This document shows, in pieces, positions 1 to 64,000 of a DNA stretch of 64,000 bases. The stretch covers positions 62,001 to 126,000 of the forward strand of contig NZ_CP075184.1 of assembly GCF_020510705.1 (NCBI RefSeq), in the 5' to 3' direction. Numbering within the stretch: the stretch's first letter is position 1; each line of letters opens with the position of its first letter. The DNA is from Acidovorax radicis. GTDB lineage: Bacteria; Pseudomonadota; Gammaproteobacteria; Burkholderiales; Burkholderiaceae_C. The notes below the pieces were generated by a model that worked only from the letters and a program-made list of their open reading frames with translations, did no database searches and was not told the DNA's origin. The translations under genes and the position numbers were made by a program.

Positions 1-142
1 TCTCCTGGTTCAGATGGGGAGCCACAGGGGAATCTGCGGCCTTCAACCACACGACGAACAAGAACCTGCCAGATCGACAAACGCCCTTGAAAAAAAACGA
101 TGACCGGATGCGGGGCGGCGCAGGCCACAGGCCTGCCGACGT

Positions 143-508
143 TCAACCCACCGCGCCGTGGTAGCAGGGCGCCAGCTCGCGCACCTCTACCGTGGCCCAT
201 TCTGCGGCGGGGCACTCGCGGGCAATGGCCACCGCCTCATCGCGCGTGGCGCAGTCGATCAGAAAAAAGCCGCCCACCATCTCCTTGGTCTCGGTGAACG
301 GGCCGTCCACCAGGCGGGCGTGGCCCTCGCGCACCTGCAGCCGCACCGCCTGCTCGGTAGAGGCCAGGGATTCAGTGGCGCGCAGCAGGCCCCGGGCCTT
401 CAGGCCCTCGCCAAAACGCTGCATGCGGGCATAGGCCTCTTGCCCGCCAACCAGCCCCCTTTCGGCCCGCTGGCCGTGGGGTTCCATGATGAGCAGCATG
501 TAGGGCAT
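143..508 (-). CDS. YciI/DGPF-domain protein
   Basis: A 121-residue protein starting MPYMLLIMEP. It carries the DGPF signature (DGPFTETKEMVGGFF at about residues 68-82) that marks the YCII-related/PhnB-like family of small dimeric alpha-beta proteins. These are often found near ECF sigma factors, and their biochemical role is mostly unknown. No sigma factor is visible here. It stands alone, transcribed away from leuA, and ends near the left edge of the window. The family call is secure; the function is not. Confidence 0.85.
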   Translation of the reverse strand: MPYMLLIMEPHGQRAERGLVGGQEAYARMQRFGEGLKARGLLRATESLASTEQAVRLQVREGHARLVDGPFTETKEMVGGFFLIDCATRDEAVAIARECPAAEWATVEVRELAPCYHGAVG

Positions 509-609
509 GGGGTCTCCTGAAGAGGGGGTAGGTGGCCGTTGAAGGGCGGTTCAAGGGTGGGGCAAGGGCGGCGTTTGCCATCCTACCATCGGTCATTACT
601 ATCAATTCG

Positions 610-661
610 ATAGCTGTCAGCGCTTATCCTAAAAGCGCTAGAGGCATTTTTCGTTCAAATT
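610..661 (+). repeat. Dispersed palindromic repeat, copy 1
   Basis: An intergenic copy of a repeat found about ten times in this window. It begins ATAGCTGTCAGCGCTT, turns around a short loop, then reads AAGCGCTAGAGGC followed by a T-rich tail. The two AGCGCT arms can form a hairpin. It lies just upstream of the leu leader promoter. Confidence 0.75.
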
Positions 662-662
662 G

Positions 663-692
663 TTGCGTACTGCAGCAAGCCTGTGCTATCTT
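663..692 (+). promoter_or_regulatory. Predicted sigma-70 promoter for the leu leader/leuA
   Basis: TTGCGT at 663-668 and TATCTT at 687-692 are separated by 18 bases. The -10 is preceded by TGC, giving an extended -10. The expected start of transcription is close to base 699, only a few bases before the ATG of the Leu-rich leader ORF at 701. Confidence 0.5.
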
Positions 693-700
693 CGACCGCT

Positions 701-787
701 ATGCAACGCAGCATGCTCCTATCCACCCTATCGCTAGGCCTAGTGCCTGGCCGGGGTCTGCCTGCGTTCGCCACCCTCGTTGCCTGA
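701..787 (+). CDS. leuL: Predicted Leu-codon leader peptide of leuA
   Basis: A 28-codon ORF beginning MQRSMLLSTLSLGL. Seven codons are leucine and four of those are CTA, a codon that is very rare in the high-GC genes around it. This is the classic composition of an attenuation leader that senses charged tRNA-Leu by ribosome stalling. It ends 160 bases before leuA. No Shine-Dalgarno sequence is seen and the predicted transcription start is almost at the ATG, so it could be translated leaderless. Downstream lies a strong hairpin (835-861) without an obvious U tract. That the ORF exists with this codon bias is direct observation; its regulatory role is inferred. Confidence 0.6.
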   Translation: MQRSMLLSTLSLGLVPGRGLPAFATLVA

Positions 788-834
788 TTCGCTCAGCGCA
801 ACACCTGATCTCCCCCTGACCCCGGCCCGCGAAC

Positions 835-861
835 CAGCCTTTGCACACATGCAAAGGGCTG
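835..861 (+). promoter_or_regulatory. Hairpin between leader ORF and leuA
   Basis: CAGCCTTTGCA pairs with TGCAAAGGGCTG across a 4-base loop, with one bulged G. It sits 48 bases after the leader ORF stop and 86 bases before leuA. It could be the attenuator or a pause structure, but no run of T follows it, so a standard intrinsic terminator is not shown. Confidence 0.4.
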
Positions 862-946
862 CAGGGGATGTCATTCGTTTCTATTTCGTCTGACCCGTGC
901 ACCGTGCTTGTTTTGCACACCGCACACACCGTTCGTGGAGCCTCTC

Positions 947-2626
947 ATGATTGCCAAGCCCGCTACCAAATACCAGCCCATCGCCCCTGTCGCGTTGACC
1001 GACCGCCAGTGGCCGTCGCGCAGCATCACCCGCGCGCCCGTGTGGCTCTCCACCGACCTGCGCGACGGCAACCAGGCCTTGTTCGAGCCCATGAATGGCG
1101 AGCGCAAGATGAAGCTCTTTCACGAACTGGTGCGCATCGGCTTCAAGGAGATCGAGGTCGGCTTTCCGGCCGCGTCACAAATCGACTTTGACTTTGTGCG
1201 CCGCCTCATCGACGAGAACCTGATCCCCGACGACGTGACCATCATGGTCATGACCCAGTCGCGCGAGGACCTGATCACGCGCACGGTCGAGGCCGTCAAG
1301 GGCGCCCCCAAGGCCATCGTGCACCTCTACAACGCCACCGCGCCCGCCTGGCGGCGCATCGTGTTCGGCATGAACGTGACGCAGGTGATGCAACTCATCA
1401 GCCACCACGTGGGCTACCTCAAGCAGCTCACCGACGCCCAGCCCGAAACGCAGTGGACCTTGCAGTATTCGCCCGAGACCTTCAGCGCCACCGAGCTCGA
1501 CGTCTCGCTCAAGGCCTGCCAGACGGCCATCGCGGCCTGGAATGCCGGCCCCGGCCGCCCCATCATCATCAACCTGCCCACCACGGTGGAAAACGCCACG
1601 CCCAACGTGTTTGCCGACCAGATCGAATGGATGGACCGCCGCCTGTCGCCACGCGAGCACATCGTGCTGTCGGTGCACCCACACAACGACCGGGGCACGG
1701 GCGTGGCGGCGGCAGAACTTGCGATGATGGCCGGTGCCGACCGTGTGGAAGGCTGCCTCTTTGGCAACGGCGAGCGCTGCGGCAATGTGGACATCGTGAC
1801 GCTGGCGCTCAACATGTACACACAGGGCGTGCACCCGAACCTCGACTTTTCGGACATCACCTCGGTCGCGCGCATTGCAGAGGAATGCACCTCGCTGCCC
1901 GTGCATCCGCGCCACCCGTATGCGGGCGACCTGGTGTTCACCGCGTTCTCGGGCTCGCACCAGGACGCGATCAAGAAAGGCTTTGCGGCACAAGACCCTC
2001 ATGCCTTGTGGGAAGTGCCCTACCTGCCCATCGACCCAGCCGACCTCGGCCGCACCTACGACAGCGTGATCCGTGTGAACAGCCAGTCGGGCAAGGGCGG
2101 CATCGCCTTCTTGCTCGAACGCGAACATGGCGTGGTAATGCCGCGGCGCATGCAGGTGGAGTTCAGCGCCGTGGTGCAGCGCCAGACCGATGCCAGCGAA
2201 AGCGAGATGACGGGCGATGCGCTGTGGAGCCTGTTCCAGGCGACCTACCTGCAGGCCACGGTGCAGGCCGCTATCGTCTGCCACAGCCACCGCATCGATG
2301 AAGACGGCCAGGGCATCGAGCTGGATGTGACCATCGACGGCACCCGCCAGACGCTGCGCGGCCAGGGCAACGGGCCCATCGCCGCCACGGTGGATGCCCT
2401 TGGCCTGCCACTGCGTGTGGACCACTACGAAGAACGCGCCACCGGCACGGGCGCCAACGCCCAGGCGATGGCGATCGTGGAAGCAGCCATGGACGGCGTG
2501 GCGGGTTCCACCTTTGGGGCAGGCGCCCGCCACAACATCGTGACCGCCTCGGTACAGGCGATCGTGAGCGTGGCCAACCGCTTGATGGTGCGGCGTACGG
2601 CGGCCCAAGCCGTGGCGCTGGCGTAA
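947..2626 (+). CDS. leuA: 2-isopropylmalate synthase
   Basis: A 559-residue enzyme that condenses acetyl-CoA with 2-oxoisovalerate, the committed step of leucine synthesis in the cytoplasm. The N-terminal TIM barrel shows the metal/substrate motif DLRDGNQAL and the signature HPHNDRGTG followed by [10 protein letters not shown]. The C-terminal third matches the LeuA allosteric dimerisation domain where leucine normally binds. Its length and wording fit the longer yeast-like LeuA branch. The start ATG at 947 has GGAG 6 bases upstream; a longer reading from 908 lacks such a site. The Leu-rich leader ORF upstream suggests control by leucine supply. It is monocistronic here: leuB, leuC and leuD are not in the window. 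Confidence 0.95.
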
Positions 2627-2643
2627 GAACGCGTTCACGTTCT
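2624..2643. repeat. Interspersed 20-bp palindrome, copy 1
   Basis: TAAGAACGCGTTCACGTTCT overlaps the leuA stop codon. Related palindromes occur at 9889, 22021 and 32709, giving a consensus close to AAGAACGTGTTCACGTTCTT. Possible recognition site of an unidentified DNA-binding protein. Confidence 0.5.
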
Positions 2644-2667
2644 GAGTTCAGTGCATTGTTAAAAACG

Positions 2668-2715
2668 ATAGCTGCTGGCGCTTGAAGGACAAGCGCTGGT
2701 GGCATTTTTGACCAA
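2668..2715 (+). repeat. Dispersed palindromic repeat, copy 2
   Basis: ATAGCTGCTGGCGCTTG is followed by CAAGCGCTGGTGGC and a T-rich tail. It is a good copy of the repeat family, located between leuA and the NlpC/P60 gene. Confidence 0.8.
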
Positions 2716-2777
2716 TATCCCCTGGCAGCCGGTGGAGTAGGCGCCCGTACCGCGCGCCATCCGTTACCCTTCGGCCC

Positions 2778-3290
2778 ATGCGCGCCTTTCACCACCTAAG
2801 CCTTGCCGCCTGCACCGCCGCCCTGTTGGTGCTGGCCGGCTGCGGTACGTCGCGGCCTCCATCATCGTATTCCCCGCCCCCAGCCTTTGCCGCACCACGC
2901 ACCACGCCGCCGCTCACACCCGATCAGGCACACGACATCGCGATCCACGCACTGGGCCTGGTGGGCACACCGTATCGCTACGGCGGCAACACCCCCGACT
3001 CGGGTTTTGACTGCAGTGGCCTGATCGGCTACGTGTACCGCAACCAGGTGGGCACACCGCCCCCACGCACCGTGGCCCAGCTCAACAACTGGGGCTACCC
3101 CATCGACGGCGCAGAACTGCGCACCGGTGACCTGGTGGTATTTGGCCGTGGCCGGGCACCCACCCACGCCGGCATCTATGTGGGCGAGGGACGTTTTGTG
3201 CATGCGCCGTCGACCGGCGGCGAAGTGCGGCTCGATCAGTTGCAGTCACGCTATTGGGCACGGCAGAACGCGTCGTTTCGCCGGCCTTGA
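2778..3290 (+). CDS. NlpC/P60-family lipoprotein peptidase
   Basis: A 170-residue predicted outer-membrane or periplasmic lipoprotein. The signal peptide ends in the lipobox LAGC (about residues 19-22) and a short Ser/Pro-rich linker follows. The NlpC/P60 domain fills the rest, with the catalytic Cys79 in FDCSGL and His130 in THAGIYVG. Such enzymes cut peptide bonds in peptidoglycan stem peptides and act in wall remodelling. Length and architecture match Spr/MepS-like proteins. It sits alone between leuA and aroG. Substrate specificity cannot be read from the sequence. Confidence 0.92.
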   Translation: MRAFHHLSLAACTAALLVLAGCGTSRPPSSYSPPPAFAAPRTTPPLTPDQAHDIAIHALGLVGTPYRYGGNTPDSGFDCSGLIGYVYRNQVGTPPPRTVAQLNNWGYPIDGAELRTGDLVVFGRGRAPTHAGIYVGEGRFVHAPSTGGEVRLDQLQSRYWARQNASFRRP

Positions 3291-3298
3291 ATTCGGAC

Positions 3299-3395
3299 AC
3301 CCCCTGAGCGGCTTCGCCGCTTCCTCCCGCTCTCGCATCGCTGCGCGCTGCGGGCAGGGGGACGACGCACTCGCTGCGGGGCGGCCCTTGCTCTG
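3299..3395 (+). repeat. GC-rich interspersed repeat, copy 1
   Basis: Begins CCCCCTGAGCGGCTTCGCCG and runs through GGGGGACGACGCA to GGGGCGGCCCTTGC. Three more copies lie at 35034, 35817 and (inverted) 62267. It contains several GC-rich hairpin arms and lies between the NlpC/P60 gene and aroG. Confidence 0.75.
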
Positions 3396-3478
3396 CGTCT
3401 CTCGCGAAGGCCGCGCCGGTATCCAGCAACGTGCCTCAATTCGGTCAGCGACCGGGCTCCGCGACAATCGGGGCCACC

Positions 3479-4579
3479 ATGACCCACGCCCACCACTCCG
3501 CCACCCCGCTTTCTACCCTCGACACCACGCGCATCGACGACACGCGCATCAAGGCCGTGCGCCCGCTCATCACGCCCGCGCTGCTGCAAGAATGGCTGCC
3601 CACCCCTGACGCTGCGCAAACGCTGGTGGAAACCAGCCGCGCTGCCATCTCGCGCGTACTGCACGGCCAGGACGACCGGCTCATCGTGGTGGTGGGGCCC
3701 TGCTCCATCCACGACCACAGCCAGGCAATGGAATATGCGCACCAGCTCAAGCAACAGGCCGATGCCCTGCAGGACGATCTGCTCATCGTGATGCGCGTCT
3801 ATTTCGAGAAACCCCGCACCACCGTGGGGTGGAAGGGCTATATCAACGACCCGCGCCTGGACGGCAGCTTTGCCATCAATGAAGGGCTGGAGCGGGCCCG
3901 CCAGTTGCTGCTGGATGTGCTCGCGGTCGGCCTGCCGGTGGGCACCGAGTTCCTGGACCTGCTGTCCCCGCAGTTCATCAGCGACCTGGTGAGCTGGGGC
4001 GCGATTGGGGCGCGCACCACCGAGAGCCAGAGCCACCGCCAGCTGGCCAGTGGCTTGAGCTGCCCCGTGGGTTTCAAGAATGGCACCGATGGCGGCGTGA
4101 AGGTGGCGAGCGACGCCATCCAGGCCGCGCAGGCACCGCACGCCTTCATGGGCATGACCAAGATGGGCCAGGCTGCGATCTTTGAGACACGCGGCAACCA
4201 CGATTGCCATGTGATTTTGCGGGGCGGAAAACAGACCAACTACGGCGCTGCCGATGTGGATGCCACCTGCGCCGTGCTCAAGGCAGCGGGCTTGCGTGAA
4301 CAGGTCATGATTGACGTCAGCCACGCCAACAGCAGCAAGCAGCACCAGCGGCAGATCGTGGTGGCGGGTGAAGTGGCTGAGCAGATTGCCGCTGGCGACA
4401 AGCGCATCACAGGCCTCATGATCGAAAGCCATCTGCAAGAGGGCCGCCAGGACATCATTGCCGGCCAGGCGCTCAAACCCGGTGTGTCGGTGACCGATGC
4501 CTGCATCAGCATGGCGCAAACCACACCGGTGTTGCAGTCGCTGGCCAGTGCGGTGCGCATGCGCCGCACCCGCGCCTGA
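3479..4579 (+). CDS. aroG: 3-deoxy-7-phosphoheptulonate synthase, class I
   Basis: A 366-residue class I DAHP synthase. It joins phosphoenolpyruvate and erythrose 4-phosphate, the first step of the shikimate pathway to aromatic amino acids. Typical motifs are visible: VVGPCSIHD, MRVYFEKPRTTVGWKG, GTEFLDLLSPQ, the ARTTESQSHR segment and the C-terminal DVSHANSSKQ with SLMIESHL-like wording (GLMIESHLQEG). The start at 3479 gives MTHAHHSATP; an upstream in-frame ATG exists but would add an unrelated tail. Which aromatic amino acid inhibits it cannot be judged from sequence alone. Confidence 0.94.
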   Translation: MTHAHHSATPLSTLDTTRIDDTRIKAVRPLITPALLQEWLPTPDAAQTLVETSRAAISRVLHGQDDRLIVVVGPCSIHDHSQAMEYAHQLKQQADALQDDLLIVMRVYFEKPRTTVGWKGYINDPRLDGSFAINEGLERARQLLLDVLAVGLPVGTEFLDLLSPQFISDLVSWGAIGARTTESQSHRQLASGLSCPVGFKNGTDGGVKVASDAIQAAQAPHAFMGMTKMGQAAIFETRGNHDCHVILRGGKQTNYGAADVDATCAVLKAAGLREQVMIDVSHANSSKQHQRQIVVAGEVAEQIAAGDKRITGLMIESHLQEGRQDIIAGQALKPGVSVTDACISMAQTTPVLQSLASAVRMRRTRA

Positions 4580-4881
4580 ACAAGCCTGGCGACACGGCAC
4601 GCGCAACCGCCATGCGGCACGGCTGCACCGTTTCGGGGCCTGTGGGCTTTTGGGGCAAACCCGCATGGGCTCTTGCTGCAATACAAGGCTGCTGGGTGTA
4701 GCATTGCCCATGCTTCTAGCCGGGGGTCCCGGCCCTCTGGTTTTGACCCGGGGTGGCGGCCGCCATGCGCGCGCCACCCGCCCTCCAAAAACGCTTTGCC
4801 CACGTCGCATCACACCCTCCCCGACCACCTGGCCGCTGCGGTCAGGCGGGCGAGGCGCGCGCGCAATGCCCGTGGGGGTCA
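4580..4881. other. Intergenic stretch, no gene recognised
   Basis: About 300 bases between aroG and the large sensor gene. I see no convincing RNA, repeat or operator. GGGGG at 4874-4878 is the likely ribosome-binding site of the next gene. Confidence 0.5.
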
Positions 4882-7800
4882 ATGAGCATGCCACCAGCGC
4901 AAGCCACCGCAGAAGCCGCACGGCTCCAGGCATTGCAGGCTTACGCGATCCTGGACACCCCTGCTGAAGAGAGTTTTGACCAACTGGCCCAACTGGCGGC
5001 ACGCATCTGCCAGTGTCCGATGGCGGTGGTCAATTTTGTGGACAACAAGCGCCAATGGTTCAAGGCGGCGGTGGGTGTCCCGTTTCGGGAGACGGACCGC
5101 GCCATCGCCTTCTGTGCACACGCCCTCAGCGGCAGCCGTGAACCCGTGGTGGTGCCCGATGCCACGCTGCATCCCACGTTTGCCGATAACCCGCTGGTGC
5201 GCGAGGCCCCCCACGTCCGGTTCTACGCGTGTGTGCCATTGGTCACCCACGACGGTTTTGCGCTGGGCACCCTGGCCGTGCTCGATGGTGTGGCCCGCGC
5301 CATACAGCCCGAGCAGATTGAGGGACTGCAGATTTTGGCCCGGCAGGCGATGGCGCAGCTGGAGTTGCGCCGCCAAAAGCAGGTACTGGGCCATCTGGCC
5401 GCCGAGCGTGACCGCATGCATGCCGAGCTGGTGGCACAGAGCGAGGCCTTGCGTGTTGCAGGGCAGATTGCACGCATCGGCGGCTGGATCGTGACGCTGC
5501 CTGGCATGCAACTCGTCTGGTCGCCCGAGATTGCCACCACCTTCGGGCTGACCGAGCGCGCGGGCACCGTGGAAGGGATCCTTCAGCTCTACACCGAACC
5601 CCACCGCACCACCGTGCGCCGCGCGTTCGACGACTGCATGCGCAAGGGCGTGGCGTTCGATCTCGAAGCGGAGGTGGTCATTCCAGGCAACCGGTGTTTC
5701 TGGGTGCGCACTGCGGGCGAAGCAGTGCGCGACGCCAGCGGCAATATCGTCCGCGTGCAAGGCGCTTTCCAGGACATCTCGGCACAGCACCAGGCGCTTG
5801 AAGACCGCCACATCAGCGAAGAGCGGTTTCACCTGGTTGCGCGCGCCACGGCCGACGCGGTGTGGGACTGGAACCTGCAGACCGATGCGATGTGGTGGAA
5901 CGAGGGCATGCAGACCCTCTTTGGCGTGTCGCAGGCTGAGCTCCCACCCGACAGCACCTCCTGGACGCTACGCCTGCATCCCGATGATGGCGACGAGCTG
6001 CTGCGCAGCATCGAGGCCGCCATTGCGGGCACCACCAACCACTGGACAGCGCAATACCGGTTTCGCCGCCACGATGGCAGCTATGCGTGGGTGTCGGATC
6101 GCGGTTTTCTGATTCGCGACCCTCAGGGAAAAGCCGTGCGCATGGTCGGTGGCGTGACCGATATCAGCACACAGAAGCTGGCCGAGATCGACGCCCAGAA
6201 CGACGCCCAAAACCATGCCGATTTGCTGCAGGTGCAGCAGCGCATCTCGTCGCTCGAAATGCCTTTGCCCGACGTGCTGCAACTGGTGGCAGACACCGTG
6301 CTGCGCCAGACCAATGCGCGCGGCGCGGTGGTAGAGCTGTTGCAGGACGGCCAACTGCTGGCGCAAGCTGCGGCGGGCGACCATGTGCGGCCCGTGGGGC
6401 ATTTGCTGCCGGTGGACCAGAGCCTGCTGTGGTCGACGCTGAGCGAGGGGCGCACGATTGTGTGCAATGACACCGAAGCGCAAGGCTGGGACATGGCCCA
6501 CATGCCCCACCGCCAAGGCGTGCGCTCGGTGATGGCCGTGCCACTGCGCAGCGGCGACGTGATTGTGGGTGCGCTCAAGGTCACGTCAGACAAAGTCAAT
6601 GCGTTTTCGCAGCGCGATGTGGCGCACCTGGAGATCCTGACCGAGTCACTCGGTGCCATGGTGCAGCTCAGGCATGTGGCCGGGCGCCTGCATGCGTCCG
6701 AGCTGCAATACCGCATGCTGTTTGACGAGCACCCGCACCCGATGTGGGTGTATGACAAGGAAAGCCTGCGCCTGCTGGCCGTGAACCGGTCGATGGAGAC
6801 ACATTACGGCTACACGGAAGCCGAATTGCTGTCCATGGCGATGACGGATCTGTGGCCCGAGGACCGGCGCGCGAGCGTCAAGGCCCGTATCAGCGCCATC
6901 TCGATCGATGAGCGCAAAAAGCCCATCATCAGCCGCCATGTCAAGAAAGACGGCTCTTTCACAGACATGGAGATTACGGCCGGCCGCATCAGCTTCAATG
7001 GCCGCCCCGCACGCCAGGTGCTCGCCATCGACGTGACCGAGCGCCTGCGCACCGACGCCGAGCTTGCGCGCATGGGCCGTGCGCAGCGACTGCTGAGTGC
7101 CTGCAACGAGACACTGGTGCGCGCCACCTCAGAAACCACCTTGCTGCAAGCCATCTGCCAGATTGCGGTGGACATCGGTGGCTACCGCATGGGGTGGGTC
7201 GGTTTTGCCCAAGACGATGAACAAAAGTCCATTCTTCCCGTGGCACATGCGGGCTACAACCCTGACTACCTGGAGAACTTGGCCCTGAGCTGGTCGGCCG
7301 ATCACGTCTCGGGCCGGGGGCCGGCGGGCATGGCCGTGCGCACTGGCCAGCCTGTGATCGTGCAGGACATCCGCACCGAGGACAATTTTTCGGACTGGAC
7401 CGAGCACATGCTCAACCACGGCTTTCATGGCGTGATCTGTCTGCCATTGCGTGACCGGGACCGCACCTTTGGCCTGCTGTACCTGTATGCGCCCGACATC
7501 CTGCAGATCAGCGCCCAGGAGGCCGCGCTGCTGCAAGAGCTCTCCAACGACCTCGCCTTCGGGATCACGAGCCTGCGGGCACAAAAGGCGCAACAGCGGC
7601 TACAGGCGTCGGTGCTCAAGGTGGCAGCGGCTGTTTCAGCCAGCACCGGCACCGAGTTTTTTGTGCAGCTGGTGCGCAACATGGCCGATGCCCTGGGCGC
7701 GCAGGGCGGCTGCGTGGTGCGGCTGCTGCCCGCTGCGGGCGATCGCCCTCCCCGGGTTATCACACTCGCGGCCGTGCTCGATGGCCAGATGCTGCCCAAC

Positions 7801-9762
7801 GATGAATATGCGCTCGAGAACACCCCCAGCCTGCAATTGCTGACCCACCGCCAGTACGTGGTGACCGAGAAGGTTCAGCAGCTGTACCCGCAGGCCCCCA
7901 TTCTTCGCTACGTGGGCGCCCAGGGTTACGCAGGCCAGCAGTTGTGCAATGCCGATGGCGAAGTGGTGGGCATCGTGTTCGTGCTGTTTCGACAGCCCAT
8001 TGCCGAGACCGATTTCATCACCTCGACGCTGCAGATTTTTGCCGCGCGCGCCTCGGCTGAGATCGACCGCCAGCTGGCGGACGCGCGCATTCGCCACCAG
8101 GCCTCGCTGCTGGACAAGGCACAGGACGCTATTTTGGTGCGCGACCTGGAGCACCACATCATTTTCTGGAACAAGAGTGCAGAGCGCCTGTATGGCTGGT
8201 CGCAGATGTTGGCCCTGGGCCAATCCATCGAAACCCTGCTCTACGATGACCCCACCCATTTCCGACACGCGACCCAGACAGTGCTAGAGCAAGGCGAGTG
8301 GACCGGCGAAATCGTGCAGCGCCACCGGGACGGCAGCGTCATTGAGGTGGAGGGCCGCTGGACACTGGTACGCGGTGACGACGGCCAGCCGCAATCGATC
8401 CTCGCCATCAACACCGACATCCGCCAGCGCAAGGCCAGCGAGCGTGAGATCCAGCGGCTGGCGTTCTACGACGCGCTCACCGGCCTGCCCAACCGCATGC
8501 TGCTCATGGACCGCATGGGCCAGGCGCTGGCCAACGCACAGCGCCGCCAGCAGGGCGGGGCGCTGCTGTTCATCGACCTGGACAACTTCAAGACCCTGAA
8601 CGACACGCTGGGCCATGACCAGGGCGACCTGCTGCTGCAACAGGTTGCGCAGCGCCTGAACACCTGCGTGCGCAGCGTGGACACCGTAGCCCGCCTGGGT
8701 GGCGACGAGTTTGTGGTGATGCTCGAAGAGCTGTCGGCAAAGCCCCATGAGCTGGCACTGCATGCGCGCGGCGTGGGTGAAAAAATCCTCACCATGCTGG
8801 CCGTTCCCTATGCGCTGGCCGGCTACCAATACCGCAGCACGCCAAGCATCGGCGTTGCACCGTTCACGGGCGAACAGACCAGCGTGGGCGAGTTGCTCAA
8901 GCAGGCTGACCTGGCCATGTACCAGGCCAAAACCGCAGGCCGCAACACGCTGCGATTTTTTGACCCCGACATGCAGGCCGTGGTCACGGCCCGGGCCGCG
9001 CTGGAGACCGACCTGCGCGCAGCACTCGCACAAGACGAATTTCTGCTGCACTTTCAGCCGCAAATGCACAACTCGGGCCGCTGCGTGGGGGTCGAGGCGC
9101 TGGTGCGCTGGGCCCACCCGCAGCGGGGCATGGTGTCACCCGCCCAGTTCATCCCGCTGGCCGAAGAAACCGGGCTCATCCTGCCGCTGGGCCGCTGGGT
9201 GCTGCACACCGCGTGCAAGCAGCTGGCCAGCTGGAAGGACGACCCCGCGCTGGCCCACCTGACCATGGCCGTCAACGTGAGTTCGCGCCAGTTTCTCCAT
9301 GCCAGTTTTGTGGACGACGTGGCCCGCGTGCTCGCCATCACCGGGGCACCTTCGGGCCAGCTCAAGCTGGAGCTGACCGAAAGCGTGCTGGTGGAAGACA
9401 TGGAAACCACCATCGCCACCATGGCGGCCCTGCGCTCCTATGGCGTGGGGTTTTCGCTGGACGACTTTGGCACGGGCTACTCATCGCTCAGCTACCTCAA
9501 GCGCATGCCGCTGGACCAGCTCAAGATCGACCAGAGTTTTGTGCGCGACCTGTTCACCGACCCCAACGATGCCGCCATTGTGGACACCATCATCGGCCTG
9601 TCGCGCAATCTGGGCCTGGAGGTGATCGCCGAAGGGGTGGAAACCCCCGAGCAACGCGCGCTGCTGGCCGAAGCGGGTTGCCAGCTCTACCAGGGTTACC
9701 TCTTCAGCCGCCCCCTGTCTGTGGACCTTCTGGAGGCCTTCCTGCGGCATCCCCCTGTTTAA
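4882..9762 (+). CDS. Multi-sensor GAF/PAS diguanylate cyclase-phosphodiesterase
   Basis: A 1626-residue cytoplasmic c-di-GMP enzyme with no membrane segments. From the N terminus I read GAF (about 20-175), two PAS (200-300, 325-435), GAF (450-600), PAS (610-730), two GAF (735-1070), PAS (1075-1190), GGDEF (1195-1360) and EAL (1375-1620). The cyclase motif GGDEF starts at residue 1273 and is intact. The phosphodiesterase motif EAL starts at Glu1405, and DDFGTGYSSLSYL is also present, so both activities are possible. The ligands of the eight sensory modules are unknown. The start at 4882 has a GGGGG site 4 bases upstream; longer readings begin with a low-complexity tail. A terminator follows. 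Confidence 0.93.
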   Translation: MSMPPAQATAEAARLQALQAYAILDTPAEESFDQLAQLAARICQCPMAVVNFVDNKRQWFKAAVGVPFRETDRAIAFCAHALSGSREPVVVPDATLHPTFADNPLVREAPHVRFYACVPLVTHDGFALGTLAVLDGVARAIQPEQIEGLQILARQAMAQLELRRQKQVLGHLAAERDRMHAELVAQSEALRVAGQIARIGGWIVTLPGMQLVWSPEIATTFGLTERAGTVEGILQLYTEPHRTTVRRAFDDCMRKGVAFDLEAEVVIPGNRCFWVRTAGEAVRDASGNIVRVQGAFQDISAQHQALEDRHISEERFHLVARATADAVWDWNLQTDAMWWNEGMQTLFGVSQAELPPDSTSWTLRLHPDDGDELLRSIEAAIAGTTNHWTAQYRFRRHDGSYAWVSDRGFLIRDPQGKAVRMVGGVTDISTQKLAEIDAQNDAQNHADLLQVQQRISSLEMPLPDVLQLVADTVLRQTNARGAVVELLQDGQLLAQAAAGDHVRPVGHLLPVDQSLLWSTLSEGRTIVCNDTEAQGWDMAHMPHRQGVRSVMAVPLRSGDVIVGALKVTSDKVNAFSQRDVAHLEILTESLGAMVQLRHVAGRLHASELQYRMLFDEHPHPMWVYDKESLRLLAVNRSMETHYGYTEAELLSMAMTDLWPEDRRASVKARISAISIDERKKPIISRHVKKDGSFTDMEITAGRISFNGRPARQVLAIDVTERLRTDAELARMGRAQRLLSACNETLVRATSETTLLQAICQIAVDIGGYRMGWVGFAQDDEQKSILPVAHAGYNPDYLENLALSWSADHVSGRGPAGMAVRTGQPVIVQDIRTEDNFSDWTEHMLNHGFHGVICLPLRDRDRTFGLLYLYAPDILQISAQEAALLQELSNDLAFGITSLRAQKAQQRLQASVLKVAAAVSASTGTEFFVQLVRNMADALGAQGGCVVRLLPAAGDRPPRVITLAAVLDGQMLPNDEYALENTPSLQLLTHRQYVVTEKVQQLYPQAPILRYVGAQGYAGQQLCNADGEVVGIVFVLFRQPIAETDFITSTLQIFAARASAEIDRQLADARIRHQASLLDKAQDAILVRDLEHHIIFWNKSAERLYGWSQMLALGQSIETLLYDDPTHFRHATQTVLEQGEWTGEIVQRHRDGSVIEVEGRWTLVRGDDGQPQSILAINTDIRQRKASEREIQRLAFYDALTGLPNRMLLMDRMGQALANAQRRQQGGALLFIDLDNFKTLNDTLGHDQGDLLLQQVAQRLNTCVRSVDTVARLGGDEFVVMLEELSAKPHELALHARGVGEKILTMLAVPYALAGYQYRSTPSIGVAPFTGEQTSVGELLKQADLAMYQAKTAGRNTLRFFDPDMQAVVTARAALETDLRAALAQDEFLLHFQPQMHNSGRCVGVEALVRWAHPQRGMVSPAQFIPLAEETGLILPLGRWVLHTACKQLASWKDDPALAHLTMAVNVSSRQFLHASFVDDVARVLAITGAPSGQLKLELTESVLVEDMETTIATMAALRSYGVGFSLDDFGTGYSSLSYLKRMPLDQLKIDQSFVRDLFTDPNDAAIVDTIIGLSRNLGLEVIAEGVETPEQRALLAEAGCQLYQGYLFSRPLSVDLLEAFLRHPPV

Positions 9763-9799
9763 AGGGCTGTGCGCTGGCATCTGCCGCACCCAAACCAGA

Positions 9800-9823
9800 C
9801 CGCCGCCTCCGGCGGTTTTTTTT
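9800..9823 (+). terminator. Intrinsic terminator after the GGDEF-EAL gene
   Basis: CCGCCG pairs with CGGCGG across a CCTC loop and is followed by eight T. It lies 38 bases after the stop codon. Confidence 0.85.
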
Positions 9824-9888
9824 CGCCTGCCGTATGGGTTTTCGCGTGGATATCCACCGATCCACCGCCATACACGCATGGCGGGCTC

Positions 9889-9906
9889 AGAACGTGTCCA
9901 CGTTCT
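9889..9906. repeat. Interspersed 20-bp palindrome, copy 2
   Basis: AGAACGTGTCCACGTTCT, 16 of 18 positions symmetric. It sits at the left border of the origin-like region. Confidence 0.55.
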
Positions 9907-9984
9907 TAACCATTCGAGCGAGCCGCCGTCCCCTCTACATCAGAGCCCCGCATCTGTTGCGGCGGTGGGCTGCGTGTCGATGTT

Positions 9985-10206
9985 GTCCTCTGTCTTCTTC
10001 TTATATCTTCTATTGATACATAGTCGTAGTAGTAGAGGGCTCCTTCTGGTGTGGACAACTGTGTTTTCCCCAGCCACGGCGCCCACTTGCGAACGTGGCA
10101 ACCCTGTGCACGAATCCCTGTTGCCGCTGTCGCCATAACGGGGACAAAAGGCGGCCTGGGCTCGTTGCTGTGGATAACCGGTCGGTTGTGCCAGATCTAT
10201 CCCCAG
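9985..10206 (+). other. Origin-like module A
   Basis: In order on this strand: an AT-rich, CTT/TAT tract (about 9990-10020), a TAG-triplet run GTAGTAGTAG (10026-10035), a short GC-rich segment, TGTGGACAA at 10050-10058, a perfect DnaA box TGTGGATAA at 10169-10177, GGTTGTGCCA at 10184-10193 and CTATCCCCA at 10198-10206. The DnaA box, GC cluster, TAG triplets and AT tract match the order described for the basal unwinding system of bacterial oriC (DnaA-trios). No protein-coding gene fits here. Confidence 0.65.
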
Positions 10207-10237
10207 TCTTACGCACCGGGCTGGGAATGGTTCCATT

Positions 10238-10290
10238 TTTGGGTCAAATGAGCCTCTAGTGCTTATCTAACAACCGCAAGCAGCTCCTCT
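10238..10290 (-). repeat. Dispersed palindromic repeat, degenerate copy 9
   Basis: Read on the minus strand it gives AGCTGCTTGCGG, then ATAAGCACTAGAGGCTCATT. This is a diverged member of the same repeat family, placed between the two origin-like modules. Confidence 0.5.
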
Positions 10291-10459
10291 ATTAATAGCA
10301 AAACAGTTGAAACAACGGATCCATACGGGCTGTAAGCGCGTAAAGGAGCACCTGTCCGCCGGCCCGCATTGGGAGCCTCCAACCGTTTTTTTGCGCGGAC
10401 TTGGCGCCTATTTTTTGAAATCCGCTGCCAGCGTCACCCCTGAACTGGCGCCCGGATGT

Positions 10460-10693
10460 TGGGGTTCAGGTTGTTCTTCTAAGTCTTTATATATAAATAG
10501 CAGTAGTAGTAGAGCAGGCCCCTTTCTGTGGACAAACCTCTTTTTCGTAATGCTGGCGCGGGTTTGTGTTGCTTCAAAGTCTGTGCGGCAGCGTGCACAA
10601 AACACGGGGCCCACACACAACAACTTCGGCACAGGGCATTTTTTTGTGGATAAGTGCCTGGTTGTGCCAAAACTATCCACAGGTTTGTCCACG
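10460..10693 (+). other. Origin-like module B
   Basis: The same order as module A: TATATATAAAT (about 10489-10499), TAG/CAG triplets (10498-10514), a GC-rich segment, TGTGGACAA at 10527-10535, a perfect DnaA box TGTGGATAA at 10645-10653, GGTTGTGCCA at 10660-10669, CTATCCACA at 10673-10681 and TTGTCCACG at 10685-10693. Matching elements of A and B are offset by 476-477 bases while the sequence between them has diverged. It is the better of the two modules as a DnaA-binding region. Assignment as the chromosomal origin is inferred. Confidence 0.7.
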
Positions 10694-10740
10694 CCATGCC
10701 TCCATTCGGCGCATCCCATGCCAGGGCGGCCCCGCAAAAC

Positions 10741-10772
10741 AAAAAACCCGGTGTCCATGGATGGACACCGGG
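10741..10772 (-). terminator. Intrinsic terminator for the LTXXQ gene
   Basis: CCCGGTGTCC pairs with GGACACCGGG across six bases, with a run of T following on the minus strand. It closes the right side of the gene-free origin-like region. Confidence 0.8.
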
Positions 10773-10867
10773 CTGCAGGCAAAACCGGGGGGGCGTTGCC
10801 CATTCCGCAGCCTTCAAGGCTGGGTCCGGGGTGGCGCTGACCTGGTTCTGGTGGGGCGTGGGCAGGC

Positions 10868-11509
10868 TTACTTGGAGGCCGGTGCTGGTGCTGGTGCCGG
10901 TGCAGGCATCATTTTTGCGGGGCCCATGCCGGGCTTGCCTTCACCTCCCCGGTGCATGTCGCCACGGTGGTCGTGTTGGCCGCGGCGGTGGCCTTCGGCG
11001 CCCTTCATGCCGTCCATGCCTTTCATACCGCCCATGCGCATGCCACGGTGGGCCTGGGCATCAAAGGTCTTTTGCTGCTCGGGTGTCAAAGTGGCATAAA
11101 AGGTTTTGGTGGCTTCGCCCCGGCGGTCGGCTTCGGCGGCGTGCTGGGCACGCAGCGCGCGCATGCGGTCAATGCGCTCAGGGGTGGTGAGCTTGTCCAT
11201 TTCCTTGCGGTCCAGTCGGTCCAGGCGGGCAGGGCGCTCGTCGGGCTGCATGGCCGTGGTGAAGCTGGTCCAGGCGGGTTCCTGGGCGGCGGTCAGCTTG
11301 AGCTGGGCCTTGAGGTCGGCCAGGTGCTTGGCGTGGTACTGGGCCATGTCGCCATGGTGGCGCTCATGGCGCTCGTGGCGGCCTTGGGGTGCCGTGGCCT
11401 TGGCCGATGCGGCGGGTGAGGCCACAGCGGGCTGTTGTGCCAGCACGGGCAACGAGAGGGCAGCCAGGATGGCCGTAGCGGCAAAGCGGCGTTGGAGAGT
11501 GGATGCCAT
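10868..11509 (-). CDS. Periplasmic Spy/CpxP-like LTXXQ protein
   Basis: A 213-residue secreted protein. A Sec signal peptide ends near VLAQQ. Two LTXXQ-type motifs, LTAAQ and LTPEQ, bracket a charged helical core as in the Spy/CpxP/RcnB group of periplasmic chaperone or metal-stress proteins. The C terminus is Met/His/Gly-rich and ends in a Pro-Ala repeat, suggesting metal contact. The start ATG at 11509 has AAAGGAC upstream and is followed at once by the signal peptide; longer readings add an unrelated tail. The copper genes lie 3 kb away, but co-regulation is not shown. Confidence 0.8.
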   Translation of the reverse strand: MASTLQRRFAATAILAALSLPVLAQQPAVASPAASAKATAPQGRHERHERHHGDMAQYHAKHLADLKAQLKLTAAQEPAWTSFTTAMQPDERPARLDRLDRKEMDKLTTPERIDRMRALRAQHAAEADRRGEATKTFYATLTPEQQKTFDAQAHRGMRMGGMKGMDGMKGAEGHRRGQHDHRGDMHRGGEGKPGMGPAKMMPAPAPAPAPASK

Positions 11510-11654
11510 GGTGTGAGTCCTTTCACAGTGGTGAGCTCGCTGCAACGACCGTTTCAGCGATTGAGGGCCAGTGTCTGCCCCGCTTGTATCGGCCGCGTGC
11601 GCATTGGGTGACGCTGTGTAAAGTTGCGACAAGAAGCGTTGATCTGCAACGGTG

Positions 11655-11681
11655 CGATTTTTGATAGAAATTGGCCTCTAG
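11655..11681 (-). repeat. Left half of dispersed repeat copy 3, split by the IS
   Basis: ATTTTTGATAGAAATTGGCC followed by TCTAG is the tail half of a repeat copy. Its head half resumes at 12860 on the other side of the insertion sequence. Confidence 0.65.
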
Positions 11682-12859
11682 GGAAGCTCTTCACGAATCG
11701 GTTCTGGCTGTGCCGTAGCGATGCCCGAACTAAGACAGCGCCCGCGTTGGGTCATTGGGTACTCCCGGCAGGCGCTGCGCGAGGGCCATTGCCCGGTTTC
11801 GCGGGGCATTAAGCCCCCTGCACGCGCACCTGCCCCATGCAGGCCAGCAACTTGTGCCTTGCCATCCACAGATTGCCCAGCGCAAACAGCGTGACGATCT
11901 GCGCCGTGTTCTTCATGAGCCCCCGGTAGCGCACCTTCACGTACCCGAACTGCTGCTTGAGCACCCGAAACGGGTGCTCCACCTTGGCCCGGATGCTGGC
12001 CTTGGTGCGTTCAAGTTGGTCGATCAGCGCATCCACAGGCTTGTTTTTGTCCAAAGCCCGGCGCAACCCCGGGCGCATGGCTACATGCCAGCGCACGTTC
12101 TTGTTGGCATCGGGCCGCTTGTCCACTCCTTGGTAGCCCGCATCGCCAAAGGCATCCGTTTCTTGCCCGTGCAGCAGGCTGTTGGCTTCTATCACGTCGT
12201 TCACATTGCCACTGGTGCCGCGCACGCTGTGCACCAGGCCTGAATCCGCATCCACGCCAATGTGAGCCTTCATGCCAAAGTACCACTCGTTGCCCTTCTT
12301 GCTTTGATGCATCTCGGGGTCTCGTGCCTTGCCTTCATTCTTGGTGGACGTCGGCGCCGCAATCAGCGTGGCATCCACCACCGTGCCTGCTTTGAGTTGC
12401 AGCCCTTTGGCTTGCAGCAGGGCATTGACCGTAGCGAGGATCTGATCGGCCAGTTTGTGGCGCTCCAGCAGATGCCGAAAACGCAGGATGCTCGATTCAC
12501 TGGGAATGTGTTCGTCCCAGTGAGACAGGCCGGCAAAGTCCCGAAAGGCTGGCACGTCGTGCAGTGCCTCTTCCATGGCTGGGTCGCTAAGCTTGAACCA
12601 CTGCTGCATGAAATGGATACGCAGCAGGGTCTGCACCGCAAAGGGCTGCTGGCCCCGGCGTCCGATCTCTGGGGCGTAGGGCTCAATGAGCGAGACCAAC
12701 TCGGCCCAGGGCACCACCAACTCCATCGCATCAAGGAACTCGCGCTTGCGTGTGCGCTTGGTGGTATTGCTCAGGCCCAGGCTGCTTTGCTTCATGGCCT
12801 TATTGTCTCGGCTTCAAGCCTTCGTAAGCACATTACGCAGGGATTTGTGCAGAGAATCC
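11682..12859. mobile_element. IS5-family insertion sequence, complete with ends
   Basis: A 1178-bp element. The left end GGAAGCTCTTCACGAATCG and the inverted right end GGATTCTCTGCACAAATCC match at 14 of 19 positions. It is flanked on both sides by CTAG (11678-11681 and 12860-12863), the 4-bp target duplication expected for the IS5 group. It contains one transposase gene on the minus strand. It interrupts a copy of the dispersed palindromic repeat. Confidence 0.85.
11809..12795 (-). CDS. IS5-family transposase
   Basis: A 328-residue DDE transposase. It has the N-terminal IS5 helix-turn-helix region (DUF772-like, residues about 45-120), then VVDATLIAAPTS with the first catalytic Asp, a DAGYQG segment with the second, and a C-terminal RAKVEHPFRVLKQQFGYVKVR block containing the catalytic Glu. 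The reading frame is uninterrupted, so the element may be active. Start ATG at 12795. It catalyses cut-and-paste movement of the element that carries it. Confidence 0.93.
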   Translation of the reverse strand: MKQSSLGLSNTTKRTRKREFLDAMELVVPWAELVSLIEPYAPEIGRRGQQPFAVQTLLRIHFMQQWFKLSDPAMEEALHDVPAFRDFAGLSHWDEHIPSESSILRFRHLLERHKLADQILATVNALLQAKGLQLKAGTVVDATLIAAPTSTKNEGKARDPEMHQSKKGNEWYFGMKAHIGVDADSGLVHSVRGTSGNVNDVIEANSLLHGQETDAFGDAGYQGVDKRPDANKNVRWHVAMRPGLRRALDKNKPVDALIDQLERTKASIRAKVEHPFRVLKQQFGYVKVRYRGLMKNTAQIVTLFALGNLWMARHKLLACMGQVRVQGA

Positions 12860-12895
12860 CTAGGGATGTTGAATAAGCGCTAATAGCTATCACAA
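12860..12895 (-). repeat. Right half of dispersed repeat copy 3
   Basis: CTAGGGATGTTGAATAAGCG followed by CTAATAGCTAT. Joined across the IS to 11655-11681 it rebuilds one repeat copy with a CTAG at the join. Confidence 0.65.
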
Positions 12896-13033
12896 ATAGA
12901 GCGTTTGGTGCCACTTTCACCCCCAGGGCCTGCAGGTGCCGTGGGCCCTGGGTTGGTGACCCCCGACAATGGCGGTTTTGGTCCCTTACGCGACCAGCGA
13001 ACCCTCCCTGAGACCCCGAACCAAAGGTTTTCC

Positions 13034-14092
13034 GTGTTCAAGAACATGATCGTGTACCGCATTGCCCCGCAATGGCAGGTCGAACTGACGCAGGTGGAAG
13101 ATGCCCTGGCCAAGGCCCCCTTCCTGGAATGTGGCGCCACGCAAGAAAAATCACTGGGCTGGGTGCCGCCACGCGGTGACCCGCATGGCCCACTGGCCGA
13201 ATCGGTGGGCGGGCAGTGGATCCTGCGCTTCATGGTCGAAACGAAAGTGCTGCCCGGCAGCGTGCTGGCCCGCCGCGTGAAGGAAAAGGCCGAGCGCATC
13301 GAGCAGGAAACCGGCCGCAAGCCCGGCAAGAAGGAAAGCAAGGAGCTGAAAGACGAAGCCAAGCTCGACCTGCTGCCCATGGCCTTCACCAAGCAGGGCT
13401 CGATGTGGATCTGGATCGATACCGCGTCCCGCCTGCTGGTGCTGGACACCTCCAGCCAGGGCCGCGCCGATGAGGTCGTCACGCTGCTGGTCGAGTCGCT
13501 GCCCGGCCTGTCGGTGTCGCTCATCAACACCCAGACCAGCCCGCAGGCTGCGATGTCCCACTGGCTCAAGGAGCAGGAGCCGCCCGTGGGCTTCACGGTG
13601 GACCGCGAGTGCGAGCTCAAGAGCGCCAGCGAAGAAAAGTCCGTGGTGCGCTACGCCCGCCACGCGCTGGACATCGAAGAGGTGCAGGCCCACATCGATG
13701 CCGGCAAGCTGCCCACCAAGCTGGCACTCACCTGGGACGACCGCGTGAGCTTCATGCTGACCGAGGGGCTGCAGATCAAAAAGGTGGCGTTTCTGGACAC
13801 CGTGTTCGAGGGCACCAAGGCCGACGACGGCGGGTTTGACACCGACGTGGCGATTGCCACGGGCGAGCTGGTCAAGCTGATTCCGGACTTGATTGAGGCG
13901 CTGGGCGGCGAGGCGGAAAGTGGCGTGGCCAGCGCAGCGCAGGCGGTGGCGGCCGACGGTATTGCTGCCCCCGGCGTACCAAAAGCCCCGACTGCTGCGT
14001 CAGCTCCCGCGCGCAAAAGTGCTGGGGGTGGCGTGGTGACGGGGCCGAAGGACGTGCCGGTGGATACGGATCCGGGGTCGGCGCCGTTTTAG
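13034..14092 (+). CDS. rdgC: Recombination-associated protein RdgC
   Basis: A 352-residue member of the RdgC family, ring-shaped DNA-binding proteins that limit RecA access to DNA and act in nucleoid-associated processes. The N terminus VFKNMIVYRIAP matches the family start (MFKNL-type), which fixes a GTG start at 13034; the earlier in-frame ATG would add about 43 unrelated residues. Further family wording includes WVPPRG, the Leu/Pro-rich core DLLPMAFTKQ and LALTWDDRVSFMLTEGLQIKK. The C-terminal tail after about residue 300 is Ala/Pro-rich and longer than in E. coli. Confidence 0.93.
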   Translation: MFKNMIVYRIAPQWQVELTQVEDALAKAPFLECGATQEKSLGWVPPRGDPHGPLAESVGGQWILRFMVETKVLPGSVLARRVKEKAERIEQETGRKPGKKESKELKDEAKLDLLPMAFTKQGSMWIWIDTASRLLVLDTSSQGRADEVVTLLVESLPGLSVSLINTQTSPQAAMSHWLKEQEPPVGFTVDRECELKSASEEKSVVRYARHALDIEEVQAHIDAGKLPTKLALTWDDRVSFMLTEGLQIKKVAFLDTVFEGTKADDGGFDTDVAIATGELVKLIPDLIEALGGEAESGVASAAQAVAADGIAAPGVPKAPTAASAPARKSAGGGVVTGPKDVPVDTDPGSAPF

Positions 14093-14179
14093 CCGAGATA
14101 GCAGGCAAGTGCGCCTGCTGTCAGCAGAGATATCTGGCCCCGTGACGGGGGGCAGATTGGCGGATTTGGCGATCGGATG

Positions 14180-14437
14180 TCAGGCCGCCGCCCTGGCCCA
14201 TTCCAAACCGCCCAGTGCCTTGAACAACTGCTCCACCGTGGTTGTTTCAAACACGCCATCGGGCCCCTGCGCGTGGATGTCGGTAAACGGCGACTCATAC
14301 AACCGCGCAGCGGGCATGGCACCGTGCTCGGTCAGATGCTGCACCATTTCTTCAATGAACTGCAGTTGGCTGGCAGTGGCGGTGCCTGCCGCAATCAGAT
14401 GGGCGAATGCGGCCACGGCCGCCGACGGAGGTTTCAA
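14180..14437 (-). pseudogene. Remnant of type I restriction subunit HsdR (C terminus)
   Basis: An 85-residue ORF whose wording (FIEEMVQHLTEHGAM, LYESPFTDIHAQGPDGVF) matches only the extreme C-terminal domain of type I restriction endonuclease R subunits (EcoEI_R-type). The remaining 700 or more residues, with the nuclease and helicase domains, and the hsdM/hsdS genes are absent. The upstream side runs directly into a dispersed palindromic repeat. It is best read as the scar of a lost restriction-modification locus. Whether the fragment is still translated is unknown. Confidence 0.65.
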
Positions 14438-14440
14438 GTA

Positions 14441-14495
14441 TTTTTGGACTCTAGCGCTTGATGGATAAGCGCTAGCAGCTATTTGTTTGATAGCG
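14441..14495 (-). repeat. Dispersed palindromic repeat, copy 4
   Basis: CTAGCGCTTGATGGATAAGC followed by GCTAGCAGCTATT. Both arms are well conserved. It lies between the hsdR remnant and the cueR-like gene. Confidence 0.8.
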
Positions 14496-15015
14496 TCTTG
14501 TGAGGCGTTTTGCGGCTGCCGTGTTCTGCCTGCCCCGCCGCCAGATCATCCAAGATCGGGCAGTCGGGCCGGTCGTTGCCCTTGCAGCAGGACACCAGCG
14601 TTTGCAATGAGCGCTGCATGGCCTGCATCTGCGCGATGCGTTCGCTCAGGTCGTCGATGTGCTGCTGGGCGATGCGCTTGACCTGGCTGCTGGCGCGGCT
14701 GCGGTTGTGCCACAGGCCCAGCAGTTCGGCGATTTCTTCCATCGAGAACCCGAGGTCGCGGCTGCGGCGAATGAAGTGCAGGGCGTGCACGTCGGCCTCG
14801 GTGTACTGGCGGTAGCCGCTGTCGGTGCGCGCCACGCCGCTGATGAGGCCCAGCGATTCGTAGTGCCGCACCATGCGTGCTGAGATGCCCGCGCGTTGGG
14901 CGGCGATGCCGATGGGCACGGGCCAGGACGTGGCGCGGGGTGTTGCCGTTTTGTGGGGTTTTTTGGCGGACGGGCGGGCGGGCAGGTGTGCGGGAAGGTG
15001 CGTTGGCGTGGTCAT
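14479..15015 (-). CDS. cueR: MerR-family Cu(I)-responsive regulator
   Basis: A 178-residue MerR protein: an N-terminal winged helix-turn-helix (IGIAAQRAGISARMVRHYESLGL), a dimerisation helix, and a C-terminal metal loop with Cys residues in the order CCKGNDRPDCPILD. That pair spacing is typical of CueR, which senses Cu(I) and twists its promoter DNA to turn on copper export genes. It has an extra basic N-terminal extension of about 33 residues. The start ATG at 15015 is chosen because upstream codons run through a repeat-derived sequence. It lies next to copZ and copA, its expected targets. Confidence 0.88.
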   Translation of the reverse strand: MTTPTHLPAHLPARPSAKKPHKTATPRATSWPVPIGIAAQRAGISARMVRHYESLGLISGVARTDSGYRQYTEADVHALHFIRRSRDLGFSMEEIAELLGLWHNRSRASSQVKRIAQQHIDDLSERIAQMQAMQRSLQTLVSCCKGNDRPDCPILDDLAAGQAEHGSRKTPHKTLSNK

Positions 15016-15085
15016 GGTGGGGGCCTTGTGGTGTGAATGGGGCCTTGTTTGTCCGGCTTCGCGTTCGTCTTTGAAAACCGACCAG

Positions 15086-15129
15086 GCTGAGCCTGTCGAA
15101 GCCTCGCGCGGCGCTTCGACAGGCTCAGC
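15086..15129. repeat. Palindrome with 17-bp perfect arms
   Basis: GCTGAGCCTGTCGAAGC and its exact inverse complement GCTTCGACAGGCTCAGC are separated by 10 bases. This AGCCTGTCGAAG-type inverted repeat recurs in many proteobacterial genomes. Here it lies between cueR and copZ and could fold in RNA as a terminator or processing hairpin. Confidence 0.8.
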
Positions 15130-15187
15130 GTGAACGGTAGGGGATCGAACCAGGATCGGAACGGGTTGCTTGGCGGCCCAACCGCTT

Positions 15188-15394
15188 TCAGGCCACCACG
15201 GCGTAGCCTTCTTCGACAATGGCGGCGGCCAGGGCTTCGCGCGGGGCGGTGCTGTCCACGTCCACCTGGCCGCTGGCGCGGTTGATGCGCACCTGGGCGG
15301 TGGGGTCGATTTGCTGCATGGCCTGGGTGACGGCGCGTTCGCAGTGGCCGCAGGTCATGCCTTGCACTTGGAAAGTCGTGGTGGTGATTGCCAT
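15188..15394 (-). CDS. copZ: Heavy-metal-associated copper chaperone
   Basis: A 68-residue single HMA domain: beta-alpha-beta-beta-alpha-beta length with the copper site GMTCGHC at about residues 12-18. CopZ proteins bind Cu(I) in the cytoplasm and hand it to the CopA exporter. Start ATG at 15394. It is divergent from copA across a 176-bp gap that holds a CueR-type operator. The pairing cueR-copZ-copA supports the call. Confidence 0.9.
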   Translation of the reverse strand: MAITTTTFQVQGMTCGHCERAVTQAMQQIDPTAQVRINRASGQVDVDSTAPREALAAAIVEEGYAVVA

Positions 15395-15464
15395 GGTGTG
15401 TCCTTGTAGGGGGTTAAAAAACGGCCGTTGAAGCGACCGCAGCGACCGAAGCAAATGTTGACGC

Positions 15465-15485
15465 TTGACATCGTGGCAGAGTCAA
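15465..15485. promoter_or_regulatory. Second possible CueR-type dyad
   Basis: TTGAC at 15465 and GTCAA at 15481 form a spaced dyad, with TTGACA able to serve as a -35 box toward copA. This is weaker than the site at 15534. Confidence 0.3.
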
Positions 15486-15533
15486 ACAACATTCAAGACA
15501 CTCATGATGTGAGGGTTGATCAATATCAATGCT

Positions 15534-15560
15534 TGACCTTGCCATCACGTCAAGGATCAC
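15534..15560. promoter_or_regulatory. CueR-type operator in the copZ-copA divergent region
   Basis: TTGACCTTGCC, then a few bases, then CAAGGATCA. The spaced CCTTG/CAAGG dyad closely resembles the known CueR operator of E. coli copA. On the minus strand it sits between TTGACG and TGATAT with 19-base spacing, the long spacer of MerR-type promoters, which would drive copZ. Confidence 0.6.
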
Positions 15561-15570
15561 CATCCCCCAC

Positions 15571-17919
15571 ATGAACACCATCACCACAACCCCCACCGCC
15601 GCGCCCGAGTCCGTCCACTCGCTGGACCTGGGCATTTCTGGCATGACCTGCGCAAGCTGTGTGGGCCGTGTGGAGCGTGCACTGCGCAAGGTGCCGGGCG
15701 TGCAGGAGGCCTCGGTCAACCTGGCGACCGAGTCGGCGCGCATTGCCTTTGTCACGCAAGTCGGCGCTGACGCTGCGGCCATGGAGGCGCTGCTGCGCCG
15801 CGCGGTGCGCAACGCGGGCTACGAGCCGCGTGCGGCGGGGCAGGAGGACGCGCCGGAGGACCTGTCGCCCTGGGCGGGGTTTTTGCCCGTGGGCATTGGG
15901 CTGCTGCTGTCGGCGCCGCTGGTGCTGCCGATGATCGGTGACCTGTTCGGCCAGCACTGGATGCTGCCGGCCTGGATGCAGTTCGCGCTGGCCACGCCGG
16001 TGCAGTTCATTCTGGGTGCGCGGTTCTACAAGGCGGGCTGGCATGCGCTCAAGGCGCTGTCGGGCAACATGGATTTGCTGGTGTCCATGGGCACCAGTGC
16101 GGGCTGGGGCCTGTCGATGTGGCTGTGGCTGACGGCGCCCACCGACCATCCGGGGCATGTTCCGCACCTGTACTTCGAGGCCTCGGCCGTCGTCGTCACG
16201 CTGGTGCTGCTGGGCAAGTGGCTGGAGGCGCGCGCCAAGCGGCAGACCACGGCAGCCATCCGCGCGCTGCATGCGCTGCGGCCGGATGTGGTGCATCTGC
16301 TCTCCAAATCTGGCGAGGTGGATGTGCCCGTGGCCGAGGTGCTGGTGGGCGACCAGCTGGTGGTGCGGCCCGGTGAGCGCATCCCCGTGGATGGCACGGT
16401 GCACGAGGGCCACACGCAGGTGGATGAATCCATGTTGACGGGTGAGCCCCTGCCCGTGGCGCGCGATGTGGGCGCGGCGCTGACGGGGGGCTCGATCAAC
16501 GGTGACGGCCGCATCGTGATGGCGGTGACGGCTGTAGGGGCCGAGACGGTGCTGGCCCAGATCATCCGGCTGGTGGAAGACGCGCAGGCGGCCAAGGCGC
16601 CCATCCAGCGGCTGGTGGACCAGGTGTCGGCCATCTTTGTGCCGGTGGTGCTGGTGGTTGCGGTGGTCACGCTGCTGGGCTGGCTGTGGATGGGCGTGGG
16701 CGTGGAGGCCGCGCTGATCCACGCCGTGGCGGTGATGGTGATTGCCTGCCCCTGTGCGCTGGGCCTGGCCACACCGGCGGCCATCATGGCGGGCACGGGC
16801 GTGGCGGCCAAGAACGGCATCCTGATCAAGGACGTGCAGGCGCTGGAGCTGGCCTACAAGGTGGACACGGTGGCTTTTGACAAGACCGGCACGCTGACCG
16901 TGGGCCAGCCCCGGCTGACCGCGTTTGAGGTGGTGCCAGGCCTCGACGATGCGGCCGTGATGGCGGCGGTGGCTGCGGTGCAAAGCGGCAGCGAACACCC
17001 GCTGGCGCGTGCGGTGGTGGCGGCTGCGGGTGAGCGGCAGATCAACGTGGCCACCGCGCACGATGTGCGCGCCGTGCCCGGGCGCGGCACCGAGGGTAAG
17101 GTGGACGGCCAGAGCTATCTGGTGGGCAGCCTGCGCTGGATGCTGGAGTTGGGGGTGGACCTGGGGGCACTGGCAGCGCGGGCACAGCAGTGGCAGAACG
17201 AGGGCGCCACCGTGTCGGCTGTGGCCCAGCGCGTGACGGAAGGGTTGTTGAGCGGCGCACGGCCGCCCGAAGCCGCGATGGCCCCCTTGGGGGGCAGCGA
17301 GGACACGCCAGTGCCGAGCGTGGGGGCCCACTATGTCTTGCGGGCCCTGATGGCCTTTGGCGACGAACCCAAGCCCGGCGCACGCGAGGCGCTGGCGGCG
17401 CTGAAGGCGCGTGGCATCCGCACCGTGATGATCTCGGGCGACAACCGGGGCGCAGCCGAGGCCATGGCCCGGCGCCTGGGGCTGGACCCCGACGCGGGCG
17501 AGGTGATGGCCGAGGTGCTGCCCGGCGACAAGGCCGCGAAAGTGGTGGCGTTGCAACAGGGGCCGGACGGCAAGCGCCATCAAGTGGCGATGGTGGGCGA
17601 CGGCGTTAACGATGCCCCGGCGCTGGCGGCGGCCGATGTGGGCATGGCCATGGGCAATGGCACGGACGTGGCCATGCATGCGGCGGGCATCACGCTGATG
17701 CGCGGCGACCCGATGCTGGTGGCGGCAGCGCTGGATATCTCGCGCCGCACGGTGATGAAGATCCGCCAGAACCTGTTCTGGGCGTTTGCGTACAACGTGG
17801 CGGGCATTCCGCTGGCGGCCCTGGGCTTTTTGAGCCCGGTGGTGGCGGGCGCGGCGATGGCGCTCAGCTCGGTCAGTGTCATGGCCAATGCGTTGCTGCT
17901 CAAGCGCTGGCGCATGTGA
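15571..17919 (+). CDS. copA: Cu(I)-exporting P1B-type ATPase with repeat-derived insert
   Basis: A 782-residue inner-membrane copper pump. An N-terminal HMA domain has GMTCASC; transmembrane helices follow; the metal-conducting motif is CPC in [15 protein letters not shown]; the phosphorylation site is DKTGTLT; the TGEP actuator loop and [10 protein letters not shown] hinge are present. It exports Cu(I) from the cytoplasm using ATP. Oddity: about residues 556-588 ([20 protein letters not shown] and beyond) read like a translated GC-rich palindromic repeat inserted between the nucleotide-binding and phosphorylation domains, with the frame kept. Start ATG at 15571; an earlier in-frame ATG at 15529 would overlap the operator. 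Confidence 0.93.
17261..17329 (+). repeat. Palindromic GC-rich repeat inside copA
   Basis: GGCCGCCCGAAGCCGCGATG, then GCCCCCTTGGGGGGC, then GGACACGCCAGTGCC and GAGCGTGGGGGCCC. It resembles intergenic repeats common in Comamonadaceae. Its length keeps the copA frame open. Confidence 0.55.
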
Positions 17920-18043
17920 CGAATGTGATACATACGTACGACATCGTCATGGATGTCTGGCAAACTGCAACGTTTTGTATCAGGTCGGTGGCTGCAGAAC
18001 AGGGTCACTAGGCCCTCACCCTCCGATCTAAGGACGACAAATC

Positions 18044-19678
18044 ATGAATCTCTTTTCATTCATGCGGCAGTTCACTATCCGAATGCGCATGCTGGGAGCC
18101 ATCGCCGTGGTGCTGGCGTTGCTGAGCTTGTTGGGTGGCGCGGGCATGCTGGGCATGTTCCGTATCCATGACATGAGCCAGAACTTCATGGACCACTCGT
18201 TCGCCAAGGTCAGCAACATGGCCGAGTTGCGTGGCGAGATGGGCGCCATCCGCCAGTACGAAAAAGACATGATCATCGGCTACGAAAAGCCTGAAGCCGT
18301 GAAGGCCGCTTTTGCCAAATGGCAGGCCAGCCACGAGAAGGCCAAAAAGACCGCCAGCAAGTTTCTGGAAGGTGAAGAAGATGCCGACAACGCCGTGGCG
18401 CGCAACATTATTGGCAAGCTCGACAGCTACAAAGACCAGTTTGCCCACGTGGCCCGCCAGCTTGAAGCCAGTGGCTACGACACCGCCACCATTGCCAACC
18501 GCATGAGTGGCAAGGCCATTGCCGAGTTTGACCAGGCAGACAAATTGATGGTGGAGCTGGACACGGTGTTGCGCAATGAGGTCGCCAAGGCCGTGGAGCA
18601 ACAAGGCGAAGTCTCCAGCCAGACCAAATGGCTGTTTGTGCTGGCGGTGTTGATTACCGTGCTGGTGGTGGTGCCCACCACGCTGATGAACATGAATTCG
18701 ATCTGCAACCCGCTGGAAGACGCGCGCAAGATGGCCCAGGCGATCGCGGGCGGGGACTTGTCGCAGCAGATTGCTGCCGAGGGCAAGGACGAAGTGGCCG
18801 ACTTGCAACGCGCTTTGCGCGACATGCAGCAGGGCCTGGGCGCATTGGTAGCGCAGGTGCGTGATGCCAGCGGCAACATCGCCACGGCCAGCCAGGAGAT
18901 CGCCACGGGCAACCAGGATCTGTCGCAGCGCACCGAGCAGACGGCCAGCAATGCGCAAGAGGCCGTGGCCTCGCTGTCGCAGCTCACGTCCACCGTGCAG
19001 CAAACGGCTTCTTCGTCGCAAATGGCCAACCAGCTGGCCGCGTCGGCCTCGCAGATGGCCACACACGGCGGCGGTGTGGTGCAGCAAGCCGTGGCCAGCA
19101 TGCACGAGATCTCCACCTCCAGCCGCAAGATCGGCGACATCATCGGCCTGATCGATTCGATTGCCTTCCAGACCAACATCCTCGCGCTGAACGCTGCGGT
19201 GGAGGCGGCGCGTGCGGGCGAGCAGGGGCGTGGTTTTGCTGTGGTCGCGAGTGAAGTGCGCAGCCTGGCCCAGCGTTCGGCTGCAGCGGCCAGCGATATC
19301 AAGGGCCTGATCAACAACAGCGTGACGGCGGTGGACGGTGGCGTGCGCCATGTGGAAGAGGCGGGCACTGCGATGAAGGACATTGTCAGCAGCGTGCAGC
19401 GCGTGGGCGACATCATTGGCGAGATCACGGCCGCCGCGTCGGAACAGTCCGCAGGCATTGGCCAGGTGAACCAGTCGGTGGGCGAGATCGACCGCATGAC
19501 GCAGCAGAACGCGGCGCTGGTGGAAGAGTCTGCCGCTGCCGCCGAGTCGCTGCGCGAGCAGGCGGCCCGCCTGTCGCAGGTGGTGCAGCAGTTCCGGTTG
19601 GCCGATGGTGGACAGGCAGGGGGCATGCACCCCATGGCACTGGCGGCACCGTCGTCGGGCCCTGGCATCGACCTCTAA
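18044..19678 (+). CDS. Methyl-accepting chemotaxis protein
   Basis: A 544-residue inner-membrane chemoreceptor. A first membrane helix (about 17-39) leads into a periplasmic four-helix-bundle type sensor, then a second helix (about 197-216), a HAMP region and the long coiled-coil signalling domain. The tip shows the conserved [29 protein letters not shown] block that contacts CheA/CheW. AAGGAC lies 8 bases before the ATG. The stop TAA at the end of GPGIDL is directly followed, in the same frame, by sequence of a decayed zinc-binding CZB domain, so the receptor may once have been longer. Ligand unknown. Confidence 0.93.
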
Positions 19679-19679
19679 T

Positions 19680-20014
19680 CCGCCATCAAGGCGCATGCGC
19701 CATGGCGCTCCAAGCTGCGTAGGGCGGCCCAGCAACGCGAGCAGCTCGATGCAGACACCATCGGCAAAGACGATTGCTGCGAGCTGGGCCGTTGGCTGCA
19801 TGGCAAGGGGCGGGGCTCCTATGGCCGGGCTGCCGGCCTTCCAGTCGCTGGTAGACCGGCACCGCGAGTTCCATGAGGTGGCGGGCGGAATCGCCAGAAC
19901 AATCAACCGGGGCGCCTATGGCGAGGCGGAAGATGCGCTGGCGGCAACACACGGTTCTTGCAGGCCTCCAGTGCCGTGGGCGCGGCCATCGTTCGGCTTC
20001 GCAACCAGATTTGA
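19680..20014 (+). pseudogene. Decayed CZB (chemoreceptor zinc-binding) domain
   Basis: Read through the MCP stop in the same frame, the sequence gives AIKAHAPWRSKL and DDCCELGRWLHG, then needs one shift to give VDRHREFHEVAGGIART and a second to give FLQASSAVGAAIVRL before a stop. These are the HxxW, CxLGxWL and HxxFH landmarks of CZB domains, which sense zinc at the C terminus of some chemoreceptors. Two frameshifts and the upstream stop mean it is not expressed as a domain now, unless a sequencing error is involved. Confidence 0.65.
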
Positions 20015-20201
20015 TCGGGTGATCGGCATACCCTGGTGCCTGCAGCAGGCACCAGCCGGGGCTTGCTGAACACCGCCAGGGGCAACGCGGGAGCCCTGTT
20101 GCCGGCTTGGGCCCGGGCACCTCAACCCTTGATCTGTATCAGGCCGCTGGAGGGCCCGTGGTGGCACCCTTGCAGCCTCGTGTCATCTTGGAGAGTGCGC
20201 C

Positions 20202-20780
20202 ATGCCGTCGATCAGTCTGCGAACCATTCGTGAGGAGCATGCGTCGCTGGCGGCGGTATTGCACTCGCTGCGTTTGATGATGGACCAGGGCCCGGGCGAC
20301 GAGCCCGCTGCGTTTTTTGACGTGATGCGGGCGATGTTGTTCTACATCGACGAGTTTCCCGAACGCCAGCACCACCCCAAAGAATCGCAGTGGCTGTTTC
20401 CCAAGGTGGCGCAGCGCTCCCCCGAGGCCGCTGAGATGATTGCGCAGCTTGATCGCGACCACGCGGGCGGCGAGTCAGCGGTGCGCGAGCTGCAACATTT
20501 GCTGCTGGCTTGGGAGCTGATGGGCGATGCACGCCGCGAGGCATTTGCGCTGGCGCTGGAGACTTACATCCGCTTTTACCTGGAACACATGCGCCTGGAA
20601 GAAACCGTGGTGTTGCCTGCAGCGCAGCAGCACCTGGAGCCCGCCGACTGGGCCACGATTGACGCGGCGTTTGCCAGCAACTTCAATCCGCTGGCCGCGG
20701 GCCAGACGCGCGACCCAGCCTATGACCGCCTGTTCACCCGCATCGTGATGCGGGCGCCCAGCCCTATAGGGCTGGGTTAG
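20202..20780 (+). CDS. Hemerythrin HHE-domain protein
   Basis: A 192-residue cytoplasmic protein with a hemerythrin-type HHE cation-binding fold. Metal-ligand histidines are seen in REEHASL, ERQHHPKE, DRDHAGGE and LEHMRLEE. Such proteins bind a di-iron centre and are linked to oxygen, nitric oxide or peroxide sensing and iron repair. GGAG lies upstream of the ATG. A GC-rich hairpin follows the stop. No partner gene indicates which ligand is relevant. Confidence 0.88.
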   Translation: MPSISLRTIREEHASLAAVLHSLRLMMDQGPGDEPAAFFDVMRAMLFYIDEFPERQHHPKESQWLFPKVAQRSPEAAEMIAQLDRDHAGGESAVRELQHLLLAWELMGDARREAFALALETYIRFYLEHMRLEETVVLPAAQQHLEPADWATIDAAFASNFNPLAAGQTRDPAYDRLFTRIVMRAPSPIGLG

Positions 20781-20841
20781 GTCTTGGGTGAGGGCTGTGC
20801 GCTGCTTTGCACGGCCCTGATGCGAAGGCAGTGCCTGCCCG

Positions 20842-21966
20842 TTACTTGGATGCTTTCAGCTTAGGGTAGTCGATGTAGCCCTTAGCGCCACCACCGTAGA
20901 AGGTGCTCTGGTCCCACTCGTTCAGGGGGGCCTTGCTACGCAGTCGTTCGACGAGGTCGGGGTTGGCGATGTAGAGCTTGCCAAACGCCACGATGTCTGC
21001 CGAGCCATCCGCCACTGCCTTTTCAGCCATTGCGCCGTCGTAGGCGTTGTTGACCATCCACGCACCCTTGCCACCGGCTGTGCGGTAGGCGGCCTTGAGC
21101 GCGGCATAGTCAAAGGGGCGGTCAGGCAGTTCGCGGGGGCCGCCGGTGGCGCCTTCGATGATGTGGATGTAAGCCAGGCCCATGGTGGCGAGCTGGCGCA
21201 CCACGTGGTCGAACAGGGGCTGCGGGTCTTCGTCCACGATGTCGTTGGCGGGCGTGACGGGCGACAGGCGAATGCCCACCTTGCCATGGCCCACGGCGTC
21301 GGCGACGGCACGGGTCACCTCCAGCAACAGGCGCGCGCGATTGACGATGCTGCCGCCGTAGTCGTCGGTGCGTTGGTTGGCGCCGGTTTTCAGGAACTGG
21401 TCGAGCAGATAGCCGTTGGCTCCGTGGATTTCTACGCCGTCAAAGTCGGCTGTTTCCACGGCGTTGCGCGCCGCAGCAGCAAAGGCGTGCACGATGCCTG
21501 GCAGCTCGGACGCGTCAAGCGCGCGGGGGTGCGATGTGGGCACAAAACTGCCCTTGCCCGTGGCACGGTCGATCAGATAGGTTTTGGACTTGGCAATGAC
21601 GGCCGAGGGCGCCACGGGTGCGCCGTTGTCGGGTTGCAGATCCGTGTGCGAGATGCGGCCCACGTGCCACAGCTGCGTCACGATCTTGCCGCCCGCCTCA
21701 TGCACGGCCGCCGTCACCTTTTTCCAAGCATCGAGTTGCTCGGTGCCATACAGGCCCGGCACGTCGGCATAGCCCTGGCCTTGGTGGCTGATGGCGGTGG
21801 CTTCGGTGATGAGCAGGCCGGCGCTGGCGCGCTGCGCATAGTAGGTGGCGGTGATGTCTGCGGGCACGGCGTCGGGGGCCCGGTTGCGCGTGAGCGGTGC
21901 CATGGCAATGCGGTTGGCCAGATGCAGGTCGCCGACCTGGATGGGATCGAAAAGGGAGGTGGACAT
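20842..21966 (-). CDS. nemA: Old yellow enzyme / alkene reductase
   Basis: A 374-residue FMN-dependent oxidoreductase of the N-ethylmaleimide reductase (OYE) family. The barrel begins LFDPIQVGDLHLANRIAMAPLTRNRA; the active-site His-Asn pair lies in VEIHGANGYLLDQF; the C-terminal phosphate-binding part includes ADIVAFGKLYIANPDLVERL. It uses NADPH to reduce activated C=C bonds and nitro compounds. Start ATG at 21966. A 20-bp palindrome at 22021 lies 55 bases upstream and could be an operator. No nemR-like repressor is adjacent. Confidence 0.92.
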   Translation of the reverse strand: MSTSLFDPIQVGDLHLANRIAMAPLTRNRAPDAVPADITATYYAQRASAGLLITEATAISHQGQGYADVPGLYGTEQLDAWKKVTAAVHEAGGKIVTQLWHVGRISHTDLQPDNGAPVAPSAVIAKSKTYLIDRATGKGSFVPTSHPRALDASELPGIVHAFAAAARNAVETADFDGVEIHGANGYLLDQFLKTGANQRTDDYGGSIVNRARLLLEVTRAVADAVGHGKVGIRLSPVTPANDIVDEDPQPLFDHVVRQLATMGLAYIHIIEGATGGPRELPDRPFDYAALKAAYRTAGGKGAWMVNNAYDGAMAEKAVADGSADIVAFGKLYIANPDLVERLRSKAPLNEWDQSTFYGGGAKGYIDYPKLKASK

Positions 21967-22386
21967 GCGGAGTTTCTTTCTTTCGTGCAGTGGCTGCAGG
22001 GGGCTGAACAGACAGTAAGTAAGAACGTGAACAGGTTCTTAAGCCTATTCGCAAACGCCTCGGCTTGCAGTGGGCGCGTGTAACAAAGGTCAAGGGATTT
22101 GTGCTATCGCAAGGTTCGCAGGGCAGCGCAGGGCGCTTGGCGTGCGGGTAAGCAGGCGAACGGTGATGTGTTGGCCGGTGGCAATGAACACGGCCGACGC
22201 ATTGGGCTATCTGCTCGGGGTCCTGGTCACGCCGTGGCGGCTGCGGCGTGTGGCGCACGGGGTGGTGTTGTTGACCGGTGCGGTGATGGCTACGGTCTTC
22301 ATGGGCCTGAGCGGGTTTTCACCCAGGCCGCGCCGTTGCTTGTGCAGCGCTTGCTGGCGGGCGGTGCCAGCATACGCTGTAGCGGC
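21967..22386. other. Intergenic stretch between nemA and gst
   Basis: About 420 bases. It holds a 20-bp palindrome (22021-22040). The plus strand shows short Leu/Val-rich readings around 22240-22330 that faintly recall a membrane protein but keep no frame. I recognise no gene; it may be decayed coding sequence. Confidence 0.4.
22021..22040. repeat. Interspersed 20-bp palindrome, copy 3
   Basis: AAGAACGTGAACAGGTTCTT, 16 of 20 positions symmetric, in the nemA upstream region. Confidence 0.55.
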
Positions 22387-22995
22387 TTATTTCAGCAGGC
22401 CTTCGGCTTTCATCGCCGCTTGCACGGCGGGCCGAGCGCCCACGCGGTCGCGGTATGCCGCCAGATTTGCCAGCCCGGAGATGTCCAGGTTGGTGGGCTG
22501 GGTCCAGTTGGTCACGGTAAACAGATAACCGTCGGCCACGGTGAACTGGTCGCCCATCAGGTATTGTTTGGCGGCGAGCTGGCTATCCACCCACTGCAGG
22601 CGCTGCAACAGCCGCTCGCGCACCATGGGCTTGTATTCCTCAGGGGTTGCGGGGTTGAACAGGGGGCTGAAGCCCTTGTGCAGCTCGGTGCCGATGAAGG
22701 TGAGCCACTCCTGCAGGCGGTAGCGCTGCAGCGAGCCGTTTTGCGGTGCCAGCATCTTCAGCGGCACCTGGTCGGCGATGTATTGCACGATGGCCGGGCC
22801 TTCACGCAGGCGGGTGCCGTCGTCCAGCTCCAGCACGGGCACGTAGCCCAGCGGGTTGATGCCGTAGTAGTCGGTGCCGTCCTGCAGCTTGTGGCTCTTG
22901 GTGCTGGCCAGCACGGGGGTGAAGGCCAGGCCGGCTTCGTGCAGCGCAATGTGCGGGGACAGGGAGCAGGCGCCAGGCGAGTAGTACAGCTTCAT
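22387..22995 (-). CDS. gstA: Glutathione S-transferase, beta class
   Basis: A 202-residue cytoplasmic GST. The N-terminal thioredoxin-like domain reads MKLYYSPGACSLSPHIALHE with the Cys10 typical of bacterial beta-class enzymes, followed by the cis-Pro segment YVPVLELDDG and EGPAIVQYIAD. The helical C-terminal domain contains FTVADGYLFTV. It conjugates glutathione to electrophiles or acts in thiol exchange. It is followed on the same strand by the aldolase-like gene upstream at 23085, but an operon is not clear. Confidence 0.92.
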   Translation of the reverse strand: MKLYYSPGACSLSPHIALHEAGLAFTPVLASTKSHKLQDGTDYYGINPLGYVPVLELDDGTRLREGPAIVQYIADQVPLKMLAPQNGSLQRYRLQEWLTFIGTELHKGFSPLFNPATPEEYKPMVRERLLQRLQWVDSQLAAKQYLMGDQFTVADGYLFTVTNWTQPTNLDISGLANLAAYRDRVGARPAVQAAMKAEGLLK

Positions 22996-23084
22996 GGGGG
23001 TCCTTCAGAAAAGATGGAAAAGCGCATCCTATGCGTTGCCGTGCTTCTCTGCAGGCCGCCGCCATTTGCCCTTGGGGCACATCG

Positions 23085-23858
23085 TCAGCGGTCGAAACCA
23101 GGCGCGTCGCGCTGGGCCTTGCGCAGCAGTGCGGGCCACGCGAATGCACCGCCCAGGCCGCCCGTCTGCACCCGCATGGCCTGGGCCACGCCGCTCACGA
23201 TCTGCGGGTTCACTTGCGTCAGCTTGCCGCCCGCCTGCGCGTCGATCTGGATGCGGCAGGTGTTCTCGAAGGTGTACATCGACAGGAACGCGTCGGCAAT
23301 CGTCTTGCCCACCGTCAGCAGCCCGTGGTTGCGCAGCATGAGGAAGTTGGCCTGGCCCAGATCGGCCTGCAAGCGTGGCTTTTCTTCGTCGCGAAAGGCC
23401 ACGCCCTCGTACGCGTGGTACGCCAGCGAGCCCAGCACAAAGGTGCTTTGCTGGCTGATGGGCAGCACGCCGCCCTTTTGCGCACTCACGGCCACGCCTG
23501 CGCGCGTGTGCGTGTGCAGCACGCAGCCCGCCTCGGGCCGGGCCTCGTGCACGGCGCTGTGGATGACGAAGCCGGCGGGGTTCACGGGGAAGGGCGAGTC
23601 GTGCAGCTTGTTGCACGCCATGTCCACCTTGATCAGGCTGGACGCCGTGATCTCGTCGAACATGAGGCCGTAGGGGTTGATGAGGAAATGGTGCTGATCC
23701 TTGCCCGACACCGATTCGGGCAGCTTGGCGCTGATGTGCGTGAAGACCAGGTCGCTCCAGCCGTACAGAGCCACCAGCCGGTAGCAGGCGGCCAGGTCGC
23801 AGCGCAGCTGCCATTCTTCGGGGCTGACGCTGGCCTGTAGCGAGGGGATGTTGAGCAT
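23085..23858 (-). CDS. Class II aldolase/adducin-family protein
   Basis: A 257-residue protein with the class II aldolase fold. The zinc site is indicated by CVLHTHTRAG and a later RNHGLLTVG; the phosphate-binding region resembles LINPYGLMFDEITASSLIKVD. Family members cleave or epimerise sugar phosphates, though this adducin-like subgroup often lacks an assigned substrate. GGAGAC precedes the ATG at 23858. No sugar pathway genes are nearby, so no reaction is proposed. Confidence 0.88.
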   Translation of the reverse strand: MLNIPSLQASVSPEEWQLRCDLAACYRLVALYGWSDLVFTHISAKLPESVSGKDQHHFLINPYGLMFDEITASSLIKVDMACNKLHDSPFPVNPAGFVIHSAVHEARPEAGCVLHTHTRAGVAVSAQKGGVLPISQQSTFVLGSLAYHAYEGVAFRDEEKPRLQADLGQANFLMLRNHGLLTVGKTIADAFLSMYTFENTCRIQIDAQAGGKLTQVNPQIVSGVAQAMRVQTGGLGGAFAWPALLRKAQRDAPGFDR

Positions 23859-23980
23859 GGGGGTTGTCTCCAAGGTTGTAGGGGTGAGAGACACCACTGT
23901 AGGCCGGTGCGGCGCTGGCAGCTGTCAGGCAGGCTACACAGGCGGCGCCCGGTAAGCCGTGGAGGGTTGCAATCAAATTC

Positions 23981-24034
23981 ATAGCTGCTGGCGCTTGATG
24001 GATAAGCGCTAGAGCCATTTTTTATAGAAAATTG
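23981..24034 (+). repeat. Dispersed palindromic repeat, copy 5
   Basis: ATAGCTGCTGGCGCTTGATG, then GATAAGCGCTAGAGCC and an AT-rich tail ATTTTTTATAGAAAATT. This is close to the family consensus. Confidence 0.85.
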
Positions 24035-24263
24035 AAGACTCAGGAGATGGTGGTATGCGCAATCTTGGGGCGACCCAGGTGGACCGCAGCGATCTGCAGG
24101 TGCTGCCCATGCCGACACTCGGAGCGTCGTCTTGCGCCGAGACCCTCAATGCGCTGAACCAAATGGGTGAGCGGGGCCATGGCACATTCGGCCATTTTCT
24201 AGAGGATGCGCTGTACCCATGGGTGGATTCGGCTGGGCTGCCGCTGTGGTGCCGTCGCGGCAG

Positions 24264-24545
24264 CTACGCCTGCGATGCCGCTTCTGATGCGCGCGGCTTG
24301 GTCAGTTGTTCCAGCCGTGTCAGATACACCAGGGCCTGCTCATTGCTTGCGCCACACATCTCGGCGGAGGGCATCAGCCCCCCGCACACCGCCGGGCGCT
24401 CCGGCTGGCCAAAGATGCGGCAGCGTGCATCGTCCTCCAGTTGAATGCAACGCACCCCCGCAGGCTTGCCTTGCGGCATGCCGGGGATGGGCGAGCTGAT
24501 GGAGGGGGCGGTGCAGCAGGCGCCGCAGCCGGGGCGGCAGTTCAT
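24264..24545 (-). CDS. YkgJ-type cysteine cluster protein
   Basis: A 93-residue protein starting [17 protein letters not shown]. The CxxxCxxCC cluster at the N terminus plus later Cys residues (VRCIQLE, ARCRIFG, VCGG) define the YkgJ/CxxCxxCC zinc- or iron-binding family, whose members are often annotated as putative Fe-S oxidoreductase-like. Its start lies 15 bases after the FMN reductase stop, so both are likely in one transcript. Molecular role unknown. Confidence 0.85.
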
Positions 24546-24559
24546 GGGTGGGGTCCGCC

Positions 24560-25168
24560 TTATTGGCCAGTGGTTGGCTGCAGGCGGTTGGCTGCCCACA
24601 GCACCTGGTCCACCACGGCGCGCACGCGGTCGCGGTGGGTTTGCTGGATGAGGGCGCCGCTGTCGTCAAACGCGCTACCGGCCGACCCCAGCGCAAACGC
24701 CTTGGGCGCCAGCCAACATTCGGCATTGATGAGCAAAGGGGCCAGGTGGCTTTGTGAGCGCAGACCGCCCAGGGCGCCCGGCGAGGCGCTGAGCATGCCC
24801 ACTACCTTGCCGCGAAAGCTCTTGCCGCCGTCCTCCCAGTCGGGGTTGCCCTTGACGGGGCTGGAGGCCCAGTCGATGGTGTTCTTGAGCAGGGCGGTGT
24901 AGCTGCCGTTGTATTCGGGCGAACAGATGACCCAGGCGGGGTGCTGCCACAAAATCTCTTTGAGTCGGATCACGTCGGCCGGTGTGCCCTGGGCCTCGAG
25001 GTCGGCGTTGTATAGCGGGATGTCGAAGTCCGACAGCTCCAGCAGCGTGACCGTGGCACCGGCATCGCGCGCGATGGCCGCAGTGGCGTGGGCCAGTTTG
25101 CGGTTGAAGGATTGATGGCGGGTGCTGCCCGCGAAGATGAGCAGAGAGGGGTGTGTGGGATGGGACAT
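24560..25168 (-). CDS. NADPH-dependent FMN reductase
   Basis: A 202-residue flavodoxin-like enzyme of the FMN_red family. The FMN phosphate loop is [32 protein letters not shown] is the conserved flavin/dimer segment. It transfers electrons from NAD(P)H to FMN or to quinone-like acceptors in the cytoplasm. Start ATG at 25168; upstream extension is poor. It heads a two-gene unit with the cysteine cluster protein. Confidence 0.9.
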
Positions 25169-25263
25169 GCCCGCGATTGAATCACAGGCCCGGGGCAGGA
25201 TTCCTGCGCGCCTGCCAAGCCCTTGGCATCGCACCCGGTATCCCTGCCGTGGGGCGGGGGGTG

Positions 25264-25279
25264 TGTTTCACGTGAAACA
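25264..25279. promoter_or_regulatory. parS site 1 (perfect)
   Basis: TGTTTCACGTGAAACA, identical to the bacterial parS consensus bound by ParB. It lies between the FMN reductase and mnmG genes. Confidence 0.93.
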
Positions 25280-25524
25280 CGCAGGCGCCACAGAGTGCAC
25301 TGAGGGCGGGTGTTCAGTGAAGCCCGCAGGGTCGCTGGCTGTGGAAACAGACACATTCCACACAAAGTGGGAAAATCGCGGGTTGCCCCGCCGGGGCTGG
25401 TCGCTGCGTGGCGACTGGTCTGGGTGGGGACGGTGTGCCGTCGCCCCGCTCTGTGAGTGGGCAGGGGCCGTGGGCGCACCGGACATTTTCACTATCGGGC
25501 CCGCCGGGCCCCGGAGCGCTCCCC

Positions 25525-27522
25525 ATGTTGTACCCCCAGGAATTTGATGTGATCGTTGTCGGCGGTGGCCATGCTGGCACCGAGGCCGCGTTGGCTGCCG
25601 CGCGCATGGGCAGCAAAACGCTGCTGCTGACCCACAACATCGAGACGCTGGGGCAGATGAGCTGCAACCCCAGCATTGGCGGCATCGGCAAGGGCCACTT
25701 GGTCAAAGAGGTGGACGCGCTGGGCGGTGCCATGGCGCTGGCCACCGACGAGGGTGGCATCCAGTTCCGCATTCTCAACAGCAGCAAGGGCCCTGCGGTG
25801 CGCGCCACGCGGGCCCAGGCCGACCGTATTCTGTACAAGGCCGCCATCCGCCGCATGCTGGAGAACCAGCCCAACCTGTGGCTGTTTCAGCAGGCGGTGG
25901 ACGATTTGATGGTCGAGGGCGACCGGGTGGTGGGCGCGGTGACGCAGGTGGGCATTCAGTTTCGCAGCCGCACCGTGGTGCTCACAGCCGGCACTTTTCT
26001 GGACGGCAAGATCCATGTGGGCCTGAACAACTACGCCGCTGGCCGCGCCGGAGACCCGCCTGCGGTGTCGCTGTCGGCACGCCTCAAAGAACTGAAGCTG
26101 CCCCAGGGCCGCCTGAAGACCGGCACGCCGCCGCGCCTGGATGGCCGCAGCATCGACTTCTCCAAATGCACCGAGCAGCCCGGCGACGGTATGCCGGGTG
26201 GGGTGAACGAGGGTACGGTGCCGGTGTTCAGCTTCATGGCACGTGCACACGGTGGGGCTGCCATGCACCCGCGCCAGATGCCCTGCTGGGTTACTCATAC
26301 CAACGAGCGCACGCACGAGATCATCCGCAGCGGCTTCGACCGCAGCCCCATGTTCACGGGCAAGATCGAGGGCGTGGGCCCGCGTTATTGCCCCAGCGTG
26401 GAAGACAAGATCAACCGCTTTGCCGACAAGGACAGCCACCAGATCTTTCTGGAGCCCGAAGGCCTGACCACGCATGAGTTCTACCCCAACGGCATCAGCA
26501 CCAGCCTGCCGTTCGACATCCAGTACGCGCTGGTGCGTAGCATGCCCGGGCTGGAGAACGCGCACATCCTGCGCCCCGGCTATGCCATCGAATACGACTA
26601 CTTCGACCCGCGCTCGCTCAAGAGTAGCTTTGAAACGCGGCAGATCCAGGGCTTGTTCTTTGCTGGGCAGATCAACGGCACCACGGGCTACGAAGAGGCG
26701 GCGGCCCAGGGCCTGTTCGCTGGTATCAATGCCGCGCTGCAATGCCGTGGTGAGGCAGCTTGGCTGCCCGGTCGCGACGAGGCCTACCTGGGGGTTCTGG
26801 TGGACGATCTGATCACCAAAGGCGTGACCGAGCCCTATCGCATGTTCACCAGCCGGGCCGAGTTCCGCCTGCAGCTGCGTGAGGACAATGCCGACATGCG
26901 GCTGACCGAAGCAGGGCGGGGCATGGGCCTGGTGGATGATGCGCGCTGGGATTCTTTTAGCCGCAAGCGCGACGCTGTTTCACGTGAAACAGAGCGCCTG
27001 AAGGCCACCTGGGTGAACCCGCGCAACCTGCCTGCGGCGGAGTCCGAGCGGGTGCTGGGTAAAAGCATCGATCACGAATACAACCTGTTCGAGCTGCTGC
27101 GGCGCCCGGATGTGAACTACGCCACCCTGATGTCGATGGATGGAGGCAAGTACGCATCCAACGATGTTTCACGTGAAACCCTGGGTGATCTGACGGAACC
27201 CGTGTTAGAGCAGGTAGAGATCGCTGCCAAATACGCAGGCTATATCGACCGCCAGAAGGGTGAGGTGGAGCGTGCGGCACATTTTGAGAAGCTGCGCCTG
27301 CCGCCTGATCTGGACTACATGCAGGTGACCGCCTTGAGCATCGAGGCGCGCCAGGTGCTCAGTCGCCACCGGCCGGAAACACTGGGCCATGCGTCGCGCA
27401 TCACAGGCATCACTCCGGCGTCGATTTCGCTCCTGATGGTGCATTTGAAGAAGGGTGGGTTCAAGGACTTGGCCGTGGCCCCGGCAACGCCCGCCAAGGC
27501 AGAAGGTGAAGTGGCGGCATGA
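25525..27522 (+). CDS. mnmG: tRNA uridine-5-carboxymethylaminomethyl modification enzyme MnmG
   Basis: A 665-residue FAD enzyme (GidA). With MnmE it modifies the wobble uridine of certain tRNAs. The dinucleotide motif [19 protein letters not shown] opens the protein; family blocks [43 protein letters not shown] and [16 protein letters not shown] follow; the C-terminal MnmE-binding helices are present. The start at 25525 fits the family N terminus MLYPQEFDV. Two parS sites lie inside the gene and translate as VSRET in both places. It is coupled to rsmG by an ATGA overlap. Confidence 0.97.
26976..26991. promoter_or_regulatory. parS site 2 (perfect, inside mnmG)
   Basis: TGTTTCACGTGAAACA within the mnmG coding sequence. 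Confidence 0.92.
27165..27180. promoter_or_regulatory. parS site 3 (one mismatch, inside mnmG)
   Basis: TGTTTCACGTGAAACC, one base from consensus, 189 bases after site 2. Confidence 0.85.
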
Positions 27523-28199
27523 CGATGGTGGTGAACAACAACGACAGCCTGCGCCGGCAACTGCAGGCCGGGGCGGATGTCTTGGCGTTGGACCTGAGCG
27601 ATGCCGAGATCACGCAGTTGATGGACTTCCTGGCCCTGCTGCAGAAATGGAACAAGGTCTACAACCTGACCGCTGTGCGTGACCCGCAGGAGATGATGAC
27701 GCACCACCTGCTCGACAGCCTGGCTGCCGTGGCACCGCTGCGCCGCCATGTCGCAACGTTGGTGGGGGAGGGCAAGAGTGTTGTACGCTTGCTCGACGTC
27801 GGCTCTGGCGGCGGTCTGCCCGGTGTGGTGTTTGCCATCTGCTGCCCGGGTGTGGACGTGAGCTGTGTGGATACGGTGGGCAAGAAGGCAGCCTTCATCC
27901 AACAGGCAGCGGTGGCGCTGAAGCTGCGCAACCTGCATGGTGTGCACGCACGGGTTGAGACGCTGACCACACCGTTCGACATCATCAGTTGCCGCGCGTT
28001 TGCCTCGCTGCCCGATTTTGTCACCTGGTCGCGCAGTGCGCTCGCCGCGCCACATGGTGTCTGGCTGGCCATGAAGGGCAAACACCCCGAGGACGAAATC
28101 GCGGCGCTGCCCGCCGATGTGGCGGTGTTTCACGTGGAACAGCTCACCGTGCCGGGCCTGGATGCGGAGCGCTGCATCATCTGGATGAAGCCCGCCTGA
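27519..28199 (+). CDS. rsmG: 16S rRNA (guanine527-N7)-methyltransferase
   Basis: A 226-residue SAM-dependent enzyme (GidB) that methylates G527 in the 530 loop of 16S rRNA. Motifs: [12 protein letters not shown], the SAM loop [14 protein letters not shown], and [13 protein letters not shown]. Its ATG overlaps the mnmG stop by four bases, indicating translational coupling. A near-consensus parS lies inside the gene at 28126. It has a longer N terminus than E. coli RsmG. Confidence 0.95.
28126..28141. promoter_or_regulatory. parS-like site 4 (one mismatch, inside rsmG)
   Basis: TGTTTCACGTGGAACA differs from the consensus at one base. Confidence 0.7.
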
Positions 28200-28317
28200 C
28201 CATCTTGGCCGCCGGGCGCTGACTTTTCAGCGGCCGGGGCAGGGTGGTCGCGTAAACTCGGCTCCTCACTTCGGGTGCATCCATTCTGTGCACCCATCCA
28301 GCACACCGGGAGAGATC

Positions 28318-28932
28318 ATGTTAGGCATCGCAGACTACGGCGCCTTTGTCGCCGCCATTGTGTTGTTCCTGCTCATTCCAGGCCCCGGCAATCTGGCGCT
28401 CATCACCTCCACCAGCAAGGGCGGCATTCGCGGCGGCATGGCGGCCACCATGGGCGTGATTGCGGGCGACCAGGTGCTGATGTGGGCGGCAGTGGCCGGT
28501 GTGGCTGCGTTGCTGGCCACCTACCCGACGGCCTTCCATTCGGTGCAGTGGCTGGGCGCGACCTACCTGGCCTGGCTGGGCTTCAAGATGCTCATCGCCA
28601 AGCCAGGGGCACAACCCATTCTCAACATCCAGCCGCGCCACTATTTCAAGCAGGCGGGGCTCATCACCTTGCTCAACCCCAAGGCCATCGTGTTTTACAT
28701 GGCTTTCTTCCCGCTGTTTGTGGACCCGGCGCGGCACCAGGGCATGCTGACCTTTGGTGTGATGGCAGCGACGGTGGCGGTGCTGACGTTTTTCTACGGC
28801 CTGACCGCCGTGCTGCTCACGCACCACCTGGCCGAGCGCATGCGCGCCAACCCGCGCATCGGCCGCGCGCTGGAGAAAGTGGCCGGCATCTTTCTGATCG
28901 GCTTTGGCATCAAGCTGGCCATTTCCAAATAA
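28318..28932 (+). CDS. LysE/RhtB-family amino-acid exporter
   Basis: A 204-residue inner-membrane protein with about six hydrophobic helices. The N-terminal LLIPGPGNLALITSTSKGGIRGG block and the later LITLLNPKAIVFYMAFFPLFVDP block are diagnostic of the LysE/RhtB translocator family, which exports amino acids or homoserine lactones. GGGAGAG precedes the ATG. It lies between rsmG and parA on the same strand; the substrate is unknown. Confidence 0.92.
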   Translation: MLGIADYGAFVAAIVLFLLIPGPGNLALITSTSKGGIRGGMAATMGVIAGDQVLMWAAVAGVAALLATYPTAFHSVQWLGATYLAWLGFKMLIAKPGAQPILNIQPRHYFKQAGLITLLNPKAIVFYMAFFPLFVDPARHQGMLTFGVMAATVAVLTFFYGLTAVLLTHHLAERMRANPRIGRALEKVAGIFLIGFGIKLAISK

Positions 28933-28968
28933 AACAACAACGACAACCACACGGACTGCACATTCCCC

Positions 28969-29781
28969 ATGGCCAAAATTTTCTGCGTTGCCAACCAAAA
29001 GGGTGGCGTCGGCAAGACGACCACCACCGTCAACCTCGCCGCCGGCCTGGCCAAGATCGGCCAGCGCGTGCTGATGGTGGACCTGGACCCGCAGGGCAAC
29101 GCCACCATGGGCTCGGGCGTGGACAAGCGCAGCCTTGACCTCACGGTGTACGACGTGCTGCTCGAATCCGCCTCGGTCAAAGAGGCGGCCGTGCTGTCGG
29201 ACAAATGTGGCTATTGGGTGCTGGGCGCCAACCGCGAACTGGCGGGCGCCGAGGTGGAACTGGTGGCATTGGAGCACCGCGAAAAACGCCTGAAGGCCGC
29301 GCTGGCCGAGGCCGATGGCGACTATGACTTTGTGCTCATCGACTGCCCGCCGTCTTTAAGCATGCTCACCCTCAACGGCCTGTGCAGCGCGCACGGCGTG
29401 ATCGTGCCCATGCAGTGCGAATACTTCGCGCTCGAAGGCCTGACCGACCTGGTCAACACCATCAAGCAGGTGCACGCCAACCTCAACGCCGACCTGCAGA
29501 TCATCGGCCTGCTGCGCGTGATGTTCGACCCGCGCATCACCCTGCAGCAACAGGTCAGCGACCAGCTCAAGGGCCACTTTGGCGAGAAGGTGTTCAACAG
29601 CGTGATCCCCCGCAACGTCCGCCTGGCCGAGGCGCCCAGCTACGGGCTGCCCGGTGTGGTGTTCGACCCGGCCGCCAAGGGCAGCCAGGCCTTTGTGGAG
29701 TTTGCGCAAGAAATGGTCGAGCGCGTGCAGAACATGCCTGCAGCGACAACTTCTATAGCCAAAACGGCACCTGACGCTTGA
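28969..29781 (+). CDS. parA: Chromosome partitioning ATPase ParA
   Basis: A 270-residue ParA/Soj. The deviant Walker A KGGVGKTT lies at residues 11-18, Walker A-prime at DLDPQGNAT, and the DNA-binding and ATPase blocks DCPPSLSMLTLNGL and MQCEYFALEGL follow. Together with ParB and the parS cluster upstream it moves the origin region before division. Oddity: the final residues of the protein (SIAKTAPDA) are encoded by the edge of a dispersed palindromic repeat that begins inside the gene. The family normally ends a little earlier. Confidence 0.95.
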   Translation: MAKIFCVANQKGGVGKTTTTVNLAAGLAKIGQRVLMVDLDPQGNATMGSGVDKRSLDLTVYDVLLESASVKEAAVLSDKCGYWVLGANRELAGAEVELVALEHREKRLKAALAEADGDYDFVLIDCPPSLSMLTLNGLCSAHGVIVPMQCEYFALEGLTDLVNTIKQVHANLNADLQIIGLLRVMFDPRITLQQQVSDQLKGHFGEKVFNSVIPRNVRLAEAPSYGLPGVVFDPAAKGSQAFVEFAQEMVERVQNMPAATTSIAKTAPDA

Positions 29782-29808
29782 TGGGTAAGCGCTAGTAGCT
29801 ATCAAATT
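29753..29808 (-). repeat. Dispersed palindromic repeat, copy 6, overlapping parA end
   Basis: CTATAGCC, then GACGCTTGATGGGTAAGCGC and TAGTAGCTATCAAATT. It covers the last codons of parA and the gap to the next gene. Confidence 0.75.
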
Positions 29809-29815
29809 AGTAGTA

Positions 29816-30361
29816 ATGAAAGCCGCCAACATCCTGCTGCTGCCCGGCTGGCAGAACTCCGGGCCCGACCACTGGCAAAGCCGCTGGGAGGCTGCGCACG
29901 GCTACCAGCGCGTGGAGCAGCACGACTGGATGCGCCCGCTGCGCGGCGACTGGTCGGCGCGGCTGGAAGAAACAGTGGTCGATGCCGATGGCCCCGTGCT
30001 GCTGGTGGCGCACAGCCTGGGCTGCATCCTCACCGCGTGGTGGGCGGCGCACTCGGCCAGTGCACACCGCGTGGTGGGTGTGCTGCTGGTGGCGCCGGGC
30101 GATGTGGAGCGACCCGACATTGCAGCGCAAATTCATGGTTGGGCGCCCATAGCGCGTCAGCCGCTGCCGTTCCCTGCCGTGCTGGTCGGCAGCCGCAACG
30201 ACCCGTATTGCAGCTTCGAGCGCGCACAAGGTCTGGCGCAGGCCTGGGGCGCCCGCTTTATCGACTACGGTGCGCGCGGCCACATCAATGCCGAGTCGGG
30301 CCTGGGCGCCTGGGACGAAGGCCATGCCTGGCTGCGCGACCTGGCGAGCGACGCCGCATGA
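29816..30361 (+). CDS. RBBP9/YdeN-like serine hydrolase
   Basis: A 181-residue alpha/beta hydrolase of the RBBP9/YdeN family. It starts with ILLLPGWQNSGPDHWQ, the nucleophile Ser lies in LLVAHSLGC, an Asp is in GSRNDPYCS and the catalytic His in ARGHINAESGLG. Substrate unknown. It lies between parA and parB in the same operon and overlaps the next gene by ATGA. There is no known role in partition. Confidence 0.9.
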   Translation: MKAANILLLPGWQNSGPDHWQSRWEAAHGYQRVEQHDWMRPLRGDWSARLEETVVDADGPVLLVAHSLGCILTAWWAAHSASAHRVVGVLLVAPGDVERPDIAAQIHGWAPIARQPLPFPAVLVGSRNDPYCSFERAQGLAQAWGARFIDYGARGHINAESGLGAWDEGHAWLRDLASDAA

Positions 30362-30630
30362 AGATGCGGGCCTTCTGGCGCACGCCTGCGCCGGCTCAGC
30401 AGCCGGGTTCGCCAAAAACGCCGGACGTACCGCCTGCGCGAAGGCGGGATCCTGCGTGGATCGAAGTGCCGCTCACCGTGCTGTCCTGGTTCCTGCCGGG
30501 CAGTGCCGTGGTGGTGGCGGCCATCGGCCAGTTCGCGCTGGCCCTGGTGCTGCTGGCCGTGGCCGCCGGTGTCTGGCTGCGCTTATGGCGGGGCCGCAAG
30601 CGTTGGCGCAACCGCACAAACACCTCTTAG
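30358..30630 (+). CDS. Small membrane protein in the par operon
   Basis: A 90-residue protein of unknown function. The first 35 residues are Pro/Arg-rich, then one or two hydrophobic helices (about 37-75, VLSWFLPGSAVVVAAIG and FALALVLLAVAAG) and an Arg-rich tail. Its ATG overlaps the hydrolase stop (ATGA), which suggests it is translated. It ends 11 bases before parB. I do not recognise a family. Confidence 0.6.
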   Translation: MKMRAFWRTPAPAQQPGSPKTPDVPPARRRDPAWIEVPLTVLSWFLPGSAVVVAAIGQFALALVLLAVAAGVWLRLWRGRKRWRNRTNTS

Positions 30631-30641
30631 GAAAAATCACC

Positions 30642-31565
30642 ATGGTTACCAAAAAACCCAAGGGCCTCGGCCGCGGCCTGGAAGCCCTGCTGGGCCCCAA
30701 GGTCGAAGAAAAAGTGGAACAGGCCCAGGCGGCCGAAGCCGGGCTGCCCAGCAGCCTGCCGCTGAGCGAGCTGGTGCCCGGTGTCTACCAGCCCCGCACG
30801 CGCATGGACGAGGGTGCGCTGTACGAGCTGGCCGAGTCCATCAAGGCCCAGGGCATCATGCAACCCATCCTGGTGCGGCGCCTCACGGGTGGGGACAACG
30901 CGGGCAAGTACGAAATCATCGCGGGCGAGCGGCGCTTTCGGGCCTCGCGCCTGGCGGGCCTGGCCGAGGTGCCGGTGCTGGTGCGCGATGTGCCCGACGA
31001 GTCGGCAGCCGCCATGGCGCTCATCGAAAACATCCAGCGCGAAGACCTCAACCCGCTGGAAGAAGCCCACGGCCTGCAGCGCCTGGTCAAGGAGTTTGGC
31101 CTCACGCACGAGCTGGCCGCGCAGGCCGTGGGCCGCTCGCGCAGCGCGGCCAGCAACCTGCTGCGCCTGTTGAACCTGGCCGAGCCGGTGCAGACCATGC
31201 TGATGGCGGGCGACATCGACATGGGCCATGCGCGCGCGCTGCTGTCGCTGGACCGCGCCGCGCAGATCACGGCGGGCAACCAGATCGCTGCTAAGAAGCT
31301 GTCGGTGCGCGAGGCCGAGGCCCTGGTCAAGAAGATCGGCGCCGAATTCAGCCTGGTGCCGCAAAAGCCCCAGAAGGAAAAGTCGCGCGACTTGAAGCGG
31401 GTGGAAGAAGAACTCTCGGACCTGCTCATGGCCGAGGTCGAGGTGCGCGTGAAAAAGCGCGTCAAGCGCCATGGCCGGGTGGAGGACATGGGCGAGCTGG
31501 CGATCCAGTTCGGGTCGCTCGAAGCGCTCAACGGCTTGATTGATCGGTTGCGCGGCAGCACCTGA
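30642..31565 (+). CDS. parB: Chromosome partitioning protein ParB
   Basis: A 307-residue ParB/Spo0J. The N terminus GLGRGLEALLG is the ParA-contacting region; the CTP-binding GERR motif (IIAGERRFRASRLAG) and ENIQREDLNPLEEA follow; the helix-turn-helix (LTHELAAQAVGRSRSAASNLLRLLNL) reads parS; the C-terminal helices dimerise. Four parS-like sites lie 2.5-5.4 kb upstream. The start ATG at 30642 gives the standard N terminus MVTKKPKGLGRGL. Confidence 0.96.
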   Translation: MVTKKPKGLGRGLEALLGPKVEEKVEQAQAAEAGLPSSLPLSELVPGVYQPRTRMDEGALYELAESIKAQGIMQPILVRRLTGGDNAGKYEIIAGERRFRASRLAGLAEVPVLVRDVPDESAAAMALIENIQREDLNPLEEAHGLQRLVKEFGLTHELAAQAVGRSRSAASNLLRLLNLAEPVQTMLMAGDIDMGHARALLSLDRAAQITAGNQIAAKKLSVREAEALVKKIGAEFSLVPQKPQKEKSRDLKRVEEELSDLLMAEVEVRVKKRVKRHGRVEDMGELAIQFGSLEALNGLIDRLRGST

Positions 31566-31808
31566 CAAGCCAGCTGCAAGGTGGAATCCGGCGGCCACTG
31601 CGGGCTTGCGGCCCGCGCGCCGACAGGTTGCAGCCTTCACGCAACAGAAACCTGTGAAATAGCGCACGAAACGTGTTTCCTTGCGTAACTTGCGCAGGCA
31701 AAATGCGTCGGCGCGGGCCCTACACTGCGCTGCGTTCGACACTCCCGGCTTGTTCGCAAGGCTTGTTCAGGGCAGCAGCGCTGCCCTGTGGCCCACGGAG
31801 GTTCCCGG

Positions 31809-31949
31809 GTGATCGATGTCTCTTTTGCCGCACACCGACATGACCCCGTTGAGCCCTGTTCCCTTCTTCTTCTTCTTTGCACGCCAGATCCGCGCTGTGG
31901 GCGGCCTGCCGCGCGGCGTGCTCACTTGCTAGGGCACCGGTTTCCATGA
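31809..31949 (+). CDS. Possible small ORF coupled to methyltransferase-like gene
   Basis: A GTG-initiated ORF of 46 codons, preceded at 31797-31801 by GGAGG with 7-base spacing, ending in TGA that overlaps the ATG of the next gene (ATGA). The product (MIDVSFAAHRHD at its start) resembles nothing I know. A second frame, ATG at 31816 to 31932, encodes a 38-residue peptide with five consecutive Phe codons. The ribosome-binding site and the overlap favour the first frame. Either may be a translated leader. I see no other feature in 31566-31800 apart from a TACACT-type -10 candidate near 31720. Confidence 0.35.
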   Translation: MIDVSFAAHRHDPVEPCSLLLLLCTPDPRCGRPAARRAHLLGHRFP

Positions 31950-32686
31950 CGCTACGCATGCCCTGGCCCCTGCCCGCATTGATGGTGTGGGCGTGCGCGT
32001 GGCTGCTCTTTGTGGCGCTGCAGCGCTCGGTGTCCCCGGTGGCGGCGTTGGTGGCTGCCAGCGCGTTGGGCACGGCGGCCAGCCTGTTGGGCGGCAGCTG
32101 GTGGCGGCGGGGGTTGATTGCCGCAGGTTTTCCGCTGTCGCTGGCGCTGCTGGGCACCGCCAGCCTGCCCACCTGGGCCTGGCTGGTGCCCTTGCTGCTG
32201 CTGTTGCTGGTGTATCCCCTGAACGCCTGGCGCGATGCACCCCTGTTTCCTACGCCACGCTATGCGCTGCGCGCCCTTCCGGCGCAGGCGCCACTGCCTT
32301 TGGGGGCCCGTGTGCTGGATGCCGGCTGTGGCCTGGGCGATGGACTGAAGGCGCTGCGCCATGCCTACCCCGCTGCCGAGCTGGACGGGTTGGAGTGGAG
32401 CTGGCCGCTGCGGTTGCTGTGTGCGTTGTTGTGCCCTTGGGCCCATGTGCGCCGGGCGGACATGTGGAAAGTGCACTGGAGCCCGTACCGCATGGTCTAC
32501 CTGTTTCAGCGCCCCGAGAGCATGGCGCGCGCCGCCGCCAAGGCCGAGGCCGAACTCGCACCTGGCGCGTGGCTGGTGAGCCTGGAGTTCGCCGTGCCTG
32601 GCGTGCTGCCCTGTGCCCAGTTGCGCGCCCCAGGGGGGCGGGTGGTGTGGCTCTATCGCATGCCGCTCCATCGGCTGGAGAACTGA
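31946..32686 (+). CDS. Membrane-anchored class I SAM methyltransferase-like protein
   Basis: A 246-residue protein. The N-terminal third has three or four hydrophobic helices (about residues 10-90). The C-terminal part carries the SAM-binding motif VLDAGCGLGDGLKALRHAYP and an acidic LDGLEWS strand end. Later motifs are short, and an intact catalytic region cannot be verified. Substrate unknown. The ATG at 31946 overlaps a small upstream ORF. Terminal part of the parB-side gene cluster. Confidence 0.7.
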   Translation: MTLRMPWPLPALMVWACAWLLFVALQRSVSPVAALVAASALGTAASLLGGSWWRRGLIAAGFPLSLALLGTASLPTWAWLVPLLLLLLVYPLNAWRDAPLFPTPRYALRALPAQAPLPLGARVLDAGCGLGDGLKALRHAYPAAELDGLEWSWPLRLLCALLCPWAHVRRADMWKVHWSPYRMVYLFQRPESMARAAAKAEAELAPGAWLVSLEFAVPGVLPCAQLRAPGGRVVWLYRMPLHRLEN

Positions 32687-32708
32687 CATGCGGGGGGCTC
32701 CTTAGATC

Positions 32709-32727
32709 GATCGTGAACACGTTCTTA
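32709..32727. repeat. Interspersed 20-bp palindrome, copy 4
   Basis: GATCGTGAACACGTTCTTA; the inverse reads TAAGAACGTGTTCACGATC. Located just after the methyltransferase-like gene. Confidence 0.55.
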
Positions 32728-32761
32728 TGGTCGGTTTGATCGATGCATGCCGGGCGAGGGC

Positions 32762-32818
32762 GTTACAGAAAAGATACAAGCTTTTGCTACATTGCGAGGC
32801 TGGCTACAAACCCATACA
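32762..32818 (+). promoter_or_regulatory. Cluster of TACA direct repeats upstream of lipoprotein operon
   Basis: GTTACA (32762), GATACA (32773), GCTACA (32786), GCTACA (32803) and CATACA (32813) follow each other at 10-17 base intervals in an AT-richer stretch. Direct repeats of this kind suit an OmpR-type response regulator. The lipoprotein gene starts at 33046. Nothing else is recognised in 32830-33040. Confidence 0.35.
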
Positions 32819-33045
32819 AAACAACCAAGAAACTCACAGCCAGAGGGGGTCATACACAGTACGTCCACGCACCGGGAGGGGGCGCACGGGCTGTCAGTAC
32901 CTTCCTTGTCCGGTCCTTCCTTCACGCGGCTAACCCCCTTGCTGCGCGCCGCCTTCAGTGGTGCGCGCGCCAGCGGGTAGTGCCTGGCGTGTAGGGCTTG
33001 CCGGGGTTTTCTGGTGCTCAACCGAACCACTTGCGAGGAGCATTC

Positions 33046-34581
33046 ATGACCCGATCCCAGTCCCCATTTCGACCGTGCCTTTTGTGGGTGCTGGCGCTGA
33101 GCGCCGCCCTCACCGGTTGCGCCACCATGCAAAGCCACGACAAGGTGGCGGGCGACATGCAAACTGCCGGGCGCACCGGCGGGATTCCTGCGGCGCTGGC
33201 CAGCCTGGAGAGCACCGCCAAGACCGAGGACGAAAAAACAGCGCTGCTGTTCAATCTGGAGCGTGGCGAATTGCTGCGCATGGACCGCCGCTACCCCGAC
33301 AGCACCAACGCCTTCCTCTTGGCCGACAACAAGGTCAAGGAATGGGAAGACACGGCCAAGACCAACCCGAGCAAGCTCATGGGCACCGTGGGTGCGGCGC
33401 TGATCAGCGAGCGCCTGAAGGCCTACGAAGGCCAGGACTATGAAAAGGTGTGGCTGACCACACGCCTGGCCATGAACCGCATGGCCGTGGGAGACTTTGA
33501 CAACGCCCGTGTGGACATCAAGCGCACCCATGAGCGCGAAGCCGTCATTGCCGAGTTCCGCTCCAAGGAAACCCTGGCGGCCGAAGAGGAAGCCAAGTCC
33601 AAGGGTGCTTCGTCGGGTGGCAAGGAGCTCAACGGCTACCCCGTCGAGACCCTCAATGACCCTGAAGTGCTGGCCCTCAAGAACGGCTACTCCAATGCGC
33701 TCTCGCATTACCTCGCGGGCTTTCTGTACGAGATGCTCAACGAGCCCGGACTGGCGGCCCCTGGTTACCGCAAGGCCATCGAGCTCAAGCCCGAAACAGC
33801 AGTGCTTGAAGAAGGCCTGCGCGGCCTGGACACCCGCACGGGTTTCACCTGGAAGCGCCGTCAGCGCATGACGGACGTGCTGTTCATCGTGGAAGCGGGC
33901 GACGCACCCGCGCGCAAGCCCAAGGCCTTCACGCTGCCCGTGCCCACAGGCCGTGGTTTGGTGACAGCGAGCCTTTCGTACCCGGTGATCGAGCCATCGC
34001 AAGACCCATTGCTGACCCAGCTTTCAGCCGCTGGCACCGACTTCAAGCTCGAAAAAGTGGTGGACGTGAACGTGATGGCACGCCGAGCGCTCAAGGATGA
34101 AATGCCGGGCATGGTGCTGCGTGGCTTCACGCGCGCCGTCGCCAAGGGCGTGATGCAGAACGAGCTGCAAAAGCGCGGTGGGCTGATCGGCGGCATCATC
34201 GGCGCGGCCGCCTCGGTGGCCACCGAGCAGGCGGACGACCGCATGTGGCGCATGCTGCCGGGCCGTGTGTATGTAGCCCGCGGCTACCTGCCCCCCGGCG
34301 AGCACATCGTCACCATCAATGGCCGCCAGTTGCCCACGCCAATCAAGGTCGATGGCCAGTACGCGCTGGTGCCGCTGCGCATGTATGACAACAGTGTGCT
34401 CATCGGCGACGTGGCCATGCTCGGCCAGTTGCCCACCGTGGCTGTGGCGGCCCCGCAAGCTGCCGAAGCGGCGCCCGCTGCAGCGCCGGTGCGCACCAAC
34501 AACAACCGCACGCGCAACCGCACGGTGCCCTCGGCCGCCGTCAAGTCGACATCGACTGCGCCAGCCGGCACCAAGAACTGA
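33046..34581 (+). CDS. COG3014-like lipoprotein
   Basis: A 511-residue predicted lipoprotein: signal peptide with lipobox LTGC (about residues 22-25), a helical TPR-like N-terminal half (LLFNLERGELLRMDRRYPDS), then a region with VIEPSQDPLL and a Gly-rich hydrophobic stretch GLIGGIIGAAASVATEQADDR. The tail is Ala/Asn/Thr-rich. It fits the uncharacterised COG3014 family found next to lpoB/ycfL genes. GAGGAG precedes the ATG. First gene of a four-gene envelope cluster. Confidence 0.78.
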   Translation: MTRSQSPFRPCLLWVLALSAALTGCATMQSHDKVAGDMQTAGRTGGIPAALASLESTAKTEDEKTALLFNLERGELLRMDRRYPDSTNAFLLADNKVKEWEDTAKTNPSKLMGTVGAALISERLKAYEGQDYEKVWLTTRLAMNRMAVGDFDNARVDIKRTHEREAVIAEFRSKETLAAEEEAKSKGASSGGKELNGYPVETLNDPEVLALKNGYSNALSHYLAGFLYEMLNEPGLAAPGYRKAIELKPETAVLEEGLRGLDTRTGFTWKRRQRMTDVLFIVEAGDAPARKPKAFTLPVPTGRGLVTASLSYPVIEPSQDPLLTQLSAAGTDFKLEKVVDVNVMARRALKDEMPGMVLRGFTRAVAKGVMQNELQKRGGLIGGIIGAAASVATEQADDRMWRMLPGRVYVARGYLPPGEHIVTINGRQLPTPIKVDGQYALVPLRMYDNSVLIGDVAMLGQLPTVAVAAPQAAEAAPAAAPVRTNNNRTRNRTVPSAAVKSTSTAPAGTKN

Positions 34582-34621
34582 TCACACACCGTTATTTTGA
34601 TTTTCTGAAGGAGCCTCTGGC

Positions 34622-35026
34622 ATGAGAAACCGCTTCACCCTCGCTGCCGCACCTGCCCTGGTGTGCGCGGCCCTGATCACCCTGACCAGCAGCGCCAGCG
34701 CGCAGCAGCACGACCCCGCCACGCCGCTGGCTGTGGCCTCCAAAGTGGCGCTGCGTGGCGAAGCCAATGGCATCGCCGTGCGCGAGATGCGCATCGTGCG
34801 CAAGAACGACATCCTGGTGGTGCAGGCCGATATGGCCAACATGGGTCGCACCGACCGCACCGTGTTCTACCGCTTCAAGTGGCTCGACAACGTGGGCAAC
34901 CAGGTGGGCGACGGCGAATCCTGGAAGCAGTTGAGCGTGCTTGGACTGGGCCAGCAGACCGTCAAGAGCGTGGCGCCCACGGGTGCTGCGGTCGATTTGC
35001 GGCTTGAAATGAATGTGGAGCGCTGA
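34622..35026 (+). CDS. YcfL-like periplasmic protein (DUF1425)
   Basis: A 134-residue exported protein. A Sec signal ends near SSASAQQ; the rest is a beta-rich domain with VQADMANMGRTDRTVFYRFK and WLDNVGNQVGDGESWKQL, the YcfL pattern. In many bacteria ycfL lies directly before lpoB, as here. Function unknown but tied to the PBP1b activator locus. It follows the COG3014 gene after 40 bases. Confidence 0.85.
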   Translation: MRNRFTLAAAPALVCAALITLTSSASAQQHDPATPLAVASKVALRGEANGIAVREMRIVRKNDILVVQADMANMGRTDRTVFYRFKWLDNVGNQVGDGESWKQLSVLGLGQQTVKSVAPTGAAVDLRLEMNVER

Positions 35027-35033
35027 GATGAAA

Positions 35034-35130
35034 CACCCCCTGAGTCGCTGCGCGCCTTCCCCCTCTCTCACGCTTCGCGTGGGAGGGGGACGCAGCCAGC
35101 GCGGCGGGGCGGCCCTTGCGCGGCTGCCCG
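35034..35130 (+). repeat. GC-rich interspersed repeat, copy 2
   Basis: CCCCCTGAGTCGCTGCGCGC through GGGAGGGGGACGCAGCC to GGGGCGGCCCTTGCGCGGC. Inserted between the YcfL-like and LpoB-like genes. Confidence 0.8.
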
Positions 35131-35202
35131 CGCTTGGGGCCCGCCAGGCTCAAGCGTTGCAGGTAGCGCAAAGCGCTATGTATTACTAAGGAAATCAACA
35201 CC

Positions 35203-35817
35203 ATGACCAAGAACCGCATCCAGCGCAGCGCGCTCATCCTGGCCTTTGCGGCCAGCACCCTGGCCCTGTCGGCCTGCCAGAACCTGTCTTCGCCCACCGT
35301 GCGTTTTGACCGCCAGGTCAACTACGGCGACGCCAAGGCTGTGGAGCTGGTGACCAACGAGTTCGGCTCCACCGACCTGCAGATGATTGCCGAGAAGATG
35401 ACGGGCGGCCTGCTCGAAACCGGCATCTTCCAGGGCCGCCCCACGGTGACGATCTCGACCGTGAAGAACAAGACCAGCGAATACATCGACACCACCAACG
35501 TGATGAGCTCGATCCAGACGGCGCTCGTCAAGTCGGGCAAGGTGCGTTTTGTGCGCTCCATCAACGAGATGCAGCAAGGCGTGGACGAACTGCAGCGCCA
35601 GAACCAGAGCGGCCTGTACAAGCAGGGGACCACCGCCAAGGTCGGCCAGATGACGGCCGCCAAATACACCATGGAAGGCGAGCTGACCAGCATCGTCAAG
35701 CAGAACAACAGCACCAAGGACGTGTACTACAAGTTCACGCTCAAGCTGTTTGACGTGCAGGAAGGCACGATCGAATGGCAGGACGAAAAAGAAATTCGCA
35801 AGACGAGTAAGAGGTAA
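35203..35817 (+). CDS. lpoB: Penicillin-binding protein activator LpoB-like lipoprotein
   Basis: A 204-residue outer-membrane lipoprotein (lipobox LSAC). The C-terminal domain reads DLQMIAEKMTGGLLETGIF, TTNVMSSIQTALVKSGKVRFV and TMEGELTSIVKQ, the LpoB/YcfM fold related to CsgG. In enterobacteria LpoB stimulates PBP1b during wall growth. The long flexible linker of E. coli LpoB is short here. Next to the YcfL-like gene. Confidence is high for family, moderate for the exact partner. Confidence 0.87.
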   Translation: MTKNRIQRSALILAFAASTLALSACQNLSSPTVRFDRQVNYGDAKAVELVTNEFGSTDLQMIAEKMTGGLLETGIFQGRPTVTISTVKNKTSEYIDTTNVMSSIQTALVKSGKVRFVRSINEMQQGVDELQRQNQSGLYKQGTTAKVGQMTAAKYTMEGELTSIVKQNNSTKDVYYKFTLKLFDVQEGTIEWQDEKEIRKTSKR

Positions 35818-35920
35818 CCCCCTGAGCGGCTGCGCCGCTTCCCCCTTTCTCTCGCGCTGCGCGCGGGAAGGGGGACGCCGCCAGTGCGGCGGGGCGGCCC
35901 TTGCACGGCGGCTGCTGGCC
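35817..35920 (+). repeat. GC-rich interspersed repeat, copy 3
   Basis: CCCCCTGAGCGGCTGCGCCG through GGGGGACGCCGCCAGTGCGG to GGGGCGGCCCTTGCACGGC. It starts at the very end of the lpoB-like gene. Confidence 0.8.
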
Positions 35921-36009
35921 TGGGCCGCGCCAGTTTCGAAGGATGTAGGTGCTATGGCCGCATCGCTCGATCAATTCATGACTTTCCGTTAGCTCACAAG
36001 GAGCACACC

Positions 36010-36966
36010 ATGCAACGCAGAATCACCCTCCACGCGGCCCTGGCCGTGATCGCGGCCACCACCCTCGCGTGGGGTGCCACCGCCCACGCACAGCAAAACG
36101 TGGCCCCCAAAATCGCCGTGACCGACCTGGCCTACGCCCAGCGCGTGTCCGATTACTTCATGGCCGGCACCTACCAGCGCAGCAGCCAGATGAGTGCGCA
36201 GGGCAGCCACAGCGGCGGCTACAGCCAGGGCGCCTACGGCGGCTCGGGATCCCATTCGGGTCAACAGTCCATGCAGGCGTCCGAGCAGGCCAGCGGCACC
36301 TATGTGGCGGGGCGCTACAGCTACATCGAGCAACGCGAACTCGGTGGCTACACCAACGACATCAAGGGCGCCATCCTGCAGGGCACGTACTTCCGCCTGA
36401 TCCAGGGCAAGGGCTTTGATGCGGGCAAGCCCCAGCCGTCCAAGGCCGAGCAGGTGCTCAACCAGGTGCAAGGCGGCAAGATGGCCACACCCCAGACGCA
36501 ACCTGAGGTCAACAACGTGATTGCGCGCATCAAGAAGGGCGAGTTTGCCGGTGCCGACTATGTGCTGTTTGGCGTGGTGTCGAGCATCGATTTCACCGAC
36601 GCACTCTCGCCGCTGCAGGGCACGACCAGCGCCACGCGCCAGTACGGCCTGCAGCTGCTGGCCGACTTCTCGCTGATCAACACCAAGACGTATGAGATCA
36701 AGGCTGCCTTCTCGGCCCAGGGCGAAGGCAACGACACCAAGATCCTGTCGATCCGTGGCGACATTGCCCCGCCCAACCGTGCCAAGGTGATGCGCGAAAC
36801 CTCGCTGTCGCTGGCGCAGGACGTGTACCAGCAAATGGCCATGCAGTTGGGCTACACCGACGCCAATCTGGCGCGCGGCGTGCGCCCACCTGTGGTGTAC
36901 CAACAGGGCGGCCAACCCATGCCTGCACCTCAGCCGCAGCCTGAGCAGGTGCTGATTCTCAAATAA
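36010..36966 (+). CDS. CsgG-like exported protein
   Basis: A 318-residue protein with a cleavable signal (ending near AHAQQ), not a lipobox. An N-terminal Ser/Gly/Gln-rich linker (residues about 55-95) precedes a CsgG/LpoB-like domain with GADYVLFGVVSSIDF, YGLQLLADFSLINTKTYEIKAAFSAQGEG and an extended Pro/Gln C terminus. It probably works with the preceding envelope proteins. Closest annotated families are CsgG-related; its role is unproven. A terminator follows 30 bases later. Confidence 0.72.
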   Translation: MQRRITLHAALAVIAATTLAWGATAHAQQNVAPKIAVTDLAYAQRVSDYFMAGTYQRSSQMSAQGSHSGGYSQGAYGGSGSHSGQQSMQASEQASGTYVAGRYSYIEQRELGGYTNDIKGAILQGTYFRLIQGKGFDAGKPQPSKAEQVLNQVQGGKMATPQTQPEVNNVIARIKKGEFAGADYVLFGVVSSIDFTDALSPLQGTTSATRQYGLQLLADFSLINTKTYEIKAAFSAQGEGNDTKILSIRGDIAPPNRAKVMRETSLSLAQDVYQQMAMQLGYTDANLARGVRPPVVYQQGGQPMPAPQPQPEQVLILK

Positions 36967-36995
36967 GCGCTGCCGGTGTTTGCCACGCGCCTGAA

Positions 36996-37020
36996 GGCCA
37001 GCCCCGTGCTGGCCTTTTTT
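36996..37020 (+). terminator. Intrinsic terminator of the lipoprotein cluster
   Basis: GGCCAGC pairs with GCTGGCC across four bases and is followed by six T. It lies directly before the ATG of the next gene. Confidence 0.8.
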
Positions 37021-38064
37021 ATGGGACTGCTTCGGCCACTCGGGGTGCCGCTGCGCCCGGTGTGGCGGGGTGCCGTGGCGCTGGGGTGCGCGGGCTTGCT
37101 GGCGGGGTGCGCGCAGGGTTCTCCCCCCGCAGGGGCAAGGATGAACGTGCGCGTACCGCCGGGGGACCCTGTTGCGCTTGCCACCGAGGCCCCCAGCGAC
37201 TTTCAGGTGCACCCCTTGCCGGGTGACGGCGATGTGACGCTGTGGGCATTGCAGCGCAGCGAGCGGGCAGCGCCCCTGCGCTACCGCGTCATCGTGGTGC
37301 CGGGCTCGGGCTGTGCCGGTATGGGTGTGATGGCCGACCGCTATTTTGCGGGCCTGCTGCACGCACAGGTGCTGGTGTTGCACAAACCCGGAGTGGCCCC
37401 ACAGGCGCGCACCGCCCCCGCCGATTGCGCCCCCGGTTTTGTGCAACGAGACCGCCTGGCTGTATGGCTGGCACACGCCCGCGCCGCCTTGCGCGCCGAC
37501 GCATCGCAGCGACAGGGTCAGCCCGCTGTGCCGCAATTGCTCGTGGGTATCTCGGAAGGGGCCGAGCTACTGCCTGCATTGGCGCCCGAGGTGCCGAATT
37601 TGGCGGGGCTGGTGTTGGTGTCCGCCAGTGGTCTTGACCCGCAAGAAGCCGGTGCGCTGCAAGCGCGCCGCCTGGGCCTGGAGGCGGACTGGCGTGCCCT
37701 TGGCGTGATGCAGGCTGGGCACCTGCCCGACACCACGGTGGTGCAGGGCCGCAGTCTGGGGTATTGGCGCGACCTGTGGCGTTGGCCCGTGGCGCAGCCA
37801 CTGATCGACGGCCCCTGGCCGGTGTTGCAGGTCTGGGGCGGCGAAGACGCCCTGGTGCCCGCAGCCGCTTACGAACGTTTTGCGCAGCGCATGGGTCAGC
37901 GCGCGCCCCTGTCATGGTGTGTGCGCCGCCTTGAAGGGGCGGACCACGGACTGGAGCACACCACCGGGCCAGCGGGAGGCGACGGCGTGCAGCAGGTGTG
38001 GGCCTTGACGGAGCAGTGGGCGCGTGCGCCGCAGGCCGGGCTGTGCGGGCCCTTGCGGCGCTGA
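37021..38064 (+). CDS. Alpha/beta-hydrolase-like lipoprotein
   Basis: A 347-residue protein with an N-terminal hydrophobic segment ending in the lipobox LAGC (about residues 28-31). The rest has hydrolase features: VIVVPGSGCAGMG as an oxyanion region, LLVGISEGAELL as nucleophile elbow (Ser in GISEG), GGEDALVP with an Asp and GADHGLE with the His. Substrate unknown. The start ATG lies right after the T run of the preceding terminator, so its own promoter or read-through is needed; an earlier ATG at 36976 would start inside that hairpin. Confidence 0.72.
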   Translation: MGLLRPLGVPLRPVWRGAVALGCAGLLAGCAQGSPPAGARMNVRVPPGDPVALATEAPSDFQVHPLPGDGDVTLWALQRSERAAPLRYRVIVVPGSGCAGMGVMADRYFAGLLHAQVLVLHKPGVAPQARTAPADCAPGFVQRDRLAVWLAHARAALRADASQRQGQPAVPQLLVGISEGAELLPALAPEVPNLAGLVLVSASGLDPQEAGALQARRLGLEADWRALGVMQAGHLPDTTVVQGRSLGYWRDLWRWPVAQPLIDGPWPVLQVWGGEDALVPAAAYERFAQRMGQRAPLSWCVRRLEGADHGLEHTTGPAGGDGVQQVWALTEQWARAPQAGLCGPLRR

Positions 38065-38124
38065 GCGATGGCCCAATATCGGGGCGGGGAGGGCGGTCTG
38101 CGGCGGGGCGCCGCAGTGCGGGGC

Positions 38125-38760
38125 TTACCGGGGCCGGTACATCTTGAACAGCTGCTCGGGCCCCACCGTGAAGTAGTCGGCCGGGCCGCCACCGCGCAGA
38201 ATGTGGCCGGCACCGGCCGTGTCATACACCCCGTCTTTCAGCAGCGCCTGGTCGATGTGCACCGCCACCACTTCGCCCAGCACCAGCCAGGTGTCCACCT
38301 GGGCCCCGTCCACCCCCTGCAGCTGCAGGATCTGCGTGCTGCGGCATTCAAAGGTGACGGGGCTTTCGGCCACACGCGGCGGGCGCACGCGGGTGGAGGG
38401 CAGGGGCGTGAGGCCGGTCAGGTTGAACTCGCTCACCTCGGGCGGCACGGCGGCGCAGCTCTGGTTCATCACCTCGGCCAGGTCGCGCGTGGCCAGGTTC
38501 CACACAAATTCGCCCGTGGCCTGTACGTTGCGCACGGTGTCCTTGTAGCCAATGCTGGCAAAGCCCACGATGGGTGGCACGTAGTTGAACGCGTTAAAAA
38601 AGCTGTAGGGCGCCAGGTTGGTGGCGCCTTGCGCGTTCTGCGTGGAGATCCAGCCAATGGGGCGCGGCCCCACGATGGCGTTGAACGGGTCGTGTGGCAG
38701 GCCATGGCCCTGGCGGGGTTCGTAGCTGTGGAAGGTGCGTGGGGGTTGTGGAGTGGTCAT
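38125..38760 (-). CDS. Flavin reductase-like (FMN-binding split-barrel) protein
   Basis: A 211-residue protein of the DIM6/NTAB flavin reductase family. The FMN-binding fold is marked by VGPRPIGWISTQNAQGATNLAPYSFFNAF and PPIVGFASIGYKDT; a Zn- or substrate-loop family HIDQALL segment is near the end. It binds FMN and may reduce it with NAD(P)H, often serving a partner oxygenase, none of which is adjacent. Start ATG at 38760. Confidence 0.88.
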   Translation of the reverse strand: MTTPQPPRTFHSYEPRQGHGLPHDPFNAIVGPRPIGWISTQNAQGATNLAPYSFFNAFNYVPPIVGFASIGYKDTVRNVQATGEFVWNLATRDLAEVMNQSCAAVPPEVSEFNLTGLTPLPSTRVRPPRVAESPVTFECRSTQILQLQGVDGAQVDTWLVLGEVVAVHIDQALLKDGVYDTAGAGHILRGGGPADYFTVGPEQLFKMYRPR

Positions 38761-38845
38761 GGGGCTCGGCAGGGTGGGGCGAACAAGCCCTTACCTTAGC
38801 GGCAGACGTGGCGCACTGCAGTCATCAGGATATCTGTATGCTCAC

Positions 38846-38886
38846 TTTTTAATAGCTATTCGGGCATATGGTTCTAGCGCTCAGGG
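38846..38886 (+). repeat. Dispersed palindromic repeat, partial copy 7
   Basis: AATAGCTATTCGGGC and TTCTAGCGCTCAGGGGCG: the arms are recognisable but degenerate. Located before the 531-residue gene's 3' end. Confidence 0.4.
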
Positions 38887-38918
38887 GCGATTGGAGCACT
38901 GGGGCTCTAATCCGTGGC

Positions 38919-40514
38919 TCAGCGGCGCTGTTCGGGCGCGGCGCAGATGCCGGGGGTTGCGCGCGGCGGCGCGGCACACACCATGCGCAGCCGGGCAGAG
39001 AACGCGCCCTTGCCGATGCCGGAGCTCGACGCCTCCAGCCAGGGCACCTGCTGGCGCACGCGCTCCAGCGCTGCGCGGGCTTCTGCCTCGCTGCCGCGTC
39101 CCTCCAGCTCGACCAGCTTGCCGTCATGCAGGGCCAGCCGCGTCAGCGTCACGTCGTTGCCCAGCACCGGGCGCAGTGCGTCTTCCACCTGCTGCGCGGT
39201 GTAGGCGCTGCCCGACGCTGGCAGACACACACTGCGGTCGCCCGGGGCCGCGCACAGAAAGTTGACGAGCACGCGGTAGGCCACCTGATCGGCCTCGCGC
39301 CGGACCCAGGCCACCTGCGGGTTGCGCACCTCGCCCGAGCGCTGCAGCGCCTGCACCCACTGGCGCACGGTCGCGTCATCGGGTGCGCGGCCTTCCAGCG
39401 CTGCGCCGTCCTTCCACAGGTCTATCTTGCCCAGGGTCACGCCGCTGGGCAGCAGCGGCTGCAGCACATCGCTGACCCGCCGGCGCGGTGAGACGGGCTC
39501 ACCGCTTGCAGCCTGCGCGCCAGGGGGCGGTGGAGAGCCCGGGTCGGGCGCTGGCAGCACCGGCCGGGGGCCCGCAAGGCCCATCACGTCTAGTTGCAGG
39601 GCGCGGGTTTCATCGCGCAGGGCGCTGATCAGGGGCATGGGGTTCACGCGGCCTGCAGGCACTTTCAGCGCGCTGACGGGGCCATCAATCCAGATCGGGT
39701 ACTCCAGTGCGATCTGGCCCGGCGCGCTGGCCGGCTGGTAGTAGCCTGCATCTGCATCTGCATCTGTGTCTGCGCCAATGCGAATGGAGAACCGTGCCCG
39801 GGTGGTAGTGGTTGACACGCGCGCGTGGCGCGCATCCATGTCGTGGAACAGCAGCGCTGTGCTGCTTTGCGCGCTGGCCAGTTGCAGCCACTGAACCTGG
39901 CCCGTGCCGCCCGCCACGACCGATGCGTTCGAGTGCACGCTCAGCAGGCCCAGGCGCACCCCATAGAACCACAGCTTCATGCCGTGGCTGGGGTTCAGAC
40001 TGATTCGCAACGCCGGCAGGTCCACCCGGTCGAACAGCACCTTCAGGTGGTCGCCGCGCAGCAGCAGTTCGTGGGCTGTGGCCAGCTGCAGCGTGAAGCA
40101 CACGGCAGCGTTGTCAGCGCCCGCGCGCGGGATGGTTGAAGCGCCTTGTGCAGCGCTGATCGTCACGTCGTACAGCCTGGGCCGGTTGCCGCCCTGGCGG
40201 TCCGCGCCGTAGGTGGTGTCGGCCACCTGGAACGTCCCCCGTCCAAGGAACAGCCGGTTCTCCGCACCCGACACCACGCGCACCGTGCAGTCGTTGGCGA
40301 TGATGTGCACATGCCGCAAGTTTCCAAGCCGACCCGTGCCCGGGTCCCAGGGACGCTCGCGGGCGTCGCGCAGCAGGTTGGCGCGCTCGATCAGCGTGTC
40401 GGGGGTTGCGTCCAGCGGCGCTGCGTGGGCCAGCGCGGTGGCTGCGCACGCCAACGCCGCCAGGAGCAGAGAACGAAGAGTGCGCGGAGTGCTTGGAGTA
40501 CGAAAGGGGGTCAT
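38919..40514 (-). CDS. Exported protein with duplicated C-terminal module, unknown function
   Basis: A 531-residue protein with a Sec signal (ALACAATALAHA). The central region is beta-rich with many short strands. The C-terminal 190 residues contain two related modules: SDVLQPLLPSGVTLGKIDLW with ALEGRAPDD, and EDALRPVLGNDVTLTRLALH with ELEGRGSEA; the second is a diverged repeat of the first, resembling BON or PilN-type modules. A (TGCATC)n microsatellite encodes an Asp-Ala run near residue 250. I do not recognise the family. Start ATG at 40514 is chosen because a signal peptide follows. Confidence 0.65.
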   Translation of the reverse strand: MTPFRTPSTPRTLRSLLLAALACAATALAHAAPLDATPDTLIERANLLRDARERPWDPGTGRLGNLRHVHIIANDCTVRVVSGAENRLFLGRGTFQVADTTYGADRQGGNRPRLYDVTISAAQGASTIPRAGADNAAVCFTLQLATAHELLLRGDHLKVLFDRVDLPALRISLNPSHGMKLWFYGVRLGLLSVHSNASVVAGGTGQVQWLQLASAQSSTALLFHDMDARHARVSTTTTRARFSIRIGADTDADADAGYYQPASAPGQIALEYPIWIDGPVSALKVPAGRVNPMPLISALRDETRALQLDVMGLAGPRPVLPAPDPGSPPPPGAQAASGEPVSPRRRVSDVLQPLLPSGVTLGKIDLWKDGAALEGRAPDDATVRQWVQALQRSGEVRNPQVAWVRREADQVAYRVLVNFLCAAPGDRSVCLPASGSAYTAQQVEDALRPVLGNDVTLTRLALHDGKLVELEGRGSEAEARAALERVRQQVPWLEASSSGIGKGAFSARLRMVCAAPPRATPGICAAPEQRR

Positions 40515-40552
40515 GCTGTCCGCATGGTACTGACACCCTGCGCTCACCTCCA

Positions 40553-41494
40553 TCACAGGGGGAACGGCTGCTGCTGCCCCAGAAACCGCCCCGGCGTCTG
40601 TCCCACCGACTTGCGCACCATGGCGCTGAAGGCACTCGCGCTGTAGCCCAGCTCGGCGGCGATCTGGCCCATGGGCATGTGCCCGGCGGCCAGCGACACG
40701 GCCTTGGCCAGGATCACCTGCTGGCGCCACCGGGTGAAGGTGCTGCCCAGTTCGGAGCGGAACAGTCGCGCCACGGTGCGCGGGCTGGCGCCGGTGTCCT
40801 GCGCCCAGTCGGCCAGGGTGTCGTGGCGCGTGGGGTCGGCCAGCACGGCCTCGCACAGGTGGCGCAGGCGCTTGTCCTGGGGCAGGTCCACGCCCAGCTT
40901 CACGGCGGCGGCGCGGGCCAGTTCGTCCTTGATCAGGGCGCTCTGGTGCTGCTCGCGCCGCAGTTCGGCCGCTGTGAGCGCGGGCCCGCCGTCGGGCGCG
41001 TTGGGCATCTCTCGCACCAGGGCGCGCAGCAGGTCGGACACTTCCAGCACGCGGCACTGGCGCCAGGCGTCTTCCTGGTCGCGCGGCACGCCGGGGCCGC
41101 AGCGCCCCCGGGGCTGGTGGAAGTACAGCGTGCGCAGGTCGGCGTCCTCCACCATGGTCACGGCATGTTCCACGCCGGGCGGAATCCACAGTGCACGCGA
41201 CGGCGGCACGATGTAGGTGCCATGGTTCACCGTGAGCCGGATCACGCCCGTGGTCGATATCGCCACCTGCGCCCAGGGGTGGCTGTGGGGCATCACCTGC
41301 GTGTCGGCGGCCAGCCAGCGCAGCTTGGCGCGCACCGGGCGGGCGGTGGTGGGCACAAACAGCTCGGGCGTGAGCGAGCCCACGTACGACATGCCGCGCG
41401 GCTTGCCTGCTGGGGCACGGGGCACGATCTGGGCCGCAAAGTGTTCCGCCGCCGGATCAGCGGGTGCAGCGGTCGCAGCGGAAGGGTTTGGCAT
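40553..41494 (-). CDS. AraC-family transcriptional regulator
   Basis: A 313-residue regulator: an N-terminal cupin-like sensor (HSHPWAQVAISTTGVIRLT, PPSRALWIPPGVEHAV) and a C-terminal double helix-turn-helix of AraC type (DTLADWAQDTGASPRTVARLFRSELG, then MGQIAAELGYSASAFSAMVRKSVGQTPGRF). It is divergent from the MFS gene and a strong dyad lies between them, so it most likely controls that exporter and itself. Ligand unknown. Confidence 0.92.
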   Translation of the reverse strand: MPNPSAATAAPADPAAEHFAAQIVPRAPAGKPRGMSYVGSLTPELFVPTTARPVRAKLRWLAADTQVMPHSHPWAQVAISTTGVIRLTVNHGTYIVPPSRALWIPPGVEHAVTMVEDADLRTLYFHQPRGRCGPGVPRDQEDAWRQCRVLEVSDLLRALVREMPNAPDGGPALTAAELRREQHQSALIKDELARAAAVKLGVDLPQDKRLRHLCEAVLADPTRHDTLADWAQDTGASPRTVARLFRSELGSTFTRWRQQVILAKAVSLAAGHMPMGQIAAELGYSASAFSAMVRKSVGQTPGRFLGQQQPFPL

Positions 41495-41495
41495 G

Positions 41496-41526
41496 TTTGC
41501 GATAGAAGTTGTCCGTCTATCGTAAA
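41496..41526. promoter_or_regulatory. Operator-like dyad between araC-type gene and MFS gene
   Basis: TTTGCGATAG and CTATCGTAAA are inverted repeats (9 of 10 match) separated by 11 bases. It starts 2 bases upstream of the regulator start and ends 34 bases before the MFS start. Confidence 0.6.
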
Positions 41527-41559
41527 CCTGCCGAGGCCAGCCTGCCTAAGATCAAGCCC

Positions 41560-42831
41560 ATGACCGTTTCTTCTTCCCCTGGCACCACCACCAACCCTGT
41601 CCCCCTGCGGCAGGACGCCCGCACCATCGGCCTGATCGGCCTGGCCCATGGCAGCTCGCACTTCTTTCACATGCTGCTGCCGCCGCTGTTTCCGTGGCTG
41701 ATTGGTGAGTTCGGCTTTAGCTATTCCGAGTTGGGCCTGCTGGTGTCGGTGTTTTTTGTGATCTCGGGCGTGGGCCAGGCGCTGTCGGGCTTTTTGGTGG
41801 ACCGCGTGGGCGCGCGACCGGTGATGTTCTTTGCACTGTCGAGTTTTGCGGCGGCGGGCCTGGCGGCCGGCACGGCACAGGGCTACCCGGGGCTCTTGCT
41901 GGCAGCGGCACTGGCCGGGCTGGGCAATGCGCCGTTCCACCCGGTGGACTTCACCATTTTGAACAAGCGCGTCTCGCCCCAACGCCTGGGCCATGGTTTT
42001 GCGGTGCATGGCATCAGTGGCAACCTGGGCTGGGCCACGGCACCGGTGTTCATGGCGGGCATTGCCGCGGCCACGGGTTCGTGGCGCACGGCCTGTCTGT
42101 GCGGCGCGGTGCTGGCCCTCGCGGTGCTGGCCATCATGGTGTGGAACCGCGACGCACTCGACGACCGCCAGGGCGCCTGGGCCCACCAGGCCAAGGGCGG
42201 CGCTGCGGCGGCCACACCCGAGCACCCCATGGCTTTCCTCAAGCTGCCTTCGGTGTGGCTGTGTTTCTCGTTTTTCTTCTGGAGCACCTGCGCGCTGAGC
42301 GCCATCCAGAGTTTTGCCAGCCCCGCGCTGCAGTCCCTGTACGGCCTGCCGCTCAGCATGACCGCCATGGTGGTCACGGGCTACATGTTGTTTGGCGCGA
42401 CGGGCATGCTGGTGGGCGGGTTCCTGGTGGGGCGTGTGCAGCGGCTGGAGAAGATCATCTCGGTGAGCCTGCTGGGTTCGGCCGCACTGCTGGTGGTGGT
42501 GGCGTCCGGGCTGCTGCCGGGCATGGCGGCGCTGGTGGTGGCATCAGTGGCGGGGCTGGGCACGGGCCTGGCGGGGCCATCGCGCGACATGCTCATCAAG
42601 CGCGCTGCGCCCCCCGGCGCTACGGGGCGGGTGTATGGCACGGTGTATTCGGGGCTGGACCTGGGCTTTTGTCTGTCCGCTCCCGTGTTTGGCGCCATGC
42701 TCGACCATGGCATGACGTCGGGCATCTTCTATGGCTCGGCCGCCACGCTGGCGCTGAGCGTGGTGTCTGCGGCGATGGTGGGCATGGGCGTGGCGGCCCG
42801 CGCCGCACGGCCCGTGGCGGCGGCTGCCTGA
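41560..42831 (+). CDS. MFS transporter
   Basis: A 423-residue inner-membrane transporter with about 12 hydrophobic helices. N-terminal MFS motif A-like DRVGARPVMFF follows helix 2, and the central loop and GLGTGLAGPSRDMLIKRAAPPGATGRVYGTVYSGLDLG in the second half resemble fosmidomycin-resistance and related drug-efflux members. The start at 41560 has no hydrophobic residues before the first helix. It is controlled, probably, by the divergent AraC-type regulator. Substrate unknown. Confidence 0.9.
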   Translation: MTVSSSPGTTTNPVPLRQDARTIGLIGLAHGSSHFFHMLLPPLFPWLIGEFGFSYSELGLLVSVFFVISGVGQALSGFLVDRVGARPVMFFALSSFAAAGLAAGTAQGYPGLLLAAALAGLGNAPFHPVDFTILNKRVSPQRLGHGFAVHGISGNLGWATAPVFMAGIAAATGSWRTACLCGAVLALAVLAIMVWNRDALDDRQGAWAHQAKGGAAAATPEHPMAFLKLPSVWLCFSFFFWSTCALSAIQSFASPALQSLYGLPLSMTAMVVTGYMLFGATGMLVGGFLVGRVQRLEKIISVSLLGSAALLVVVASGLLPGMAALVVASVAGLGTGLAGPSRDMLIKRAAPPGATGRVYGTVYSGLDLGFCLSAPVFGAMLDHGMTSGIFYGSAATLALSVVSAAMVGMGVAARAARPVAAAA

Positions 42832-43005
42832 GGGGTCAGGACGCTGCAAGGGAATCGGCACACCGACCGCATGGGCCTGGTGCGCCAGGGGTTCTGCAAG
42901 CGGTTCAGCGCGGGAGGTGGGCTTGTGTTGCAATCGCTCTCGACTGCGCACGCCCCCATTGAATGGGCGGCTGTGCAGCCTTTCGCATCACTCCCAGGAC
43001 ACTCC

Positions 43006-43518
43006 ATGACCCTCCCCATCTACAACGCCAGCATTCCCGTCTTCCGCCAGATGCTGGGCGCCCTCAAAGACGTTCTGGCCAAGACCGAGGTCCATGCCAC
43101 GGCGCGCAAGATCGAGCCCGACGCTTTGCTGCAGGCGCGGTTGTTCCCCGACATGTTTCCGCTGGCACGGCAGGTGCTGATTGCTTGCGACTTCGTCAAG
43201 GGCGTGGCGGCGCGTTTGGCAGGGGTGGAGGTGCCGTCCTTCCCCGACGCCGAGCGCCCCGGTTTTGCCGACCTGAGTGCGCGCATCGATGCCGTGCTGG
43301 CGTTTGTCGAAGGCCTGCCAGAGGCGGCGTTTGCCGAGGCCGCCACGCGCCAGATCACCATCCAGCCTGGTACGCCGCGCGAAAAGCAGTTTGTGGGCGA
43401 ACACTACCTGCTGCACTACGGCCTGCCCCAGTTCTTCTTCCACGTGAACGCAACCTACGCCATTGCGCGCCACAACGGCGTGGAGTTGGGCAAACGCGAC
43501 TACATGGGCACATACTGA
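43006..43518 (+). CDS. DUF1993 family protein
   Basis: A 170-residue cytoplasmic helical protein starting MTLPIYNASIPVFRQMLGAL. The family signature includes FPDMFPLARQVLIACDF and the C-terminal HYLLHYGLPQFFFHVNATYAIARHNGVELGKRDYMG, which contains conserved His residues reminiscent of DinB-like metal-binding folds. Function unknown. Alone between two hydrophobic-protein genes. Confidence 0.88.
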   Translation: MTLPIYNASIPVFRQMLGALKDVLAKTEVHATARKIEPDALLQARLFPDMFPLARQVLIACDFVKGVAARLAGVEVPSFPDAERPGFADLSARIDAVLAFVEGLPEAAFAEAATRQITIQPGTPREKQFVGEHYLLHYGLPQFFFHVNATYAIARHNGVELGKRDYMGTY

Positions 43519-43589
43519 CCCCACGCCCGACAGGCCCTTGGCGGTGCAGGGGCCTGTGTGGAACCCCCTGCCGTGCAACGCGGTGAGAT

Positions 43590-43650
43590 AGCAGTCAAAA
43601 GTGGTGGTGGTGCTTATGGGGTATGCGGAGGCAGCTATCAAAATGGTAGT
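43590..43650 (-). repeat. Dispersed palindromic repeat, degenerate copy 10
   Basis: Read on the minus strand it gives ATAGCTGCC, then CATAAGCACC, matching spaced parts of the repeat consensus only. Low confidence. Confidence 0.3.
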
Positions 43651-43720
43651 GCTGGCTGACGACCCGCCGCAGGTGTTTTTACCCCGGGCCGCCTGAAGCA
43701 TTCCTACGGAGACCTGACCC

Positions 43721-45112
43721 ATGAAGACCTTCTGCGCAACACAACGCACCCTGCCGCGCCTGGCGCTGGCCGGGATGGCCTGCCTGCTGGCGGCTTGCGC
43801 CCCGGTGCCCACACAGCCTGTGGCCTCCGCGCAGGTGAGTGCGGTGGCCGAGGCCGCCCCCACGGCCACCCCATGCCCCAAGGACCTGGCACCCATTGCC
43901 CGCTGCCTGTCGGGCCAGGATTCTGCCGGGGCGTATTACCTCATCGCCCTGCCGCAGCAGTGGAACGGCCACCTGGTGCTGCACGCCCACGGCGGCCCTG
44001 CACTGGGTGCGCCCAAGATGGAGCGGTCGGTGGAAGACCTGGAGCGCTGGGCCATCATGGTGCGCGCTGGCTACGCCTGGGCGGGCAGCACCTTCCGCCA
44101 GGGCGGCGTGGAGGTGCGAGCCGCCGCCGAGGACACCGAGCGGCTGCGGCAGATCTTTGTGCAGCATGTGGCCCGGCCAAAGCACACCATCCTGCACGGC
44201 CAGTCGTGGGGCGCCAGCGTGGCCGCCAAGGCGGCCGAAATGTTTCAGCGCACGGCCGACGGCAAGCGCCCCTACGACGGCGTGCTGCTGACCAGCGGGG
44301 TGTTGGCGGGTGGCACCCGTTCGTACGACTTTCGCACCGACCTGCGTGTGGTCTACCAAACCCTGTGCAACAACCACCCCCGGCCCACCGAGGCCGCCTA
44401 TCCCCTCAACATCGGCTTGCCCCGTGACGCCACGCTGACAAGCCGCGAGCTGCAGGCGCGCGTGAACGAATGCCTGGCGCTGAACAAACCTGTGGCCGAG
44501 CGTACCCCTGAGCAGCAGCGCAAGATCCAGACCATTACCGATGTGGTCCACATCGTGCCGAGCTCCATCCAGGGCCACATGGCCTGGGCCACCTTTCACT
44601 TTCGCGACGTGGTGCAGCACCGCACGGGGGGCACCAGCCCATTTGGCAATGCTGGTGCCTATTACCGGGGCTCGGCCGATGATGGGGCGCTGAACGCTGC
44701 GGTGCTGCGTTACCGGGCCGACCCGGCAGCCGTGCAACGCCTTGCGCAAGACACCGACCTCACCGGATCCATTCCTGTGCCTGTGCTCACCGTCAAAGGG
44801 GTGAACGACCCCACCGCGTTTGTCGAACTCGATGCGTATTTCAAAAACACCATGGAGCGCGGGGGAAGTGGCGGGCGCTTGGTGCAGACCTTCACCCAGC
44901 ACCACACGCACAGCTACCTGAGCGACCCGACGTACCCCACGTTATTGACCGCCTTGCTGCGCTGGGTGGACGACGGGGTCAAGCCCACGCCCGAGGGCAT
45001 CGCCCGGCAATGCCCCGAGGTGGAAGCGACGCTGGGCAAAGGTTGTGCGTTTCTGCCGGGCTATGCGCCTGCGGCGCTGAACACGCGCATTGCCGATCGC
45101 GAACGTCCCTGA
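43721..45112 (+). CDS. Alpha/beta-hydrolase-fold lipoprotein
   Basis: A 463-residue predicted lipoprotein (lipobox LAAC, about residues 22-25). The nucleophile elbow is GQSWGAS in ILHGQSWGASVAAK, preceded by LHAHGGPALG as the oxyanion strand; the His is near HHTHSYLS. Several Cys residues suggest disulfides in the periplasm. It could be an esterase or peptidase-like hydrolase; substrate unknown. A bidirectional terminator follows. Confidence 0.8.
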   Translation: MKTFCATQRTLPRLALAGMACLLAACAPVPTQPVASAQVSAVAEAAPTATPCPKDLAPIARCLSGQDSAGAYYLIALPQQWNGHLVLHAHGGPALGAPKMERSVEDLERWAIMVRAGYAWAGSTFRQGGVEVRAAAEDTERLRQIFVQHVARPKHTILHGQSWGASVAAKAAEMFQRTADGKRPYDGVLLTSGVLAGGTRSYDFRTDLRVVYQTLCNNHPRPTEAAYPLNIGLPRDATLTSRELQARVNECLALNKPVAERTPEQQRKIQTITDVVHIVPSSIQGHMAWATFHFRDVVQHRTGGTSPFGNAGAYYRGSADDGALNAAVLRYRADPAAVQRLAQDTDLTGSIPVPVLTVKGVNDPTAFVELDAYFKNTMERGGSGGRLVQTFTQHHTHSYLSDPTYPTLLTALLRWVDDGVKPTPEGIARQCPEVEATLGKGCAFLPGYAPAALNTRIADRERP

Positions 45113-45220
45113 TCGCCCGTAGCCCTGGCGTAGGCACGCGTTGGCGCGCGCGGCGCGGCGTGTGGCTCATCAGCATGGTCGGTAGCCACGGGCCGATATG
45201 GAAGGCACGGCGTGGCGCGC

Positions 45221-45251
45221 AAAAAAAGGCCCCGATCAACGGGGCCTTTTT
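45221..45251. terminator. Bidirectional terminator
   Basis: A run of A, then GGCCCC and GGGGCC across a 7-base loop, then five T. It serves the hydrolase gene on the plus strand and icd on the minus strand, which ends at 45308. Confidence 0.85.
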
Positions 45252-45307
45252 GCGGGCGCGCACTCAGCGCGCCAGTGACGTGGCGGCTACGCCGCCGCCT
45301 GCTGGAT

Positions 45308-47542
<2,235 letters not shown>

Positions 47543-47817
47543 GGCTTGTCTCACGAAACAGGGAGGTAAACGCCCCCGGCTGGTTCACAGCGGGGCCGAA
47601 AGCGGATGCTCTCTCATTCTCCCTTCTTGGGGCTGTCTGTGCCTGCTGTTTTTGCAATCGAATCTCATAATGCAAAATTATCATAAGCCCAGGGCATTTT
47701 TTTCACTAAATAAGTGGTAATTACCCTGCGGCCCCTGCAGTTTGACCGCTCGGTGGGTGTGCGCCATTCCCTGGCCGACGCTACGGAAAGGGCTGCCGGG
47801 GCAGCAAGGCAAAGTGG
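47543..47817. promoter_or_regulatory. icd upstream region and possible CRISPR leader
   Basis: A 275-base gap. Bases 47654-47720 are strikingly AT-rich compared with the surroundings (for example ATAATGCAAAATTATCAT). They could hold the icd promoter on the minus strand and/or a leader for the array on the plus strand. The final 100 bases before the first repeat are GC-rich with nothing recognised. Confidence 0.4.
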
Positions 47818-49184
47818 GTTGTAGCTCCCTCTCTCACCCCGGATAGCTACACTCAGCACCACCAGCCACCCCGCCGCCGAGCGGGTTGTAGCTCCCTCTC
47901 TCACCCCGGATAGCTACACTCGCTGCGTCCGCCTCACCCGTGGAGAACTTGGTTGTAGCTCCCTCTCTCACCCCGGATAGCTACACTCAGATCAAGCGGG
48001 TTCTGCGCGCCCAGCAATGTTGTAGCTCCCTCTCTCACCCCGGATAGCTACACTCGCAATGAGACGACGAACGACGATCAAAGAAGTTGTAGCTCCCTCT
48101 CTCACCCCGGATAGCTACACTCCAGGGAGGTAGCCGGGGTATCCATCCGCGAGTTGTAGCTCCCTCTCTCACCCCGGATAGCTACACTCTGCTGCTTGAT
48201 GGCGTTGGTGGTGTCCTTGGTTGTAGCTCCCTCTCTCACCCCGGATAGCTACACTCGACGTAGCTGTCACGGTCATCATCGGTGGGGTTGTAGCTCCCTC
48301 TCTCACCCCGGATAGCTACACTCATGGATACCTGGCTTGAGACGCTGGGCTATGTTGTAGCTCCCTCTCTCACCCCGGATAGCTACACTCATGAGGTGGT
48401 TGTGATTGGTGGCCTCGTAGGTTGTAGCTCCCTCTCTCACCCCGGATAGCTACACTCCCCGCCCCATTGCTGCCCTGCTGTTTGCCAGTTGTAGCTCCCT
48501 CTCTCACCCCGGATAGCTACACTCCCAACTCAAACGTGCTGGTCACCAAGTTGGTTGTAGCTCCCTCTCTCACCCCGGATAGCTACACTACGCAGCCCCC
48601 TGATATTGGTATCACTATTGTTGTAGCTCCCTCTCTCACCCCGGATAGCTACACTCTGGCGGGCTTCATGTCCGTTCCTTCGAACGTTGTAGCTCCCTCT
48701 CTCACCCCGGATAGCTACACTCCAGGCCACCGGGGTAATGGCGCACAGCGCGTTGTAGCTCCCTCTCTCACCCCGGATAGCTACACTTGTTGGCCAGCAA
48801 AGGCCTGATCGAGATTTGTTGTAGCTCCCTCTCTCACCCCGGATAGCTACACTCCCGCAAAGCCGCAGGGCGACCCCGGCGACGTTGTAGCTCCCTCTCT
48901 CACCCCGGATAGCTACACTAAGCTTGTTGAGTGGTGTTGTGAGGCTCCAGTTGTAGCTCCCTCTCTCACCCCGGATAGCTACACTGCCCCTTGATGCGGG
49001 TAAGCCGTGCGTGACGTTGTAGCTCCCTCTCTCACCCCGGATAGCTACACTTGAGAGCATCGTGCTGGGCCAGCCGGACGAGTTGTAGCTCCCTCTCTCA
49101 CCCCGGATAGCTACACTCCATAAAAACGCCGCCCGACCAAGCTGGATCGTTGTAGCTCCCTCTCTCACCCCGGATAGCTACACT
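47818..49184 (+). CRISPR. Type II-C CRISPR array, 21 repeats and 20 spacers
   Basis: A 36-bp repeat starting GTTGTAGCTCCC and ending GGATAGCTACACT occurs 21 times without a visible base change. The repeat resembles the Neisseria meningitidis type II-C repeat. Units 1-10 have a 67-base period (31-nt spacers, all starting with C), units 11-19 a 66-base period (30-nt spacers), and unit 20 is 67 bases. There is no degenerate end repeat. The tracrRNA at 53925 pairs with RNA of the plus strand, so crRNAs read left to right, spacer first then repeat. The repeat ends in TACACT, a possible -10 box. All spacers differ and none was seen to match the rest of the window. Confidence 0.98.
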
Positions 49185-49195
49185 TGGCCCTCTCG

Positions 49196-49232
49196 AAACC
49201 CGCTCCAGGCTTGGCTTGGAGCGGGTTTTCGT
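49196..49232. terminator. Shared terminator of CRISPR array and cas operon
   Basis: AAACCCGCTCCA pairs with TGGAGCGGGTTT across nine bases, with T-rich sequence after it on both strands. Array transcripts (plus) and cas2 transcripts (minus) both end here. Confidence 0.8.
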
Positions 49233-49248
49233 TTGTGAAATTAACCCT

Positions 49249-49581
49249 TCAAAACAACGCAATTTGGGCAGCGTTGACTTTTTTTTCCTGAAACAGCGGC
49301 AGCCCCACCAGCATCTTCATGCTGGCAAATTGTTTTTCGGTCACTGTCAATACCCGTACAGAGCCTTCAGGGGGTAAGTTTGCCAGCAAGCGTTTCATAT
49401 GCTTTTCTTCGGCGTCGCTGCCGTTCAAGATGCGGCCATACACCGAGTACTGGATCATGTCGTAGCCGTCGTTGAGCAAGAAGCGGCGGAACACGGTGTA
49501 GGCCCGGCGCTCGGCCTTGGTCACCACTGGCAAGTCGAAGAACACCATCATGCGCATGAATCGCCTCGTGGTCTGGCCCAT
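49249..49581 (-). CDS. cas2: CRISPR-associated endoribonuclease/adaptation protein Cas2
   Basis: A 110-residue Cas2. Ferredoxin-like fold with RRFMRMMVFFDLPVVTKAERR, whose Asp is the family catalytic/structural residue, then FRRFLLNDGYDMIQYSVYGRI. Together with Cas1 it forms the integrase that inserts new spacers. The start at 49581 keeps the conserved RRFMRM stretch; an ATG at 49557 with GAGG upstream is an alternative giving 102 residues. Last gene of cas9-cas1-cas2. Confidence 0.93.
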   Translation of the reverse strand: MGQTTRRFMRMMVFFDLPVVTKAERRAYTVFRRFLLNDGYDMIQYSVYGRILNGSDAEEKHMKRLLANLPPEGSVRVLTVTEKQFASMKMLVGLPLFQEKKVNAAQIALF

Positions 49582-49614
49582 GGTGATGATGTCGAAGCGT
49601 TGCTACAGCTACAG

Positions 49615-50523
49615 CTACATCTCAAATCTGTGCTGGTCTAGGCCCACCAGCCTGGGCAACTCCAGGGCTTGTTCGCCGCCGCCGTCCAGCAGCCTGGCCA
49701 ACGACTCTGCCGCCTGCTCGATGGAAGACAGCACGCTCATGCGGCCACGCGGCATGGCCACGTCCACGTTCAGCAGGCCCACCAAGGCCACCTTGTCGGT
49801 AGGGCTCAGGTCGCCGTCCGTCTCTGCCGGGCAGTTTTGCGCCACATGCAGGTCCACGATGGCGCGATACGGTTCGATCAGGTCGTCGGCCAGGTTGAAG
49901 GCGTTTTGCTCGCTGCTGTGAAACAGCCCCACGCTGGGCAGCAAGCCATGCGCTACCAGCGCACGGGCGCAGGCACCGCGCATCACGGCGTAACCGTAGT
50001 CCAGGGCGGCATTTACCCAGCCTTCCTGGCTGCGGTGAAAGCTGCGTCCAAACAGTTGCGGAAAGTAATACGCGCTGGCCTGCGCTTCCATATTGCCGGT
50101 ATCGCCCGAGCGCACCCTGCGTGCATACGAGGCCAGGCGGTCTGCGCCAGAGACAGCCAGCAGTTGCAGGCACCGGGTCTGGTTGTCGATCTTGCTTTGC
50201 ACGATGGTGGCCCATGCACGCTTGGCGGTGGGCTTGTCAATGCTCAGCTGCAGGCGCTGCATGCGGGTAGCACGGCTGTGCTGCAAGAAGGGCAAAAAAA
50301 CGCCATTAGGCTGGTGGTTGTCGCCTGTGCTGTACATGCCAATGCCGTATTCGGCGCAGGCCGAAAGCACAGGGTGCGTGAGCGTGATCTCGCGGTGGTT
50401 GAGCACGATTACCGCGATGTCTTCAAACGGTACACGGGCCGATTGCTCTTGCTCCACCACCAGCGCGAAATGCTCGCGCTTGAGCTTGGCGGGCTTGCTG
50501 ACGATGACGCTACGCCAGACCAT
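49615..50523 (-). CDS. cas1: CRISPR integrase Cas1 (type II)
   Basis: A 302-residue Cas1. Beta-rich N-terminal domain beginning MVWRSVIVSKPAKLKREHFALVV; helical C-terminal integrase domain with the metal-ligand Glu in MEAQASAYYF, His in GLFHSSEQNAFNLADDLIEPYR and the following Asp residues. The ATG at 50523 lies inside the end of cas9, a 14-base overlap, so the two are translationally coupled. Acts with Cas2, and in type II probably with Cas9, in spacer acquisition. Confidence 0.95.
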   Translation of the reverse strand: MVWRSVIVSKPAKLKREHFALVVEQEQSARVPFEDIAVIVLNHREITLTHPVLSACAEYGIGMYSTGDNHQPNGVFLPFLQHSRATRMQRLQLSIDKPTAKRAWATIVQSKIDNQTRCLQLLAVSGADRLASYARRVRSGDTGNMEAQASAYYFPQLFGRSFHRSQEGWVNAALDYGYAVMRGACARALVAHGLLPSVGLFHSSEQNAFNLADDLIEPYRAIVDLHVAQNCPAETDGDLSPTDKVALVGLLNVDVAMPRGRMSVLSSIEQAAESLARLLDGGGEQALELPRLVGLDQHRFEM

Positions 50524-53500
50524 GACGCTGCTCCGGCCGGGTGGGGTGGCTTGTTCCCAGAACGTCGACATTCAACTTTCGTATCGATAGCGCTGTTTTC
50601 GCACCGATGCCACGAATGAGCCCGTCTTTGCCGACATCGCTTGCCCGATCGTGCGCCCAAAGATTCAATGCACCGGTTGATCGATCACAACCAGAGTAGT
50701 AGCCAACGTACTGTTCCTTTTTAAGGCATATCTTCAGCAGGTCGTTGCTGTACACGGAAAACAAAAACTCAAAACTCTCATCCACAAGCGTCCACTCCTC
50801 CTCGTCCTTGAACGCCACGATCGCCCGGTTGGGCAAGCCAGTCACCCGGTTGTGCACGTACACCGGTACTAGGTGGAACTTGCCCGCCTTGGTGAACACG
50901 TCCACACGCAGCATAGTGTCGTTCTTGGCAATGCCACCACGAATGGGGATGCCGCTGAGTTTGTCGATCACCAGCTTGACGGTTCGCACAATGGGGCCAG
51001 TGGGATTCCCGTCCTTGTCGGGCTTATAGAACGGTTGGTCTGGGCCGAAGGCTTTGTCGGCTTTGCCGCCATGGACTTCCAGGCGTGCGCGAATGGCGGC
51101 GTACAGCTTGGCATTGCGGTGCGGGTCTGCCAAGTTGTCCAGGTCCTTGAGGGTCAGGCTCGATAGAGGTACTTTCTGCACCACTCCGCCTTGCTTGCGC
51201 AGCGCTTCGGGTTGGGCATAGATCGTTTCTTTGTGCACCGCCCCGTCATTACGCCGCTGGGGAGCTCGCGACACAAACAGCGTGCGCACCCCCAGCAAGT
51301 CCTGCTCCGAATACGTACCCAGCCTTTGCAAATCTTCGCGCAGTGCCTGCAGGTCGTCCGAATACAAGCGTGCCTGCAGCTCGTGCCTGAAGTGCGCCCA
51401 GGGTTCTGGAAAGTGCAGCACGCCGCGAGCATGGGCCTCGGGGTTGAGGATCTCGCCAGTTTCCGGGTCAGGGAATCCCTCCTTCAAGTAGGCCACTTCC
51501 TTGTTGCGAGAATAGTCAGCCAGGGCTTTCACCATGGCGTGGCTGCAGGCGGCCACTACGGCGGCATCTAGTGCGTGGTGGCGGTCGCTCTCGCTGCGCA
51601 CCTTGCTCAGGCCCCAGCGGGCGCGCAAAAAGGCCGTGAGTTGCCCATTGACCACCACGCAGCGCTTGTTGGCATTGCCGTCGGCACGTGGGGCCAACTG
51701 CAGGTGTTCCTCCACATAGTTTTTGAAGAACTTGCAGATGTAGCGTGTGTCATTGAGGTTGCGGTCTTTGAAGCCGCTGGCCTCTTCGGCCCCGTAGTTC
51801 TTACGCAGCAAGCGGTTGCGCTTGGCCATGCGGTAGCTCTTGTTGCCGTTCACCCACGCTGCATAGTTGCGCCAGCGGTCGCCGTCTTCGCCCCCGGCAA
51901 AGATGGTTAGGTATTCATACGCGGTGCGGTTGCCCTTGTTCTGGTTCTCGCGCGTCAGCACCAGCACCTTGTTGTTCTTGCTGTCGTCGTAGCTGCGCGA
52001 GTAGGGCAGCGCGTGGTCGATCTGCGCATAGTTGGCATCGTTGAGGACGCGATCAATGTCCAGGCCTTCCAGCGAGTACGCACACTTGCCATGTTGCTCG
52101 CGGTAAAGCATCCACTTTTCAAAAACAATGCCTTTGGGACGATAGCCATGGTCTTGTTCAAAGCTCTCCCGGGCCTTGTCGTTGCGATCTCTGAATTCCT
52201 CCTGCAGTTTTTTGACTTCGCGCCGCTCATCTAGTGGCCGCGACAAATCTCTTGCCATTTCAATGTGCACGGCAGACAGGCTGCCATGCTTCTTGATGAT
52301 GGCGTTCACCACCTTGCGCGCCTGGTTCAAGGCTCGTAGTACCACGGGGTTGCGCGGTACGTCGATGTCATCGCGGAACACCATGGAGCCGGTGCTGCTA
52401 CGCTCGTCCTTGTAGAACGACGGCAGGTAGGACCTTGTGCCCGTGCCAAGCACCACGCGCTGGCTGTGGTGGCCGTAGTCGCTGATTTGCGCCACCGCCT
52501 CGTCGTAGCGCAGGCCGCGCTCCATGTGCGGAACGATCTGGCGCAGCGCCTTGAGCGACAGCGCATGAAACTTGTCAAAGCGCAGCCCCAGCAATACCGG
52601 TATGACTGCCTGCGCTTGCGGCAGCTCCAGTGCGGCAAGTTCGCGCTCCACTTCGGCATCGTCCTTGTAGACGCTGAGCACCCAGCCAATGCCGTCAAGC
52701 CACTGCGACTGCCCGTCCAACGCGGCTACGCTGACTTGCTGCCACACAGCTTGCAGCCCGGCTTTGCTTAACGCCTTGCGCAGGTCGTGCCAAGCAGGCA
52801 GTTTCACCAGGGGCTGGTCTTCTGGGTCCTTGACTTTGCCTGCTTCTTTTTGCGCTTCGCTGGGATAGGCCAAGCCACCGAAGCGGGCAGTGTCGGGTAT
52901 GTAGCCTGCCTTGACGAGCGCCGCCTTGAGCGTTTTGTACTTGAACTGCTCGGTTTGGTAGGGCAGCGGCAGCGCCAACGCGCGCTCGTCTTGCGTCAGC
53001 GGGCGCGATACACCATCCACCACCACGCGCAGGTTGTTCAGCCGGGTGAGCCAGACATGTCGCTCTGCGGAATAGCTGGCTTTGGGTGCGCGAAATTCGG
53101 ATTTCTCAAATGTGCAGTGACCCAGCATTTTGAGCAGATCCGCGCCCGCCAGTGCGGGCTTCTGGCGCCAGAACAAACCACTTCTTTGGTCGCCGTTGCC
53201 GCGCACGCGTTGTTCAAACTCTGCTCCGGCGTGCGGGTTACCAAGCCTGCGCTGGTGCTCAAACAGCAAGGAAAACTCTTTGTCGAGCAGAACCCTGGAA
53301 AGCGCCTTGTCGTACTCGCCACGTTTGTTGCGCTGGGCGTGCGGAAATTCCGCCAGCACCATTTCAGCAGCGGTGCGGTAGCCCTTGGCGGTCATTTTGG
53401 CGGCGGTGTCGGCCAGGCCCTTTTTCACGCGGCCACTTTCACCCTTGCCGTCCCCTTCGGCCTGCATCTCCTCGGCCTTGCTGGCCCAGTGAAACCCGCG

Positions 53501-53899
53501 GTGCTTGCACAGGTGGTAGATCACGCGGGCCCACTCTTGTTTTGAAAGCAGGCGATCCAGTCCCTCAGCGCGCAATTGCCAGGTGGAGATCGAAGCGGAT
53601 GGCTGTTGTTTGAAAAACGCTGCGTTGTCGATCAAGCCTTCCTGTTTGAGCAACCGCCCCAATTTCGTCAGGCGCCAGCTTCTGCGGTACAGCCGCCTGC
53701 GCAAAAGGCGGGCCTGGCGTCTGGCCAGGTTCAATGACTCGCCTTCTTTCGCAGTCTCTGCCTTGTCGAAGCAGCGCACGCCAATGTCGACAATGCGCGC
53801 CTCGTTCAAGACGGCCCAGCCGACGGATGCAATGCCAATGTCCAGGCCCAGGGTCAGAAATTGGGGGGTGGGAGGCGTGTCGTTTGCCGCTTGATTCAT
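50510..53899 (-). CDS. cas9: CRISPR-associated endonuclease Cas9, type II-C
   Basis: A 1129-residue Cas9, in the type II-C size range. RuvC-I is FLTLGLDIGIASVGWAVL with catalytic Asp20; an Arg-rich bridge helix follows (about 60-85, RLLRRRLYRRSWRL); RuvC-II has Glu547 in VHIEMARDL; the HNH domain has Asp628-His629 in IDHALPYSRS and Asn654 near ENQNKGN; RuvC-III has His774/775 and Asp778 in HHALDAAVV. All catalytic residues expected for both strand cuts are present. The C-terminal PAM-interacting region cannot be decoded by eye. AGGAAG precedes the ATG. A divergent tracrRNA lies upstream. Confidence 0.97.
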   Translation of the reverse strand: MNQAANDTPPTPQFLTLGLDIGIASVGWAVLNEARIVDIGVRCFDKAETAKEGESLNLARRQARLLRRRLYRRSWRLTKLGRLLKQEGLIDNAAFFKQQPSASISTWQLRAEGLDRLLSKQEWARVIYHLCKHRGFHWASKAEEMQAEGDGKGESGRVKKGLADTAAKMTAKGYRTAAEMVLAEFPHAQRNKRGEYDKALSRVLLDKEFSLLFEHQRRLGNPHAGAEFEQRVRGNGDQRSGLFWRQKPALAGADLLKMLGHCTFEKSEFRAPKASYSAERHVWLTRLNNLRVVVDGVSRPLTQDERALALPLPYQTEQFKYKTLKAALVKAGYIPDTARFGGLAYPSEAQKEAGKVKDPEDQPLVKLPAWHDLRKALSKAGLQAVWQQVSVAALDGQSQWLDGIGWVLSVYKDDAEVERELAALELPQAQAVIPVLLGLRFDKFHALSLKALRQIVPHMERGLRYDEAVAQISDYGHHSQRVVLGTGTRSYLPSFYKDERSSTGSMVFRDDIDVPRNPVVLRALNQARKVVNAIIKKHGSLSAVHIEMARDLSRPLDERREVKKLQEEFRDRNDKARESFEQDHGYRPKGIVFEKWMLYREQHGKCAYSLEGLDIDRVLNDANYAQIDHALPYSRSYDDSKNNKVLVLTRENQNKGNRTAYEYLTIFAGGEDGDRWRNYAAWVNGNKSYRMAKRNRLLRKNYGAEEASGFKDRNLNDTRYICKFFKNYVEEHLQLAPRADGNANKRCVVVNGQLTAFLRARWGLSKVRSESDRHHALDAAVVAACSHAMVKALADYSRNKEVAYLKEGFPDPETGEILNPEAHARGVLHFPEPWAHFRHELQARLYSDDLQALREDLQRLGTYSEQDLLGVRTLFVSRAPQRRNDGAVHKETIYAQPEALRKQGGVVQKVPLSSLTLKDLDNLADPHRNAKLYAAIRARLEVHGGKADKAFGPDQPFYKPDKDGNPTGPIVRTVKLVIDKLSGIPIRGGIAKNDTMLRVDVFTKAGKFHLVPVYVHNRVTGLPNRAIVAFKDEEEWTLVDESFEFLFSVYSNDLLKICLKKEQYVGYYSGCDRSTGALNLWAHDRASDVGKDGLIRGIGAKTALSIRKLNVDVLGTSHPTRPEQRHGLA

Positions 53900-53918
53900 G
53901 TGGTCTTCCTGCTACACT
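53891..53918 (+). promoter_or_regulatory. tracrRNA promoter overlapping the cas9 start
   Basis: TTGATT at 53891-53896 and TACACT at 53913-53918 are spaced by 16 bases; TGC precedes the -10. It overlaps the cas9 start codon at 53897-53899 and the cas9 ribosome-binding site on the opposite strand. The -10 has the same TACACT as the end of every CRISPR repeat. Confidence 0.65.
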
Positions 53919-53924
53919 CGCTCC

Positions 53925-54026
53925 GTTTGTAGTTATCCGGGGTGAGAGCCGTTGCTGCAATAAGGAGGGGCCGAAACGCCCCGTCCGTACCCAAAAGCCT
54001 GGCAGGGCAACCTGCCAGGCTTTTTC
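53925..54026 (+). ncRNA. tracrRNA
   Basis: Anti-repeat segment TTTGTAGTTATCCGGGGTGA, then GAGCCGTTGCTGCAATAAGG, complementary to most of the repeat and near-identical in layout to the N. meningitidis tracrRNA (GAGAACCGUUGCUACAAUAAGG). It is followed by a short GGGGC-CGAAAC-GCCCC hairpin and an intrinsic terminator. Predicted length is about 100 nt. It pairs with the plus-strand crRNA repeat and guides trimming and Cas9 loading. It is transcribed away from cas9. Confidence 0.93.
53996..54025 (+). terminator. tracrRNA terminator
   Basis: AGCCTGGCAGG pairs with CCTGCCAGGCT across GCAA, then TTTTT. Confidence 0.93.
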
Positions 54027-54169
54027 ATTGTCTGGGTTCGCAGGCTTTTGTCAAAAAATGTATCGCTAAGGTGAGCTTCGTTCCCTTGTCTATGGCCGAC
54101 GTGAGAGGCTTAACGAGCATGAAAAAAGCGCCGCAAGCGGCGCTGTTGTTCTGAAGTTCGGCTGCTGCT

Positions 54170-55594
54170 TCACAGTGCAAAAATCTTCCCCGGGTTCAGG
54201 ATGTTCTTCGGGTCCAGCGCGCGCTTGATGGCACGCATCATGTCCACCGCGCCTGCGCCGGTTTCGTCCAGCAAAAAGCCCATCTTGTGAATGCCCACAC
54301 CGTGCTCACCCGTGCAGGTGCCGCCCATGCTCAGGGCCCGGGCGACCAGGGTGTGGTTCATGGCTTCGGCCTTCGTGCGTTCTTCGGCGCTGTTGGGGTC
54401 GATGAGGTAGCCGAAGTGGAAGTTGCCGTCGCCCACGTGGCCGACGAGGAAGTAGGGGATGCCGCTGCCTTCCACCTCGTCCACCGATTCGAGCAGGCAG
54501 TCGGCCAGGCGGCTGATGGGCACGCAGGTGTCGGTGCTGATGGCGCGGCAGCCGGGGCGGCTTTGCACGGCGGCAAAGTAGGCGTTGTGCCGGGCGGTCC
54601 ACAGGCGGGTGCGTTCCTCGGGCGTGCTGGCCCATTCAAAGGCCTGGCCGCCAAATTCGTTGGCAATGTCCTGTACGGTTTCGGCCTGCTCCTTCACGCT
54701 GGCGGGCGAGCCGTGGAACTCCATCAGCAGCATGGGTTCTTCGTGCAGGCCTAGCTTGCTGTGGGCGTTGACCATGCGCACGGTGTGGCGGTCAATCAGC
54801 TCCACGCGGGCAATGGGCACGCCCAGCTGGATGGTCTGGATGGTGGTGCGCACGGCCGCTTCGATGCTGGGGAAGGAGCAGATGGCGGCGCTGACCGCCT
54901 CGGGCAGGGGGTACAGGCGCACGGTGATCTCGGTCATGATGCCCAGCGTGCCCTCGCTGCCCACCATCAGGCGCGTGAGGTCGTAGCCCGCGCTGCTCTT
55001 TTTGGCACGGGTGCCGGTGTGGATGACTTCGCCGCTGGCAGTGACCACTTGCAGCGCCAGCACGTTCTCGCGCATGGTGCCGTAGCGCACGGCGTTGGTG
55101 CCGCTGGCGCGGGTGGCGCACATGCCGCCGATGCTGGCGTCGGCACCGGGGTCGATGGGGAAGAACAGGCCCGTGTCCTTGATGGCCTCGTTCAAGGCTT
55201 TGCGCGTGATGCCGGGCTGCACCGTCACCGTGAGGTCTTCGGCATTGATGCTCAGCACCTGGTTCATGCGGCTCACGTCGATACTGATGCCGCCCTGCAC
55301 GGCCAGCAGGTGGCCTTCGAGCGACGAGCCTGCGCCGTAGGGGATGACCGGCACTTCGTATTGACTGGTCAGCTTGACCGCATCGGCCACGTCCTGCGTG
55401 CTCTCGGCAAACACCACGGCCGAGGGCGGTGGTGCCTGCAGCGAGCCTTCGTCGCGGCCATGCTGCTCGCGCACCGCCTGTGCCAGCGAGCACTGCGCAC
55501 CAAAGCGGGCCTGCAGTGCGTCGATGAGTGCGGGGGGCACGTCGCGCAGTTTGATTTCGGGCAGCAGGTGGGCGGCAGCGGTGGGGGCGTTCAT
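54170..55594 (-). CDS. FAD-linked oxidase, D-lactate/2-hydroxyacid dehydrogenase type
   Basis: A 474-residue flavoenzyme of the FAD_binding_4/FAD-oxidase C family (GlcD/DLD-like). The FAD domain shows VIPYGAGSSLEGHLLAVQGGISIDVSRMN and the C-terminal part shows VGHVGDGNFHFGYLID, CTGEHGVGIHKMGFL and LDPKNILNPGKIFAL. It oxidises a D-2-hydroxyacid such as D-lactate or D-2-hydroxyglutarate with electrons passed to quinone or cytochrome. The start ATG at 55594 is preceded by GGAGAC. The substrate is not fixed by sequence alone. Confidence 0.92.
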   Translation of the reverse strand: MNAPTAAAHLLPEIKLRDVPPALIDALQARFGAQCSLAQAVREQHGRDEGSLQAPPPSAVVFAESTQDVADAVKLTSQYEVPVIPYGAGSSLEGHLLAVQGGISIDVSRMNQVLSINAEDLTVTVQPGITRKALNEAIKDTGLFFPIDPGADASIGGMCATRASGTNAVRYGTMRENVLALQVVTASGEVIHTGTRAKKSSAGYDLTRLMVGSEGTLGIMTEITVRLYPLPEAVSAAICSFPSIEAAVRTTIQTIQLGVPIARVELIDRHTVRMVNAHSKLGLHEEPMLLMEFHGSPASVKEQAETVQDIANEFGGQAFEWASTPEERTRLWTARHNAYFAAVQSRPGCRAISTDTCVPISRLADCLLESVDEVEGSGIPYFLVGHVGDGNFHFGYLIDPNSAEERTKAEAMNHTLVARALSMGGTCTGEHGVGIHKMGFLLDETGAGAVDMMRAIKRALDPKNILNPGKIFAL

Positions 55595-55788
55595 GGGCGG
55601 GTCTCCTGGGTAAGCCGAAAAGAATACCACCAGGGTCTCGGCGCTACCAAAGGCCCCGTCACGTCCATGGGGGAGATGGGCAGTGTGTGTGCACACGGGC
55701 GGCGCTCGCATGCTTTCGCACCCAACGCGCCAAGCGCGCGGGGCATGCACCTGCTTGCACCCCACGCGCCTTGGCGCGGGTTGTCTGG

Positions 55789-56571
55789 TCAGCTGGTCGC
55801 CAGCGCGTTGGCCAGCAAGGCCGAGTCGCCCTTTTCTTGCAGCGCACTCACGTTGGGGTATGAGCCGCTGGGGCGTGGCACCACCACCAGCGTGTGCACC
55901 GAGGTGCTCGACAGGTTGATCTGCGTGGTGTAGTCGAACAGCACGTTGCTCTGGTCATTTTTGGTGGTGAGGCGGATGCGGTAGGTGCCCGCATTGAGTG
56001 TTCCAAAGTCACTCAGCTCTCCATAGGCACTCACGGTGGCCGTCGGGCTCAAGCCGCTCAGGCTTGTGGTGTTGGTGACGTAAAGGTCCAGGCCCGTCAG
56101 GCTTTCAGCCGCGTGAAACAGGCGCACCTTCACGCTGCCGCTGCCTGCGCTGCTGTTGGTCTCGGCAAAAAAGCGAAATTTCATGTTGTTGGCCAGTGAG
56201 CCATACGCCAGCACGCTCGTGTAGCTGTCTTCGTCCAGCGTTCGTGTTTCCGTGAGCTGCGCTGACGAGCCCCCGCCGTTGTACAGAGCAAACTGGGTGG
56301 AGTCGGCATCCACGGTGCGCCAGCTGGTGATGGAGCCGCCGTTGGAGAGCTTGGAGACCTCCTGGGTGCTGCCCAGATAGAAGTCCGCCTGGGTGTCATC
56401 CACCGTGGCGTTGATGAACCGCACGTTGGCTTCGCTGCCAAGCCCGCCGCCGCAACCCGCCAGAGTCAGCAGGCCGCCGCTGCCGATCAACCCCAGTGCA
56501 GATACCAGCAGGCGGCGTCGCCCGGGGGCGTGTGCAAGTGCTGCAGAGTCGATTGGCGTAGGGTGGGACAC
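55789..56571 (-). CDS. DUF4397 exported lipoprotein
   Basis: A 260-residue predicted lipoprotein. A Tat- or Sec-like signal with RRRLL is followed by a lipobox-like LAGC. Two Ig-like DUF4397 modules follow: VRFINATVDDTQADFYLG with SYTSVLAYGSLANNMKFRFF, and VRLFHAAESLTGLDLYV with STVHTLVVVPRP-like wording. The module is found in cell-surface proteins of unclear role. GTG at 56571 is chosen because AAGGAAA precedes it and the signal peptide follows; no good ATG exists. The preceding 160 bases before its stop are GC-rich with two hairpins (about 55715-55780) of unknown role. Confidence 0.78.
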   Translation of the reverse strand: MSHPTPIDSAALAHAPGRRRLLVSALGLIGSGGLLTLAGCGGGLGSEANVRFINATVDDTQADFYLGSTQEVSKLSNGGSITSWRTVDADSTQFALYNGGGSSAQLTETRTLDEDSYTSVLAYGSLANNMKFRFFAETNSSAGSGSVKVRLFHAAESLTGLDLYVTNTTSLSGLSPTATVSAYGELSDFGTLNAGTYRIRLTTKNDQSNVLFDYTTQINLSSTSVHTLVVVPRPSGSYPNVSALQEKGDSALLANALATS

Positions 56572-56795
56572 GGCGTGTTTCCTTGTAGTGCATGGGTCAA
56601 AAGTGGTGCAGAGCCTACAAATCAATTGAGGAGAACTTGTGGAGATTGGGTAAAGAGGCACCAAGCGGGGCGAACAAAAGAGGCGGGGGTGGTGGGAGTG
56701 GTGGGCGGGCGCCGCCATCGTGAGGCACGCGCCCTGTGCACGCGTGGCCAGGGCAGGGGGGCGGGATGCGTTGGTGCGCCACAGTGGTGCATCGC

Positions 56796-56809
56796 ACTTG
56801 TATACCAGT
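56796..56809. promoter_or_regulatory. GntR-type operator candidate
   Basis: ACTTGTATACCAGT is nearly palindromic (12 of 14) around GTATAC and resembles FadR-subfamily operators. It lies 28 bases before the GntR gene start. Confidence 0.5.
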
Positions 56810-56837
56810 TGGCACGGAACCTGCGATACCGCAGGCA

Positions 56838-57626
56838 ATGACCACCGCCACCGAGATCAGCAACCGCATCATCGAAGCCGTGATGGCGCAAAAACTCGCC
56901 CCGGGCTCCCGCCTGGGCGAGCAGCAACTGGCGATGCTGTTCGATTGCAGCCGCACCATCGTGCGCGAGGCGCTCACGCGGCTGTCCACACGCGGCATCG
57001 TTACGGTGAGCGCGCGGCGCGGCTGGTATGTGATCGAGCCCTCGGAAGACGAAGCCCGCGAGGCCTTCGAGGCGCGCCGCGTGATCGAGCTGGGCCTGTT
57101 GCACCAGCTCAAGGCCGTGGACAAGGCCGCCGTGCGGCAGCTCAAGAGCCACCTGCAGCGCGAAAAGGCCGCCCTGGCGGGCGCCGATGTGGGGGTGCGC
57201 AGCTTTTTGCTGGGCGACTTTCACGTGTGCCTGGCCGAATGCCTGGGCAACAGCCTGCTGGCCGACACGCTGCGCGACTTCACGGCGCGCACCACGCTGA
57301 TCGCCATGCTCTACCAGTCCTCGCATGACGCGGCGCAGTCGTGCGCCGACCACGTGCGCATCGTCGAGGCGCTGGAGGCCGGCGACATCGCCCGCGCCGA
57401 GGTCCTCATGTCCGAACACATCGGCACCGTCCAGGACGCGCTGCGCCTGCAGGCGAGCCACGACCCGCTGGCCGAGCTGCGCGATGCGCTGGCGCCCGTG
57501 CGCAAGAGCGCCTCGGCACCCGCTGCCGGGCCCGCCAAGGTTCGGGCACCGAGCAAGGCAATTGCCAAGAAACCCGTTTCCCCACCGTCCGACAACGCAT
57601 CCACCTACCTAGGAGCCCTGCTATGA
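56838..57626 (+). CDS. GntR-family regulator (FadR/FCD subgroup)
   Basis: A 262-residue regulator. The winged helix-turn-helix at residues about 15-75 reads GSRLGEQQLAMLFDCSRTIVREALTRLSTRGIV; the C-terminal FCD helical ligand domain includes FEARRVIELGLL and HIGTVQDALRL with His/Asp ligands. The last 40 residues are an Ala/Pro/Lys-rich low-complexity extension not usual for the family. Its stop overlaps the ATG of the binding-protein gene (ATGA), so it heads the transporter operon. It probably senses an amino acid or its metabolite. Confidence 0.9.
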   Translation: MTTATEISNRIIEAVMAQKLAPGSRLGEQQLAMLFDCSRTIVREALTRLSTRGIVTVSARRGWYVIEPSEDEAREAFEARRVIELGLLHQLKAVDKAAVRQLKSHLQREKAALAGADVGVRSFLLGDFHVCLAECLGNSLLADTLRDFTARTTLIAMLYQSSHDAAQSCADHVRIVEALEAGDIARAEVLMSEHIGTVQDALRLQASHDPLAELRDALAPVRKSASAPAAGPAKVRAPSKAIAKKPVSPPSDNASTYLGALL

Positions 57627-58447
57627 CCCTCCGTGCCACCGCCACCCGTGCCACCACCCGCCGTTCCACCCTGGGCCTGCTGGCCGCCGTCGGCCTGTCG
57701 GCCGCGCTGCTGACACCCGCCGCGCATGCGCAGAACGCGCTGGACAACATCCTCAAGGCCAAAGAAATCAAGATCGCCATCCCCACCGACTACCCGCCCT
57801 ACGGCTTTGTTGGCACCGACCTCAAGCCCCAGGGCCTGGACGTGGAGATGGCCGGCTATATCGCCGCCAAGCTGGGCGTGAAGGTCGAGCTGATCCCCGT
57901 GACCAGCGCCAACCGCATTCCTTATCTGCAGACGCAGAAGGCGGACCTTGTTATCTCCACGCTGGGCAAGAACCCCGAGCGCGAGAAGGTGATCGACTTC
58001 ACCGCTGCCTACGCACCGTTTTTCCAGGCCGTGTTCGCGAGCAAGAGCCTGATCATCAAGAGTTTTGCCGACCTGGCGGGCAAGTCGGTGGCCGTGACAC
58101 GCGGCGCTATGGAAGACCAGGAGCTGGGCAAGGTGGTGCCCGCTGGCGTGGACGTGAAGCGCTTCGAGGACCATGCCGCCAGCATCTCGGCCTTCGTGTC
58201 GGGCCAGACGCAGGCCATTGCTACCAGCGCGTCAACGGCCGGGACCATCATGATGAAGAACCCCAACCTGGCCACCGAATACAAGCTGCTGCTCAAGGAC
58301 AGCCCCAACTTCATCGGCGTAGCCAAGGGCGAAGACAAGCTGCGCCTGCGCGTGAACGAGATCATTGCCGAGGCGAAGAAGTCGGGTGACATCGACAAAC
58401 TGTCGAGCAAGTGGCTGGGCCGCCCTGCGGGCGACCTGCCTCTGTGA
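57623..58447 (+). CDS. Polar amino-acid ABC transporter substrate-binding protein
   Basis: A 274-residue periplasmic binding protein (SBP_bac_3). Signal peptide with a basic start and AAHAQN cleavage region; the mature domain begins ILKAKEIKIAIPTDYPPYGFVG and continues GLDVEMAGYIAAKLGVKVELIPVTSANRIPYLQTQKADLVIST. It captures an amino acid for the permeases encoded next. The exact amino acid is not clear; glutamate/arginine-type and cystine-type are both possible. Confidence 0.92.
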   Translation: MTLRATATRATTRRSTLGLLAAVGLSAALLTPAAHAQNALDNILKAKEIKIAIPTDYPPYGFVGTDLKPQGLDVEMAGYIAAKLGVKVELIPVTSANRIPYLQTQKADLVISTLGKNPEREKVIDFTAAYAPFFQAVFASKSLIIKSFADLAGKSVAVTRGAMEDQELGKVVPAGVDVKRFEDHAASISAFVSGQTQAIATSASTAGTIMMKNPNLATEYKLLLKDSPNFIGVAKGEDKLRLRVNEIIAEAKKSGDIDKLSSKWLGRPAGDLPL

Positions 58448-58515
58448 TGCTGCGCACAGGATGAACCGCTGAAACCCAAGGGCCTGTGGCGCGACAAGCG
58501 GCGCAGGGCACAAGC

Positions 58516-59190
58516 ATGCTGATTGCGCTCGATTTTTCTGCCGTCCTCGTGTCGTGGCCGTTGCTGGTGCGCGGCGTGCTCTGGACCATCGGCCTCACCA
58601 TCGTGGGCACCGTGCTGGGCCTGCTGTTGGGCACGGCCTGTGCCTGGGCACGTGCCCGCAACCTGGGTCACCGGCCCTTGGCCCTGCGCTGGGTGGTGGC
58701 CAGCTATGTGGAGCTGGTGCGCAACACGCCCTTCATCGTGCAGCTGTTCTTCCTGTTCTTCGGGCTGCCCGCCATGGGGCTCAAGCTGTCGCCCGAGTTC
58801 GCCTCGGTGCTGGCCATGGTGATCAACCTCGGGGCGTACTCGGCCGAGATCATCCGGGCCGGTATCGAGGCCACGCCGCGCGGCCAGATCGAGGCGGCAC
58901 ACAGCCTGGCGCTCACGCCGGGCCAGACCTTCCGCCGCGTGGTGCTGCCGCCGGCACTGCAAAAGGTGTGGCCCGCCATGGTGAGCCAGATCATCATCGT
59001 GATGCTGGGCTCGGCGGTGTGTGGGCAAATCTCCACGCCCGAGCTGAGCTATGCGGCCAACCTGATTTCGAGCAACACCTTCCGCGCGTTCGAGGCCTTC
59101 ATCCTGGCCACGCTGGTGTACCTGGTGCTGTCCATGCTCACCCGCCGCCTGCTGATGTGGGTGGGCGCACGTTTCTTGGTCGGGAGGTAA
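58516..59190 (+). CDS. Amino-acid ABC transporter permease 1
   Basis: A 224-residue HisM/GlnP-type inner-membrane permease. Hydrophobic helices surround the EAA loop IRAGIEATPRGQIEAAHSLALTPGQTFRRVVLPPA, the site that contacts the ATPase. The ATG at 58516 gives a short N terminus before the first helix. The next gene starts 6 bases after its stop. Confidence 0.9.
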   Translation: MLIALDFSAVLVSWPLLVRGVLWTIGLTIVGTVLGLLLGTACAWARARNLGHRPLALRWVVASYVELVRNTPFIVQLFFLFFGLPAMGLKLSPEFASVLAMVINLGAYSAEIIRAGIEATPRGQIEAAHSLALTPGQTFRRVVLPPALQKVWPAMVSQIIIVMLGSAVCGQISTPELSYAANLISSNTFRAFEAFILATLVYLVLSMLTRRLLMWVGARFLVGR

Positions 59191-59196
59191 GCCGCC

Positions 59197-59850
59197 ATGG
59201 TCGAATTCTCTCTGTGGGACATCCTGCGCAACCTGCTGCTGGCAGCGCGCTGGACGGTATCTCTCTCCCTCATCGCCTTCATCGGCGGCGGCCTGGTGGG
59301 CCTGGTGCTGCTGGTGCTGCGGCTGTCCAAACTGCGTGGCACCGACCGCGCGGTGGGCGCCTATGTGCAGGTGTTCCAGGGCACACCACTGCTCATGCAG
59401 CTGTTCCTCGCGTACTTCGGCATTGCGCTGTTTGGCATCCAGACCTCGCCGTGGACGGCCGCCGCCGTGGCGCTCACGCTCTACACCAGCGCCTACCTCA
59501 CCGAGATCTGGCATGGCTGCGTGGCCTCCATCCCCAAGGGCCAGTGGGAGGCGGCGCAGAGCCTGGCGCTCAACTTTGGCGAGCAATTGCGCCACGTGGT
59601 GCTGCCGCAGGCGCTGCGCATTGCGGTGCCGCCCACGGTGGGCTTTCTGGTGCAGGTGATCAAGGGCACGGCGCTGGCGTCGGTGATTGGGTTTGTGGAG
59701 CTGACCAAGGCCGGCAGCATGATCTCCAACGCCACCTACAAGCCCTTCCTCGTCTATGCCTGCGTGGCCCTGTTGTACTTTTTCTTGTGCTTCCCGGTCA
59801 GCCTGGTGGCGCAGTTCCTTGAAAGGAAACTCCATGGCAACCGCCACTGA
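59197..59850 (+). CDS. Amino-acid ABC transporter permease 2
   Basis: A 217-residue permease homologous to the first, with EAA loop CVASIPKGQWEAAQSLALNFGEQLRHVVLPQALR. The two permeases form the membrane channel as a heterodimer. A GGAGG-type site lies 9 bases before the ATG. Its end overlaps the ATPase start by 17 bases. Confidence 0.92.
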   Translation: MVEFSLWDILRNLLLAARWTVSLSLIAFIGGGLVGLVLLVLRLSKLRGTDRAVGAYVQVFQGTPLLMQLFLAYFGIALFGIQTSPWTAAAVALTLYTSAYLTEIWHGCVASIPKGQWEAAQSLALNFGEQLRHVVLPQALRIAVPPTVGFLVQVIKGTALASVIGFVELTKAGSMISNATYKPFLVYACVALLYFFLCFPVSLVAQFLERKLHGNRH

Positions 59851-60631
59851 AACCAGCACATCCCCTGCGGCCGCCAAAGACGCTTCGCCCGTGGGCCGGC
59901 CCATCGTCGAGATCACGGCGCTGCGCAAGTCCTATGGCACGAACGAGGTGCTCAAAGGTATCGACCTCAAGGTGCGCAAGGGCGAGGTGATCGCCATCAT
60001 CGGCAAGAGCGGCTCGGGCAAGAGCACGCTGCTGCGCTGCGTGAACGGGCTGGAAGTGTTCCAGGAAGGTGCGCTCAGCGTGGACGGCCAGAAGCTCATG
60101 CACGAGAGCCCCACCGCCATGCGCGCGCTGCGCCAGCAGGTGGGCATGATCTTTCAGAGCTTCAACCTGTTCCCGCACCTTTCGGTGGGCCGCAACATCA
60201 TGCTGGCCCCCACGCTGGTCAAGGCGCGCGATGCGGCCACCGCTGCAGTGCAGGCGCGCAAGCTGCTCGAGCGCGTAGGCCTGGCCGAAAAGTTTGACGC
60301 CATGCCCGACCAGCTCTCTGGCGGACAGCAGCAGCGCGTAGCCATTGCGCGTGCACTGGCGATGGAGCCGCAGGTGCTGCTGTGCGATGAGATCACCTCG
60401 GCGCTCGACCCGGAGCTTGTGGGCGAAGTGCTGCGCGTGGTGGAGTCGCTGGCGCAAGAAGGCATGACGCTGATGATGGTCACGCACGAGATGGCGTTTG
60501 CGCGCAAGGTGAGCGACCGCGTGATCTTCATGCACCAGGGGCGGGTGCATGAGCAGGGCTCTCCGGCGGATTTGTTTGGTAGCCCGAAAACGCCTGAGTT
60601 GCAGCAGTTTTTGTCGTCGTTGCACGACTGA
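59834..60631 (+). CDS. Amino-acid ABC transporter ATP-binding protein
   Basis: A 265-residue ABC ATPase. Walker A GKSGSGKST, Q-loop region MIFQSFNLFPHL, signature LSGGQQQR, Walker B VLLCDEITSALD and the H-loop MVTHEM are all intact. It powers the two permeases. Typical GlnQ/HisP wording. It starts inside the end of the previous gene with AAGGAAA upstream. The N-terminal 22 residues are Ser/Ala-rich and extra. Confidence 0.95.
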   Translation: MATATETSTSPAAAKDASPVGRPIVEITALRKSYGTNEVLKGIDLKVRKGEVIAIIGKSGSGKSTLLRCVNGLEVFQEGALSVDGQKLMHESPTAMRALRQQVGMIFQSFNLFPHLSVGRNIMLAPTLVKARDAATAAVQARKLLERVGLAEKFDAMPDQLSGGQQQRVAIARALAMEPQVLLCDEITSALDPELVGEVLRVVESLAQEGMTLMMVTHEMAFARKVSDRVIFMHQGRVHEQGSPADLFGSPKTPELQQFLSSLHD

Positions 60632-60695
60632 GCGCCGGGGCCATTGGCGGCAACCTGCGCTGCGAAAAGCGGCAGTCCGTGGATGCACAAAACGA

Positions 60696-60735
60696 GAGCC
60701 CGCCCACACCCTGGAGTTCCAGTGTGGGCGGGCTC
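60696..60735 (-). terminator. Hairpin terminator after EF-hand gene
   Basis: A 14-bp perfect stem (GAGCCCGCCCACAC with its inverse GTGTGGGCGGGCTC) around a 12-base loop. On the minus strand it is followed by CGTTTTG. It also lies after the transporter operon and might act in both directions. Confidence 0.7.
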
Positions 60736-60824
60736 AAGAGGTCTACGACCTGCTAACGGATGGGTAGTTGCGCCTCCTGCTCTGGCATGACTGCCTCAGA
60801 GGAAGTTCATAGGGAGGGTCAGTA

Positions 60825-61193
60825 TCAGGAGTTGACTCCCTTGTCGAATTCGGCGCGGGACAGCGTTCCGCTTTTGTCGGTATCGAGTTCGTTGAAGCGT
60901 TGACTGATCGCAGGCAGCTTGGTGGCCTCCTTGGCGTTCAGTTGGCCATCCTTGTCGCTATCGGCGCGATCAAAGGCGGAAGCAGCGGCAACTGCGGGAT
61001 GGGATGAACCGGGGCCCACGGAATAGGAGGGAGCGGCCTGCGAGGTTGTTTTGCTCCCGGGACCAAATTGAGGGCCTGATGAAGAGGTTTGTGCTTGTGC
61101 GTGCATCGCACCCGCGCCGCCAAGCGAGAGGGCCGCGAAAAGCATCACGCTGCGTGTGTCGAACGAATAAGTGCGTCGTTGCAGTGCTTTCAT
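60825..61193 (-). CDS. Exported EF-hand calcium-binding protein
   Basis: A 122-residue protein with a signal peptide (LGGAGAMHAQAQT). Two EF-hand loops near the C terminus, DRADSDKDGQLNAKE and DTDKSGTLSRAEF, carry the spaced acidic residues that bind Ca2+. The rest is Ser/Gly-rich. Likely a periplasmic or surface calcium sensor; partner unknown. AAGGAG precedes the ATG. Confidence 0.88.
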   Translation of the reverse strand: MKALQRRTYSFDTRSVMLFAALSLGGAGAMHAQAQTSSSGPQFGPGSKTTSQAAPSYSVGPGSSHPAVAAASAFDRADSDKDGQLNAKEATKLPAISQRFNELDTDKSGTLSRAEFDKGVNS

Positions 61194-61599
61194 GGAAGCT
61201 AAGCTCCTTCGAAGTTGAACAGAAGTGCATTGCACCGCAGCATGGCGATGGACGCCAGCACTCTTGCCTGCTGTTGCCTTGATCAACATTTGCCAGCGCG
61301 GTGTAACGGCAAAGGCGCTGTTTATGTCGCTGTGTCGCGATGATGTAGCGAGACGTACGCCGCTTGCCTCCATGGCATCGCACGAAAACCTGAGCGCACG
61401 GCCTGCCTGCGTGCCTGCCGGGTGCGGCCCGGTGAAGCGTTTCTGGTCGGTGCTTTGTGGGCGTGCTGTGCTCTGTCTGTGGGCTTTAGGCACGGCAATG
61501 AGAGGCTGGCGGAAAATAGTGCATTCCTTGCCGCGGGCTGCGCCACCGTTGTCCGTGCCACTCCCTCACCACCAAGCACCACGCAACCAGGGCACCATC
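61194..61599. other. Divergent intergenic region, no feature recognised
   Basis: About 400 bases between the EF-hand gene and the cobalamin adenosyltransferase gene. I see no repeat, RNA or clear operator. Confidence 0.5.
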
Positions 61600-62169
61600 A
61601 TGGGCAACCGACTCACTCAGATCGCAACGCGCACCGGCGATGCAGGCACCACGGGCCTGGGCAACAATGAACGTGTGTCCAAAAACAGTGTGCGCATCCA
61701 CGCCTTGGGCGATGTGGACGAACTCAATTCACACATCGGCCTGTTGCTGTGCGAGCCCTTGCCGGGCGATGTGCGTGTTCTGCTGGTCGAGATACAGCAC
61801 CAGCTGTTCAACCTGGGGGGCGAGCTGTCGATCCCCGGGTTTGAGTTGCTCAAGCCCGAGGCGGTGCTGCAGCTTGACGAGGCCCTGGCTCACCACAACG
61901 CGGCGCTGCCGCGATTGCAGGAATTCATCTTGCCAGCCGGCACCCGTGCCGCATCGCAAGCCCACGTGTGCCGCACCGTGGCACGGCGGGCCGAGCGCAT
62001 GGTGGTGGCGCTGGGTAACGAAGAGGCCCTGAACGACGCGCCGCGCCAGTACCTCAACCGCCTGTCGGACCTGATGTTTGTCCTCGCCCGCGTGCTCAAC
62101 CGCATGGATGGCGGTGATGACGTGTACTGGAAAAGCGAGCGCCTGGCGCAGCAGAACGCTACTGAATAG
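61600..62169 (+). CDS. Cob(I)yrinic acid a,c-diamide adenosyltransferase, PduO type
   Basis: A 189-residue enzyme that transfers the adenosyl group of ATP to cob(I)alamin. The ATP-binding N terminus reads IATRTGDAGTTGLGNNERVSKN; RRAERMVVALGNEEALNDAPRQYLNRLSDLMFVLARVLN is the conserved helix set with Arg and Asn ligands. It is a trimeric cytoplasmic enzyme of vitamin B12 salvage. No other cobalamin gene is nearby. Start ATG at 61600. Confidence 0.95.
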   Translation: MGNRLTQIATRTGDAGTTGLGNNERVSKNSVRIHALGDVDELNSHIGLLLCEPLPGDVRVLLVEIQHQLFNLGGELSIPGFELLKPEAVLQLDEALAHHNAALPRLQEFILPAGTRAASQAHVCRTVARRAERMVVALGNEEALNDAPRQYLNRLSDLMFVLARVLNRMDGGDDVYWKSERLAQQNATE

Positions 62170-62222
62170 ATAGCTGCTGGCGCTTATTCAATAAGCGATA
62201 GAGGCTGATTTCACTCAAAATT
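62170..62222 (+). repeat. Dispersed palindromic repeat, copy 8
   Basis: ATAGCTGCTGGCGCTTATTC, then AATAAGCGATAGAGGC and TGATTTCACTCAAAATT. It begins right after the adenosyltransferase stop and may help end its transcript. Confidence 0.8.
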
Positions 62223-62266
62223 CAACCCCAGCCTTTGCAACCGGCGCTGCCCAAGCCAGGGCAGCC

Positions 62267-62345
62267 GAGCAAGGGGCGCCCCGCCGCGAGGGCTGCGTCC
62301 CCCTTCCCGGAGCGCGAAGCGCGCAGAGAGAAGGGGCTGAGGGTC
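62267..62345 (-). repeat. GC-rich interspersed repeat, copy 4 (inverted)
   Basis: Read on the minus strand it gives CCCCTTCTCTCTGCGCGCTT, then GGGAAGGGGGACGCAGCC and GGGGCGCCCCTTGC. It lies in the gap before the thioesterase gene. Confidence 0.7.
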
Positions 62346-62441
62346 GCGGCTCCGAGCCTGCCTGCGCAGGCTTGGACGGCCCGAAGAGCTGTCGCCTCTG
62401 GCGACCAGCACCGAGCGGTTAGCGCCTCAAGGGGATGTACT

Positions 62442-62864
62442 TTATTTCGGCGCCAGGATCGCCATGGTCAGCCGCGACACGCAGGTCAGCTCCCCTGCCT
62501 CGTTGACCAGTTCGATCGCCCACACATGGGTGCTGCGGCCCAGGTGCACGGGTCGTGCCGTGCCGGTCACCCAGCCGCTGGTGGCCGAGCGCAGGTGGTT
62601 GGCGTTGATATCCAGGCCCACCGCGTTGTGGCCCTCGGGGCTGGCGTAATAGGCACCCAGCGAGCCCAGGGTCTCGGCCAGTACGACACTCACGCCGCCG
62701 TGCAGCAGGCCAAACGGCTGCCTGGTGCGGTGGTCTACGGGCACGCGGCCCCGCAGAAAATCGTCACCCAGCTCCACGATCTCGATGCCCAGGTGCTGCG
62801 AGGCGGTCTGGTCGTTGGTGGCGTTGAGGGTGCTCAGATCGATGGGTTTTTTCCAGATGGGCAT
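62442..62864 (-). CDS. Hotdog-fold acyl-CoA thioesterase
   Basis: A 140-residue protein of the PaaI/YdiI-type hotdog family. The motif RTRQPFGLLHGGVSVVLAETLGSLGAY contains the catalytic HGG helix with Glu at its end. It hydrolyses acyl-CoA such as phenylacetyl- or DHNA-CoA in related enzymes; the substrate here is unknown. Start ATG at 62864. Confidence 0.92.
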   Translation of the reverse strand: MPIWKKPIDLSTLNATNDQTASQHLGIEIVELGDDFLRGRVPVDHRTRQPFGLLHGGVSVVLAETLGSLGAYYASPEGHNAVGLDINANHLRSATSGWVTGTARPVHLGRSTHVWAIELVNEAGELTCVSRLTMAILAPK

Positions 62865-63052
62865 GGCGTGGTGGGCAAAGCAGTAGGTGGTGCTGCACGC
62901 TGGTGCAGCACCACGCCAGATGAGAATGCCGGGGTGTCCCGGGCGGCGGCTTGCCGGGTCAGCATTTTGTTCACAGCGTTCCCGGGTGGTGCCATTGTGC
63001 TGAATTTCCGGGGGCCGTGTTCTCCAGCCAGGCCGTGCGCACAGGGCGCTTG

Positions 63053-64000
63053 TCAGCCGATGAAGCGGCCGTTGGCGCCCAGAATCCCCAGGTCCATGAA
63101 ACGCGAGCCCACATAGGGTGCGCTGCCCGCATAGTCAATGGTGAGGCCGCCGAGATCGCTGTTGCGGATGCCGGCCAGTGCCGTGCGTAGCTTGGCGCGG
63201 GTCAGGTCGCGGCCGGCGCGTTCCAGCCCGTCGGTCAACACGCGCGCATTCACATACCCCTCAAAGCTGCGCGACGAAAACTCCTGAAAACCCAGTGCCC
63301 GCATGGCGCGTTGGTATTCGCGGACCAGGGCCACGCTGGTGCGTCCTGCATCGGGCAGCACCATCGACAGCGCCACCCCCGAGGCCTTGCCACCGAGCTG
63401 GCGCAGGTTGTCGCCGCTCAGGGCCACGCTGGTCGCAGCCAGCGGGGTGCTGGGCGAGACTTTCTTGAATTCGTTGATCAGCGTGGCCGAGACGTCCCCT
63501 GCTGTGCCCAGCAGCACCGCATTGGGCTTGGCGGCCACGGCTTGTTTGACCACGTCGTTGACTTGCGCGCCCGCTGCGTCGAGCTTGAAGGCTTTGGGGG
63601 CGGGCTGTTTGGCGGCGAGCAGGGCGCTTTTCACGTCCGCCAGAAATTCGCGGCCAAAGGCCGTGTCCTGGTACACGATGGCCAGGTCCGAAATGCCCAT
63701 GGTCACCAGCTTTTGTGTCAGCCGCTGGGCCTCGTCCGAGTAGCTGGCGCGCACGTGGAACACCGAGCGGTATTCGGCTTTGCGCAGCGACGTGGCGCCG
63801 CTTTGTGGGGCCACGTAGGGGATCTGCGCTTCATCCACCAGTGGCAGGATGCGCTGGTTGTTGGCCGTGCCCATGCACGACAAAAGCGCCACCACGTTGC
63901 TGTCGGCAATCAGTTTGCGCGCATTGTCTTCCGAGCGGGCCGGGTCATAGCCGTCGTCGATGGCCAGCAGCTTCAGTTCGCGGCCGTTGATGCCCCGCGT
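63053..64000 (-). CDS. ABC-type branched-chain amino-acid binding protein, partial
   Basis: The C-terminal 316 codons of a Peripla_BP_6 (LivK-like) substrate-binding protein; its start lies beyond the right edge. Visible: LLAIDDGYDPARSEDNARKL, VVALLSCMGTANNQRILPLV, VAPQSGATSLR, IVYQDTAFGREFLADVKSAL and NAVLLGTAGDVSATLINEFKK. The ligand is unknown. No permease or ATPase genes are in view. Confidence 0.88.
   Translation of the reverse strand, partial: TRGINGRELKLLAIDDGYDPARSEDNARKLIADSNVVALLSCMGTANNQRILPLVDEAQIPYVAPQSGATSLRKAEYRSVFHVRASYSDEAQRLTQKLVTMGISDLAIVYQDTAFGREFLADVKSALLAAKQPAPKAFKLDAAGAQVNDVVKQAVAAKPNAVLLGTAGDVSATLINEFKKVSPSTPLAATSVALSGDNLRQLGGKASGVALSMVLPDAGRTSVALVREYQRAMRALGFQEFSSRSFEGYVNARVLTDGLERAGRDLTRAKLRTALAGIRNSDLGGLTIDYAGSAPYVGSRFMDLGILGANGRFIG

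Follow-up and report, generated by a model that had tools for sequence, protein, structure and literature searches.

A gene-free stretch of the Acidovorax chromosome is almost certainly its replication origin (oriC), and we consider it likely that this origin lies about 71 kb from dnaA and is built of two tandem, complete unwinding modules, with the upstream one (M1) as the probable main start and the other (M2) downstream of it. The chromosome is a single, complete contig of 4,995,154 bp (4.995 Mb; completeness 100), and the window, that is, the whole 64-kb stretch analysed here, comprises its bases 62001-126000. The modules lie in a gap flanked by two convergent genes, one for a 1669-aa GAF/PAS/GGDEF/EAL protein and the other for an LTXXQ protein (Table 1).

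Table 1. Features of the origin region and its surroundings, in window positions (a dot marks features with no strand assigned)
Feature	Position	Strand	Basis or remark
Gene-free origin region	9763..10867	.	1105-bp (1.1-kb) gap between 3' ends of two convergent genes
Terminator-like hairpin, 3' of left flanking gene	9797..9818	+	hairpin search
AT tract of M1	9987..10036	.	second least stable 50-bp window of the 64 kb
Module 1 (M1), upstream	9989..10219	+	profile match, 1.3e-42
DnaA-trio-like repeats of M1, TAG-TCG-TAG-TAG-TAG	10021..10035	+	sequence inspection
Trio-proximal DnaA box of M1, TGTGGACAA	10050..10058	+	14-bp spacer from trios
Distal DnaA box of M1, TGTGGATAA	10169..10177	+	119 bp from proximal box
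Conserved tail of M1, GGTTGTGCCA...TATCCCCA	10184..10205	+	GGTTGTGCCA 10184-10193, TATCCCCA 10198-10205
AT tract of M2	10464..10513	.	least stable 50-bp window of the 64 kb
Module 2 (M2), downstream	10467..10693	+	profile match, 3.8e-42
DnaA-trio repeats of M2, TAG-CAG-TAG-TAG-TAG	10498..10512	+	sequence inspection
Trio-proximal DnaA box of M2, TGTGGACAA	10527..10535	+	14-bp spacer from trios
Distal DnaA box of M2, TGTGGATAA	10645..10653	+	118 bp from proximal box
Conserved tail of M2, GGTTGTGCCA...TATCCACA	10660..10681	+	GGTTGTGCCA 10660-10669, TATCCACA 10674-10681
Inverted DnaA-like box of M2, TTGTCCACG	10685..10693	-	overlaps 12-nt perfect inverted repeat
Terminator-like hairpin, 3' of right flanking gene	10745..10774	-	hairpin search
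Four parS-like sites, 0-1 mismatch	25264, 26976, 27165, 28126 (span 25264..28141)	.	motif search

Position and architecture of the origin

The sequence-only reading of the window had proposed an origin at this site, away from dnaA, and the GC skew of the chromosome, which was sampled in 44 stretches (40 plus the window cut in four), bears this out. Between 78 kb and 2.7 Mb, 21 of 25 stretches have positive skew; on the arc that runs from 2.85 Mb across the contig ends to 60 kb, 15 of 18 have negative skew, and one further stretch straddles the site. The cumulative minimum, computed between 4.975 Mb and 126 kb, a region covered almost without gaps, falls at genome position 72749 (window 10749), 56 bp past M2. 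A two-level fit places the change point at genome position 72801, and its approximate 95% set spans 71001-75801. In the sampled genome the minimum is thus found at the modules and not at dnaA, whose start codon opens the contig 71 kb away; adjacency to dnaA is a usual trait of oriC, not a required one, and is lacking here, as had been noted from the letters. An origin beside dnaA was considered and rejected: the upstream region holds two DnaA boxes only, both within 100 bp of the gene, TAGTAG is absent from the 8 kb upstream, and the module profile (see below) gives no match at dnaA, so that neither pattern nor profile finds an intact oriC there. A CTACTA 6-mer occurs 2 kb downstream of dnaA. 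With oriC in this downstream position, transcription of dnaA runs in the direction of the origin and meets the leftward fork head-on.

Terminator-like hairpins follow both gene ends, and the modules do lie between two such sites, as first read; taken alone this is weak evidence, as four such sites were found against 2.1 ± 1.4 in shuffles. The four parS-like sites that had been noticed at a distance from the modules are also present, and together with mnmG, rsmG and a ParA-type ATPase gene they lie ~15-19 kb away, within or next to mnmG and rsmG; a LysE-type transporter gene stands between rsmG and the parA-type gene (window 25408-29781). A DDE transposase gene (DUF772/DDE_Tnp_1; window 11809-12795, minus strand) is found 1.1 kb from the origin. 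Searches of the 64-kb window for Rfam families and for tRNAs gave no matches, a search of 9600-11000 for promoter-like sites found none, and between the modules no open reading frame passed the coding filter, the mechanical ones that occur there giving no convincing gene.

Both modules share one order of elements, namely AT tract, TAG trios, 14-bp spacer, TGTGGACAA, 118-119 bp, TGTGGATAA, GGTTGTGCC and TATCCNCA, and corresponding elements are offset by 476-477 bp, all where the sequence-only reading had placed them. The site combines a cluster of DnaA boxes, an AT-rich element of low stability and, in the sampled genome, the GC-skew minimum. In M2 a perfect 12-nt inverted repeat (10528-10539 / 10681-10692) joins the first and last DnaA boxes; the repeat listing contains no 12-nt perfect inverted repeat of this type for M1. 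The orientation of the box relative to the trios is, we believe, the same as in Bacillus subtilis. The DnaA-box/DnaA-trio unwinding design suggested earlier agrees with the published sequence criteria of basal unwinding system (BUS) origins (PMC8287927): TTGTCCACA, the reverse complement of TGTGGACAA, has one mismatch to TTATCCACA in both modules (at most two are allowed), the 14 bp between box and trios in M1 and M2 fall in the range of 0-16 bp, and the required run of at least three NAN trios is represented by three in M1, where the fourth is TCG, and by five in M2.

In the 5-Mb genome the strict pattern TAGTAG-(8-30)-TGTGGAYAA occurs only within M1 and M2 (four overlapping matches; none in the reversed control), hence the modules are not a product of chance. 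A profile built from sequence alone, using 49 modules, matches M1 at 1.3e-42 and M2 at 3.8e-42, E-values that err on the favourable side, as both sequences are part of the profile itself, and its next match in this genome is a 45-bp fragment with an E-value of 0.03. Among 184 distinct modules from the loci examined, 24 are without one strict box, and in 156 of the 160 that have both the proximal and distal boxes are 118 or 119 bp apart. The distance between modules is free, ranging from 465 to 1003 bp where the strict pattern matches twice, as it does in 35 Acidovorax genomes, and reaching kilobases elsewhere. Such rigidity inside the modules, combined with freedom between them, is the pattern expected of autonomous units.

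Conservation and copy number

The DnaA boxes and TAG triplets singled out in the sequence-only reading are kept in relatives. Within the genus, 46 of 47 genomes contain the strict pattern (reversed control 4/47): 35 have two modules on one strand at the distances given above, 11 have one and one has none, and genomes G160 and G191 show an additional stray strict match elsewhere. Separate M1 and M2 profiles, trained on many of the loci that they classify, recognise both modules at 30 of 31 genus loci, including five with one strict match, the second module in one-match genomes being confirmed for those among the examined loci; at the single exception (L076) the contig stops 652 bp before its M2. 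Over 30 loci each, mean pairwise identity reaches 0.707 for M1 and 0.719 for M2, against 0.227 for the spacer, and amounts to 0.277 (29 loci) and 0.288 (30 loci) for the flanks. In the genus consensus of M2 the AT tract and trios are no less strictly retained than the boxes, and there is an extra canonical inverted box, TTATCCACA, which is absent from M1. By their profile scores, upstream copies are assigned to M1 and downstream copies to M2 at 57 of 57 loci each, a result that is partly circular, since most of the 30 genus loci served to train the profiles and the other 27, which are named Acidovorax, may repeat the same species. Two modules are present in 27 of the 32 loci with an Acidovorax title. 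The match lies within 0.5 kb of the locus end in L147, L151 and L161, and in two loci named Acidovorax, L129 (MR-S7) and L176, a second copy was absent within about 2-4 kb; MR-S7 is classed here as another genus, and its second copy is 3.9 kb away.

Across the GTDB family the strict pattern was found in 61 of 150 genomes (reversed control 17/150) and the profile in 141 of 150, the window's own included. Two or three profile matches occur in 44 of the 150 (neighbouring copies seen only among the matches listed, and matches on different contigs in G039, G013 and G144). A search across the order found matches in 20 of 100 genomes, three of them in the window's family and 17 of 97, mostly weak, outside it. 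In another family of the order, G248 carries three weaker tandem modules 0.6-0.8 kb apart (C1:1853644-1855256), and G200, of the same family as G248, has two modules 389 bp apart. Inverted pairs of origin modules are seen in G132 (L235-L238) and G044, 24 kb and 4 kb apart, respectively, and G004 (L184-L188) has three same-strand modules over 29 kb, at 40049, 49249 and 69317.

We located dnaA in 48 of the 61 pattern-positive genomes. Fourteen with dnaA on another contig were left out, as were G121, which wraps round its contig, and G013, where the module lies 58 kb from dnaA on one contig; the set compared, with module and dnaA on one contig, comprises 33 genomes, namely 32 relatives and the window's own. 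In six of the 33 the module is situated 535-584 bp past the dnaA domain match, always on the opposite strand, while in 27 it is 8-259 kb from dnaA, in 24 of these 27 on the downstream side of the gene; leaving aside the window's own genome, the displacement holds for 26 of 32.

The upstream M1 and downstream M2 identities also appear in groups on which the profiles were not trained (two Paracidovorax, Simplicispira, Giesbergeria, G138 and G003), and outside the Acidovorax-like group, in Hydrogenophaga, Aquabacterium, G004, G147 and G007, the labels fail. On a tree of 61 modules the upstream and downstream labels need 6 changes, compared with 20.3 in shuffles. A single supported group (95/87) unites the downstream copies from Acidovorax, P. 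valerianellae and G138, the upstream copies are not grouped, and the tree does not recover the deep order of M1 and M2. In the Hydrogenophaga and G007 pairs each copy is nearest to its own partner, which points to separate duplications; the module has probably been duplicated several times, judging from this tree.

Roles of the two modules

In each module DnaA would attach to the trio-proximal box TGTGGACAA with support from DnaA at the distal box, 118-119 bp off, possibly by looping of the DNA in between; it would then extend along the TAG trios and open the AT tract, the place of helicase loading. From their sequences both modules are probably able to melt, and M2 may be a second melting site or a DnaA-recruiting helper that is kept by selection.

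Skew is a record of past replication, and in the window's own genome the fit does not separate M1 from M2, so any ranking of the two rests on relatives. Change points were fitted, on skew uncorrected for gene direction, in 19 relatives with at least two same-strand modules (G132, with an inverted pair, and G149, with one module, were excluded). The change point falls within 10 kb of a module in 15 of them; the upstream module is the closest in 13 of those and in 14 of the full set of 19. Exceptions are G004 and G075, where the change point is nearer a downstream module, and in G003, G034, G127 and G116 the closest module to it is 11-35 kb off. The approximate 95% set contains the upstream module and omits the farthest downstream one in G147, G120, G072, G010 and G136; in G116 it contains the downstream module and omits the upstream, and in the remaining relatives it contains both or neither. 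The sharpest cases are G136 (change point 84201, module 84066-84297) and G010 (change point 278401, module 277654-277888). In G003 (L199-L203) three modules stand at 3267-3272 kb and the change point at 3307 kb, 35 kb off, perhaps reflecting a recent origin move or a rearrangement. The skew between the modules resembles that of one flank in seven of 12 same-strand genomes (G147, G003, G120, G072, G034, G136 and G142), with large errors on these short intervals, and is near zero or intermediate in the other five (G004, G018, G007, G010 and G020), being zero within error between the first two modules of G004. We lean modestly towards M1 as the main start on this pattern of skew.

If M1 alone were the origin, M2 would be a DnaA-titration or recruitment site of the kind represented by datA and incA/B, regulating timing and never melting. 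The nearness of the skew switch to the upstream module in 14 of 19 relatives with separated modules would fit such a division, as would the extra inverted box TTATCCACA in the consensus M2. A titration site needs neither AT tract nor trios, however, and in M2 these are conserved across the genus as strictly as the boxes, its AT tract being the least stable site of the window; we therefore find this explanation rather doubtful, and a titrating site alone, which had been offered at the outset, fails to explain the retention of both AT tracts and trios. A somewhat better chance, still a tentative one, is given to both modules firing as separate origins, in which case the chromosome would have two natural origins close together (three in certain relatives), their use varying with the cell or the conditions. 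The full architecture of both modules, the spacing that is fixed inside and free between them, the 29-kb spread of the modules in G004, the first two of which have zero skew between them, and the near-zero or intermediate skew in five of 12 genomes speak for it. Against it stand the seven genomes in which the between-module skew is like one flank, subject to the large errors on short intervals, and the lack of an obvious gain from a close pair of origins.

A relic duplication with one module decaying, an idea also raised by the sequence-only reading, is strongly disfavoured: some copies may be recent or transient, given that duplication was probably repeated (the Hydrogenophaga and G007 pairs), but the Acidovorax modules are equally conserved, at about 71% identity versus 23% in the spacer, and the M1 and M2 identities recur in Paracidovorax, Simplicispira and Giesbergeria, which makes decay highly improbable. 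Nearly as improbable is a DnaA-regulated or unrelated element that happens to sit at a skew switch. The change point is more than 10 kb from any module in four of 19 relatives, yet the modules lie on the switch in the window and within 10 kb of it in 15 of the 19, the module is present in 141 of 150 family genomes, and in six of 33 it is adjacent to dnaA. The best-supported option is the two-part origin that had been suggested initially, since throughout the genus each copy has been retained as a whole unit.

Known origins and biological meaning

One origin per bacterial chromosome is treated as the rule, and origins are normally thought to carry one unwinding unit; in bipartite origins the box clusters are separated by dnaA or another gene, and in those of B. 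subtilis and Helicobacter pylori the parts flank dnaA. Only one part of these two origins is reported to be needed for unwinding in vitro, and the distal box of B. subtilis acts at a distance with helical phasing (PMC6669920). The Acidovorax locus resembles these bipartite origins in having two DnaA-box regions, both presumably useful, but differs in that an unwinding module with conserved AT tract and trios is found in both parts and not in one only, the modules are without a convincing gene between them, and dnaA is 71 kb away. The BUS origins (B. subtilis incC, H. pylori; PMC8287927, PMC6669920) have the same DnaA box, spacer, run of at least three NAN trios (TAG here), AT tract and second box further off, whereas the present locus has two complete tandem copies and a distal box at a strict 118-119 bp. 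The BUS survey narrows its candidates to one per origin for nearly every genome (PMC8287927); tandem units probably would therefore have gone unreported. We recognised no published description of tandem complete unwinding modules or of an Acidovorax origin in the literature searched, an entry in DoriC or in the supplement of that survey being possible. The exact origins in the family are poorly known.

We take Ralstonia pickettii to belong to the same family as the window's organism. It is one of the four single genomes for which Gao (2015) described putative double origins, at loci next to dnaA, hemE or parB (PMC4403523); more than one origin-like locus per chromosome is common to those cases and ours, which differs from them in being a tandem pair conserved across the genus and in relatives (PMC4403523). 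On chromosome 1 of Cupriavidus metallidurans CH34, DnaA boxes mark the GC-skew switch, which is some 90 kb distant from dnaA (PMC2864759); this parallels the dnaA-distant switch seen here, by description only, and the description consulted mentions no unwinding module. For chromosome 1 of Burkholderia cenocepacia the authors left the exact origin location uncertain (PMC4948915).

The profile, which matches 141 of 150 family genomes, could pin down the origin core in this family, and it shows that core to be often away from dnaA (27 of 33 genomes) and often multiple (44 of 150). Speculatively, Acidovorax and many of its relatives may possess natural multi-origin chromosomes, with two or three separately meltable DnaA origins of which the upstream one, in the trio-to-box direction, would fire first and the others would serve as backup or conditional origins. 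The duplicated modules, set at unequal distances, offer a clean system in which to learn whether two neighbouring origins can serve one chromosome, and they also suit a module-by-module testing of the unwinding model.
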